A stretch of DNA of 64,000 bases, taken from contig NC_058341.1 of NCBI RefSeq assembly GCF_905475395.1, positions 61,573,501 to 61,637,500 of the forward strand, written 5' to 3'. The notes below the pieces were generated by a model. The model worked only from the letters and a program-made list of their open reading frames with translations. It did not search any database and was not told where the DNA came from. Below are positions 1-64,000 of the stretch, piece by piece (the first letter of the stretch is position 1; every line of letters starts with the position of its first letter). Origin of the DNA: Chrysoperla carnea (taxonomy: Eukaryota > Arthropoda > Insecta > Neuroptera > Chrysopidae). The translations under genes and the position numbers were made by a program.

Positions 1-19
1 ATAATTGTTAATTTCGAGC

Positions 20-135
20 AACTTTTGTTTAATTGTTTATTACACTTTCATGCAAAAACTACTGAATGGATTTGAATGAAACTGTCCAGTATTATAGGCC
101 ACAAATCAGACTGAGGAATAATTTAACTCATGATT

Positions 136-145
<10 letters not shown>
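20..145 (-). repeat. Dispersed repeat R4, copy 1
   Basis: The reverse strand carries GTTTCATTCAAATCCATTCA, then GTAGTTTTTGCATGAAAGTG and a TTATAAATCATGAGTTAAAT start. Same order as at 57690 and 59320. Possibly the 3' end of a non-LTR element. Confidence 0.5.

Positions 146-215
<70 letters not shown>
140..215. repeat. (AT)n microsatellite
   Basis: About 38 uninterrupted AT dinucleotides. Confidence 0.95.
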
Positions 216-217
<2 letters not shown>

Positions 218-618
218 TAAATTTAAAAATCTGACACATTTTTAATTTTTTCTGACATTTTACTGCACCATATATGAGCATCATTTTGAACCACCAATCC
301 AAAGTTTCTGTAAAAATGGTAAACGAAATACAATTCATGGCCATGTTTTCTGATATACTCAATAAATTATGACTATTTTATTTTTCATTTTAATTCTACT
401 GCGTAATTAAAAATTGTTCATGCCACGTGAATGAGCTGGTTACACAAAAATTTTCGTGGAGGAAAAGTTGTTAGACACGACTTTAACAATAACCCCTCAA
501 ATAAACAGCCTTTTTGAAATTTATTTCAAATACTATTCCTGCCCCTAAACCTATGGAAATTGAACAGCTCCTGAAAAAATTGCCGTTGAAGTATCTAAAC
601 AAAATTTATGGTTTTCAG

Positions 619-705
619 GAACAAAGTGGCCACAAAAAAGTGAACCTCTAATTACTTGGAAATTATTGCATCAAAAGACGCCATGGGGACTTATGTTTCT
701 TCTGG
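619..705 (+). CDS. SLC13-like gene, first exon in window
   Basis: Starts after TTTTCAG and ends before GTGAAT. It begins with the last two bases of a split codon and ends with one base of a Gly codon that the next exon completes. It encodes a Trp/Pro-rich loop followed by the start of the LLGGGFALA helix. Confidence 0.9.
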
Positions 706-3700
706 GTGAATTTTCATTTAGTCTAAAATTTCAAAAAGTTAACTTTGCAACTAAATTTAATACAATTTTTTAGGAGGTGGTTTTGCCCTTGCATTAGGAT
801 CAAAGCAGTCTGGCATGAATGATATGATTGGCGATTGGTTAAGTGTGATGAAAGTATTACCCGATTGGGTAATAATGGGAACAATTGCAACAATTGCTTC
901 ATTTATGACAGAACTATCAGCTAATGTTGCCATCTGTAATATTGTAGTTCCCATATGCCTAAGTTTGGTATGTACTTAATTTATAGTCGAATAGTATTGA
1001 GGTAGTATTTATTATTATTCATGTATTGTTAATAGGTATTTATTAGAGCTATATGTGAGGGCAGCGAACTTCACTGTCAAAGACTTCAGCCAGGTTGAAG
1101 GCCGAATGCCTGTCCAAGTAATAGTAGTAAAATTTGTGTTTAGCGCGCGGGCTATGCAGGGGGTGAGCTTAACAGACTTAGTAGGCGGGCTTAACATAGC
1201 ATGGATATTAATTAATTGAAACTGTATGTTAAGATTAATAATCGCTGATCAATAGTTTCAATTAAATAAACTGTAGGTGAATCGAAGTTCACCGGGTCAT
1301 CACAATTTTTGTGATTTAAACCTAATAAATCTTGAGGTATTTGTAAATAAAAATGCACACATCTAAGAGATTATATATTTAGAGTACGTATTCGATGAAA
1401 TTCATGTTCCAATATTAGTAGATAGATAGTAGATAGGATAGATCTCTACCATCTCTACTATACTCTACTATAGATAGTAAATAGATTATACATAGCGCTA
1501 CCTTAGATCAAGGACTCTTTCCAAAGTTGGCACAACTTTTCAACATAGAAAGTATATGAATCTCGTAGTCTAATATTACTATGTCTATGGTAAACATTCT
1601 TAGGCCATCTTTCAACCTCACAGGTTCCAGTGTAGGGACAAAACGATAATTTTCAAGTGGGAAACCTTTAAATATTTTATGCTAAAAATAAAAGAAAAAA
1701 AACTATTTGAACCCGTTCAGCGTAGCGGAGCTCGAAGGTTACTTGTATTTTACGTCTAATTAGACATCACTATGTTACAAAATGTGATTTTCTTAATAAT
1801 CTTTATGTTTCAGTCTGAAAATTTGAAAATAGATCCACAATTTTTAGCTTTGCCAACTGCAATAGCTTGTTCGTTTTCCTTTATGTTACCAGTAGGAACG
1901 CCACCAAATGCTGTTGCTGCAGGATTCGTGAATATTCCAACACCCCAGATGGTAAATATGCTCAATGTTATACACCAAAACCAATATTAAGGAACATTTC
2001 AATTAAAAAAGTTATTTTGTTACTATTTAAAAAGAATTAGAAAAAGTTACATCAGAGTTCCATTTATTCAAGTCTCCGGGATAATCAGAGTTTATGTAAT
2101 TCAGTTATAAGTACAGCGCTTTTGGAAGTTGGCAATAAAAGTTTTAATGTCACCCATGAGCGTAAATTTGGTTCGTTAAGTGGATAAGTATGTGTGTTAA
2201 CACTTCTCAATTGCCAAAAGGTGCAAATCTGTATATTGTGATTATCCACGTGTTGTCATGTAAAATCACAATATAAAAATGATAATATAAAACATTTCAT
2301 TGTCAATTTCAAAAGGACTATACTGAATTGCTCCAACTCTCTGTAATTATACATATTAATACAGATAGTAAAGAATTTTTTCTTGCACTAAATTACAGGA
2401 TAATTTTACCTAGTATCAAGGTATACTAAGTTTAGTTTCAAGTTTGTAACGCTTAAAAATGTTATAGTGTCGAATGAAATTTTGTTTGGGTATTCATAAA
2501 ATAACCTAAATAGTTTATGTTCGGTTGTATGTCGGTCTGTCTGTCTGTCTGTTCAAGCTGAAATTTTCGAAGCGTGCTCAGGAAGTAAAAAATGAGTTTG
2601 AGTTCGCAAGTGAGCAACATAAGTTAAGACCTTGTTAACCGTTAGAGATAAAACAAAAGTTTGAACGTAAAAAATGTTCATTATATACAAAAATAAATAA
2701 CTTTTGTATGAAACATTTTTTTGTAAACTGTTTACCAGTGGGGGCGCAAATTAGGACAAAACTTTGGTGTACATTTTCTCTAAAACTATAAAAAATATGC
2801 ATTTGAAAATTTGTAGGTAGCTTCAAATAGTGGTCTTGAGAAACATTCTCGAAAACCGACAAAATAAATTTAAGAAAATACTTTCGAAAACTAAATATCA
2901 TAGCTTTGGTTTTTAAACTTTTCTTATTTATAAAAAAATAATGCATGCAGTGAAATTCAATACTTTCTATACAGGGTATTTCATCTATTAACTCAGTAAA
3001 TTGTTTGTTTTCACTTTTTTTTTATTGAAAATATCTGGATGACCGAGCTTTGCTCGGTGTTTTTTGAGTTAAAAAGACACAAATTTTATCACTAATATAA
3101 GACCCATAAAGATTTAATTATATTGTATAAGACCGTTTAAAATGTCTCCACACAAATACCATTTTGAATATCCCGGTAATGTCGTTTATTTCATTAACTA
3201 CGATATACACCAAAAGATGTCAGGAAGAGTCATATTTTGCGATGTATGTTTCAGTTTTTCATTAAAAAACGAATAAAACGACGTTTTTTTAAAATGAAAC
3301 CTTGTTAGATCGACTTATCGCCCCAAAAAACCCCTACATACTCATTTTCATGAAAATCGTTGGAGCCATTTCCAAGATCGTAAATATATATATACAAGAA
3401 TTGTTCGTTTAAATATATAAGATAAGATAAATTTACCAGTGCCACGTACTGAATGTAAATGCACTAAATGCTTTTCGGCCTACTTTATGATATGTAGTAT
3501 TGATTTTTTATCAATTTTTATTAACTTTATTTGAGTAGCGTGACCTCCAACATTCTATTTTGATATTTTTGATTATAGATCACCAGAAGAAGTGCTTATT
3601 CAAGCATAAAACGTAGCGTATAATAAAAATTTATTCCCATCGGAATTTAATAATTGTTCTTAAATCCTCTTACTTTCATACAATTAATTATTTTTTACAT

Positions 3701-4623
3701 ATTTACCTGTTTAATTTTCATCATTACACTATGCATAGCTCGTTTTTATTATATAACTCCTGTAACTTAGTGCATTATATTTACAGTAGGGTATTCCACT
3801 ATTTTTGAAAAATAACTTCAAAATGTTGATTTTGCTAATAAAAAGCCACTAAAAACTAAATTAAATATTAATCCTTTTTTAAACTGTCAAAAACGCGGGC
3901 ATCCACTTCTTGCCAAAAAATTAAATTAAATATTAAACCTTTTTTAAACTGTCAAAAACGCGGGCATCCAATTTGATGACGTAATATGGGTATCACTATA
4001 CGAAATATCACAAAAAACTTTTGACAGATATATTCATAGACATCTGATTATAATAAATATAAATACTTATTATCTATGTATATATTATACCCAACTGTCT
4101 ACACTGAACTAATTGATGGTCTATGACTCATACCGCTATGACATCACAGCAAGACTTGCCCGCGTTTTTGATCACGTGATATACAGTTTAAAAATTACGA
4201 CTTTTAATTTTAATATTTTAAAAGTAAAATGTGCTTTTATGACTCGAAATCAGAATATTTAAGTATATTTTTACATAAATTATAACTTTTTTCAAATTTC
4301 ATGATTTATTTTTGACTAACGATAATACCCTATAATTTTTATGTCTGTTCTTTCGCATTCAAATTTTCAAAGTGTCTGAACTCTTTCAACTTCACTCTTT
4401 CATTAGAGCGCGCCGTTTAGTATAAAGACTAGGAAGTTAATAGTATGGCTAATTAAGATAGTTGACTGAGACTGCGACATGTCAACTTGTTTTAGAACTA
4501 CTTATTGCATAAAGATACTCTATTATTTTGTAGGCAAAGTGTGGTATCATTGTAAGTGTTATGGCAATGTTTGTTTACATTCTTGCAGTAATGACTTATG
4601 GTAAATTAATATACAAATGGTAA
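619..4623 (+). CDS. SLC13 (INDY-type) Na+/di-tricarboxylate cotransporter, C-terminal part, 4 exons
   Basis: C-terminal part of an SLC13/DASS family plasma-membrane cotransporter, which imports citrate or succinate-type anions with Na+. Exons are 619-705, 774-967, 1814-1951 and 4534-4623, all with AG/GT borders and matching phases (entry phase 1, then 1, 0, 0), giving about 169 residues and a TAA stop. The first exon reads through an ITW...TPWG stretch into the LLGGGFALA motif of SLC13 proteins. The second ends with the TELSANVAICNIVVPI helix that carries the second Ser-Asn-type substrate/Na+ motif. The third has the family signature around FMLPVGTPPNAV. The last is a hydrophobic terminal helix ending Y-K-W. 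The N-terminal two thirds must lie upstream of the window. An AATAAA at about 4801 is a plausible polyadenylation signal. SLC13 membership is firm; the choice between Indy and a paralogue is open. Confidence 0.93.
774..967 (+). CDS. SLC13-like gene, second exon in window
   Basis: Acceptor TTTTTTAG, donor GTATGT, 194 nt. Encodes GGGFALALG followed by an amphipathic segment and the TELSAN-containing helix that lines the substrate site in SLC13 proteins. The exon ends on a codon boundary. Confidence 0.92.
1814..1951 (+). CDS. SLC13-like gene, third exon in window
   Basis: Acceptor TTTCAG, donor GTAAAT, 138 nt, phase 0 at both ends. Encodes the PROSITE-like sodium:sulfate symporter signature with S-F, P-V-G and TPPN residues. 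The last signature position is Ala instead of the usual Val. Confidence 0.93.
2421..3010 (+). repeat. Dispersed repeat R1, copy 1 (in an SLC13 intron)
   Basis: Begins GGTATACTAAGTTTAGTTTC, then TTTGTAACGCTTAAAAATG, a run of GTCGGTCTGTCTGTCTGTC, and the AACCGTTAGAGATAAAACAA block. It ends near a TACAGGGTATTTCATC tail. The same order recurs at 36775, 37890, 50220 and 53885. Confidence 0.75.
3040..3422 (+). repeat. Dispersed repeat with CCGAGCTTTGCTCGG stem
   Basis: Starts near GACCGAGCTTTGCTCGGTGT (a 6-bp stem) and ends ACAAGAATTGTTCGTTTAAATATATAAGAT. Only one copy is in the window. The end resembles a transposon tail recalled from other insects. Confidence 0.35.
3787..4332. mobile_element. 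Foldback MITE M1, copy 1 (TA-flanked)
   Basis: TA GGGTATT ... AATACCC TA. Internally, an ACTGTCAAAAACGCGGGCAT segment is inverted as GCCCGCGTTTTTGATCACG about 230 bases on. This copy carries a tandem duplication of a ~65-base block that the second copy (46741) lacks. It lies in the last SLC13 intron. Confidence 0.8.
4534..4623 (+). CDS. SLC13-like gene, terminal exon
   Basis: Acceptor TTTTGTAG, 29 codons plus TAA. Encodes the last transmembrane helix of the transporter (AKCGIIVSVMAMFVYIL...). The preceding intron (1952-4533) is 2.6 kb and is loaded with transposon remnants. Confidence 0.88.
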   Translation, partial: AKCGIIVSVMAMFVYILAVMTYGKLIYKW

Positions 4624-5679
4624 ATTTCGGATATTTTTGGACAGGAAATCAAGGTAAATTAATAATTTACAAGTGGGAATTTTCGTATGGTTATGGAGAG
4701 TAAAAAGTTCACTAAACCTGTTATAAAATGTTTTGTAAAGTGTTTTATAAATCAGTGTAATTGTTTACTTGATTTTTTTTAAAGAAAAGTGTCTTCATTG
4801 AATAAAATAGTTGTTTAATTCAATCGATTTAATAACCCCCAAAAATTTAGCCCCCGCTTTGTTCTTAAAGAATTTGAAGATATGGTTCGTTTTTTTTTTT
4901 TTTTTTTTTTTTTTGAATTTCACTGTTTTGTACCGCCCTATTTTCGAGGTATTCAATTTTATATATGCGAGGGCTAACTTCGCGCTGGCCTCCGCAACTA
5001 ATGCAACTAATAAAGGATTGTTCCAGAATATAAAGGGTAAAAACTAAAAATACGGGGATGGGGGAGTGGGTTGCTTATGAGCAAAAAATATATAATAAAA
5101 ACATTTGTTTCTTAGAAGAAATTCATAAAAGCCGATGAGATGAACCGATTAGATTTAACAGGGCAAAAATTCGTTATTTTAAACTTTAGGGTAAAAAATT
5201 TCAGAAAGGGCTCAATTTATTGAAAAAACTTAAGTAACAGAAATGTTAAATACCGATTCTTAGGAGCGGACACAAATGTATTGAACCCCTCGCCCCAAAG
5301 TGGTGGGAGTAACCTGACTACACAGGCTTTTTTGAAACTGCATTGACCTATTGAGAAATTCCAAGGAAAAAAATGATATTAGATAAAAATATATAATGGA
5401 TCTAACCCAAAAAAAAAAAAGAAACAATGCATTTTTTTGTTAAAGGTACATTCAGGCACAATCAGCGTTTAAGAAAAGAAATGGTATTAATCAAGAATTT
5501 AGTTTGGTCACACGGAGGTGTGGTATATATTTAAATTTTTATTGACATAAATTTTTCAATATACAATTTTATTTCGAGTATTGTGGTATTTATTTGACAT
5601 GTGAGTAACTGCCCTTGAACACGTTTACTTACTATCCGTATAATAAAATGTCCTTAATTCACATAAAAAAATAAATTAT

Positions 5680-5873
5680 TTATTCAATTTTTGATTTTTG
5701 ACCTAACAATTGCTTAACTATGGATGACTGATAAATGTAAATGGATGCAATTGATCCAGCAATTGCTCCAAACCAATAAACAACCATATGTTCAGTAAAT
5801 GTGTTACCAGCACAACCATATTTCAATGCTGTTGCTAAAACTGGATTAAAATATCCACCCGAATAATTAAAGG
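5680..5873 (-). CDS. AQP12L: AQP12-like exon 4 (NPV pore motif)
   Basis: Acceptor TTTTCAG, 194 nt with TAA. Begins AFNYSGGYFNPVLA, the second pore motif, then the last helix (WFGAIAGSIASIYIY) and a short lysine-containing cytoplasmic tail. Confidence 0.92.
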
Positions 5874-8818
5874 CTGAAAAATCAATATAATTTTAAATAG
5901 ATGCTAATAATAATTTCTTTTCAATAATGATACATACCGGCAACAACTAACGATGTTCCTACAAATGAATCCAGAACTACGGCAACTTTTGTATTACTAA
6001 GATTATCGGATATAACATTAGATCCTAGACGACACAAGCATGTGGCTGCACACTCCACAATTGCTCCAAAGATCATAGGAACCTAAAATTATAAAAATGT
6101 GATGAAATTTCATCAGAAGCTTTTTAATACAGATAATAGAGAGTTTTTTCTTGCATTAAATTAAAGGAAGTATTCTCTTTGTATTAGCTGCCATTTTGAG
6201 AAAAAAAATTTGAAAGAATTTTGTGCATTATCATTCAACAGGTGATACTAAACCTATTAAAAAATAACTCCTGTAATTTAGTGTATTATGGATAAGAGTA
6301 CCGAACTTCTCTATTACCTGTATTATATTATTTCAAGTATCTGCGCCCTACGGTGTTACTCGCTATTAAAAGAGAGTGGTGTTTAACGGAGAGTGTTCTT
6401 AGCTATATTTCAAGAGCAAGTTTAGGGTTTCATACCCGAAAAAACTTAAAAAGTTGCGACGATCTTGAAAATACTTTAAGAAAAACGGTAATTTAATGGA
6501 GAGTGTTCTTATATATGTTTCAAGTGCGAGTTTAGATTCCATAACCGAAAAATTTGTCGAGGGTTTTTTAAATTTTGTAAGTGTTTCAAAAAAATAATTT
6601 TTTTATTAATTTTGCTGTCAAACTCATGGTCTATTTAGATAATTAAACAATTTTTAACAATGAAAATTGACGCTTTAGAATCAATCAATCTGTAATTAAT
6701 TAGTCTCCAGAACTTTATAAAATGTGAAATGATTTTAATATTTCGAAAAGCACAAAAATTTATTTTCATTAATTTTAATCTTTGGAAATATACTTTCTGG
6801 AATTTTTCCAAACATTAAACTGTTAATAACTCAAAAACTATGAACTTTAGGAAAAAATCACAAGGAGCCTTTTTGACGTAAAATTACTCAAAAAACCTCG
6901 GCTCAGCTTTATTTGATTCAAAAAACACTTAACTGTTTCTGTGGAAAGTAGGGATGAAAAGGAGGAATGAACCAATAGGGTTTTGGGCAACATCCGGAAT
7001 ATTTATCTATAAGCTTATATGAAAAAGAACGAATTGACAAAATGTGGCCCTCGATTTTTGCACACCCAACACTATCTAACGCCTGCTCTAAGATATTTTA
7101 ATAATATTATCGTGGCAATAGTAAAATTTGTAATGAATAACTTGCCTGCAAATCGGCTGTACAATCTTCATAGGCTCGCCCAGCATGTGTGCTGGCTAAT
7201 TCTAAACTCCACAACAATTGAATATATCGAAACACTAGGCATCCACCTGTAAGTTGTGCCCATATTTTAAATATTGCTACACGTAATGTAGTTGTTCCAT
7301 TCACTACATCCTCCAAATGCGTATATGGACATGCTGTAGCATTTTCCCATTGATTTGCCCACCATATTGTTAAAATAAATAAGCATATTGCATACGAAGA
7401 TACTCCATAATTATCCGCAACTATAAAAAAATGAACATATTAGCAGAACAGCTTCGTCACTAAAGTTATATTCACCCCTCATTAGATGCTAATAACCCAG
7501 ATAAATAAGACAAAAAAACAGCCGATCGGCTTAAAAAATGAAAAGCCCATTGCAAAATCATGTGCGTAAAAAAATTATTCAAGATCAAAGGTCGCGAAAA
7601 TAGGTTTTTTCAAATATCTCGTAAACTATGATGTTTGTAGCAGTTTTAGTTATTATAAAATTTGCCCGTGAGTTAATCTTACATACAAAAGGTTCTGGAC
7701 AAAATATCGGTAGGAAGTTTGAAATCATTTTAATACTTTCTTTTGGCGTGCCATCCGGGTATGCGCAATTACAGGAAGTGTGCATAACTTTTGGGAGGCA
7801 AATTAATGCGAAATTTGAAAGAGGTGTGCAGTTTTTTACAATTTACAAAAAAACTATGTGTCAAATAAAAAAAAGTTTAAATAAATGTTCTAGCTGAAGT
7901 AATGGTGCACATTTTTTGTTCAATTTTTAAATAACTTTTGTAAATAAAATAACTTATTTTTTTTCAGTACCTACATTATTTTGAAAAACCTTCAAAATTC
8001 CAAGTATGCCTGTTTGGAACGTTAAGCCGATGGTCCAGCCAAGTTTGAGTTATCTGAGTCTTCATCATTACTATCGATGACTTCGCCTAGAAGCTCAAGA
8101 GGGTCGGTAGTAACTCGTTCTGACGCTAAGTTTTAATCACTATCGATGTCATCTTATTCGAGCAGTTCTCAAATTGACAATGGCCAAAATTGTAGGAAAT
8201 TTAATTGCTAATAACTTTGGTTATAACCATTTATCGTGTAAAATTGAAAATAAACGAGTTATTCAATAAACTAAAATTCATCCTCAAATTCAAGATCGCG
8301 TATGTCGTAACAGGGTTGAAATCCTGAAAACCGATATGTAGACTGCCAGCGAGCCCGTCCAACGATTTCCGAAGGCAAATTTTTGCGCGGTAATTTTTCC
8401 GGGACAACCCTACTTTTGATCTAATTCGACTGCCGTAATTCTTCTGACATTAAAATTTGATTCAGCTTATGCCGGGCATATTGGCTGCAGTGATATTTCT
8501 ATTTACGATTTATAACGCACATCAACCCTCCTTGTTGACCTCCGATATGGTGCATAAGTCAATGTTTTCGGAAACAATATAGACTTAAGATAATTTGTTA
8601 TCTGATTAAGGAAATTCTTATACTATCTTTTACTTACCTATGATCAGTTCAAAACAACAAGCACATAACTCAGCAGAAGCAATTGCTTCATTGAATAATT
8701 CCTGAACAAATTCATTTTCAATAGTTTTTTTCACTAATTTTCTAGCAAATGTCGCTAATACTGACGTTAATACCATATACAATAATGAAATAATTAAATT
8801 TGAGAGCTCCGTCGTCAT
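5680..8818 (-). CDS. AQP12L: Aquaporin, unorthodox AQP11/12-like, 4 exons, complete
   Basis: Complete aquaporin of 264 residues (exons 8818-8638, 7420-7146, 6082-5938, 5873-5680; 795 nt with stop). Membrane channel of the AQP11/12 (superaquaporin) class, whose members usually sit in intracellular membranes and conduct water or glycerol. The first pore motif is CPY (about residues 91-93) in place of NPA, and the second is NPV (about 210-212) after a GGYF. Both substitutions suit this class rather than classical water channels. The length is close to AQP11 (about 270 residues). The start is the only Met at the head of the first hydrophobic segment. Intron 2 has a GC donor (CAG|GCAAGT), and only that site keeps the frame. 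Introns 1 and 2 contain repeats. The gene is convergent with the SLC13 gene, 1.06 kb away. Family assignment is strong; the symbol follows insect usage. Confidence 0.92.
5938..6082 (-). CDS. AQP12L: AQP12-like exon 3
   Basis: Acceptor ATTTTAG, donor GTATGT, 145 nt. Encodes the VPMIFGAIVECAATCLCRL helix and the following helix up to the first base of an Ala codon. Phase matches both neighbours. Confidence 0.9.
6125..6325. mobile_element. Small MITE in AQP intron 2
   Basis: TAATACAGATAATAGAG at the left and CTCTATTACCTGTATTA at the right. The interior shares TTTTTTCTTGCATTAAATTA with 2370 and AACTCCTGTAATTTAGTGTA with 3755 and 36270, which look like solo ends of the same family. Confidence 0.65.
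6355..6570 (+). repeat. Dispersed repeat R2, copy in AQP intron 2
   Basis: Two tandem ~115-base units with TTTAACGGAGAGTGTTCTTA and AATTTAATGGAGAGTGTTCT, each followed by a GTTTCAAGTGCGAGTTTAGA-type stretch. Confidence 0.65.
7146..7420 (-). CDS. AQP12L: AQP12-like exon 2 (CPY pore motif)
   Basis: Acceptor TTTTTATAG, 275 nt. Encodes VADNYGVSSYAICLF, the CPY half-helix motif followed by THLED, and the third helix with a KIWAQLTGG segment. It ends in a Gln codon before the GC donor. The two canonical GT dinucleotides nearby would shift the frame. Confidence 0.92.
7880..8580 (-). other. CpG-richer block in AQP intron 1, possible decayed coding sequence
   Basis: Minus-strand stretches read as plausible but broken peptide: an acidic segment ending DSNDEDSDNSNLAGPSA before a stop (about 8075-8010) and PSEIVGRARWQSTYRFSG (about 8380-8325), with stops between. 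No family was recognised. A transposase pseudogene is one option. Confidence 0.25.
8638..8818 (-). CDS. AQP12L: AQP12-like exon 1
   Basis: ATG at 8818-8816, donor GTAAGT beginning at 8637, 181 nt, ends with one base of a split Val codon. Encodes the N-terminal helix and a Cys-rich CACCFELII segment at the start of the second helix. Confidence 0.9.
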
Positions 8819-9312
8819 TTTCGCTTGTGAAAAATATATCTCTTACTTTTGACCGATTCTAATATTTTATTTTTCCATAGAACATATTCATTTTTTCGCA
8901 CTTACTTAATAAAATACACAAAGATTGTTAATTAATTACATAATTCAAAAGTCAAAAAAAAATTCTTTTTTATAGATTTTATAATTGCATATTTTCACAA
9001 CAGTGTTTTCTTCGATATTATTTTTAAATTAGAGACCGATAACGTCCACATATTAAAATATGTGTTGATTATATTTTTAATGCTGTAAATAACTGTCTAA
9101 TAGTACGGCTGGCTCTCTAGAATATATGAAAGAGGATATTTTAGAAAAATTAATTCTTCAAGTCTACATTTTATTGCAGGTTTCGTAGTACCAAAGTATG
9201 ATGCTGGTTTATTAAAAAATTACTTGTAATGATCGCAGTCACATTGCCTGGAAAATACCAAAAGTTCCTGTGTCATATTCGTACATTACGCTATTCAAAT
9301 TATTATCTAACA

Positions 9313-9743
9313 TAGTGTCCCACGGTTATGGCCGATTAGAAGTTTCTGGAGAACCAGACATAATAGAAATCTGAAAATTAAAATTCCACCATAACTGCTT
9401 GGGATATATCCGCCGAAAGTATTTTCAGATTTGTGACACTTGCGGCTATACTGATATTTGCTGCAAAACTTCGAATAAATATCGTTTATCTCGAAAACCT
9501 TAACGATTAGGGGGGGCCACTTTATTACGAAAGATACACAAAATTATTGACTTAAGTTGTGTATAAATAAATAGGACATTAAAAATAAATAGGGTCAACT
9601 TCTGGTATAACCGGAAGTGTCACAAATATGAAAATATTTTAGGCGGATTTATCCCAAGCAGTTATGGGGGAATACCAATTTTCAGATTTCTATTATATCT
9701 AGTTGTTCAGAAATTCTACTGGGCGGTCACCGTGGGACATCCT
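9313..9743. mobile_element. Foldback MITE M4, ~430 bp
   Basis: Arms share TGTCCCACGGT ends, an ATAGAAATCTGAAAATT stretch, the TGCTTGGGATATATCCGCC / GGCGGATTTATCCCAAGCA pair and the TTTGTGACACTTGCGG / CCGGAAGTGTCACAAATATG pair. The loop is about 150 bases. Confidence 0.75.
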
Positions 9744-11471
9744 TTATAAAAATCTCGTGTCACGGTGTTTCTGTTTAAAATCCTCCGAAACAGCTGGTTC
9801 GATATTAATGATATTTTTTAATGGCATTCGGTAGGTATGAGAAAAGGTCGTAAAGTTTTTTCACCCTGCTACCCCCACTCTAAGTTGGTGAAAAATGGAA
9901 TGATCGTTTGTATATGAAAACCCCATGTAAATAATTTCAGGACAAATACGCATCAATGTTTGCTAAAATGTCTGTGATACTATGGTTTTTTAACTTCGTA
10001 TGGTTCATAATATTTACAAAAGCGAACTCTAATTATTCTTCTCACAAGCAGTATGTGAGGGATGCTTCTTTAAAAATCGAAAATCAGAAGCTTAAATAAA
10101 GATTTTATCTAATATTGATAACTGAGAATTGAATCTCGCCAACTGTCGATAATAATTCGTTCTAATTAAACTCAGAAGAAGGTCCAAATTCAGTAGTTAC
10201 AATTTCGATTATCAAATGCAATACTTATCATTTTTTAAGGCTAATAAAAATATTCAAATTCAAATCAGATAAATCCCACTAACTGGTGATAAAAATTTTT
10301 ACTATTAAACAGGAAGTGGATCACTTTTTCAGTAGTTCCAATTTTGACCACCTGGTTACTTACCATTTATCAATTGTAACTTGTAAAATGTAATATATAT
10401 ATTATAATAGGTACAGTAATTGAAAAAAAATATACTATGTATAGTTTAAATTAGCAAATAAATATTCTTTTGCACAGTATATTTTGTCATCGCAAGATAA
10501 ATTGAAAACAATGGTTACAATATTATATGTACAAATCTCAAAACTGGCAGTGTACAGATTCCTGATACACGATGTATTTGTAAGAAATGATATTTTGCAA
10601 TTCAAACCCTAACGCGGCGAGCTACTGGGACATAGGACTAATTGAGCTAGAAACAGGAGAAAAGTATGTGTTTAGCGGACAGACTAATATTATTAGCTTT
10701 TAATGAATAATTAGAACTTTAGGTGTTCATTTAGATTAATAATCGCTGATAAAAAGTTAGTATTAGTTAGTTATAATATATAATCTGGAACATTTTGGGA
10801 CGTCTTATTAGAAATGAATATGTTAAACTTGAAGCATTTAGGATAATTCAATGGGATTATAATACGGAAACAATATCACTTACGCAAAACAGAGGATCAA
10901 GGAAAGCCAGACAGAACCTTTTCCGCGGATTTACGATGATTCAGAAGTAGTCGGTTTTAGTAGCTTTTTTGTTACAGTAGGTAAGCACAAAACCAACGTT
11001 GCTCTTTAGGGTCACTAAAAATGTTGCCATTGACACCCATTTTCAACGAGACTATGCTTTAGCCAATACGAAGCTGGAGGTTTGGATAGTTGTGGAAGGT
11101 GCATTGGTATGAATTACATATTTTAAAATAAATGCTTATTTTTTATGTACGTTACCATCGAAAATGACATTCATAATAATTTGTTACAATCAAAAATATA
11201 TCAGTAATTGTATACAATCACTTAGTATAAAATACACCTATGTTATCCTCAATAATCGAATTTGGATATTGCCTGAAATGTTTACCCATAATACATTATG
11301 TGTATTTAGCACAGTGCTGGCATAAAGTAAAACCGATTAATAGTGAAAAATGATTACGAACTTTTTAATCACAATAGCTAAGCATTAATAGTCTAGAGCT
11401 GACCAATGGGAATGGCGTCTTGGGTACCGTCTGAATACATTTATTTTAGTAAATAAAGACCTTTGACCCTG

Positions 11472-12197
11472 TACAGAGTGTCCTTTTTAAGTTGACATAT
11501 GCTTGAAACTCCATAAATAAATTTAACCGAGGAATATGCTTCAAACGTAAAAAATTCAAAAGTATATTCTTATATCGACATTGAATTCGATTCGTAGTTT
11601 TTCGGTTCAATTAAAACCTGACTCTGATTCATAACTGTCAAACATTAGATGAACGTCTTAAATTAGAAAATTGTTCTTTATAAATACACAAAAATTATTT
11701 GTTTGAAACATTTTTTTGTAAACCGAATAATTTAGACAGAAATTGGTAGCAAAAGTCTAGCTTTTTGTGCGTTTATTAATTCAATTTGAACAAAAATGTT
11801 CTTTATAGAAAAACTGACGACTTTATTATTTATTGGCAAAATTTTTTCGAAGATTGCCTAGATTTCGCAGAAACAATTATATTAAATAACAGGCTTGATA
11901 GGAGAAAATAATTTTGAGTAAAACTTTTCAGTACGTTTTTCCTACACTGTTGTATGGTTTGCAGAAAAATATTACTTTTTTAATCAATAACAATTTTCTA
12001 ATTTAAAGTGTTCATCTATCGATTATCAGTTATGGACTAGAGTCAGCTTTTGTTTCAACTTGAAAACCTAGGTCAAGTTTAATGCCTGCGTAAGATGTGC
12101 ACCTACACACCCAACATTTTTCGCTTGAAATATTTTTATCGATAAAAGTTATTTTTCGAGTTTCTAACATATGTCAACTTAAAAAAGACACTCTGTA
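11472..12197. mobile_element. Foldback MITE M2, complete, 726 bp
   Basis: TA CAGAGTGTCCTTTTTAAGTTGACATATG at the left and its near-inverse ending GACACTCTG TA at the right. The arms continue inward for over 100 bases with TCAAACATTAGATGAACG-type and TTTGTTTGAAACATTTTTTT stretches. TA target suggests Tc1-mariner. Confidence 0.75.
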
Positions 12198-12860
12198 TAC
12201 AAACTGGTTTGCACAAAGTACAAAAATTTTTAACTCTTGTAATTTGTTTTCTGGGCGCTTAGTTTTCGTAATAAAAATTATTGAAAAATTAAAAATGCAA
12301 TATTCAATTATAAGAAAAATGTGTTATTTTTTCAATCTCTGCGCTACGCTCTTGTGCTATGAGTTTTTTTTTTATTGAATTAAACAAGAATAAAGTTTAA
12401 ATTAAAACACCCACGTTTCATTTTCCTCATATCTACTCATAAACTTGAAAAGAGCTGACGATCTTCAAATGGCTGAAATGGCTGAAAAGACAACCCTGGG
12501 TGAAAGACTTTCCTCTTTTCAGAAATTCTATCAAAGTTTTGGAACAAACATCCGAATACTTGATCGTATATCTCGAAAATGCAAAGCCTTTAACCATACA
12601 TCTATATGTCCTTTTTCTATTATTTTTATGACAGGAATCTCAAAAAAATATTTAACTTATCATATTTTCATTTTGAAACATCGATACCCTGCTTCTCGAA
12701 AATGAATACTCTTAGTAAGGTTTACAATTTACCGAGTCATATTCCATGTTGTAAAGACTTAAAGTATGTTATTCGAGCTAACTAACATCGCGTTATGGTT
12801 AAAAAAGCTAATAAAATGTTTGAATTCGTCCAATACAGATAACTTTTGTACATATGCATG

Positions 12861-12980
12861 TTCTTTTTAGTTCGGTGTAGTACACTAAGTGTAAGAATAA
12901 AAAGATAATTTTTATTTCAGTGTGCTGAAATTATCTTTGTCTAAGTAACACAAACAGTACCACACTGGACTAGAAAGAAC
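12861..12980. mobile_element. Small palindromic MITE, 120 bp
   Basis: GTTCTTTTTAGTTCGGTGTAGTA-type left arm against an inverted TACCACACTGGACTAGAAAGAAC right arm. The inner pair is AAGATAATTTTTATTTCAG / CTGAAATTATCTTT. Confidence 0.6.
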
Positions 12981-14124
12981 AAGACATCATTTCAACTACA
13001 CTCACTAAACTTATTTAATATATTCATAATAGTGCGTCAAAACCAATTGTCTATTTTAAGATCCTAGTATATGGGTCTCGTACTGTTTTCAACAATTGTA
13101 TTTTGAATTCATTTATTAGTGATGTCCCTAAACGTTTGTATGTATGTACATAGCATCTGTTTATATAGTCATGACATTGTTGTAATTATGTAACAAAAAA
13201 TAATTTTTATATATCCACATTTGTAATATCAAGGTCTTTTTAAACTAATTGACATGACGTTTATTTCATGCAAGAATGAATATAATAGGTATTTTTCCTG
13301 TATATTACTTCGCCCAAAAATTTGTAAATTATATAAGTTAAAAAAGCGTCAAGCTATATTTTGCGTCTAGAATAAAAATTTTCATATAGCTTCGCATGAA
13401 CAAAAAATTTACAGTTTTCCACATTTTGCTGCAGTTTAAAATTTACTCCAAAGGTATTAATACAGGTAATATAGCAGCTTGATACTATTGTCGAGTCCGT
13501 AGTAAATTCATCAGTTTTGTTGCTGAATAGAACATAAAAAAAAAGTACGAACAACTTTCTTTTCATACTTCTTTAATTTTCCTTCAATAGACTTGAAACT
13601 TTTTTCATTTTCAAGGTTTTTCATAGTACTTTAAAAAGATTGTGGTATACGTTTTTCAAAAAACGCAAAATTTTTCAGTTATTTAACGTTAAATACTTCA
13701 AATTTCAATCGCCAATACCTTGGAAAGTATTGACTTTTCGAAATATACTTAAATAACACTTTTTGCTTAGATATCACCGCTTTATCGATTCCTCTTGCCA
13801 TTTTCAACATATAATGTTCCACTCTTTAGAAAGAGTGATTACCACCCGATGGGCAAAAGCACCTCTAGGCACCCTATAGCTTTTGATCTAGAGGATGAAC
13901 AAATCTTAATCCTAAATTTTTAGAGAAATCGGAGCTATAGGTCAAAATTTAGATATTTCGTCTTTTTTTCTCCTCGTTTATTGGAGTATATAATAAGCAG
14001 CAAATTCTTATCCAGAGACTACTTTCCTATTCCCACTCTATAGTCATTATTTCATAACCAGCTTTGCCCACTTTATATCAGGATAGCAAAGAATTCAAAA
14101 CAAACAAAAAAGTAGATATACCGG

Positions 14125-14436
14125 CAGAGGTGTAGCTGCTTCCGCCGTATCGGCCGTATCAATGATACGGGGCCTCCGGCCTACAGAGGCCCTTAAGTGT
14201 GTAAGCAATAGACGATTTGATAAATCAATTTGTCGAAAAAAGGTAAGAAAAGTGTGTATTTAATTTGAATTGTTTGACTAGCTGAATTTCTAGGAGGAAG
14301 TGATAACTTATAATCAATAAATATTTATTTGAAATTAATGCAAGCATTTTTTTTCTTTTATGAGAAATCTTTACCCTTCTTTTGAACCCCCAACTAATTT
14401 TGATACAGAGCCCCTCCAAGGCGAACTTCGCCACTG
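14125..14436. mobile_element. hAT-type MITE with perfect 8-bp target duplication
   Basis: A 312-base element that begins CAGAGGTGTAGCTGC and ends GGCGAACTTCGCCACTG (imperfect inverted ends). It is flanked by identical 8-base repeats TATACCGG at 14117-14124 and 14437-14444. The CA...TG ends and 8-bp duplication define the hAT superfamily. No transposase is present. Confidence 0.85.
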
Positions 14437-15740
14437 TATACCGGAAATTTTTGTTTCACTAATTACCTACTAATTTCATTGACAACCAGAACAGTAATCA
14501 TATATTTTTGTTTAACCACCCTCAACTATCACACATCAAGTCATTTAAGTGTTGTGACAGATTCAATATCAGTTTTATTTAATATTTCATAATTTCACTG
14601 GAATTAGCCTACTGTACAGAAGTCCTCACTAGACCTCCACTCCACTTGTCCTCCTGTTATATCAAGTCACACAGATATAAGACGTTTTATGCATAAAAAT
14701 ATCAGTGATCAAAGAAAATGTTGTAAAAATCCACCAAATAAATTTTTTAACGTATGGTGATTTTATGTAGAGACAAATTTAATAAAAATTATGAAAGTGA
14801 CAAAAGCAGCTCCTATTTTGGATATAGGATTGGAGATCTTGTAAAATAATAAATTAAAATATTTTGAAAAAGCTTTTATTTACAATTTACAAACAAATTT
14901 ATTTATTTATTCCAATCAATATTTTAACATATTTTAATATAATAAAATTACCAGTAAAGTTAAGAATCCTTAACAATGTATAATCACCTAACGTTCACCA
15001 ACAACATATTTGCAATTAATCCATGTGCAAATTGATCGCCGGGTTTGTCGATCAGCACTGGTATTTAATTGATTAAATTCGTTTCTATCGACATAAGACA
15101 GAACGCGATATCTTTAAAAGAGAAAAAATATAGTTCTCTAAATAGTGGTACATAAATTTGAAGACACTACAACGAATACTATCATATATTGTCAATCTGA
15201 TTCACTGTGGTATCAACATGTCATAGTTACAACACACGAAGTAAATTCAATGACGTTGTCGCTTATACAATTCACTTCTCCATTCTACTAAATATTCGTC
15301 AAAAAGTAATCTTTTTTTTTTTCGTAAACTAAACGGTCAATTAGACACTTTTTGGCTTTGAGTGCCAAATTATTTTCTACAGAAAAAACTCGAACTAAGA
15401 ATTTTTAAAAATATCTCCAAAAGAGTATCAATTCCTATCCTTTACATGTTAAATGTCGACAACTTGAAATATTTTTGGGCTCTTGTTGTTAGAAATATCA
15501 TAAACTGTAATCAGAAAGTATGTTGATTAATTAAAAAAATTTACTTCTAATGGCTGTTTTTTTGCAAACGTATTTAATTATATTGTAGTGATAGAAAAAT
15601 AATCAACTCGCAACATTTTGCTGAAATTTTTAATAAACACTTATATTCCAATTATTATCAGAAAAAGTAATACATTTCAAGAAATGGATTCTGCCCTGTT
15701 ATGTTACACATGGAAAACTGATTTTGTACGAAGACCAACT

Positions 15741-16132
15741 TTACTTTTTTTTAATCACAACCTTTTTAACTTCTCTCTTATATCGACACATTGTTTTCAA
15801 TTGAGAATATACTTTTACTTTCATAGCACGCAGATAATAAATATATTTAATCACCCCTTCACAATTTGTTAAAAATTCGATGACAAAGACAATACAACTA
15901 AAGAAGATGCCTAAAGTAAAAAATGCAAATGCACTTTGTAAATGATCTAATGTTAAAATAATGGTTTTGTCATTTGATTCGATTAACGTTGTTGAAGAGT
16001 CGTCCATATCTGTATCTATTTTGGAGGTAGTTATATTAGCTGCTACAGCTGCAGCAACCGTAGCTGAACTACGCTGACCAGATGTACGTCGTAAAGCACT
16101 TTGTATATCCTTCATCCATTTTTCTAGAACAC
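15741..16132 (-). CDS. Ionotropic receptor exon 4 (M3 and C-tail)
   Basis: Acceptor TTTACAG, 392 nt with stop. Begins GVLEKWMKDI, typical of the run-up to M3, then a low-complexity insertion, M3 (SAFAFFTLGIFFSCIVFVIEFL) and a basic cytoplasmic tail ending VIKKK. Confidence 0.9.
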
Positions 16133-19100
16133 CTGTAAAAATTAAATATATATTTCACTTGGAGAAATATAAATCGTTTCAGAATTTTCCTGTACTCAAT
16201 TGCTAGTTTTTTTAAGAGCTTGGTATTGCGAAATTTTTGCTTAACATATATATAATGATGTAACATGGTCTCCTTTCAAGGACATGCTCCTTACCCAATT
16301 TTTAAATATGGTTTCAATTGTTTGCTTGTACTAAGGTAAAAAAAAGGTAGTCGGGGGACATTTGAACTAAAATTTTTACTACATTTGTGTTAGCAATACA
16401 AAAAATTGTAATACTCAACAAGGTTCTGACGTTATTGTTAAATATAATAGTGCACATAGCTCCTCACCTATTGGGTTTTAGACAAAAGTAAACCAGGCAC
16501 TTTTGAATTTAAATTGTAAAGAAATACGCTCTTAAGCTATGGTCATCGACTATAGACATATGGACAACACTGTGGTGTCATTTGTTTACATTGTCTACAC
16601 ATTAGAATTCTATAGTTACTTGAATTCAAATGAATTATCCAAAGGATTGCTTATACAAAAAAAATTTCAAGAGGTATTGTCTCTCCCCCAATTAAAAAGA
16701 GTGCATCGTAGCTCCAAAACAGATGAACCGATATTGATTTTTTTTTTGTTTGAAAGGTAATTTGACCGAGAGTGTTCTTGGCTATGATTCAAGTCCGAGT
16801 TTAGGATTCCGTAAGCTATTACAACTAGAAAAGGGTGATTACTCTCTAACGTATGAGCAGATTTTCTTGAAGCATAACTAAGAACACTCTTGATCAAATT
16901 AGCTTAAAAAAAAAATCTGAATTGGTTCCACTGTTTCGGAGAACGATTCCAGAAACGAATCGATCAGATCTGATTTTATGTCGCGAGTTTCTTTAAATTT
17001 AATATTATTTGAGGCAAGGGTGTCGCCAGGCAATATGCCAGTGGGGAGGAGCAACCTGAAAGATACAGACTATGAATTATTTTGACAAATCATTCAAATC
17101 AAAATATAGCAGAGAGGAAAACGCGAAAATGGTAGTGTTTTAAAATTAAATCTTTTTTTATCATTAATTTATCAGAAATGCGATTTAAATGAAAATGAAA
17201 GTTTGAATTCAGTAGAATATTATATTTTTAAATGAAATGAGTAGAATGAATCATTTTTAAGAATCTCTAGAGGGGGCAGCTGACCCTATCTGCCCTCCTT
17301 TGGTGACGCCTATGATTTAAGGAATTATTTTATTTTAAGTAACTTATTTTTATTACTAACCATTTTCTCGAAATAATAGTATCAAATTATTGATACCCTC
17401 CATGTACGGAAAACCTTTTGTGGCTACCATATTAATTGTATAACATAAAACATTTTGCTTGAAACTATAAATAGCTGGACAATGTGTACTATCGCATACA
17501 GATTTATCACCTCGTGCAACATAAAAATCGAAAAAGAATTTATTCGCTAATGTTGCATATTTCTTCGTTGTTGTCACTTTTTGTAAATAAGGGTGTGGTG
17601 TTGTATAATTCTCAATTATCTCATAATTATCAAAAATATATTTCGAAATCGTTTCATTTGACTCATTATAGAATGAACGAAAATTTGGTGTTCCACCAAA
17701 CTTTAACGATGATGTGACTAATTCGTGTAAATTGGAAATTTGATGTTCTCGTGGGGGATCTGTTAAAATTCGTATTAGACTCGCTTGATAGAATGCATTA
17801 ATATGGATGCCATAAACGCTGACCATTAAAAAAATGGCACGAATTAATGCGGATAAGGGTCGTGTTGGTGTCGATATTCCAAATACAATACACAATCCAT
17901 TTAAAAGACATATTCCAATATCCCGTAATCCAATATCAGTCTTACTATATTTTGCTAAACAATACCATGAGATTGCACTGGCGAATAACGTACAAATTAA
18001 TGATATCCAAACGGATAATTTAAATATTGCAGCAATACTTCGCCATCTAGGTACCAATTCAGCAATTGGTACGTACCAAACAACGCAAGAACTGTAATAT
18101 GGCGTTGAAATGTAAAAATCTTCATATATTTGTTGGTTCGAGAATATATTTCCAAGAGCAATCATTGCTTCATTTTTTTGTATTTTTGAAAATAAGCCCG
18201 TCCATGTACCTGATAAAGAAAAACAAACTTATAGGTCTTAGTTAAAAAAAAAGCTAGATTTTTGCTATCAAATTACTATTTAAACTATTCGGTTTACAAA
18301 CAAATGTTCACGTATTTATAAAGAATTACTTTATAATTTAAAGCGTTCATTTAATGTTTGTCAGTAATGAATGAGAGTGAGGTTTTAATTGAACCTGAAA
18401 TCTTTGAAACGAACATTTTTTGATTGAAGCATTTTCCTCGATTAATTTTATTTATCGAATTTCAAGCATATATCACCTTAAACAAGACACCCTGTATATA
18501 GAGGAGACAGCTGTGTAATATTCTAGAATATAGCACGAACAAAAAACCATGAGCCCAAACTTTCTGCCGCGTGGTAAATAAGCTCTTGAATCAATGTGAA
18601 GCATTTTCTCTCGTTGTACATATACAGGGTTGTTCACGCTATACGACACGTAAGATTATGGCAGAACGGCTTGCTTTTGACAAAATTTTCTTTCATGAAT
18701 AGATGGAAGATTATTGTTTGTACATTTTAAAATTATATTCGTTTCGTATCACTCTGTATATTTCGAAAATAACTAAAACTTGAAATACTAGGGAGTCATA
18801 AGCTCTCTAATCATTCATTGATATTAGCCCGTGAGGGAAGGGGAGATATGTCTGCTAACATTACGTAACATTAAGGGCGATCACCAGGAAACTTATTTGG
18901 CAAAGAGCAGAAAATGTTTTCTAATTTTATTCATTTTATTTCTACCCTTCCCTCTATCTAGAAAATGTCGAAAATTGCCGCCCTTGGGAGAAAATGCTCC
19001 ACATCGACTCAGGAGTTTATTTACCACGCGGCAGAAAGTCAGGGTTCATGGATTTTTCCACGTGAATCCTAGAATATAAATGGAAATGGCTGCAAAAAAT

Positions 19101-21773
19101 ATAAATTGGGTAGCGTCTATGTCAGTCATGTGTTAACAACAGCTACTGCGATTTTCTCATAATAAATAAAAACAGTGGGTAGCATAAAAAAACAGTGGGT
19201 AGCATTTGTCTCTATCAGACAACAGCTACCGCAACTCCCTCTGTCTCTTTTATTTCTGCGGACGGATTTTATGCTGACTTGTCTTTTATATGTATATTAT
19301 CTCTATGAGTAAGTGTTTCTGACTACTCCTTTGGTATGTATCAATATCAGAAGGTCAAAATATGAACTTCACTTTTGGTATAATTGTTTTATTAAAAATT
19401 CAATACTTATCAATACCATTTTTACGCCGACCCCACGGATTTGCACTTTGTGTAAAATTCACAGTGAAATTAAAATATTGACCAATCGCTTTCAATACAT
19501 AAATCTCCATACCAGGATCAGTTTCTGCGCTTGCATTTATAACAAATGGTGGCCATGTCATTGCAACCGCTGGTATTGTACAACCATGTGAATCCGCTGG
19601 TACTTTATTATTAAATAAGTATGTAGTTGTATTTTTGATGATACCATTTGAGCATGTTGCGGTTCGCCTACAGGTGAGATTCGTTCCACATATTTTCGCC
19701 GGATTATACACATCCAAAGTGTATGCATTCACTGTATCGTTATGTAACGAAGGCAATAAGACTACTGCGTTTAGACACTGATTTTGCCATAAATATTCTA
19801 AGACTTGTTGTGCGAATGCTGTAAATTGTGTGTGTACATTATGTACGTAAATGAGAAAATTTGCACTTGGATTATATGATTTTGATTCGAATACATCGGA
19901 CATTTGTTCTTTAAAACGTATCCAAGTATCGAATATCAATATATAAAAACTATTTTTACGCTTTGATGCAAAATCCTGATCGGATGGTATTATATCGTCT
20001 GGATTTATCACTGTTTTACGATCACTTTTGGGTTTATCATCGTCGTCATTAACAATCTGAAATATTAAATATATGGATAGAGTTTTGTAACTGCAGTAAA
20101 TAGTTATTAACAGTATAGAAAGCTATTGTAATGGGTCCGATTTTCGAAATCGAAATTTTCAGCATATCTTTACGTTTCATAGTTAGGACAAGGTATTCAT
20201 TCCAATTTGAAGAAGAAATATGTGTGTGTACGTTCGTAGTCATTTTTACGTCATCGATATCACGCGAACAAAAAGTTATATCGACTTTGTTGAGGTACCG
20301 ATCAAAGCGTATTAACGGCAATGTGATTTGAAAATTATTTCATTACATTCGGTGGAGTCGTTGCGAGTCGGGCGAGTTTTTTCTTAAATTCTTTCCTGAT
20401 CGATACTATATAGCGGTGATATGATTCGAAAAGAATTTCATAAATTTCGGTCGAATCGTTCCGACTATACAATGGCGAGGGTTATATGTTTGACCGATAT
20501 GTATTTATGTTCATCTGTTTGGACCTAGCTTCTAAACTACTTATCATAATTTGAAAAATGAGGTATCGTTAGAAGCGTCTTGATCGTCCGCTAGTTATAG
20601 GTAATGTACTATCACATTATATTGAATATGGCCCCCTCTAAAGGGGCTATAACCCCGACAATTACAGAATCGTGCTCTTAAAAATATGAAAACAAGATTT
20701 TAATTTGTAGAAGACAGAGTAGAAGACAAATTATCACAAGATTCAAAGAACATATGGGCCATTTAAAATATGGAAGAATTGAAAAATCATGTGTAGCCGC
20801 TCACGTTATCGAAAACGACCACAAAATTGACAAATCAAACCTTAAGCTCCTGAAATCAGTACCCAATCCTTGCGAATTAGACGCTTATGAAAGCATCTTC
20901 ATTCAAAAGATGGGTAATGAAGCAATGAACTTGGACAAAGGACCTATTCCAAATTCGGATCTAATAAAAATTGCAAAATCAAGGTTGAATTTCTAAAAAT
21001 TGTGAATACGTTATAAAAATAAAGGATTATTTATTTTTATGATTTATTTATAGTTTTTTAATTTAGGTTTGATTTGTAATTTATTATTTTAAACGTCAAA
21101 AAATACTCGAAAGGGCTTGCGCACAAGTATCTCGCTCATTGGCCAGCACCAGTCAACTGATGGAAGTTGATTGGCTAGCGCCACTGATACTACAATTTGA
21201 CAGATACTGTGAACAGTATAAATTGTAAATACACGAAAGTAACAGTGTGCAGTCCGCCACCAAATTAGCAAAGAGTAACATTCACTAGCTAATTCTTACT
21301 GATGATGACTACTTGGTAGTCGAAAATACGTATTTTAAAAATACAAAAAACTGATCTAGGAAATTTATTTCGACATATCCTAGAGTTCTCATTTATTATC
21401 TTCGATAATATTTATAATAAGTTCTAGGTCATTTATCGTATTAAAGTGTTTCAAGTCAAGGCATTTCAATCCTGATGCACTGTATACCTATTAGTATGAT
21501 TACCTCAATTGGCCAAATACCCGCGTTATGTAATTTAACAATAACATATTTTTCAATCTCTGCTGTGGGTGATGTCATGTTAAAACTGGATGATATTCCC
21601 AGCAGACCATAGCTCTTATCAAAATTTTGCAGAGAAAAATTTAATATACAATCACCAATTCTTTGTTGACGTGTCGGTCCTTTTAAATTATATCGATTTA
21701 AACCATTGATATAATTTAATATAATTATCCAAACAACAAATAATGTAATCCAAAACATTTTGAAAAACTGCAA
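15741..21773 (-). CDS. Ionotropic receptor (IR, variant iGluR family), 4 exons, complete
   Basis: Complete 716-residue ionotropic receptor, a ligand-gated cation channel of chemosensory dendrites. Exons: 21773-21504, 20056-19417, 18209-17361, 16132-15741; phases 0, 1, 1 join cleanly. Residues 1-25 form a signal peptide. A ligand-binding S1 lobe (about 249-330) has WPPF and a GMEIYVLKAIG helix, and continues through GTWTGLF into the STPYY segment. M1 is about 362-389, the pore loop 402-418 (LNGLCIVFGIST), M2 425-451 (INAFYQASLIRIL, replacing the SYTANLAAF of true glutamate receptors), S2 about 455-590 and M3 653-676. There is no long amino-terminal domain like that of IR8a/IR25a, so it is a tuning-type or divergent IR. 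An unusual Ser/Thr/Ala-rich insertion of about 40 residues lies between S2 and M3. Orthology to a named IR could not be settled. Confidence 0.93.
16745..16900 (+). repeat. Dispersed repeat R2, palindromic copy in IR intron 3
   Basis: ACCGAGAGTGTTCTTGGCTATGATTC is followed by an inverted AACTAAGAACACTCTTGATC about 90 bases on, so two half-units sit head-to-head. Confidence 0.6.
17015..17314. mobile_element. hAT-type MITE in the ionotropic receptor intron 3
   Basis: A 300-base element that begins CAAGGGTGTCGCCAGG and ends GGTGACGCCTATG, flanked by ATTTGAGG (17007-17014) and ATTTAAGG (17315-17322), an 8-bp duplication with one change. It ends only 47 bases from the exon 3 donor. Confidence 0.78.
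17361..18209 (-). CDS. Ionotropic receptor exon 3 (M1, pore, M2, S2)
   Basis: Acceptor TTATCAG, donor GTTAGT, 849 nt. Carries the end of S1, M1, the pore loop, M2 and almost all of S2. This is the most conserved part and gives the family assignment. It ends NNLILLFREN before the split Gly. Confidence 0.94.
18230..18496. mobile_element. Foldback MITE M2, half copy in IR intron 2
   Basis: Corresponds to one arm of the element at 11472 (GCTAGATTTTTGCTATCAAA through the CACCTTAAACAAGACACCCTG end). The other arm is missing. Confidence 0.6.
18519..19077. mobile_element. Foldback MITE M3 in IR intron 2
   Basis: Left arm TTCTAGAATATAG, then CTTTCTGCCGCGTGGTAAAT and GAAGCATTTTCTC. Right arm GAGAAAATGCTCCACATCG, then TTTACCACGCGGCAGAAAGT and CCTAGAATATAA. 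The arms are about 90 bases each. Confidence 0.7.
19417..20056 (-). CDS. Ionotropic receptor exon 2 (ectodomain and S1)
   Basis: Acceptor ATTTCAG, donor GTATTG, 640 nt. Encodes an acidic linker (IVNDDDDKP), the N-terminal ectodomain with several N-glycosylation sequons and paired Cys, and most of the S1 ligand-binding lobe. A one-base remainder joins the next exon to give KNGTW. A second GT eight bases downstream would break the phase. Confidence 0.9.
20705..21395 (+). mobile_element. Penelope-like retroelement 3' fragment (GIY-YIG endonuclease C-terminus)
   Basis: Open frame to the TAA at 20994-20996 encodes RRQIITRFKEH, then EKSCVAAHVIENDHKID, LKLLKSV, ELDAYESIFIQKMG and the MNLDKGP tail. 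This arrangement is typical of the C-terminus of Penelope-like elements after their GIY-YIG endonuclease. The non-coding tail runs on to about 21395 and includes a GATGATGACTACTTGGTAGTCGAAAA stem near the end. It is 5'-truncated (reverse transcriptase absent) and lies in intron 1 of the ionotropic receptor gene on the opposite strand. Confidence 0.75.
21504..21773 (-). CDS. Ionotropic receptor exon 1 (signal peptide)
   Basis: ATG at 21773, donor GTAATC after a Glu codon, 270 nt, phase 0. A second Met five codons later is an alternative start. The first 25 residues are strongly hydrophobic (FWITLFVVWIIIL), as in a signal peptide, followed by a short ectodomain. Confidence 0.85.
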
Positions 21774-21896
21774 ACTAGAACAAATTTATTAGCTTAATTT
21801 TCTGTAAAAATTTATAAAATTAAAATAATATTAATTTTAGCTTTCTTATATAAAATTATTTTTTTCACCCCGAGAAAAAATATACAAAAAAGTTTT

Positions 21897-22015
21897 AAGG
21901 TAGTATGAGCGCTAAGGCAATTTTAGACTTACGGTTGAAATTATTTGTACCTTATTTTCAACTTTGATGATGAATTTTATTATAATTTCATGAATGTAGA
22001 CAAAAAAACTCGTTA
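21897..22015. repeat. MITE M7 half copy
   Basis: One arm only, with CTAAGGCAATTTTAGACTTA and TTTTCAACTTTGATGATGAA followed by TCATGAATGTAGACAAAA. Confidence 0.5.
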
Positions 22016-22450
22016 CTAGAGGGTTTATGGGATAGCTGAACACGAATATCGTGACAGAATTGATCTCAGAGGTACCTGGTGCAACAGTATCGCCACCGCC
22101 TCCTGAAATTTCTCGAAAACTCCAGGAGACGACGGGGATACCGTTGCACCAGGTACCTCTGGGACCTATTTCGCCACGATATTATTGTAGTCGACCCCAA
22201 AAAACTATCGAGTAACGAGTTTGGACTGATTATATGACGAATTTTTACAAAACTCCAAGAGGCGATGGGGATACTGGTGCACCAGGTACCTCTGAGACCA
22301 ATTCTGTCATATTACTCGTGTTCATGGACCCCAAAATCCCTCATATAACAAGCTTGAAATCATTTTCATCACTATTAACCATATTATGAATTTTATATTA
22401 ACGGTTAATTTAAAATGCAATTATAAAATGCATATTACTTATGCTAATTG
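22015..22450. repeat. Dispersed repeat R3 with internal tandem units, copy 1
   Basis: Repeated GACCCCAAAA, CTCCAGGAGACGACGGGGAT, GCACCAGGTACCTCTG and CGATATT blocks with a ~125-base period, partly inverted, followed by TTCATCACTATTAACC and a CAATTATAAAATGCAT tail. Related copies are at 26640 and 38410. Confidence 0.6.
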
Positions 22451-23540
22451 CATATTTTTAATTTCTTATAAATCAGAATAGGTCAAAAAAAAATTCCTGA
22501 CACTCTAACGAATCGAATACCGAAAACCGCATTCAAATCCGACTTACAGCTCAAATTTTTAATATTGGTAATAGTTATCCCGTCAAAATCTTTAGTCGCG
22601 TGATGAGAGATGGTTTTCTCATGCGTTCTGTACACGCGCGTCAAATATTTCGGGTCTTAAATGTTATTTTTTATTACACTAGCTAATTAAAAATAGTTTG
22701 ATTACGTGATTATTGAATGATATTTGAGAGTGAAAATATTATATCATCATATTTCTAGCACAAGTTTTTTTAAACAAAAGTAGACGAACAGGCCTGAAAA
22801 TTTTCTATATTTTTTTCTTACACCTTTACTCTCGTGATGAGATAAATTCTCACAATTTCTGTAGGATTTGAAAAAAAAAAAATTTAAAAAGATTATAGCA
22901 TACTTGAAAAATTGATAAAATTATATGAAGACCCAAAAGCTTATAAAAGTTATTTATATTTTAAATCGAGCGTAAGCGAAATACCCATAACGCGAGTGCT
23001 GACGGATTAATTTCTAAAAAGACTGTATGTTACCTCGAGTTTAACGAGTATAAGTACGCGTTAAACAAAAGTAACAATTATCTTACCTTTCTCGATGGTA
23101 TTATCTCAAGGAAGGCTGATCTTTGGGAATTTGTCTTTATTATTTTTTGAAAAAAATAAATACTACTGTTATTCGAGACCATTTATCACCTTTTGCAGCA
23201 CGTAGATTTATGGAAATTTTGTACAAAATTCAGCCTTAGTCCGGAATTTTTTCAATGAATGTTTGATACTACAGTAATAAAGAAGCTCAATATTGTAACA
23301 TAGAAAATTAATGTTGTGTCCTTAACGGCGTTTTACTCAAAAGCTTCGTTTTATTTGTGATTCAATTTATTAATTGATTTATATAGGGTGTTAATCTAAC
23401 TTAAACACTTTGAACAAGCGACAAATTTTTATTTTAACATGTTTTGGTAAACTTTCTTAGTTATATAAATAGAGGTGTCCCAAATATTTACAGGCAGAAT
23501 AAACCAGTTGAAATGAAAAGTTTTATAATAAGCAAAGTTA

Positions 23541-23726
23541 GAGAAGGATTTTGAAGAAATAAAACTTCTAATTTTCTTTCCACTATAATTTTTTCTTTTT
23601 ATTTTTTAATATTTTTATAATTTAAAATATGTTGACATGTTTCATCTATCATAGAAATTTTCAAAACTGTCAGTTTAAGTCAAGAAAAATAGAAGTTTTA
23701 TTTCTTCAAAATCCTAATTGTGGAGT
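23541..23726. repeat. Inverted repeat, ~185 bp
   Basis: GAAGGATTTTGAAGAAATAAAACTTCT and its inverse (AGAAGTTTTATTTCTTCAAAATCCT) flank ~110 AT-rich bases. No target duplication was noted. Confidence 0.55.
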
Positions 23727-24128
23727 TCTACAAAGTAAAGCTCTATACAATTAATTAAAGTTAAGGGAAATAAAAATTTTCTTTAATTGAATTCATCAAT
23801 AAATTTTTTTATCAGTTTAATATTTATATAAAGATATGTTCAATGTTCTGAAGGATGTTATTTGTCGAAGAACTTTAAATTTTGTATTTTGAAATATTGA
23901 ACTATTGAATAAATTAGAACGATTTTCCGTAAATTTTAAAGATTTTCTGTAAATTTAAGAATTGCAATAAATTTTTTTTTTTTTGAAATTTTATTTAACA
24001 TAAAAAACTCAATTTGACAAATAACACTTATCGGAATAGTTTTAAACTTACAAACCATAATTGATGAAGCCCTGAATCGTAAAGGTCGTGACGAAAAACG
24101 CCAAATGACATATATGGTCTAAGAACTG

Positions 24129-24577
24129 ACTGGCTTTTTTGAGTACATATTTGAGGCACATTGAAAATATTAAAGTCGATAACTTGTCAATGTGTGGATG
24201 GTGAAATTGACAACCTGGCTGGGAGATTTGGGGGTGTTAGTGAGCTATGAAATTTTTAATTTACAATTTTTCCTATGTAAAAAATGTTCTTGAGGCGCTT
24301 TGAAACCTACACCATTTTAAAGTTTAATATTGAACCATACGAAATATCATCGCTTGCCATTATTTGGTGGGGACTTAAATAGCCTGGCAGGTGATTTAAA
24401 TATCATTTAAATCATCTGCCAGGCTTTTTTTAGGAAAAATTGCAAATTAAAAATTTCATGGGTCACTAACGCTCCCTAACCTCCCAACCAGGTTGTCGAT
24501 TTCACCATCCACACAATCGCAAATTATCATTTTAATATTTTCAATGTGCCTCAAATATATACTCAAAAAAGCCACAC
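24129..24577. mobile_element. Foldback MITE M5, ~450 bp
   Basis: Left TGGCTTTTTTGAGTACATAT and right ATACTCAAAAAAGCCACAC. The inner pairs are GGATGGTGAAATTGACAACC / GGTTGTCGATTTCACCATCC and a central AGCCTGGCAGGTGATTTAAA / TTTAAATCATCTGCCAGGCT hairpin. Nearly the whole element can fold. Confidence 0.8.
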
Positions 24578-25169
24578 ACCTCTCCAGCTAATAGCTTCAT
24601 AGAATACAATAATTTCAACCGAACGCATCTCTTTTCTACTTTTCTCAAAGTTCTTGTGAATCGCAAATAAAATTAAAAGTTAAAAATTCTGTTTAAAACA
24701 TTTTCAATGAATGTTTTCACATTACGAATTTTTACAATAAATAAACCCTCTGTATAAATAAATTATATGATGATAAGTAAATATTCAAAAAATGAAATGA
24801 CAGTATTTCTTTCAATTCTACTTCAAATATTGACATTTTTTTTTTTTTGCTTTTATTAAAAAAGTATGTTAGTAGATTTATTAAATTCATAATGAATGTC
24901 TAGTTCAACTAGATTGCGTAAGCTCTTTCTGTAAATATAACTAGAAGGCATGTGCTACGAAAATAGTAATACTTGACGATAGAATCGAGATTGGGCTCCT
25001 TTTCCAAGCTTCAACCAAATCTAATGAGCCAAAATATGCCAATGTTTGCCTAAGCTTCGGCCAAGGTTATATACTGAGTCCCAATTTATCAGCCCTTGCT
25101 ATATCCTCATCCAATTTTTAAAAAAAAACTAGTATTGATTTGCCAATTATCGGTTGAGTTACACATACA

Positions 25170-25665
25170 AACTTATTTTAGTTATGGACCTAAAACTAAA
25201 CTTCAGATGCGATTAACACATGGTGATAAACCAAGAAACTTATTGGATCAGGCTTGTATAGTTCCTAATATCACTGATTCGAAAAGTAAATATTTGAAGG
25301 AGCGTCATCTAGCAGATAACCAATTAGCTGAAGCAGCTTGGAAACGAGCTAGGGAATTTAATTCAATCGGTGAGAAGGCTGCAGCTAGGGAATTTAATTC
25401 AATCGGTGAGAAGGCAAAATGCATTGAAAAAACCGACAGATTTGAAAACAGCAGTAAAAATTGCAAAAGCGGCAGTCCGCGGGCAACGTATTAAAGTACC
25501 CACACGTATAATACAAATCTCAAAACCAGGTAGTTTTCTTCCATTGACTTTTGGCTTTTTTTACGTTTTGGCCCATATCTTGCGTTCTATTAATTCAAAT
25601 TTGATGATTTTGATGTTGTTGGAATTGCTTGCGTTTTATATTTAAACCCATTTATGTCAAAGTTC
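25170..25665 (+). pseudogene. Relic of a parvovirus-type phospholipase A2 gene (viral or Polinton/adintovirus-like origin)
   Basis: The frame from about 25170 to 25430 resembles the parvo-coat-type PLA2 domain (glycine-rich calcium loop, lysine/arginine-rich GDKPRN segment, the helix with Asp and Cys, then the KERHLADNQLAEAAWKR helix). The catalytic His-Asp pair is not present where expected; Pro-Asn occupies the place. A 36-base tandem duplication sits at 25346-25417. A frame change follows near 25417, and the basic C-terminal region continues in another frame (TDLKTAVKIAKAAVRG, then ISKPGSFLPL) to a stop at 25643. No intact start is evident. Such PLA2 genes are found in insect genomes as captured or adintovirus/Polinton-linked copies. 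It is inactive as it stands. Confidence 0.6.
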
Positions 25666-26499
25666 ACGTTACGATAAAACGATTGATAGAAAAAGTAGGT
25701 ATTCGTGTTCAAAGTCAAAAATTTTGTCTAGAGTTTCTTTTTGTAACAGTTTTTTGCAAATAGTTTTTTAATAGTGCATCTTAAAACATAAAGAAAGTCA
25801 TTTTTCAAGATGGCAGCGAAAGTGTTAATTACCCCAATACGCAATCCGAAAATCTCGAAAATCAGATTAAAGGTCTCCAAACAACCCCCTATTGAATGAA
25901 AAATCTAGTGTCAAAACTTTTGGGTCACCCCACTACGATTAACGTAAGTGCACTGGACCATACTTTTAGTGCTTTACCGTGAGTTTTTATACAGATTAAA
26001 TATTTTTTTTATGTTCAAAATTTTTAATTTAACTATTGAAAAGCTTAACTATATAAAACTATATACCCTAATACATTTCATTTAATTAATAAAGCAATTT
26101 AGAACGATAAAGAAATAACGCTAGTTACCTACCGAAATTTTGATGCTTCTGCTCTTTGAAGAAACTTTATTTACTTTTATTCAAAATTGTTTATTTTGTA
26201 ATGAAGCTGTTAATATTTTAGACCCATTTTTATATAGAGATATCACAATTCTTGAATTTATCATATTCTACATACATAATTAACAAATACTACAAAAAAG
26301 TAGATAAAACGTTTTCAATGAATTGCCTTCGTTAACAATCAGATAAAATCATAAAATTAAAATGACATAAGAATCCTTTTAGCGAAAAAAAAAGTGTCAC
26401 ACATTGTTGCGTGTACAATATGTAATTAAACATGTAGTCAGTTAAAGATCTGATGCCATCAACACACAATTCTCTTAGTCGCGGAAACAAAACACTTAA

Positions 26500-27030
26500 A
26501 ACAGTCAAAGTTCGAAAAATTTGACCAGTATCACGGATTAAAATGCGGTTTTCTGTATTCGATTCGATAGAGCGTCAGGAAATTTTCTGATTTAATTGAT
26601 TTATATTTGTAATTTTGTGACTTAAATTCACAATTCACAGAATTGGTGGAATTGGACTGATTATAGAACGAATTTACCGGGACACCAAGATATGACGTAG
26701 ATACCATTCACCTTGGGCACCAGGGAACTTATAGACCAATTCTGTCGCGATATTTGTATTTAACGACCCCAAAAGCCCCCGAGTAACTTTTTACTGATTA
26801 TATAAGGATATAAGGAATTTCCCGTACCTCTAAGAGGCGACGGGGATACCATTCACCCAGAGCACCAAATACCTTGGAGACCAATTTTGTATTCGTGTAT
26901 TCGTGTTCAGCGACCCCAAAAAACCCCGTGTTATAAATTTGGAATCATTTGCATCACTATTAACCGAATTGTGAATTTAGAATAATTTTATGGTCTATTT
27001 AAAATGCAATTATAAAATGCATTATTATAC
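26500..27030. repeat. Dispersed repeat R3, copy 2
   Basis: Same blocks (GACGGGGATACCATTCACC, CACCAAATACCTTGGAGACC, GCGACCCCAAAA) and the same TTGCATCACTATTAACC ... AATGCAATTATAAAATGCAT tail as at 22015. The inverted AATGCGGTTTTCTGTATTCG block near 26540 matches 22510. Confidence 0.6.
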
Positions 27031-27908
27031 TTCGAAGCTCACTCGAAAAGATTCCAGTATAAGAAAACATTTGTAGTACCACTGGTTGTACTCGCTTAGT
27101 CCATGATTTTAGAGTAGTAATTTTAGAGTAGTAGAAAGTCGAAAAAGTAACAAAAATGTACACAATTAAATCAGCTAGACCTTTTTTTTGAATTTTTTTT
27201 ATTAGATGCATAATTTTTTTGAAATAAGTAAAAACTAATTAAAACTCTCAACAACTCCTCGTTCCCCAAAAAAGGTGCCGGCACCACCGCATTGGCCGAT
27301 TTGGTGCAAAGTTTTAACAATCTTCTAAACAACTGTTGAAAATTTCAAGAATGCAAAACTTTTTTCGTTATTACCATATACATTTATTTAATTTCCTTGT
27401 ACTAGTATTTTCTTTAATATGTATTGAGCTAGTGCCATCTATTTTTGTAAATAAGAACTAAGAACAATATATTATTTTGTACAGCAGGTAATTTATAACA
27501 GTTTACTATACTTCACAAAGATAGCGCAATGTACACTGTTAGTATTGATATTGTGTGGGGGCTGTGTGATACGAAAATAATTTATTTCTCTGTTTTCCTA
27601 ATACTATTTGCAATATTTGTAGATTGTTTGTGATTTTTTTATCTCACTGTTTGTTTGTTATTGCTGTACTTGCACTCACCAACAACCACGTCGAATTTTT
27701 CGTCTATCAATTTAGACATTTGTCTATTCGCTAAATTCTAAAACTAGCAGTTTTTTGGGACCCATACGCTTACAGCATATAGGATTAATTAGCCAGTAAA
27801 TATTAACAAATACAAAACAAGGCAAGTTTGTAAATGAAGATAATTTGATTCACCCAAAAGGCAATTTTTTACACAAATGATCCAATTTTTTTACACTAAT
27901 ATGTACAA

Positions 27909-28380
27909 AAAGTAGGGATATTCGATACACATCGATGCTTTGAATTCATTCGATGTCCGTTTTTTGCATCGAATCAATCCGATGTTTTGAGAATTGATAT
28001 TATTTACTCGATGTTTCGATGTATTTTCATAAACCATCGAATCAATGGTAACAAAGTTTAACAGATGGACAAAGGTAGTCCAGTTGCCCAGTGGATCCTA
28101 GAAACAGGGCATTACAAGAGAGCCCAAAGTGCCTATACGAAGACTAAAAAAAAAAGGACGAAAAATACAAATTTGTATAAAAGGGTACCATAAGGGAGCA
28201 CCAAGTTCATTACCGAAGACTTGTCTATTTATAGATTTTGTCCACTGTACCTTTTCCCTCTAATCCAACACTGGTCTGAGGGTTGACTACAGTTTGTTAG
28301 AAAAAGATCGATACATGCATAGCCTCGATGCATTATATCGAATAAAAACATCGATGCATTTTTTCAGTGACACCCCTACA
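27909..28380. mobile_element. Degenerate hAT-like element with ATCGATG-rich ends
   Basis: The left end AGTAGGGATATTCGATACAC and the right end GCATTTTTTCAGTGACACCCCTAC are imperfect inverted repeats, both followed inward by ATCGATG-containing sequence. No clean target duplication was found. It lies 20 bases from the Foldback insertion point. Confidence 0.5.
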
Positions 28381-28408
28381 AAAAATATAATTATTATAAA
28401 GATATAGG

Positions 28409-30497
28409 ACCCATGTCACCCTAGCCCCCCCACCATCGCAAACCAAATTGGCTCAACCCAAAAAATTTTGTGCTATTTATGTGCTAATTAGTTGCTCTAT
28501 TCCCGATTTTTGTGCTCCAGCCGTTTGGCAGGAATCGACGATTGAATTTGGGGGGGCTAGGTTGACGTCACGCTAGCCCCCCCAAATCGTTATGACGACA
28601 CAAATTGAAAAAGTGAATATATGAGAATTTTGTGCTATTTATGTGCTAATTAGTTGCTCTATTCCCGATTTTTGTGCTCCAGCCGTTTGGCAGGAATCGA
28701 CGATTGAAATTGGGGGGGGCTAGGTTGACGTCACGCTAGCCCCCCCAAATCGTAATGGAGACACAAATTGAAAAAGTGAATATATGAGAATTTTGTGCTA
28801 TTTATGTGCTAATTATTTGCTCTATTCCCGATTTTGTTGCTCTAGCCGTTTGGCAGGAATCGACGATTGAAATTGGGGGGGCTAGGTTGACGTCACGCTA
28901 GCCCCCCCAAATCGTAATGACGGCACAAATTCAAAAAGTGAATATATGAGAATTTTGTGCTATTTATGTGCTTTAAGAAACCGGTAAAACATTTACGAAA
29001 ATGTCTACCGTTTACAGTGAAACCTATACATGCCCTTCCCCTACTACCACAAAAAAAATTCGTTCTATCCAAAAAATTTAGTGCTATTTATGTGCTAATT
29101 AGTTGCTCTATTCCCGATTTTATTGCTCCAGCCGTTTAGCAGGAATCAACGATTAAATGTGGGGAGGCTAGGTTAACGTTACGTTAACTCTGCCAAATCG
29201 TAATGAAGGCACAAATTCAAAAAGTGAATATATGAGAATTTTGTGCTATTTATGTGCTAATTAGTTGCTCTATTCCCGATTTTTGTGCTCCAGCCGTTTG
29301 GCAGGAATCAACGATTAAATGTGGGGAGGCTAGGTTAACGTTACGTTAACTCTGCCAAATCGTAAGGAAGGCACAAATTCAAAAAGTGAATATATGAGAA
29401 TTTTGTGCTATTTATGTGCTAATTAGTTGCTCTATTCCCGATTTTGTTGCTCCAGCCGTTTAGCAGGGATCGACGATTGAAATTTGGGGGGTTAGGTTGA
29501 CGTCACGCTAACCCCCCCAAATCGTAACGACAGCACAAAACCAAAAAGTGAATATATGGGAATTAGTTGCTATTTATGTGCTTTAAGAAACCGGTAAAAC
29601 ATTTACTAAAATGTCTACCGTTTACAGTGAAACCTATACATGCCCTTCCCCTACTACCACAAAACAAATTCGTTCTATCCAAAAAATTTAGTGCTATTTA
29701 TGTGCTAATTAGTTGCTCTATTCCCGATTTTGTTGCTCCAGCCGTTTAGCAGGAATCAACGATTAAATGTGGGGAGTCTAGGTTAACGTTACGTTAACTC
29801 TGCCAAATCGTAATGAAGGCACAAATTTAAAAAGTGAATATATGAGAATTTTGTGCTATTTATGTGCTAATTAGTTGCTCTATTCCCGATTTTTGTGCTC
29901 CAGCCGTTTGGCAGGAATCGACGATTGAAATTGGGGGGGCTAGGTTGACGTCACGCTAGCCCCCCCAAATCGTAATGGAGACACAAATTCAAAAAGTGAA
30001 TATATGAGAATTTTGTGCTATTTATGTGCTAATTAGTTGCTCTATTCCCGATTTTTGTGCTCCAGCCGTTTGGCAGGAATCGACGATTGAAATTGGGGGG
30101 GGCTAGGTTGACGTCACGCTAGCCCCCCCAAATCGTAACGATAGCACAAAACCAAAAAATGAATATATGGGAATTAGTTGCTATTTATGTGCTTTAAGAA
30201 ACCGGTAAAACATTTACGAAAATGTCTACCGTTTACAGTGAAACCTAAACATGCCCTTCCCCTACTACCACAAAGCAAATTCGTTCTATCCAAAAAATTT
30301 AGTGCTATTTATGTGCTAATTAGTTGCTCTATTCCCGATTTTGTTGCTCCAGCCGTTTAGCAGGAATCAACGATTAAATGTGCGGAGGCTAGGTTTACGT
30401 TACGTTAACTCTGCCAAATCGTAATGACGGCACAAATTCAAAAAATGAATATATGAGAATTTTGTGCTATTTATGTGCTAATTAGTTGCTTCATTCC
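28409..30497 (+). repeat. Foldback left arm: ~162-bp tandem monomers with 610-bp higher-order unit
   Basis: Monomers repeat every 162-163 bases (phase mark TGTGCTATTTATGTGC at 28631, 28794, 28956 and on). Two variants alternate. One has a GC-rich palindrome (G7CTAGGTTGACGTCAC...C7). The other has TTAACGTTACGTTAACTC in its place. A longer variant with an AAACCGGTAAAACATTTACG insert recurs at about 28957, 29567 and 30178, giving a 610-bp higher-order period. Confidence 0.9.
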
Positions 30498-31099
30498 CGT
30501 ATGATGCCTTACAGATATTTTTATTATGCTTCCTGTAGCATCGATGTAAATAGACACAGTTTCATTTGATGCATATGAACGATACACATCTAATTGAAAA
30601 TTCGACCAATAATGCACAAAAAATGGATTTAATCCTATGTTATGAATTACATTTTTCATTGGTCCCATTTTCATTATTTCTATTGAACTAACCGGATCTT
30701 TATGATAATAATTTTGTTGCTTTGATTTGTTTTTTGCATTTCGTAAAACATTTGATTTAAACAAATGCGGAGGCTCAATTTTATCACCGCATTCCATTAA
30801 ATTTTCTGCCATATCGACCATTAATTTTGCAACGCTCATTTCATCTAATTTTTGTGCAACCGCTTCCCTAACTGGATTTCTAAGGTAGCGTTTTCCGCAA
30901 AGATTCCCTGCACCTTTAATAAATTTACATTTTATTTTGGTAATTATATTTTCATTGTTATCGATATAACATTTTATTAATGACCCGTATTTGCATGTTC
31001 CACGTGCAAACCCAATTTGCGCGTTCCTATATAACTTTACTCTTTTAAAATTGAATCCGCACGATAATTTCGTACATTCCCAAATTTTGTGGGAATAAG
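30471..31099 (-). pseudogene. NOF / Mutator-like (MULE) transposase fragment
   Basis: An open frame of about 205 codons on the minus strand, from about 31099 into the left arm, with an internal ATG at 30839. It reads HKIWECTKLSCGF, then Cys-containing segments (GTCKYGSLIKC, GAGNLCGKRYLR), then PFFVHYWSNFQL and SIYIDATGSIIKI. The last resembles the first-catalytic-Asp strand (D-A-T-G-S) of the DDE domain in NOF-type proteins that are common in insect genomes. A stop lies immediately upstream, and after the DATGS strand the frame runs into arm repeat and ends. The rest of the catalytic core (second Asp, Glu) is missing, so it cannot be active. The assignment rests on motif resemblance recalled from the family. 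Confidence 0.65.
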
Positions 31100-32011
31100 T
31101 TCATAACTATTACATTTTGTAAAAAAAATATATGTATATATGTAAAATTTTTATGTTTTTTTGAATAAATTTATATTTTTCGAACCAGTTTTTTTTTTTT
31201 TTTTTTTTTTTTGTTTAATCAGCAATGTGTATTACCAAAAAAATAAGTATTGGGTTTTAGAGAGAACATACGGTTTAAAAATATGCAGAGTACACCAACG
31301 TGGCCCGGACACACGTAAGCAATTAAAATTTATTTGTAACAACTTTTTAGAAAATTGTTACGCGTTATTTAATTCTCGATAAACAATTAAAAATGTGTCG
31401 GGTGCTGAAACATAGCTCGAGAGGATTTTTCTATTGCAAATCGATACAATTTTAAATAAAAATAATATCAATTTTACGGGTACTCGGATCACAGCAATAC
31501 AGATATTCGTGAATAATTGCGTAATCACAGCCGTTGCTCACATACCCTTTGATGACAACACTTCTAGTGGTAGATTTCAAAACAAATTATAAAAATCAAA
31601 TTAATTTGAGTACACGGGTACATTATCTAAACTTGTTGGATTTTCTATATAATTAATTTAGATAGACATAGAATTATGTGTAAACATTACCAGAAGAAAT
31701 TAATAAATGATTTGGATTTTATTATCCGCAGATCAATAAAATATCAACTACAGATATTTAAATTCTTTCTATACAACTATCGATTATACGAGTAACCTAT
31801 GTAGAGTTTGTGTCGATAGTTTTAAGGTATGTAAAGGTTTCACAGTAAAAAGTAGTGCCATTGAGAAAATGTTACAGTGGATACTCGGAGCAACGAAAAA
31901 TCAAAAAAATGACAAAAATTTATTAATTGAATTTGTATTGTATTTAACATGGTGATGAAGCTAGCTTAACGTTTACCTGGTCCCATCGTGTTAAGTTATG
32001 GTCGTATTCTG
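31100..32011. other. Foldback core, remaining unassigned sequence
   Basis: AT-rich, with a 25-base T run at about 31191 and a short open frame (31161-31382 +) that includes RTYGLKICRVHQRGPDTRKQ. No family was recognised. It may be degraded transposon coding sequence or captured DNA. Confidence 0.4.
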
Positions 32012-34938
32012 CTAAACGGCTTGAGCAACAAAATCGGGAATAGAGCAACTAATTAGCACATAAATAGCACAAAATTCTCATATATTCACTTTTTGAATTT
32101 GTGCCTTCATTACGATTTGGCAGAGTTAACGTAACGTTAACCTAGCCTCCCCACATTTAATCGTTGATTCCTGCCAAACGGCTGGAGCACAAAAATCGGG
32201 AATAGAGCAACTAATTAGCACATAAATAGCACAAAATTCTCATATATTCACTTTTTGAATTTGTGTCTCCATTACGATTTGGGGGGGCTAGCGTGACGTC
32301 AACCTAGCCCCCCCAATTTCAATCGTCGATCCCTGCTAAACGGCTAGAGCAACAAAATCGGGAATAGAGCAACTAATTAGCACATAAATAGCACAAAATT
32401 CTCATATATTCACTTTTTGAATTTGTGCCTTCCTTACGATTTGGCAGAGTTAACGTAACGATAACCTAGCCTCCCCACATTTAATCGTTGATTCCTGCCA
32501 AACGGCTGGAGCACAAAAATCGGGAATAGAGCAACTAATTAGCACATAAATAGCACAAAATTCTCATATATTCACTTTTTGAATTTGTGCCTTCATTACG
32601 ATTTGGCAGAGTTAACGTAACGTTAACCTAGCCTCCCCACATTTAATCGTTGATTCCTGCTAAACGGCTGGAGCAATAAAATCGGGAATAGAGCAACTAA
32701 TTAGCACATAAATAGCACTAAATTTTTTGGATAGAACGAATTTTTTTTGTGGTAGTAGGGGAAGGGCATGTATAGGTTTCACTGTAAACGGTAGACATTT
32801 TCGTAAATGTTTTACCGGTTTCTTAAAGCACATAAATAGCACAAAATTCTCATATATTCACTTTTTGAATTTGTGCCGTCATTACGATTTGGGGGGGCTA
32901 GCGTGACGTCAACCTAGCCCCCCCAATTTCAATCGTCGATTCCTGCCAAACGGCTAGAGCAACAAAATCGGGAATAGAGCAACTAATTAGCACATAAATA
33001 GCACAAAATTCTCATATATTCACTTTTTCAATTTGTGTCTCCATTACGATTTGGGGGGGCTAGCGTGACGTCAACCTAGCCCCCCCCCAATTTCAATCGT
33101 CGATCCCTGCTAAACGGCTGGAGCAACAAAATTGGGAATAGAGCAACTAATTAGCACATAAATAGCACAAAATTCTCATATATTCACTTTTTGAATTTGT
33201 GCCTTCCTTACGATTTGGCAGAGTTAACGTAACGTTAACCTAGCCTCCCCACATTTAATCGTTGATTCCTGCCAAACGGCTGGAGCACAAAAATCGGGAA
33301 TAGAGCAACTAATTAGCACATAAATAGCACAAAATTCTCATATATTCACTTTTTGAATTTGTGCCTTCATTACGATTTGGCAGAGTTAACGTAACGTTAA
33401 CCTAGCCTCCCCACATTTAATCGTTGATTCCTGCTAAACGGCTGGAGCAATAAAATCGGGAATAGAGCAACTAATTAGCACATAAATAGCACTAAATTTT
33501 TTGGATAGAACGAATTTTTTTTGTGGTAGTAGGGGAAGGGCATGTATAGGTTTCACTGTAAACGGTAGACATTTTCGTAAATGTTTTACCGGTTTCTTAA
33601 AGCACATAAATAGCACAAAATTCTCATATATTCACTTTTTGAATTTGTGCCGTCATTACGATTTGGGGGGGCTAGCGTGACGTCAACCTAGCCCCCCCAA
33701 TTTCAATCGTCGATTCCTGCCAAACGGCTAGAGCAACAAAATCGGGAATAGAGCAACTAATTAGCACATAAATAGCACAAAATTCTCATATATTCACTTT
33801 TTCAATTTGTGTCTCCATTACGATTTGGGGGGGCTAGCGTGACGTCAACCTAGCCCCCCCCCCAATTTCAATCGTCGATCCCTGCTAAACGGCTGGAGCA
33901 ACAAAATTGGGAATAGAGCAACTAATTAGCACATAAATAGCACAAAATTCTCATATATTCACTTTTTGAATTTGTGCCTTCCTTACGATTTGGCAGAGTT
34001 AACGTAACGTTAACCTAGCCTCCCCACATTTAATCGTTGATTCCTGCCAAACGGCTGGAGCACAAAAATCGGGAATAGAGCAACTAATTAGCACATAAAT
34101 AGCACAAAATTCTCATATATTCACTTTTTGAATTTGTGCCTTCATTACGATTTGGCAGAGTTAACGTAACGTTAACCTAGCCTCCCCACATTTAATCGTT
34201 GATTCCTGCTAAACGGCTGGAGCAATAAAATCGGGAATAGAGCAACTAATTAGCACATAAATAGCACTAAATTTTTTGGATAGAACGAATTTTTTTTGTG
34301 GTAGTAGGGGAAGGGCATGTATAGGTTTCACTGTAATCGGTAGACATTTTCGTAAATGTTTTACCGGTTTCTTAAAGCACATAAATAGCACAAAATTCTC
34401 ATATATTCACTTTTTGAATTTGTGCCGTCATTACGATTTGGGGGGGCTAGCGTGACGTCAACCTAGCCCCCCCAATTTCAATCGTCGATTCCTGCCAAAC
34501 GGCTAGAGCAACAAAATCGGGAATAGAGCAACTAATTAGCACATAAATAGCACAAAATTCTCATATATTCACTTTTTCAATTTGTGTCTCCATTACGATT
34601 TGGGGGGGCTAGCGTGACGTCAACCTAGCCCCCCCAATTTCAATCGTCGATTCCTGCCAAACGGCTGGAGCACAAAAATCGGGAATAGAGCAACTAATTA
34701 GCACATAAATAGCACAAAATTCTCATATATTCACTTTTTCAATTTGTGTCGTCATAACGATTTGGGGGGGCTAGCGTGACGTCAACCTAGCCCCCCCAAT
34801 TTCAATCGTCGATTCCTGCCAAACGGCTGGAGCACAAAAATCGGGAATAGAGCAACTAATTAGCACATAAATAGCACAAAATTTTTTGGGTTGAGCCAAT
34901 TTGGTTTGCGATGGTGGGGGGGCTAGGGTGACATGGGT
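32012..34938 (-). repeat. Foldback right arm: same monomers inverted, 774-bp higher-order unit
   Basis: Inverted copy of the left-arm monomers, about 0.84 kb longer. The insert-bearing variant recurs at 32660, 33434 and 34209, a 774-775 base higher-order unit whose copies look almost identical. This indicates recent duplication inside this arm only. Confidence 0.9.
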
Positions 34939-34949
34939 AGATATAGGGC

Positions 34950-36340
34950 TTAATAAACCTTTTTGAGGGTTTTATTATCCTTTGTTGGCTTATGGTTAAA
35001 ACAATACTTGAATTACTACCAGTTTTTTTTTTATAATTCCATTTTTGTGTTCGTAACTTGAGATAAAAACATCAAAATATATATCAAACACTACATCCTT
35101 CTAGAAATTAAAAACTTACAAAATGTTGAGAAACTGCCCAGAGTTGAACGAAAATCCAATAATAAATAACAAATTCTAAATTTGGTCGTGATAGATTCAG
35201 GTCGCTAGATTTATTTCGTTCAAAAAAACATTAAAATTTTCCAGATACATTGTAAATTCGAATTTTTTGATAAGCAAGATTTTGCAATTTTCACAGATTC
35301 TTCATACATATGTAGTTAAAGTTATATGTTAAAGCAAAAATTTCCCTTAAAATTTTCTTAAGTTTCCGAACTCCTCTCTGTGTCTAAGACATTCACGGAG
35401 CAAATTTTTATCAGAATATATCTAGAGAGCAATGCTTCCCTACTGTTTAAGAGTATCTAAGTTAAACAAATGTATAAGCCCCCAGAATAAGAAGCGATTA
35501 AGGTACATTTTTTGTTTTAAATAAACAAAAAATTTGAATTTGTTATATTTTTTTAAATTTTCCTCTGTATAAATTTAGAAGTATGGGCGGTTAATACAGA
35601 CTCTACGGTTTTTTTGTTTGTTTTTTGCATAAATTTACAGGACATTTTTTTTAAAGGTTCAGTATCACATGTTGAATGTAAATGCACAAAATCCAGCCAA
35701 AAAAAAAAAACAGTCGAATTGTGAACTTTCTTCCTTTTTTGAAGTCGATTAACGAAGGCGGAAGTGATGCCATTTTGAGAAAAACTTTTTCGGCCTATAT
35801 CTCCGTAACCGTGCACTTCCGGCCAAACAAATTAAAAAATTTCATCAGGTAGTCGCTGATTTTGCAAGTAAGAAGGCAAATAATTATTTATTGCTAATTA
35901 TGTCAATATCATTAATATTTTTTTATATATTAACCCTGTGGTTGCAATACTGAACGCGTTACAACTTCATAAATATTAATTTTATCATAAAAGTATAAAG
36001 TAGAAGTTTTAGAAAATTAGAATAAGAAAATCATCATAGTCATAGAAGTCACACTAACCATTTATAGTGATACCACAATAAAAAGTTAGGAAATTTAATT
36101 ATATACAATAAAGATTATTTTACCATTTTTGATCTAACGAGAATGGTTACAGAGATATAGCCCAAAACAATTTTCGTTAAAATGGAAATCTCACTTTTGC
36201 CCTCTTTTTTTTTAAGGATTTTGTCTGTTTACATTCAGTACGTGATACTGAACTAATTTAAATTTAAAAGAAATAGCTCCTGTAATTTAGTACATTATGG
36301 ACAAAAGTAGCGAGCTTTTATGTTAAATTTAATATGTATT
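34950..36340. other. Intergenic, no feature recognised
   Basis: AT-rich. Short stretches near 35650 and 36225 (CATTCAGTACGTGATACTGA) resemble 3430 and 3735 in the SLC13 intron, so remnants of a shared transposon are likely. Confidence 0.45.
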
Positions 36341-36341
36341 A

Positions 36342-36721
36342 TCTATCTATATATAAATGTTATGTTGGTTTGTGTACGCTTCAAAAACTCAAAAAGTTCT
36401 GCATCGATTCAGCTCCAGTTTATATTTTTTACACGATATACAACCCGCTTAGAGGATGGCTTTTATCTATTTTTACCCTCGGCGCAAATGGGTTATGGAA
36501 GGGGAAGTGGGGACGAACAATCAATTATTTTCAAATATACCCAAGTAAGGTATCGAATAAAAGAGCATGACGTGTACATTACCTACATAACTGTAACCCC
36601 GACACAAGGGGATATGGGAGGGGAATGGAAGTGGGGATGAACAATCTGAACTCTTTAAACTTCTCATCTATTTTCATGCAATCATAATGTGCCACAGCGA
36701 AGCGTGAAAGGGTACAGCTAG
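36342..36721 (+). mobile_element. Short non-autonomous Helitron, ~380 bp
   Basis: Starts TCTATCTATATATAAATG after an A and ends GGTACAGCTAG before a T, matching the 5' TC, 3' CTAG and A^T target of Helitrons. A short GC-rich AGCGAAGCG stretch that could form the 3' hairpin lies about 10 bases from the end. No target duplication is expected or seen. Confidence 0.65.
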
Positions 36722-36774
36722 TTGCTTATATAACTAATGTATATCTATAGGTTTTGTTTGTTGTTCATTAAAAC

Positions 36775-37330
36775 AAGTGAAAACAAACAATTGACTGAGT
36801 TAATTGTTGAAATACCATGCATAGTCAATGTTGATTTCACATAACACATACAAACATGTGACACATACATAACTGATAATCAAGTATAGTACATATTATA
36901 AAATTTCCGCCTAATTGGCGCTCTCACGAGTAAACAGTGATGTTTACGAAGAAATGTTTCAAACAAAAGTTGTTTAATTTTTGATAAGGAATATTTTTTT
37001 ACATTTAAACTTTTGTTCTATCTCTAACGGTTTACAAGATGGGTCCTACGGACCCAAGACCCAATTGACCTATGATGCTCATTTACGAACTTGACCTCAC
37101 TTTTTACGTCCTGAGTACGCTGTAAAAATTTCAGCTCGATACCTTTTTTCGTTTTTGAGTTATCGTGTCCACAGATGGACGGACGGACGGACAACCGGAA
37201 ATGGACTAATTAGGTGATTTTATGAACACCTATGACAAAAATTTTTTCCTACCATCATTATTTTTAAGCGTTACAAACTTGGGACTAAACTTAATATACT
37301 ATGTATATTTCATATATACATGGTATAAAA
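36775..37330 (-). repeat. Dispersed repeat R1, copy 2
   Basis: Minus-orientation copy with the GTGAAAACAAACAATTGACT tail, the TCTAACGGTTTACAAGATGG block, a GGACGGACGGACGGACAACC tract and the TTACAAACTTGGGACTAAAC end. Confidence 0.75.
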
Positions 37331-37889
37331 AGTAGTAAGCAGTTTTGTGTTAAAGTTTTTTTTTATCGGACCAAAAATACATACTATTCATTTTCTTTTG
37401 AATGAAAATAGAATTGAAAAATTGTCATATTAAAAATTCTAAATATTAGCGAACGAACTAGGTGCATTCTTGATAAATAATATACAAATAAATAGGAAAA
37501 GGAATGTGAAAAGAATGCATGGAACTTTCTAGAAATGATGCTGTGCGCCGGATATTAAAGATTCTTATAATGGTAATTTTACATTCCAATTGTTGTTCCT
37601 TGCATGACGTCAAAGTGTTTGTTGTGGTGTTCTGCTTTTGTTGAAATGTACCTTACTTATCTGGCCTGACCGTTTATTATATTTTTATTATACCTACTAT
37701 TATATATACTATTATATCCAATGTATGTTTTGACGGGAAATCCAATTTTGACCTTGGAAGAGCGGAATATTTTACTTCCAAACGACTTTCAACATGACTT
37801 TCAAGGTCATTCAAAGGTCAAAGATCTTATTTCATAGGAAACTCTATCTAAGGTAAGAGGAACAATCCTAATTGAAATATCCTCTCAAG

Positions 37890-38410
37890 TTTGTAATGCT
37901 TAGAATATTGATGATATGAACAAAATTTTGGTAAAGGTGTTAAAAACACCTAATTAATCCATTTCCCTTAGGACGTCCGCCCGTTTATCTGTCCGTGAGC
38001 ACGATAACTCATAAGTGAAAAGAGGTATATGTCATGCTGAAATTTTTATAGCGTGCTCAGGACGTAAAAAGTGAGATTGAGATCATAAATGAGCAACTTA
38101 TGTTTATTGGGTCTTGGTCCTTATCTTGGCTCATCTTGTAAGCCGTAAGAGATAGAACAACAATGTATTCAAAAACATCATTGTTTTTTCATTTTCCATT
38201 TTCTCTAAAACTATAAAAGATAGAGAGAGAGTTCCAAATTTGTAGATAACTTTAACTAGTAAGTCTTGTTGCAGATTATAGAAAAAAATTCTGAAAAATA
38301 CTTTGAAAACTAGAACAAATGGCAGGCGGAAAGCCGCCATAGTTGTCTTTTTTTTTTTAAACTTTTCTATTTTATTAAAAATAATGCAAGCACTGCTACT
38401 CAATATATTT
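37890..38410 (+). repeat. Dispersed repeat R1, copy 3
   Basis: Plus-orientation copy starting CAAGTTTGTAATGCTTAGAA and ending AAATAATGCAAGCACTGCTA. It lies head-to-head with copy 2 at a distance of about 560 bases. Confidence 0.7.
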
Positions 38411-38790
38411 TAAGGAAAGTCCTGGAGATGTGTATTGTGACCAGAGTATTCTGATTCCGAGGTATGCCGAGGAGTATTTTAGCCACCATATTCTAGGTCA
38501 GCAACCCCCAAAACTTTCGAGTACCGATTTTGGATACATTTCGTTATACATTTTGAGAAAAGTCCTGGAGACACTGAGGACTATTTTAGACTTCTTATTT
38601 GTAATCAGCGACGTCGAAAACTCCCGCTAATGATTTATATGCATTTTATAAAAATTTTGGTAGTTTTGGTTACAAGGAGGTAATCATAATTGCATGGAGG
38701 AACCTTTTTAACATCATATTTGTGATTAACGACCCTAACAACCACTGAATAACAAAATTTGGCCAATTTCGTTAATTTTTTACCAATTTA
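38405..38790. repeat. Dispersed repeat R3, diverged copy 3
   Basis: AGTCCTGGAGA, GAGGTATGCCGAGGAG and GCAACCCCCAAAAC / ACGACCCTAACAACC blocks with a ~120-base period. Strongly diverged. Confidence 0.45.
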
Positions 38791-38799
38791 TAAATTCTT

Positions 38800-41790
38800 T
38801 TATAATAACGTCATAAGATGCACTTATGAAAATGCATCCCGGTGATGTAGAAAAAAATACATAATAGTTTACTTCCTGAATCGAATCTAAAAAAATGTAT
38901 CTCGATCTTTCTTCCCCGAAAAAGCAATCTCAAAAGCTGTATCGTCTCGTCTAAAATGAAATATATTGAAGGGTAAAGTAAAACATAAAAAACACATTGA
39001 TTATAATTAATTTTAGAATTATATTTTTTTCTTAAAATTTCCATAATTTGTTTTTTGTTCTTTATATAAAATTATTTACAAACAATATTTATTTATATTT
39101 TATTTATATTTTATTAATAATTAATTGATCACATATACTTTTATTTAAAAATAATTAAAGAAATCATAATTAATTATGACAAAAGAAAAAATATAATATA
39201 TTTATTTTATTTTTCTAAACTCACAAAAATTAAAATTTAAAAAAAATTTATTTAACACAAAAACATATAATTTTTTTTTGCAAATTTTTTTCTTTTTTTT
39301 TTTATAATATAATATAATATATGGCACCCAAAATTATATTTAATGTCTTTGCATAATAACAGTTTGTTTTTTAAATATATACATAGGAAAGAGTTTGTGT
39401 AGTTAAAATGTATGCAGCGCCACTGCGGTCACAATCCAACTAACACGAGGCCATTTTCTGTTTAATTTAATGGACGATAATAAAAATAGAAGTCAATTTT
39501 TGATAAAGACAATAGATGTTACGGCTGGCTTTTAAAATAATATTTTTCTTTATCTATCAAAAATTGACTTTGTTATTGCCGCCTGCACAGATCCTGATGT
39601 GTGATTTTACCCAATTTAATAGTGTATGAAAATGACATAAGGTCCAAGCTTCTCTGGCGAGCTGAGCAAACTCCCAGAGCCCGCTCTGGAGTGTGGCCAG
39701 CCGTAATTTGTCTGGCGTAGTAGTGAGTAGGTTCATTTGATACAATAATGATGTTAGTCAATTCATAGATGCGAGCTAATATGTATAATTTTTTATACAT
39801 GTTAGTCAGACATCCGGGTTCACCGAGCGGGCTCGCCAGTGAATGGCGAATTTATGTCAATGAAGGTATGAGAATCGAGAATGATTTTTTTTTTATGAAG
39901 GCGGCATCATATTGAAGCAAAGTGTAATTGGAACTATTATTTAAATTATTTAATGTATTATTTTTGCTCGAAAACTCATTATTTATCGATTTAAACTTCA
40001 ATAATTTAAATCAAAACTTTCTGATCTCGCAATAAGTTGTAGTGACATTGAAATATTGAAGTGAATGATAAAATTTACGTTCTTTGATTAATGTTAGTAT
40101 GTAAAATGTCTCAATAAAATGTCAACCATTTCCAAGTCCTCTTTTAAACGATATCCGTCATGATAAACTCAATAGTTCACGATTGCACAACACTAAACAA
40201 GTGTAAGTATAAATCAATGTAACACAGCCTGTGCTAAATATTATTTCCAATATGAATTCAACGTTAAATATTATTTCCCATAAAACTTCCTGTATATGTA
40301 TTTACTACAAGATTCACAATACATATAAAATTCTGACTATATGTTCAATAAGAGTGGGGAATTTGTCCAGAATACAACACACATATACTTAGTGTTAAGT
40401 CTTATAAGCAATTAAGAATTAACGTTTAACTCGTATTGGACATGATACCTAACACAGGCTGTACACTCGTTATCATGCTTTATTATAAAATTAGGGAGAC
40501 TAAATTATTATGCCAAGCACCGTTTTATGAAAAATACCTTCTTAGACATCCTATTTTTCAGAAAGAATTAAAAATTTGGCCACTAAGATTATTTGGCCAT
40601 CAAAGGCTCATTGTTTATCTGTTTTATAGAAAATACTCATATAAAGACGAAACCGTAGGTATTAAATAGTTCCCATAAATTGCTACACCCTTCGTTTACT
40701 GTAATAACATCACACCGTAGAATCGTCTCGTATTTACAAAATCAAAACGTAACTAAAATTTTATCATTTTATTTTTCATCTCTATATGATTACTTGCTAT
40801 GAGATTGATTTATTTAATTTAATTTATAAGGAAATCTCTCTATATTTTCGTCAAAAAGTTTTGTAAATCAAATTTTGAACGATTTTCATATCTATAAATT
40901 TTATCATAAATTAAACTTGAGCTTATCTAATGAGCTTCAGCATTTTATAGAATTAAAGCCGCTTTATTAAAATACATCTAGCAATAATTTTATTTTGCCG
41001 ATTTTGCTAGATCGATTATAATAATGTGTCTTTGAAACGCAATATTTTTTATCAAAACATTAAGATATTCAGTAAAAATTCATTGTGTATATTAAAAAAT
41101 ATTTTCTAATACAGTATTGAGTATTCCAAAATTAATGGAACTATTAAAAAATTTTTTGACACAAGTATCACAAACGTTTGTTTTTTATGTTGCAGTCAAG
41201 ACTCCTTATTGGCCAAAAGACATTTGAACTACAAAAGTTTAAGTTATGTTGTGTTTTTTAGTCAATTTTGATAACTTTTGACCAGTTAAGCACTTTGACT
41301 GTAACACATATATATAATAGTAATGAAAGCAATTATTTTATTAATTACAATGAGTATATTGCGCGCATCTATTGAAAAGTGGTTTGGAGAAAAATTTTTG
41401 AGGCACCTAAATTCTGGACGTAAAATTTGTATTTTTGTTTTGTTTTGTTTTGTTTTTTTTTTTTTTTTGCTTTAAAAAACCACTTTTGTACTAAAAATTT
41501 TGAAAGAAATATTTTCATTTTTTTGGAATTCTAAAACTGTCTTCCAATTTATTTTTATATAATTAATTTTGTTTTATAATTGAGAATGTTTTTTTTTAAA
41601 AAAGCAATTCCTCAATTTGTTTTTTTTTTTTAGGTACTCGATTTTTATAAAATTATTTGGCAGCTTTTTTTCTTATCCTTTAGAAAATATTCCTATTTTG
41701 AATGGTAAAAAACCGTAATATTCCTCACAATGGAGAAATATTTACTCCCTATAGGATGTATAAGCACGGTAGTGGGGGCACAAATTTAAA
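38800..41790. other. Intergenic, AT-rich, no gene recognised
   Basis: Long A/T homopolymers and very low G+C from 39040 to 39320 and 41400 to 41640. No exon-like frame was found apart from the block described at 39490. Confidence 0.5.
39490..39850. other. Inverted repeat followed by a locally GC-rich block
   Basis: AGTCAATTTTTGATAAAGAC (39491) is inverted at 39549-39570. The next 280 bases are much richer in G+C than the flanks (GAGCCCGCTCTGGAGTGTGG, TTCACCGAGCGGGCTCGCC). No reading frame or RNA fold was recognised. It may be a transposon fragment. Confidence 0.35.
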
Positions 41791-42065
41791 AATATATTTA
41801 TTCAATTTTGATGGTGAATCACGTTATAACTTGACGATAAAAGACGAAAGAGTAAGAATAAATTTCTCGATATCTGGCGTAATTTTATAAATATCGAAAC
41901 TTGCAAATTTTTTTTAATTATTAAGCTTTTGACATTTCGAAAACCGTGGCAGATATCGAAAAACTGTATTGTTATTTTTCGTCTACATTCATGAAGTTAT
42001 AATAAAATTCATCATCAAAGTTGAAAATAGGATAAATATAATTTCAATCCTAAATCTACCCTGCT
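41790..42065. mobile_element. Foldback MITE M7, copy 1
   Basis: Left arm TTTTGATGGTGAATCACG ... and right arm CATTCATGAAGTTATAATAA ... TCATCAAAGTTGAAAATAGG, with paired GATATC/AAAATATCGAAA stretches between. The same order is found at 57955. Confidence 0.6.
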
Positions 42066-42573
42066 CGTACACATCTCTTGTATGGATGGAGACATTTGGT
42101 TTTTTAATTTCTATGCCATTACTAATATAATTACTTACGCACGTTGTTACATCAGGTAGAAAATAAAATAATTATTTAATAATTTATTTTTAATCTATCA
42201 AAAATCATTCATTAGTCTCAGTCGAATGATTTTAATTTTTAGTTACAATGCTTCTGATTGGCTGCCTATTTTATTGAATAGCTAATTATCCGTGCATCGG
42301 ATCAAAAAATGGAAGAGAACTTTTTGTCTTAGAATTTTCTTTTCTACCTGATGCAACAAAAATATGCTTTGCTTACGGATCACCCTGTATATTGATAATT
42401 TTCTAAACAATATTTTTCACTCCGTAAATAACATTTGCATTTCAAAATAGGAATATTTTTAACAAATAAATAATAATCCATAAAATATTTAAACAAAATA
42501 TTTCTACAAAAAAATATATTATTAAATAAAATTATACACAAATTTATTTTAAAATTCACTTATTAAATTTTAT

Positions 42574-43473
42574 TCAATCGTCTTTCTTTTTTCGTAATTT
42601 ACCTTCAGTTTGTATTGTCCGACTAACAAGATCAACACAATTGGCTAATGGAGGTTCACTCTGATCCGCACTGTAATCAGTGCCGGCCACACGAGATAAT
42701 GTTAAAATATATGAACACGCAATTCGTAACACAGATAATTTTGATAATTTTTGATTATGAGAGTACGCAGGTATTGCACGTCGTAAAGTGTCAAATGCTG
42801 CACTAATTGTATGCACTCGGGTACGTTCGCGTGCATTCGCTTCTATTCGTCGTTCACGTGTCATATTTTTATAATTACGATGTTCCTTTTGCTGTTGTGA
42901 TGATAATTTCTGTTGTTGCGTTGTGAACTTTGTTGGTTCTGGAACATTCTGGGGTGTGGTGGATTGGTGTCTTGGGGGTATAACACCAGGATGTGGGGGT
43001 ACACGATGGTAATCTTCAGTAGGAAATCGTGCAAAATCTTTAGGTCTTATTGATGCTATCGATGTTGATACTTGTGGCTCATCAATCTTTTTACTCCTTT
43101 TTTCAACTTTGACCAATGATAATGGTTCATCTTGTGCTATCAGTGGTGGGGGTTTGTAACCATAAACTGGATGATACGGTACAATATTTGGATCGTTGTT
43201 ATTATCACTACTACTCCATGGTCGAAATGGATTTTGATTTTCAATTGATGTCGGCGTAGTGGTAATATCTCGACGGATTCTTTTCTTTAATGGACCTACT
43301 TCATTCAAGGGTACTTTACGGGGCTCAGCACATTTTCGTTTATTTTTATTACGAGGTGATATTGGTGTTACTTTCACTTCGATACTATCTTCACTGGCAT
43401 CTGTTGGTGAATGTACATCATCTACATCGATGTCATCTTCACCCGAACAAAATCCGGCATCTTTGTCAGACAT
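42574..43473 (-). CDS. net: bHLH transcription factor net / ATOH8
   Basis: Single coding exon of 299 residues. The bHLH (about residues 207-260) begins with the basic segment NARERTRVHT and continues through ISAAFDTLRR to QKLSKLSVLRIACSYIL. The HTISAAF and ILRIAC-type residues identify the ATOH8/net group rather than atonal or NeuroD proteins. In Drosophila, net represses rhomboid and patterns wing veins. The N-terminal half is disordered, with acidic (residues 12-20), basic (KKRIRRD) and Gln-rich (about 187-197) patches and an EPLSLVKVE motif near 117-125. Length is near that of ATOH8 (321 residues). The ATG lies eight bases inside an exon that starts after a good acceptor (TTTCAG, exon edge 43481), so at least one 5' non-coding exon exists upstream (at higher coordinates). 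Confidence 0.95.
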   Translation of the reverse strand: MSDKDAGFCSGEDDIDVDDVHSPTDASEDSIEVKVTPISPRNKNKRKCAEPRKVPLNEVGPLKKRIRRDITTTPTSIENQNPFRPWSSSDNNNDPNIVPYHPVYGYKPPPLIAQDEPLSLVKVEKRSKKIDEPQVSTSIASIRPKDFARFPTEDYHRVPPHPGVIPPRHQSTTPQNVPEPTKFTTQQQKLSSQQQKEHRNYKNMTRERRIEANARERTRVHTISAAFDTLRRAIPAYSHNQKLSKLSVLRIACSYILTLSRVAGTDYSADQSEPPLANCVDLVSRTIQTEGKLRKKKDD

Positions 43474-43481
43474 AATTGAAC
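43474..43481 (-). other. net: 5' UTR remainder and splice acceptor of the net coding exon
   Basis: On the minus strand a pyrimidine-rich tract ends in TTTCAG at 43482, followed by eight non-coding bases and the ATG at 43473. This shows an upstream 5' UTR exon. Confidence 0.75.
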
Positions 43482-44199
43482 CTGAAATTAATAAAAAACC
43501 ATAAATTAGTCAAAAATTCAAATTTTCGAAATTTCTTTAAATTAATCTAAGAGTTTAAATTTTAATTTGCTACAAATATAGTTACGAGTTTTAATATGTT
43601 TTATAGTTTATTATTGGTTTTTTTCTCTGAATTTCATTTTTCATTTGTAAACATTTATACGTAAATAAACTTTTTACCCGACTGTCAAGGAAGGGTTATA
43701 TTTTTCGCGCGTATCTTGTATATACGTATTTGTTTGTAAATTTCTTTATTTCCTCGTATCTTCCAAACGGCTGGATGTTTCGACAGTAAAAGTATCATTA
43801 TATTCGTCTTAAAAACTCAAGTGTCCTTAGATAGGTGTTTGAAAAAAAAGACAAAATGGCGGATTTTTGGCACGAAATAGTAATACGTCAATAAAAAAAA
43901 ATAACCAAACCTATCGAATAGGGTATCAAAATAAAAGAAATTGAAAGGGGATCACGAAAATAAATATAATTGATATAATTTTATAATAATAAATTGGATT
44001 GAAAAGTTTTAATATAGTAATAGTCCCTTTGCATAACTGAATAGGTATCATTCAATAGATATATAAAAATTCTAAATAAAAAATGAAAAATAATCAAAAA
44101 CGCGACGTTGTTAATTAAAGAAAGTTGTTTCCCATTATTGGGAAAATTTGAGCCGGTCTATTTTAATTAGTGTTGTCAGACGAAAGAACAACTGGAAAT

Positions 44200-44250
44200 G
44201 GATTTGGAAAGTATACCTTGATATATTACATATAAACATGGTATAATCAA
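44200..44250 (-). repeat. Dispersed repeat R1, end fragment
   Basis: Only the terminal motif TATACCTTGATATATTACAT followed by the ATAAACATGGTATAAT end is present. Confidence 0.5.
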
Positions 44251-44919
44251 CAAAAAAAATGCTTGGAAAAATCGCGAAATTTTAACATTGCTTACCGCAG
44301 ATCAGAAAAAAATTGAACATTTATAATATGAATCGAATAACCTTATAATAAAATTAAACAAACACAAACATTATAAAAAACGTAAACACTTAGATTATGT
44401 AACCGATTTCAAAGTATTAGTTGGTACTATTGTATATAATTAGCACTGAATATCATTAAAAATTATTATTTTTATAAACGAACTAATTAGAATGCTAATA
44501 TTTTTGCTGTTTGCTATATGTTCATTATTTACTAATTTACAAATGACCATGGAGATTTTAAAAAGAAATATTATGTTCTTTTTTTTTTTTTTTAATTTCA
44601 AATCATGTTTATATTTTTTGGATTTATGTTTATAAATTTTATTTTGTATACAAAAATGGTTTCAAGGAAGTTGTTAAAAGTTTTTTTTACTATAAAATGT
44701 TTTATGTTTTTTAATTGCTTTTTTTTGCTTAATTTTGTAATTTTTGTTTTGTTTGATACTCAGCATCTTAATTATTAAAAATTTAATGTCAACCTAAACA
44801 GTTTTTTTTGTTTTTTGTTTATTAAGAAATTATAAAATTTATTTGATCTAAATAAGAAAATTTAGGTTTCAATATTTCAAAGAATCTTTTTAAATTTATC
44901 TCCTGTGGGTTTTTTACAC

Positions 44920-45300
44920 AATTTTTAACCCCTGAACTACAAAAAAAGGACTGTTATAAATTTGACCGCTATGTGTGTGTGTCTGTGTGCCTGTCTGTGG
45001 AATCGGAGCGCCTAAACGGGTGAACCGATTTTCATTTTTGTTTTGTTTCGTTTAAAAGTTAATTTAACGGAGAGTGTTTTTAGATATGTTTCAGGTTCAA
45101 GTTTAGGGTTCCGTACTCGAAAAAACTAAAATTTACGATGATCTTCAAAATCGGTTCAGTTTGGAAAAGGCTTTAAAGAAAAAAGTAATTTAATCGAGAG
45201 CGTTCTTAGATATGTTTCAAGTGCGAGTTTAGATTTCCGTACCCAAAAAATTTGTCGGGGGTTTTTTAAATTTTGTAAATTTCACTTGTCTAGTATGCAA
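44920..45300 (+). repeat. Dispersed repeat R2, longest copy
   Basis: Starts near ACCCCTGAACTAC. It has a CTATGTGTGTGTGTCTGTGT run and a CGCCTAAACGGGTGAACCGA block, then two tandem copies of an AATTTAACGGAGAGTGTTTT / GTTTCAAGTGCGAGTTTAGA unit of about 120 bases. I recall this block from many insect genomes. Shorter copies are at 6355 and 16745. Confidence 0.7.
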
Positions 45301-46740
45301 AAAAAAGGATAATAGATAAAGAATTCTTACTGCACGGACAAAAAAATGAAGTTGGTTTTTGAAAATCTATAGAAGTAGGCAAAATATGAACGTTTAAAAC
45401 AAGTTTTGCCAGAAAGAGACTGGCCATAATCTTTGAATGCTAATTTATGGGTAATGGAGCAAATTCGAAGTCAGTCGTCCACCCTATTAGATATTAACAG
45501 AATCTATCTCATAGCTCTAAGATTATTTGCAATCGTTGCCCAAAATAAATTCGAGTACAAAGTGTCGTTTTTGAAAAAAATTTGTTTTATTCCACACCCA
45601 ATTCTCCTATGTTATTTTGAAACTTGTTACAGAGAGAGTAAAACAATTTTTAGTTTTAAGAAATCCTCATGAAAATACAACTTTTGTTTTCAATTTTTTG
45701 AGTGTAGAATATTCTTTGAACTTTTCAAAAAGAACAGGCAAGTACTTTTTCCGAATTCAATAAATTTTGTTTATTTTGATGTTTCGGTGAATTATATTTT
45801 CGGAATTTACCAATGAATTGCACAAATGAATTCGTAAACAAATTCTTACAACCTATGATAATTTTTATAATAATAAATTATTTTGTAAAATAACTAGTAC
45901 AACCTTGCAACCAGAATAATGTACAAAAATTAAAAAGTACAGTTTTGTTTTTTTTGAAAGTAGTCATTTATAAAAATAAAAAAAATCAACGCAAGCAAGC
46001 TTTCTACATACAAGTAGTTTACAGTTTACACCATCTCTCTATTTTGCCAGATGTTCTTCTTGCTTGGTATACTATTAATATATACATCTGTTTAACCCGT
46101 CAAGAAGTCACCAAAGATCATTTTAATATTATTCACTAAAACAACTGTTTTTTTATTAACTGTTTTATCATTAAATACTGCATTTTATACAATAAAACAA
46201 TTATCTACGGAGGAAATGCCAAAAGCTTAAGTCCAGTCCAATTCAGTCTAATTCTTGATCAACTTTCAACCAAAACTAATACCAAGCCCTTTTCCCAAGC
46301 CGGAACTATGCCTAATAAATCAAACGTTTATTTGCCCAATTTTACCCGAAACTTGATCAAGGATAATGAAAATTAAGTCGGCACCCCTTGCCCAAGTCTC
46401 AAACAACATAATTTGTAAGCTTAGGTATGCCAATATTTTCCGAAGACTCTGGCCAATTAGCCCAATTGTTCTAGTTTTGGTTTTCGAGTCTTTACTCCAG
46501 CCTCAAGCAGATTTCTTGAACGAAGTTTGTTACAATTCTTACAGCAATTTTGTGCTTATATCGAACTAGAGAGAATAACCGAAAGTAAATAATACGTAAT
46601 GCCGAAGGTCCCCTTGATTGACTAATTTTTTTGTTGTTGCTTGCATATTTCTACGAAGATAAGTACTCAGAAATGCACCGAGATCTGATGCGAAATCTTG
46701 GCATCATGTTATTATTCAAGACAGGGCTTGATTTATACAA

Positions 46741-47256
46741 TAGGGTATTCTACTATTTTTGAAAAAGTACTTCAAAATGTTGATTTTGCTAATAAAAAGC
46801 CACCAAAAATTTATTTCGGAAAAATACACACGCTTTCTTGCCAAAAACTAAAATTAAATTTTAAACCTTTTTTAAACTGTCAAAAACGCGGGCATTCAAT
46901 TTGATGACGTAATATCGGTATCATTACACGAAATAACACAAATAAGTTTGACAGATATATTCATAGACATCTGATTATAATAAATATAAATACTTACTAT
47001 CTATGGATATATTATACACTGCTGTCTACACTGAACTAATTGATGGTCTATGGCTCATACCGATATGACATCACAGCAAGGCTTGCCCGCGTTTTAGGTC
47101 ACGTGATATACAGTTTAAAAATTACGATTTTTAATTTTAATATTTAAAAAAAATGTGCTTTTATGACTCGAAATCAGAATATTTAAGTATATTTTTACAT
47201 AAATTTTAACTTTTTTCAAATATTATGATTTATTTTTGACTAACGATAATACCCTA
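46741..47256. mobile_element. Foldback MITE M1, copy 2 (TA-flanked)
   Basis: Same TA GGGTATT ... AATACCC TA boundaries and interior as the copy at 3787, about 90% similar by eye, in the same orientation. The matching ends in two unrelated sites fix the element borders. Confidence 0.82.
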
Positions 47257-47291
47257 TTGGCTCAATTCAAATCAATTTACTTCTTCCAGGC

Positions 47292-47853
47292 TTAAGGTAG
47301 TTCCTCCGCGACAGTCCAGTCAAAAAGTTTTGGACTAATACTATCATTCAGTGCATTAACTGTGCTATGACTATTATACATATACCATATATTATTTTCA
47401 CAAGACTGTAGTTACACACTAATTTATCTCCTATACGTATACACACACACACTATGATATATACCTTTACCATTAGTTTTTATATCTTTTCCACAAAAAA
47501 ACATCGCTAAAACGGATTATTTATTTAAGTTTTTTATCGAAACTATATGGTAAATAATTTTTATTTTTTTTATATATTTTCTAAATATAGTATTCTATAT
47601 TATATTAGTTTTTCATAGAGATGGTGAACGTCATTCATTGATAAATAAATATAATATTTGTAAATTTGTGTATTTTTATACGCTTCTCCCATGTACACGT
47701 ACAAATTGCGTCACTTTTAATTGCTAATATCTCATGTATGGCATGGTAAATCATCTTCTAATTTTAACAGCATGTGTATTATGAATTAAGTATTTTATAT
47801 TCTGAGTTTTGAGAAATTCTTGAAATATCACTTTCGTGTAGGTACTACCTTAA
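47292..47853. mobile_element. TTAA-flanked MITE (GGTAGT ends), 562 bp
   Basis: TTAA at both ends (47292-47295, 47850-47853). Inside these the ends match at 16 of 20 positions (GGTAGTTCCTCCGCGACAGT against the reverse of the right end). A TTAA target is typical of piggyBac-type elements, but these ends do not begin CCC, so the superfamily is open. Confidence 0.65.
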
Positions 47854-48618
47854 ATCAATATTGGTCCAATAATTAATTTCTATATGAATTACTCGTCTTA
47901 AAAAATTTATTATCACCATACATGTTTCGATATCAGATAACTAGCAATAAAAGTTAACAACCATTTTGATTCGTTTAAAAAAACATAACACTTAAAAAAC
48001 TTTATTTGAATGTTGAGCCATTGAATAACAGAAAGATAATTTTATCGTTTGTTTATGTTTTCAACTGTTATGGTCATTAAAAATTGTCATTTTTAGATAC
48101 ATCATTAATTATCTATCCACAAAGTAGTAATTTCCCTAAAACGATGTCACATAAAAAATAGGTCGTTATATTATATTGTTAAAGATATTTTTAAAGAAGA
48201 CAATGTTTTTATTAAAAAAACACTTGCATCATTTTTTAAACTATCAAAATATAAATTATTTATCAAAATAGTTTAAAATTATGTTTCGGATTTGGATTTA
48301 GGATTGACAGTAGTTTTTTTTTTTTTTAAATCAATTTAATTTTCTAATGCAAACCAGAAAAATAAAGAATTTTTGTAGAGATAACTATTTTAATAAGCTA
48401 GTCCCAGAATTTAGCCTTTTTAAAAAATTTATTTCAAAAAAATCATACTGAGAAGTCGAATGTTGAAATTTTGGATTTAGAATTATTGAAACATCTTGTT
48501 GTAAATCTCGTTTTTATAATTGTTCATATAACGCTATCGAAAATTTTCGAATTACTAATCGAAATAGATTTTTTGATTTTCAATCAAAATATCCGTTTTG
48601 AAAATTCTTGGATTCATT

Positions 48619-48947
48619 TTAAGGTAGTACTATCGGTAATAAACTTTGCATTCAGAATTTAATGAAACTTGGCATAGTTTTCCATTATTATATCATAATT
48701 AACAAGTTAAATTTTTAGTAGGGGCCTTCAGAGAACTGAAAAAAATATAATTTAAAGATATTTTAACATTAATCCTTATGGGAAATCACAGATTTTTATT
48801 TTATTTCAAAAAACTGGACGTTCAGATTTTCAGTTCTCTGAAGTCCCCTAAAAATTTAACTGGTTAATTATGATATAATAATGGACAACTATGCCAACTT
48901 TCATTAAATTCTGAATGCAAAGTCTATTACCGATAGTACTACCTTAA
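48619..48947. mobile_element. TTAA-flanked near-perfect foldback MITE, 329 bp
   Basis: Two arms of about 115 bases that match with only a few changes, starting TTAAGGTAGTACTATCGG and ending in its inverse, around a short loop. It shares GGTAGT(A) ends and the TTAA target with the neighbouring element at 47292, so both probably used the same transposase. Confidence 0.85.
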
Positions 48948-49621
48948 CTATTTTAGAAACGCACAAGGAAGTGCCTAATGTCCACATCAAATTTTATGCA
49001 ATTATGGAATAATTCCAAAATCGAACGTAGTACAAAATCATTTTTCCATAATTTGTCTTTAAATATTTTTTTATTTTTTTGGTACGGAACACTAAATAAA
49101 CGAAGAACTATTATTGTTCTTCATTAAATCACATAATAAATAATATTTTTTTCTTAAATCACAACAGGATAGTTTTTTCCCAAACCATAGAAAATACTTT
49201 TATTTAAGTAGTTTTAGAATCTATATGGTGTTTTTTTTTTAAACTGTTGGAGAACAAAGTTGTTTATCACAAAATGTAACTAACCAACATAGAGGGAATT
49301 ATTTTTTTATGCATATAAATTAAATTTTGTTGGACGAATATAAAACAAATCTTTAGAAGAAAAAAAAAATTAAACATCTCACATTCACTTAAAGCCACAA
49401 TTACATGAATAACAGTTTACAATAATAAAGAGCGATAAAATAAAACGAAAAACAAATAGTGTGTTGTAATGAGAAAAAATCTTTTTTTGTGTGTCGTCAC
49501 TTTGTCGATAAGGTTATGCTCATAATTGTTGATTTCGATAAAACAACAAAGATAAGTTTGTGGTAATAAATTTAAAGTAATTAATTTTCATTAAAAAAAA
49601 AATTATGCAAGTACGTTTTTA

Positions 49622-49908
49622 TACCATTTTGGCATAGATTTACACCATCCTCAGGCAAATAAACTTTTACCAAATTTGTATACTTGCGGACTTTAAAAAT
49701 ACGACAAAGATGTATATTGGATATATTTGGTGGCATTAAAACACATATTAATTAATGTGTATTTTCCAACCACCAAATATATCTGATATTCAGCTTTGTT
49801 GCATTTTTAAAGTCCGCAAGTATATATAGTTTCAAGAATAGTGTTAATTTTGTACAAATATTTAAAAAAATTGACTTGAATGAAAATGGTGTAAGTCTAA
49901 ACCAAAAC
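49622..49908. mobile_element. Foldback MITE M6 with long central hairpin
   Basis: Outer pair TTTTGGCATAGATTTACACC / GGTGTAAGTCTAAACCAAAA. The central hairpin of ~70-base arms runs from TACTTGCGGACTTTAAAAAT (49681) to ATTTTTAAAGTCCGCAAGTA (49822), with an ATTAATTAAT loop. Confidence 0.75.
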
Positions 49909-50219
49909 CACCCCACAAATAAGTAAAAAAACTTTACGTTTTATAAAGTTTGGCTCATAAAGGCGACCAGTTTTTGTTCCAGTGTCATCATCTGACATAT
50001 GTTTAAAAGGTTTAATGAAAGGAGAAAACAATATTTTAATCATATAACACAATATGGTGGCTAAATTTTTCAATTTTTTGTCGTTTTGCATACCATTATT
50101 AAACATATGTTTGATAATTAGTGTAAATTTGTCTTTAGATCATAAAATTGGCATTAGATACTAAATATTATGGATAAAAATAATGTAATGAAATTCAATC
50201 GATAAAATGGAAAGAAAAA

Positions 50220-50530
50220 CGTGAATTATCTATATCTCTAACGGTTTACAAGAAAAAATGACCTTTGTTGCTTATTTACGGGCTCGACCTCACTGTTTAC
50301 TCCCTAAGCACGCTATATAAATTTCAGTTTGATATCTCTGTTCGTTTTTAAGTTATCGCGTTTACGGACAGATAGACGGACAGATAGACAACCGGAAATG
50401 AACTAATTAGGTGATTTTATGAACACCTATACCAAAATTTTGTTCGTACCATAAATATGTTTAAGCGTTACAAACTTGGGACTAAATTTAGTATACCTTG
50501 ATATATTTCATATATATGTACATGGTATAA
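50220..50530 (-). repeat. Dispersed repeat R1, copy 4 (partial)
   Basis: Minus-orientation partial copy with TCTCTAACGGTTTACAAGAA, a GACAGATAGACGGACAGATA tract and TTACAAACTTGGGACTAAAT, followed by the ATATTTCATATATATGTACA end. Confidence 0.7.
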
Positions 50531-50813
50531 TAAACAAAATTTAAATAATAAATCTTGTTCCATTGAAATTCAATAGAACACTGATTGTACATCAAAAAAC
50601 TTGAATAATGTAACAGTGACTTTAGAAATAACTTTTTTTGAAAACAACATACATTATGAGTTGTTTGCATAGTTTAGCTAGGTTATAGAGTAGATCAAAC
50701 TTTTAAAGTTATAAGAGTGTTAGTATTATATGGTTTGTATGTATGTTGGCTTGTTGTGTTGTGTGTTGGACCGCCACACAGCTGCGTTAGCATCCACATA
50801 ATATAATACTCAC

Positions 50814-50885
50814 AACAAGAAGAATAGTGTCGTCGGCAGACTGGCGCCACTTGGTGAGGCAAGCGCATTCCACACAGCACCAACT
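50814..50885 (-). promoter_or_regulatory. Candidate promoter and non-coding first exon of net
   Basis: About 150 bases (50740-50890) are clearly richer in G+C and CpG than the AT-rich surroundings and do not look repetitive. On the minus strand an arthropod-type initiator TCAGT (A at 50885) is followed 72 bases later by a strong donor GTGAGT at 50813. Splicing to the net acceptor at 43482 would give a 7.3-kb intron. No TATA box or clear DPE was found. This is inference from composition and two short motifs. Confidence 0.3.
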
Positions 50886-50899
50886 GAAACGTACACAAT

Positions 50900-53740
50900 A
50901 TTATCTTTTATCCAACAACTATACTATAACAGTATACCGTATGTTCATTCTAAAAAAGGTACTCTAAGTTTCTCTATCAGGTAAACTTTTTTTGTTCTAC
51001 GATGCAATTATTTTGAGTTCTTAAGATTTATGTAATTTTTATACTGAATGAGCCATAAAAAGGCTAGAAAACATTCAGATTTTTATTGTATGTAGGGTAT
51101 CGTATTAACAAATAGAATAAAATACGAAATTGAGATTAAAAATCGAATATGTCTCCCAAAAAATAGAAACATAACCAAAAAACCTGAATACAGTGTTTTG
51201 AATTGTTATTTTTAATCGATACTTATATATGCTAGTAAAGCATGATCTGTGACTAAATTTAGTAAAGTTTCTGAAATGTGGTTTTTAAGACGGTGTTAAA
51301 GAATAGCATGGCCTCATTGTGTTACTAGCGAGTAAGTGATAAGACTGAACTTAGCAAAAGAGAACATGAATCAGTGGCAGATTTGCACATTTGCCGCCAG
51401 TAGGCTATTCAATTTTCGCCTTCCCTACTAAATTTTACAATTCAATACGCTAGTTCACAACTCCCGTTATTAGTATGATTTTGAACTTAGAGATCATTGT
51501 GTCAGTTGATAGATTTTTCTTACAACTTAAGATTTAGTCAAGTTTACTCAAAAAATAGTCTTTTTACTTATAGTCTAAACATAACGATACGAGCAATATT
51601 CCTTTTAAATTAATTGCTAACAATTCTTTTTATGGTGGCAATGAAATCAATTAAGTAATGAAAGTTTTTACATTGCTTGTTTGCGAGGGTTTAAATCCGT
51701 AAAATCACCAATTATATCGTCATATATGCATAAAAGACCTAAGATGTTTAGATCTCCTTAACTTAAAGTAGATTGTTGATAGTTTTTCACTCGTTTTATT
51801 AACAAAAGCTTCTCTGACCAATTACTGCTTCTCTTAACAATTTTTTGCTGGTGTACTTATAGCCATGCGAAGTGCTATATCCAAGTATCGAAAAATTGAA
51901 CTTTTTCTTGAATATTTCTGCTTCATATAATCGAATTGAGGGGAATAAAAAAATAATTGTTTATTATGAATTTCTGGTTCGACCTTGCCTGCTGTCGAAC
52001 CCTGAACGTAGAAAAAAAAACCCAAAATTTCAACTTTCGATATTTTTAACTTTCTCTGATAACTTTTCTGGCAAGATATCAGCCTTAAGTTGCTACTCTA
52101 CTGCTACATCCTTAACTATATAAAAGAACAATTGGTATACACACGGTATACAGTACAAGACATAGCAATGAGTTAGTAAGTCGTGTCTTTGGCGACAAAT
52201 CAACAAAACATAATACATATAACACTGTTATCCATACTATACCCTGGTGCATGGTAGGCTAAGCAAAGCAACCATACCATAGCATACGAACATAGCCATC
52301 ATATTGAATGAAGAAACATCTGTGTACATGAGTTGTTATGGGATAAATGTATTATGGATTTGGGATCGAATCCACTCTCCTAGTCTATACTATATTAATA
52401 TTCCACTTGTTCAATGAGTTTTACACTTGCATGCATTACATGCATACATATGTGAATATTGTAAATAATATTTGATAATTAACCAGATGGAAAAGATTAT
52501 TTATTTAATTTCTTTTTTTACTTATATTTAATTCCTTCTTTTTGAATTTATTATTTACAAAAAAAAAACTGAGCTATTATTTTATTTAAAAAAAAATGTT
52601 TTTTTTTTCATATCTTCTAATTAGGTTAGATTTAGATTCTTTTTGTTTTATTTAATTTGATATTTTAATTAAATTTTTGTTATTTAAATTAATTGTTTGT
52701 TTTTATTTTTGAAAATTACGTCATCTATTTGTAAAATCATCTGTTTTCAAAAACAATTAAATATTAAATATTGTGTTGTAATTTGTAAAATACCATCTGT
52801 TTTTGAAATATATTTTCTATTTTAATGGAACGCCTACGATTTCTTGCTTATAGTGTCACTATGCAATTAATTTGTATTTAGAGGTATTTCAAAAATTCTG
52901 TTTTGTTTAAAATTTTATATTACTAGTTTGAAATGAATTGGCCAAAATAAATATTTACATATTGGGCGGAATCTGAAAAATTTCCTGTCAAAATTTTAAA
53001 TCAACACGATTTTTGACTTGTAAGTGAATTTAAAAAAAATGATCATATGATAAATTTGTAATTAAATTTAGTTTCTATCTAAATTTCAAATTTTGTCTTC
53101 GAATATGTATATATCATTTATATGTCTATAAATATTTTCCAAAATAAATATTAAACTATCCAAAAATGGTCATACTGAACTGATTCACTTTCCTTATGAT
53201 TTTTATTTCCCTTTTACTAATTATAGCTCGAACTGATTTTCTAACTAACAATTCTTTCGACTTTTTTTTGAGAAATTTCGATTTTTTTTTTCTTAATTTG
53301 ACTTTAAATCGATTATTTTAAGATAAAGAGATAAACGACTTAAATTTTTCGAGAGTTATTTTCGGGCAAAAATTTGATGACAATTTTTTCATACACTCAT
53401 TTTTTAATGTTCTTTTTATATTGTCAACACCTTAAACCGAACAGATCGAATTTTATTATTTCTTTTTTCGGGATGAAAATAATAACATTCTGTCAAAGTT
53501 AATTCAATTTTTTTTAAATTCACAATTTATAATAAATTATTATTAATGCTTAAATATTATAAATTATATTCTCTTATTATATCTCATTTGTAAATGATTT
53601 GTACCTACATGATTATCACAAATCAATAATAAATAAAATATGACGTCATCATTGATGCGTGACGCGTGATAAATCTTTTTACTGGGTATCAATCAGTGTA
53701 ACAAAACAATACTATGTATGTATAATAAAAACTGTATATA
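50900..53740. other. Gene-free AT-rich stretch
   Basis: No coding exon or clear repeat. 52130-52480 has slightly higher complexity and lacks repeats seen elsewhere in the window. 52490-53640 is extremely AT-rich. Confidence 0.45.
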
Positions 53741-53746
53741 AATAAG

Positions 53747-54525
53747 TACAGTAGAACCTCGATAATGTAAAACCCTCTATAAATTAACACATTTTATTTT
53801 GTTCCCTTCTTCTCAGAGCCTAAAACTAAAACCTCTTCTACTTAAAATACATAGCTTCTATAATTGAAAAAAAAAAATTGGGTATACTAAGTTTAGTCCC
53901 AAGTTTGTAACGCTTAAAATATTGGTGCTACGAGCCAAATTTTGCCATAGGTGTTCATAAAATCAACTTAAAGAGTCAATTTCCGGTTATATGTCTGCCA
54001 GTGAAGAAACATTTTAGTGTCAAAAACGAAAATAGATATCAAGATAAATTTTTATAGCGTGCTCAGGACATAAAAAGTGAAGTTGAGTTCGGTAATGAGC
54101 AACAAAGGTCACGGTAAATAGGTTCGTAGAACCCATCCTATAAACTGTTAGAGATAGAACAAAAGTTTAAATGTAAAAGTTATTCTTTATAAAAATAGAA
54201 ACAACTTTAGATAATAGAAATCACTGCTTACCCGTGAGGGTGCTATTTATGAAAACCTTTGGTTTCCATTTTCTCAAACTACAAAAGATAGTTGAGTTGA
54301 GTTGAAAATTGCAGGTGGCTTTAACTGCAAAGTGAAACATTCTCGAAAAACGGGAAAAAATTCTTGAAAACCAAAAAAAATTATAATTGTGTTGGTTTTT
54401 TAAACTTTTCTAATTTATAAAAGAAATAATGCAAGCACTGAGTAAACATGGTATTGCAAGAATTAGTTCAGTCAAGTCAAACCCTTCGTAGGTTAAAAAT
54501 TCGTTACTTATCGAGGTTCGACTGT
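53747..54525. mobile_element. pogo/Tigger-type MITE with nested repeat R1
   Basis: Left end CAGTAGAACCTCGATAA and right end TTATCGAGGTTCGACTG are inverted repeats of the Tc1-mariner pogo/Tigger type. Most of the interior is a copy of dispersed repeat R1 (about 53885-54450). Confidence 0.7.
53885..54450 (+). repeat. Dispersed repeat R1, copy 5 (nested in pogo-type MITE)
   Basis: Plus-orientation copy from GGTATACTAAGTTTAGTCCC to AAAGAAATAATGCAAGCACT. It lies wholly between the inverted ends of the MITE at 53747-54525. Confidence 0.75.
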
Positions 54526-55162
54526 TTATGTATCTGTTATATTATATAACTTTTAATTCTGATTTAATGTTCATGTATAAGTTGCTACTTATATTATATA
54601 GGGATGGCTGACTGACTGACTGACTAACTATAACTAACTGGATGGATATGCATGGATTGTTGCCATAATGTAGCACGTGACACATGCGATTATCATTGTA
54701 GTACATCATTTTTATTAAAATAATGTTTTAAGTATACGTACATATATATATAAATGTGATGTACAAATTATCGTTAAAAGTTTGCGATTTTATACGTTTA
54801 AAAAGTATATAAGGTGTTTAAAAAAAACTACTTTAGTGTGATTATCTGTTTAAAACAGAGAGCGGTTGTTTTTGATTATTCGTTTAAAACCGTTTTTACC
54901 ACTGTTCAAAAAAACTTCTATAACGTTTCATCAATGATACCATCATTTATGAAATAATATTGCCTATCTATAAATAAATCGTATTATTATTTTAAAATAC
55001 AGGTGATATTATTTATATAAATGATACAAACATTGTATGAAAACTCAAATTAATACCTAAAAAATGAAGCGGCGCCCAATTAGAATACTGATAAAATTCT
55101 TTCACATTAAAAAATTTAAATAATATTTCTAAATAGTCTATCGAATCACTTTATTTATATTT

Positions 55163-55470
55163 AAGGAGCTCCATAAACTACGTGGCCCAATTCTTGATTC
55201 TTTGGAACCTCTCTCGTCTTCCATGCAGCCTACCTTAGTCTTATAGCCCCCCCCCTTCCCTGATGGAACGTAATGTTTTTATTATCAAGTCAAAAAGAAA
55301 TTTTTTATTTTCGGTTAACAAATTTTAAAAAAAATCTTTTTAAATTATGCCAAAAAAAAATTACGTAACTTGACTTTATTTCCACCCGTCCCTGACATAG
55401 CTCAGCGTTTTTGATTTAGCCCCCCCCCCTCTTGGCTGAGTCAAGTGGTTTATAAATGTTTCCTTATTTC
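55163..55470. mobile_element. Degenerate MITE with CCATAAACTACGT end
   Basis: Left AAGGAGCTCCATAAACTACG and right CAAGTGGTTTATAAATGTTTCCTT are imperfect inverted repeats. C9-C10 runs flank an AT-rich middle with TTACGTAACTTGAC. It resembles a repeat widespread in arthropods, recalled but not searched. Confidence 0.5.
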
Positions 55471-55787
55471 TTAAGATATTTCTATTATAATATCCATAAA
55501 ATATGTCACTCATTAAATCTGAGGAAGGTTATCTAAGACCTGTGAAAATATTATCAGGTCAGGCGCTAGCCCATTGCCTGAAAAAATATAGTTTATTTTT
55601 ATCCATATTATCTGTGGCAAAATTTATGGATAACCCGTAAGTAGCACACATATTATTGCTAAAATATTATTAAGAAAAAGGTGGATTATATTTGCGGTAA
55701 AAGTATATAAGCTTGTAAAGAAATAAGGTGTAATTTTTGACACATCTTTTAAATTAAATTTTTTTTCCCTGTTTAAAAGTCTGCCAT

Positions 55788-55901
55788 AGTTCTATCAAAT
55801 CAAAGTGGCACAGAGCAAACGAGAGTGTAGATATGAGTGCACATAAGAGATATAATCCATATATATCTCTTTCGCAGTGCCCACTTTGATTTGATAGAAC
55901 T
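55788..55901. mobile_element. Small palindromic MITE, 114 bp
   Basis: AGTTCTATCAAATCAAAGTGG and CCACTTTGATTTGATAGAACT form a 21-base perfect stem. Inside lies a second GAGATATAATCCATATATATCTC stem. Confidence 0.65.
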
Positions 55902-57689
55902 CTACTCTAACTATAGTTATTTCTGTTACAATCACAATATTAGTAACAGCTTTAAATAATGACTTTTTTTTTATAAAAAAACACATACGGTATAATATTA
56001 AAACATTTATAAGTATTAATAAAAATAATATTTTCAAATAAATAAATAAAAAAGTGTTGTTGATTGGTTTATACACCAGATGTTCAACACACAAACTTAC
56101 ACTACACATACATACTCGACACTCGTTCCTACATTACATACTGTATGTAATATATTAATAAAATGCGGTCGGGTCGTTCTTCGTTCCATGAATATATTTT
56201 ATATATATATATTTTATTTTTTTAATGATTCATTTTAAATGTCATAAATTTTCTTTAAAAAAAATTAATTTTGTTATTATTTATCCTATGTTTTTGGTTT
56301 TTTTTCTCGTTATTTGCTTTTTAATGGTTGGTGCAATTGGTTATAGGTAGTACGATTACGCTATTTGTTGCAGCAGTTTTTTTTATTAAATATATTGTGA
56401 ATATATTTCATCTTCAGATATTTCTTCTTTCTTCCACTACTGTTAAAAAGTCTTCTGTAAAATTCATAAATTTACGACCCTATTCAAAAAGTTACATGGG
56501 TATAGTGTTAGAAAATTCTAAATTTTTGGATACTTATTAAGGATATTATAATACAGTTACCATCAAAATTTGACATCGATTAGCCGTTTATAACTCGAAA
56601 TAAAATTAATTAAAGTTCGAATCAATAACACGGAGAGGTTGTTTTTAACAAGTTTTTAATTTTAGGAAAAAAAAAATCACTTTTTCAAAAAACTAAGAAT
56701 TGAAAAAAGTAAAACAAAAATTATTGATCATTTGATTTTTGAAATATAATAACGCAAAATTAACCAATTTTATTGATGATAGAAATTGGTTGTAAGAGAA
56801 GTAACTATAGTAGAAATTTGTAAACAACTAATAACTTACTGTATGTTTGTGTACATATAGTTGTACGGTACAGTATAGACAAAAATTATTCCTAAATTAT
56901 TTCATTACAAGAAGTTCATATACATTTATTGCAAGACAAGATAATTATTAATAATTTATGAATTTAGTTCATTTAAAAATATACATCATTTGAAGTTTTT
57001 CGAGATAAATATACCGAAATAACTCTTTTGTTAAAGTTTTAAATTTTCATTGTACCAATAGAATTTAAATTTAAAATAATATATAATAAATAAATAAAAA
57101 ATAAATAAATTATTTTATAATTTGACCAAGTGTTGATTAAAATAAATTACTTTAAAACCAACACACAACATAAAGACTTGCACACCTGTTCTTAAGTAAA
57201 TATTCTGCATTGCCATTACATTGCATGCATTGCATTGTTATGTACATTGCACAATGTTTTTACTTTAAATTAAATAAAACAATTGTATTACGTACGAACA
57301 TTAGTTAAGTACATACATTACAGAATTAATAACATACGTTTATAAGTAGTCGAAACGAAACCACAACGATTTTAGTTCTGAGAATAGACTTTTTTTGTTT
57401 ATTATTATTTAGTACTTACTAAATTTTTCGTAAACATTTTGAGCCTATATTTTCAGAAAAACTTAAACTAGCTCGAAGGGATTGTTTTACACAACTAAAA
57501 TATATGCACAGTTTTGTGGAAAATAGTCATAATTCATTGAGTATATCAGAAAAGATGGCCATGAATTATTTTACATTTATTCTTTTAAATTTTACAGAAA
57601 TCTTTTATTTCTAGTTCAAAATAATGATCGTAGATGGAGCAGTAGAATGCCAAACTAAATTTAATTAAAATTAAAAAAAAAAATATCTT

Positions 57690-57835
57690 TATGAATTATA
57701 GCTCATGTGTTGTTATTCTGATGTATGAGCTATATTTTTATACAGTTTCATTCAAATCCATTCTGTAGTTTTTGCGTCAAGGCGTTACAAACAAACAAAC
57801 ATCCTTACTTTCACATTGATAATATATAATAGAAA
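57690..57835 (+). repeat. Dispersed repeat R4, copy 2
   Basis: ATGAATTATAGCTCATGTGT, then TTCATTCAAATCCATTCTGT and GGCGTTACAAACAAACAAAC, ending in CTTTCACATTGATAATATAT. Confidence 0.55.
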
Positions 57836-57954
57836 ATTAATTTGAAGACTTGAAAGTTTCAAAAAAGTAATATTTCTGCTATGTTGATGATCATATTTGT
57901 TGACGATGTATCTTAGCTCACTCTTTTGTTACCCAAAGGATAGTGCTGGTTGTA

Positions 57955-58235
57955 TGACCACCAAGGCAATTTTAGATTTAGGGTTTGAATTTGTACCTTA
58001 TTTTCAACTTGATGATGAATTTTGTTATAACTTCATGTATGTAGACGAAAAATATTAATGAAATTTTTCGATATATGCCTTGGCTTTCGAAATATCGAAA
58101 AATAAATATTAAAACAAAATTTTCAAATTTCGATATTTTGAAAATTACTCCAGATATCGAAAAATTTTATTCTTACTTTTCGTCTTACAATTATCAAGTT
58201 ATAACATGATTCACCATCAAAATTGAAAATATATA
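57955..58235. mobile_element. Foldback MITE M7, copy 2
   Basis: TTATTTTCAACTTGATGATG through TATAACTTCATGTATGTAGA, a central tract of repeated ATATCGAAAAA, and an inverted TCAAGTTATAACATGATTCA arm. Confidence 0.6.
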
Positions 58236-59319
58236 TTTTTTAAATTTATGTCTCTATTACTGTGTTTTTGCATTTAAAAAGGTAAATTTAAAAAAAAAAA
58301 AAAATGACGTTGTTCACGAAACTACAACAAATACATTTATCATGAATACTTGTAGCAATAAATAGAATTAAAATTAATGGTAAAACACATTGAATCACAG
58401 TAGGAGATTGATTGATATAACTTTTTTTCTATACAAAATATATAAAACTAATTATAAACAATTATTAATACATATTATAAATAAAATAAAATATAAAATA
58501 TATATGTATACATATTTACATACATAAATAATATGATCTATTTAAATATATAAATAAATATACATAAATCCTTCATTATATAAACATTCATTTCCGTCCA
58601 TCCGTTCATATTATTAATATATGCAATACATGTATAGAGATAGATGGTTAATTATTATTTATTTAAAAAAAAATTATATGTATACTTAAACAAGACTAAT
58701 ATATGTATTAAAGCCACTTAATGTAACGTTTAGTGGCCTTAGTGGTAGGTACCAGGATCCTTTTTTTAAATTGGCATGTTGACAAGTGTAAACCATATCC
58801 TTGCAAATATACAGGATGATATAAAACATCTGGTACAAAAACTAACAATATTAATTTACAAAAACTAACAGACAACTTCTTATATCATTAAGGATATACG
58901 AGCGCCAGGGAAATTTTGAATAAAAGGATTGATTTTTTTTTTCATATGAAGTTGGACTAATTCTAAATTAATTCTGAAAATTTAAAGGGGGGGGGGCGGT
59001 TGAACGATTATTTATATTGTTCTTAAATAACTGGCAAAGATCATTAAAAACTAATACAAATAATATAAAAAATGGAAATAAATTAAGAGAAAATAGGATT
59101 AACAAATAATCGTGTAAAAATGATTATTTCTCTTAAGCGACTTTCATTGAATATAAGACTTTTTCGATTGTTTTACATAGATAAAAGTATATGTAACAAA
59201 TAATCAGTTTTCAATTTTTTTTAGTGTAAAAACTATCTCTGATAACCTTGGTTGAACAGATGACCATAAATTATATCTTAATGAAATGTCAAAGCAATCA
59301 ATGTAATTTTTTTAAATGT

Positions 59320-59430
59320 ATATCTTTATAAATTATAGCTCATGTGTTAATCCATTCAATAGTTTCTGTGTGAAAGCGTAACAAACAAACGAACAACCTC
59401 ACTTTCACATTTATAATACATAGGGATAGA
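59320..59430 (+). repeat. Dispersed repeat R4, copy 3 (shorter)
   Basis: ATAAATTATAGCTCATGTGT, then CCATTCAATAGTTTCTGTGT and GCGTAACAAACAAACGAACA, ending CTTTCACATTTATAATACAT. It lacks the middle section of copy 2. Confidence 0.55.
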
Positions 59431-60554
59431 AGTTTGCACATATAGATTAAAGATGTAGATCCCAAATTTATCAGATAATGATAAGTGGATAAGTTAAACA
59501 TGATTAGGAGGGTGGAGAATATGTCAGTCAAAATCAAATATGAATAATTTGTTTTAATTCGCAAAAATCCATTTTTTAAATGTAAAATAAAAAAAATTTT
59601 CGAATTTTTCGTAAAAATTATTTATTTACTTCTTGAATTTTCAGATCAAAGTATTGTCGCAAATAAATAATTTTTAAGGAAAATTCAAATATTGTTTTTT
59701 ATTTAATGTGGGTATTTTGCAATTTAATTCTTTACGACTTGTAATGAACTATATCGCTTAACCTTTTCTAACTATCATAATCGAATCAGCATGTTTTCTT
59801 TATACGAATGACAAGCTCCAAGTATAGAATGACAAGACATAATCGACTTAATTTTACAACGCTTTCATCCAAATTTCTCTTGAATCGAGAATATTTCATT
59901 TAAATAAAAAAATCAATTGATTTTTCTTATACTTTGATATTTAAATATTCTTCACAACACTTCCCATCACATTTCCCTTGCGTCCCTATTTTTTGTGAAT
60001 AATAATAACTTACACTACATAGAAAATAAAAAATAGAATATAATTTGTTTCTGAGAGAGTTATTTCTAGCATTTTTACAATTGGTATGGGGTTTCGACAA
60101 TTTGACAGAAATATATTCCAACTGTTTATAAAATGTATATTTGTGTAGAACCATGTGTTCTTTATCGTTGTCGAATAACAACAACAGCATCATATATAGC
60201 ATTGCTTGCCATCATAAAAGATCATCATGGGAGATTAAGAAGTGTCAAAATATCAGATAAACTTAAATATAAAAAAAAGTATATTTTTAAAAATACATTA
60301 AAATATGTTGTTTTGTTACATGTTGGTTTGTATTGGGACTTAAATCATCGGGGGCGGGAGGAAGTTCGCAATTTTATCTACACCTATATCCGCGTTGTAA
60401 AAACACAGACTTCTATTTCTGGAACAGTCAGTTAAAAAAAATTCGTTGAATTTACTAAAGTTGATAACTTAATGATTGGTTATAGTAGTTGTGTACACAC
60501 AGATACTGCGGTCAGTCAAGAGAACGATAGAACATGGGTCAGATAAAGTTGAAA

Positions 60555-60965
60555 ATTTTTATATAGATTATATATTGCATATAAATAACAGTTATGAATG
60601 CCAGTCAGTTTAAGGTGTTAGAACAAAGCTGGTCAGTCACCCCTTATTTATTAACTATAAATAGATAAGATTCGTTTATGATTTTCGTGGTATTTAAATG
60701 AATTTATTAAAGCTAAAAATTTTGATACAGCTTGTATATTGCATATAGATAACAGTTATGACAGTCAGTAAGTTAAACGTTAGAACAGGGCTGGTCAGAG
60801 ATTCATTCAAAATTATTTTGAATACCACGGAAATCATAAATGAATCTTATCTATTTATTGTTCACAAATAAGGGCTGACTGACCAACAATGTTCTTACTT
60901 TTAACTGACTAACTGTCATAACTGTTATCTATATGCAATATTAATAACAGTTACGACAGAAAATG
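60555..60965. repeat. Clustered direct and inverted repeats
   Basis: TATTGCATATAAATAACAGT (60574) recurs directly at about 60738 and inverted at about 60925. AATAGATAAGATTCGTTTAT (60660) is inverted at about 60835, and GTTAGAACA...GCTGGTCAG occurs twice directly and once inverted. Probably two nested foldback elements. Confidence 0.55.
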
Positions 60966-61755
60966 TTTGTCAGAGTGTACTTAACATGGTTAAATTCATG
61001 CATTCATTGATTTCCGGACACCACATTCTCTTAAAATATAAAAGGCATCTAATAGGAATATGAATATCGAAAGAAGGGAAAATATGACCTGAAAATACAA
61101 CGGCATTGTCTTTTTAAATCAAAAGTTCCGCAATTTCGGATGAAAGGTATTTTAGAATGCTTTCGAAATATTCGGTGAAGAATAAATTAATTTGCTTAAC
61201 ATTTAAAAAAAATGTTATTTAAATATTTCTCGCTCATTAAGTTTAAAATAGTTTTTTAATGTGGTAAAAATTTTTTTTTTTCAAATATCTATTTAGAGAA
61301 TCAAACATGAAATTTGAGATCTGTTAATACAACACATATTCATATATAACACTGCACATTCGACATTTCAAATCAAACAGAAGACGGATAGATGAAGAAC
61401 AAACATCTGGTTACACTTGAAGATGGTATCCATTTATTTAAATAACCTTCTTCTATTTATTTATATAAAATAAACCGACCGGGTGAGAATTCAAAATATA
61501 CATATTGAGTTGCTTACTAAATGACACATAGATATTTTTGGGTTCAAACACAATTAGGGTTTAAATAAAATAATGACTTTATTATTGTTTGAGTTATGAG
61601 TTAGAATGCCTGTTGAAAGATCAACGGAATTCTATTTTAGAGTTACACTTTTACGACGCCATGTTGTTTTATGTTTCAATAGCAAAACAATTTCCTGATA
61701 AAAAAATGTTGTTTTGTAATTAGTGTAAAGATAATGGAATTTTGCAAAAATTTCT

Positions 61756-61805
61756 TCAAATTACAGTAAAATCTCGATAATCAAAATTTTTTTCATTCAC
61801 CGAAC
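61756..61805 (+). mobile_element. Solo pogo-type terminal repeat
   Basis: TTACAGTAAAATCTCGATAA resembles the left end of the pogo-type MITE at 53747. No partner end was seen nearby. Confidence 0.4.
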
Positions 61806-61869
61806 ACTTCTCTCGCAACTATGAGAATACAATCACAAAAATAATATATGTCTAAAGTTTAGATTCTAA

Positions 61870-62305
61870 ACATATAAAATGCTTTGTCCTGAATGACTGA
61901 CGGATCAAAGCACAGCTTAAACCACTAATCGTAGAGACCTGAAACTTGGAGGGTCGAGTGTTGTTCTTTGCATAACGTAAGCATCCGATAAGGAAGGGTT
62001 TTCCGAAAATTTACCGCTAAGGGCGGGGGGGGGAGGGGGTAAGGAAATGAAACTTCGTATGATAATCCGTCATTTTTGACTCCACTACTGAATCGATTTT
62101 AAAAAATGCTTTCATCTATAGAATGCTACATTGTGAGCAAATAACATGGGCTGCATTTTTTTTAAATAGGGTACAACATAAAAAAATTTAATTTTATAAA
62201 ATTTTGAACAAATGGGAGGATAAGTGAGGGCAAGGAAAGTGATGACTATAACGCGGTAGTCCTTAAAGTTAAAATTTCCCAGGGAAGCGGGCGGGTATCT
62301 GCTAG
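61870..62305 (+). mobile_element. Helitron-like element
   Basis: Contains the segment GACTGACGGATCAAAGCACAG followed by a GTAGAGACCTGAAACTTGG stretch, recalled as part of a widespread insect repeat. It ends GCGGGCGGGTATCTGCTAG followed by T. The 5' end is not sharply defined. Confidence 0.45.
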
Positions 62306-64000
62306 TATATATATAAGCTCCGTAAGTTGAAAAACATTGGTTTTTATCTCTATCTATCCTTAAAGGTCTTAAGGTCGTGAGTATTTTATCGGTATTGCCT
62401 CGAAAAAATTGTACAGCTTATTTTTCAGGGAAATTCATAAATCACTTCACATGTTAATGCATGGAGGTCAACGAAATGTGTTAATGCGTAACGAATGAAT
62501 TAAGTGTAACATTCACGGTCAATACGTTAACGTTCACGTTGTCACATGACATGGGACAACGTACCAAGGTAGAGAGGATTTTACAAATATGACCATCGGC
62601 GATTGGGGGGGGGGGTATATAAAAAATAATTAAATTTTCTCTGATGTAATTTAAGAATGGCCCTTTTAAGGAGCTTTATTTAATTTTTATAAAAATGTCT
62701 ATGATTATATAAATGTTCAATCTACCTCTATTATATAATTTTAACTTCCTAAATATTCTGGCACATAGAACACGGAATATTCAAGTTTATTATCTAATCT
62801 GGAATTTGTAATTGTCTGTATTAGTTGGAATATAAAATATGTCTGTTAAAATCACCACATCTGATTCACACTCACATATCAGTAACTTCATACAGAGTAA
62901 TTTGTTGTCATTTGAAAAGAAGAACTTAATATATAAAAAAAAAAGAATTTATAATAATTATTTCCGTTTAAAAACCGAATGCATGTGTTAATTTATTTTT
63001 AAATAGTATTTGACCGTGTTAATTAGGACTTTAGTTATAATTAATTTGGGGTTGGTATGTAATTATATAACAGCTTTAGGGGTGGTATCCAATTAATATA
63101 TGTAGACATATCGGTTTTTCTTAGCTAATTTACCCTGAATATTTAATGAAAAATAAAAGTGATTTAAATACAGAGTGTTAGGGCTTGGTTTATATACTTT
63201 TTAATTTAAAAAACTTCCCGACTAATATTAGGAAAACTGAAATTTTTATAATAAGCTAAAATGTAGGAAATCAAATTTACTATAATTTACGATCATTAAT
63301 TTCTTCGGTAAGATAGATATTTACAGAGAAATTTTCTTTTTAAAACTCCAATATACAAAAAAAATTTCGAATTTTATCCCGAAATTGAATTTACTCAAAA
63401 AAAAAAAAAAAAATTCAAAAATATTCATATTTTTATACAGAAAATGGACTGATATTAATTTTTAGTAAAATTTATTTCTTATATCTTCATTTATTATAGA
63501 ACTTTTAATTCTTATACTTTAAATTTGTAATGCATAAATTCTTAAAATCAAAAACTAACGAAGTCTCAACTCGTTAACGGTGATATAATGATCCAATTAT
63601 TGCTGCTCTATTTTTGAACGATGTTATAAGATATTGCAATACCCGAGTACAATATTTAGGTGTTGTTCTCAGAATTGGTAAAAAAAATATTGTCAATAAC
63701 TCCTTAAAAAATCAAAGATGTCAAATAATTTTGGCACGTAGTTTTCTATTTAAAATGAAAATTCAAAAATGCAAAAAAGGGTATCGTCACCGCAAAATGA
63801 CTTGATTACATAAATAACAGTACCTAATAAATAGATCCAAATATGATATTAATATATTTGATAAACAATTGTTTATTGTGGAATTAAAATACATATTAAA
63901 TATTCATAACTTATACATAACAATAATAATATTTGTCTGCGTGATTAAAGAAATGAAAGCTGCTTGCATATTATACATAAGTTGTTTTTTTTTACTTCAA

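Follow-up and report, generated by a model that had tools for sequence, protein, structure and literature searches.

A Foldback element with higher-order tandem-repeat arms, probably recently moved and of a Mutator-like family, in Chrysoperla carnea

The window analysed here, a 64-kb stretch of DNA, contains a Foldback element of 6530 bp at positions 28409–34938, with borders exact to one base. It is flanked by a 9-bp target site duplication (TSD), AGATATAGG, at 28400–28408 and 34939–34947, and both inverted ends read ACCCATGTCACCC inward. The left tip (28409–28432, forward strand) has the sequence ACCCATGTCACCCTAGCCCCCCCA, containing a terminal motif that recurs in part of the arm monomers, and the right tip (34915–34938, reverse strand) carries the same sequence inverted. 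End against end, the outer 217 bp differed by p = 0.005, or about one position. Thus, a tandem-repeat Foldback with a perfect 9-bp duplication, base-exact borders, inverted ends and almost identical outer ~200 bases, as claimed in a preliminary description, was confirmed.

The left arm (28409–30499, forward strand) is ~2.09 kb long and the inverted right arm (31998–34938, reverse strand) ~2.94 kb. With A and B denoting two classes of 162-bp monomer and s a 125-bp spacer, the order inward from the tip is AAAsBBAsBAAsB on the left and AAAsBBAAsBBAAsBBAB on the right. The first spacer (28966–29090, forward strand) includes a 53-bp piece resembling tip positions 19–71 (79%). As each arm contains three copies of the spacer, the real arm unit is a higher-order repeat, comprising three monomers plus a spacer (~611 bp) on the left and four monomers plus a spacer (774 bp) on the right. 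The arm lengths and ~162-bp monomers reported previously therefore stand, while the spacer and higher-order units were missing from that account. The two arms matched at 98% across their outer 1,177 bp, and the monomer order diverged farther inward. Two neighbouring 774-bp units of the right arm (32827–34375, reverse strand) shared 773 of their 774 aligned bases, which is a sign of very recent array growth; the three left-arm units were 92–96% alike. An Rfam scan of the window gave no matches at gathering scores.

The arms repeat the terminal motif. The first class-A monomer (162 bp, 28464–28625, forward strand) contains a palindrome in which two head-to-head tip-like sites surround TGACGTCA, and this doubled motif lies at the centre of 14 of the 25 monomers. 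The centre of the other 11, which form class B, has diverged and lacks a full tip-like motif. Within the arms, tip-like motifs lie in class-A monomers and the spacer. A tip-like pattern, which also fits both tips, occurred 29 times in the element; it was found nowhere else in the window and in none of 200 shuffles.

Between the arms lies a remnant of a transposase gene (30518–31088, reverse strand; open frame 30471–31100) that keeps residues ~170–361 of a predicted 1104 and is truncated directly behind the DATGS motif, which holds the first catalytic Asp. Next along the window come a 30-bp filler at the deletion junction (31089–31118, reverse strand) and a subterminal region (31119–32076, reverse strand), which extends into the innermost part of the right arm and matches at 95–96% the sequence lying 3′ of the gene in a longer, 13.4-kb copy. 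The filler was common to 12 of 21 elements, being identical in ten and carrying one or two substitutions in two others (L014 and L016). Core divergence among these scar-sharing copies, namely the window copy and 11 others, was 0.2–2.8% (mean 1.5%), and the window copy differed from their majority sequence by 0.5%. The element is consequently not the intact transposon that had been proposed but a non-autonomous deletion derivative that would need its enzyme from another copy.

The longer copy, in the same genome (C1:126632423-126645799; 13,377 bp; TSD AGTTTTAAA), has an open frame of 1,046 aa which, joined to a second exon by predicted splicing of a 290-bp intron, gives a predicted protein of 1,104 aa. 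It was the only copy of this Foldback family found with a long open frame. Among 26 aligned proteins, D354 and D425 of the predicted DDE residues were invariant and E654 nearly so. The Pfam MULE profile matched 5 of 15 relatives (best 7.6e-4), scored below its cut-off in one related transposase, L041 (15.0 vs 27.6 bits), and did not match the family's own predicted protein. A SCAND3-like zinc finger (PF23663) was detected in the predicted transposase at 7.4e-10, and no PHD finger, the type associated with Rehavkus (MULE-NOF) transposases, at E values up to 10. The same SCAND3 zinc finger occurs in PPYR_02403 of Photinus pyralis, a hypothetical protein listed in UniRef as a SCAN domain-containing protein, which showed 39% identity across 98% of a 1,042-aa query; a 296-aa alignment (38%) extends through the predicted splice and reaches the His box. 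PPYR_02403 differs in bearing no transposon name. Inverted-repeat searches around related genes encoding 1107, 1082 and 1203 aa revealed no long arms within the short stretches covered. The transposase gene of the 13.4-kb copy and its relatives support the Mutator link suggested earlier, though Pfam MULE misses the family's own protein.

We searched the 559-Mb genome with a 22-base tip pattern, allowing up to three mismatches. The search listed 68 tips, compared with none for the reversed pattern, indicating that the matches are not due to chance. The tips form 25 pairs, with a 9-bp duplication that was perfect in 21, had one mismatch in one and two mismatches in another, and was absent from two. 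All 21 perfect duplications were distinct from one another. Many copies with differing duplications had been named in advance as the expected sign of mobility, and on this evidence the family is mobile; a single copy, or shared flanks, had been named as the opposite outcome and was not found. Segmental duplication was ruled out, as flanks and TSDs differ between copies. Small derivatives down to 124 bp also exist.

Empty sites, likewise anticipated, were partly recovered. Junction-spanning paralogues were found for 5 of 19 joined flanks, at ten places for L010, seven for L019, three for L044, more than 30 for the 13.4-kb copy (~80–85% identity) and 30 for L009, of which all except one extend just ~31 bases beyond the junction. 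Ten were aligned base by base. All the empty sites found are paralogues, and none was found for the window copy's own insertion site, so present-day movement is inferred from the low divergence.

We consider it about 90% probable that the window copy is a recently moved, non-autonomous DNA transposon of Foldback structure, belonging to a Mutator-like family of the Rehavkus / MULE-NOF type and presumably moved in trans by the transposase of such a longer copy. The best reading of the family is as a new one of this kind. According to a table in PMC6446971, the Rehavkus group has 9-bp duplications, as do the 21 perfect pairs here; a terminal minisatellite block, as described in PMC6446971 and PMC10218199, corresponds to the 162-bp arrays at both ends. 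The MULE-like DDE transposase is represented by the predicted protein of the 13.4-kb copy, with Pfam MULE matches in relatives only. The table in PMC6446971 also gives terminal inverted repeats of 26–400 bp, whereas arms in the window copy and the 13.4-kb copy measure 2–5 kb; this range seems not to define Rehavkus, because Rehavkus-1_TC has repeat arrays in its inverted termini. Long inverted tandem-repeat arms flanking a middle part place the element structurally among Foldbacks.

Several known systems bear comparison. FB-NOF of Drosophila melanogaster has tandem-repeat Foldback arms, 9-bp duplications and, in a minority of copies, a Mutator-type transposase; the repeat units of classic FB elements, short at 31 bp, form groups of ~155 bp. 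A literature search returned no confirmation of the 155-bp grouping or the short unit. By this description, the present family resembles FB-NOF in arm type, TSD and transposase type and differs from it in unit length. Rehavkus-1_TC of Tribolium castaneum (Repbase) is described as a 9.5-kb DNA transposon whose inverted termini consist of tandem 164-bp units (TCsat23), mostly five and eight monomers (PMC10218199). Compared by description alone, it shares inverted terminal arrays of a similar-length unit, and the 9-bp TSD is that reported for the Rehavkus group (PMC6446971), whereas here the 162-bp unit comes in two classes and, with the 125-bp spacer, forms a higher-order array. Tetris of Drosophila virilis is reported as a non-autonomous Foldback with 8–10 bp duplications and ~220-bp repeats that have 37 bp in common with the terminal domain (PMC4079207). 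Its autonomous partner was not found according to that account, unlike here, where a longer transposase-gene copy exists. Given units of 164 bp (PMC10218199) and ~220 bp (PMC4079207), the long monomer pointed out previously is neither exceptional nor new.

The repeats might instead be primary, a host satellite captured by the element or simply inserted as an inverted array, with the transposon look secondary. The arms are indeed tandem arrays, and a 164-bp Tribolium satellite shared with Rehavkus-1_TC is described in PMC10218199. However, exact ends, distinct TSDs, an outer AAA block in 30 of the 44 arms listed (22 elements), and tip-like motifs within the arms all indicate that the repeats belong to the element, making a satellite origin very improbable.

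Convergent likeness to a P-superfamily Foldback seems the most remote of the alternatives. Galileo of Drosophila has, as described in PMC3688188 and PMC3573991, multiple transposase-binding sites in the tandem repeats of long arms, which change length independently and are extended by recruited internal sequence. The window element has the same architecture, its long arms being repetitive and bearing repeated putative binding sites, but Galileo has a P-superfamily transposase with THAP and no common descent with the window element. THAP was not matched by the predicted 1104-aa protein or by the relatives' proteins profiled; instead, the predicted transposase has a SCAND3 zinc finger, its relatives match MULE, and the TSD is 9 bp. 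Another alternative is a Phantom-type Mutator element, with a FLYWCH zinc finger, similar to Tm1 of root-knot nematodes, for which composite inverted repeats and 9-bp duplications are described (PMC3169594). We regard this as highly unlikely, as FLYWCH was absent from four proteins and the predicted 1104-aa protein at E up to 10, and from 15 aligned proteins at 0.1.

In a Mutator-like Foldback of this type, the transposase of such a longer copy would recognise the tip motif, GTCANCCTAGCCCCCCCA, at both ends and, judging from the sequence, would probably also bind the tip-like arm sites, two per class-A monomer. The arms may thereby act as multi-site docking platforms, raising specificity and affinity. 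Making a staggered cut of 9 bp, the enzyme would then move the element in trans by cut and paste, and unequal exchange or slippage may make the arms grow or shrink. Deletions of internal sequence that carry filler, as in the window copy, most likely arose when repair of an excision gap was interrupted, and the form without a working gene could later have spread because it retained all end sequences. This one genome thus offers a clean Foldback system, with a longer transposase-gene copy, a recent non-autonomous swarm bearing a single scar, small derivatives and empty-site paralogues. As many arm monomers carry the doubled tip motif, the purpose of Foldback arms becomes testable.

The C-terminus of the predicted 1,104-aa protein is USP-like at the sequence level. 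Pfam UCH matched 3 of 15 proteins (best 2.4e-5) and was sub-threshold in the predicted protein (E 0.098; 12.7 vs 23.9 bits). Among 35 database relatives, many of them short or cut pieces, a Cys box was present in 21 and a GHY box in ten. Searches against sequences of solved structures with one alignment (A1) gave weak USP matches, to USP12 and USP8 within residues 902–1040 (six distinct sequences, E 0.045–0.39), and gave none with a second alignment (A2) or with the L041 C-terminal part alone. With these searches weak or empty, the peptidase reading draws on the UCH matches and the Cys and GHY boxes. It is possible, though doubtful, that a functional USP-like domain is fused to the transposases of this group, comprising the present family, L041, L042 and several database relatives, making a transposon-borne deubiquitinase, and that the 13.4-kb arms grew inward until each encoded the whole peptidase-like region. 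If so, an own deubiquitinase might, for example, spare the transposase from destruction or open chromatin. The pairing of a peptidase-like region with a Mutator-type transposase is the least expected part of this analysis, and perhaps surprising to specialists. In the 13.4-kb copy the region falls entirely within both arms, which would thus include the coding sequence of a protein domain, and RNA transcribed from the whole copy could form a long hairpin.

The window (C5:61573501-61637500 of a 559-Mb genome in 337 contigs) contains a Foldback element of 6,530 bp at 28409-34938. Both of its ends read ACCCATGTCACCC inward and AGATATAGG adjoins it at either border, confirming the base-exact borders and duplicated flanks reported in the preliminary description. 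The 162-bp monomers described for the arms were present in both the left and the right arm. Class A monomers (14/25) carry a palindrome around TGACGTCA, while class B monomers (11/25) have a diverged centre, and a 125-bp spacer (s) occurs three times per arm. From outer to inner, the left arm is arranged as AAAsBBAsBAAsB and the right arm as AAAsBBAAsBBAAsBBAB. The outer 1,177 bp of the two arms match at 98%, and the unit order diverges beyond this point. Two adjacent 774-bp units of the right arm were the same at 773 of 774 aligned bases, whereas the left-arm units showed 92-96% mutual similarity, indicating that the two arms changed independently. TGACGTCA, the consensus CRE (CREB/ATF) site, occurs 14 times in the element (in class A monomers, 28464-34883) and twice in the remaining window.

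The Foldback family of the window element is mobile. The genome was searched with a 22-base pattern of the tip (the inverted terminal sequence), allowing up to three mismatches, and with the reversed pattern as a control. At least 68 tips were found in this single assembly, 45 of them exact, and none with the control; the copy counts are lower bounds. The tips combined into at least 25 plus/minus pairs with lengths of 124 to 13,377 bp, and 18 had no partner. Scoring from both borders in all 25 pairs revealed perfect 9-bp duplications in 21, no two of which were alike, so the multiple copies with distinct duplications that the preliminary description had put forward as support for mobility were indeed present. 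These 21 duplications had an A+T content of 74% (window, 70%), and every one carried A or T at position 6. The duplication had one mismatch at L060 and two at L022, and none was found at two pairs (L059 and C2:93195447-93200158). At L024, the site of an unpaired tip, the right end was not seen in the fetched stretch. The shortest pair, L058 (C1:32288817-32288940), is a 124-bp miniature extending scarcely beyond its two tips, with the perfect duplication CTCAATCTG.

Empty sites were sought by comparing the joined flanks of 19 elements with perfect duplications against the genome, scoring the best 40 candidates for each. Paralogues crossing the junction were detected for five: L010 (10 places), L019 (7), L044 (3), L009 (30, all except one stopping ~31 bases beyond the junction), and a 13.4-kb copy of the family (more than 30, mostly at 80-85% identity). 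In nucleotide-level alignments of two paralogues from each site, every one of the ten carried the 9-mer only once; it was altered at one base in one L010 paralogue, and at one and two bases, respectively, in the two L044 paralogues. No junction-crossing paralogue was present among the best 40 candidates for the other 14 joined flanks, an absence that is weak evidence. Empty sites were found, as paralogues, for five elements; for the window element's own site, a separate genome search yielded no such paralogue.

The window copy derives from a longer element by internal deletion. Its 209-aa open frame (30471-31100, minus strand) matched 12 additional genomic loci at 93-98% identity, and on C1 one of these loci sits within an open frame of 1,046 aa. 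The 13.4-kb copy (C1:126632423-126645799; 13,377 bp) is flanked by AGTTTTAAA and carries the long transposase gene, of which the window copy retains residues 170-361, after which a 30-bp filler leads into the sequence located 3' of the gene. The same deletion junction was shared by 12 of 21 elements, and the filler was identical in 10 of these 12 and altered by one or two substitutions in the others, L014 and L016. Core divergence among the 12 was 0.2-2.8% (mean 1.5%, gaps excluded), and the window copy differed by 0.5% from their majority sequence and by 3.1% from the 13.4-kb copy. The simplest reading of these sequences is that the deletion arose once and that the derivative afterwards spread in trans.

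In the 13.4-kb copy, the 1,046-aa frame and a second exon, joined across a predicted 290-bp intron (donor AG/GTGCGT, acceptor TTTACAG/GA; placed by homology), would encode a protein of 1,104 aa. An uninterrupted Photinus protein spans the predicted exon join in the alignment (38%, 296 aa). In an alignment of 26 proteins, D354, D425, R463, D465, and H468 were invariant, and E654 and C846 almost so. In the predicted protein, Pfam detected a SCAND3-like zinc finger (7.4e-10) but no MULE match, and the UCH (ubiquitin hydrolase) match fell below threshold (E 0.098; 12.7 versus a cut-off of 23.9 bits). Among 15 aligned proteins, five matched MULE (best 7.6e-4) and three matched UCH (best 2.4e-5); both labels therefore lean on relatives.

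Only three of 25 database matches were named, all from beetles: one from Photinus pyralis (39% identity over 98%) and two from Phaedon cochleariae (33% and 36%). In the 26-protein tree, the gene clustered with four unnamed database proteins (P0012, P0013, P0015, and P0018; support 100/99), and the midpoint-root split placed this genome's three other families on the opposite side. Related transposases of at least three more families (L041, L042, and L043) have long open frames in this genome, of ~1107 aa (13 places with the same match), ~1082 aa (19 places), and 1203 aa (2 places); that the matched stretch does not vary suggests recent bursts.

A Cys box (NTCAFDS, 844) and a His box (GHYSCIS, 1061) in the predicted protein are compatible with a USP-type peptidase. 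The region from residue 791 onward was matched by 24 of 35 database relatives at E ≤1e-3; the Cys box was present in 21 of the 35, and the GHY box in addition in 10. The inverted arms of the 13.4-kb copy (99% over 4.05 kb, extending to element positions 5165 and 8665) include the entire peptidase-like region, with its boxes on both strands, while the catalytic D, D, and E and the zinc finger lie outside them. Recruitment of internal sequence by Galileo arms provides a precedent (PMC3573991). Our literature search, which used strict term combinations, found no paper linking a NOF/foldback transposase to a ubiquitin, deubiquitin, or USP domain, or SCAND3 to Mutator; Repbase reports and most subscription journals lay outside its scope, and the fusion of transposase and peptidase-like region may be published. 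The word "ubiquitin" was absent from the accessible portions of two papers naming Rehavkus that were searched for it.

Tip positions 7-24 (GTCACCCTAGCCCCCCCA) occur twice, head to head, in class A monomers, and the local score between tip and monomer was 31 in both orientations, versus 25 for the best of 500 shuffles. Within one mismatch, 29 tip-like sites were found in the window element (the pattern also fits the two tips), compared with none in the remaining window and none in 200 shuffles. Tip positions 19-71 have a 79% match in the spacer, and AAA was kept as the outermost block in 30 of 44 arms from 22 elements. In the simplest model, the arm monomers would be additional transposase-binding sites grown from the tip, and the transposase would bind, cut, and mobilise the window copy in trans. 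Extra binding sites in the arms are reported as footprinted for Galileo (PMC3688188) and as proposed for Tetris (PMC4079207).

By architecture, the nearest known element is Rehavkus-1_TC, compared by description only, which has a 164-bp unit within its inverted termini (PMC10218199); the view that the 162-bp monomer is exceptionally long was therefore not upheld. Rehavkus elements are described as generating 9-bp duplications, carrying a minisatellite, and encoding a PHD finger (PMC6446971). No PHD finger was found in the predicted 1,104-aa protein. Rehavkus is equated with MULE-NOF, and the window-element family is best filed, provisionally and on architecture, as Rehavkus / MULE-NOF type.

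Elsewhere in the window, a 311-aa open frame (42574-43509, minus strand) contains a helix-loop-helix domain (PF00010, 6.1e-17), and pieces of an ionotropic-receptor-like gene lie at 17356-20122 (minus strand; ligand-binding domain PF24061, 2.4e-10; Lig_chan, 0.0014, under the cut-off). These receptor-like pieces and the beetle matches to the transposase are compatible with an insect host. Inside the 140-Mb contig C1, a COX1 open frame judged by eye to be of bacterial type (L045, C1:138886126-138887466; 542 aa, no stop) adjoins a 267-aa frame, and may reflect either a chimeric assembly or DNA acquired laterally from an endosymbiont.
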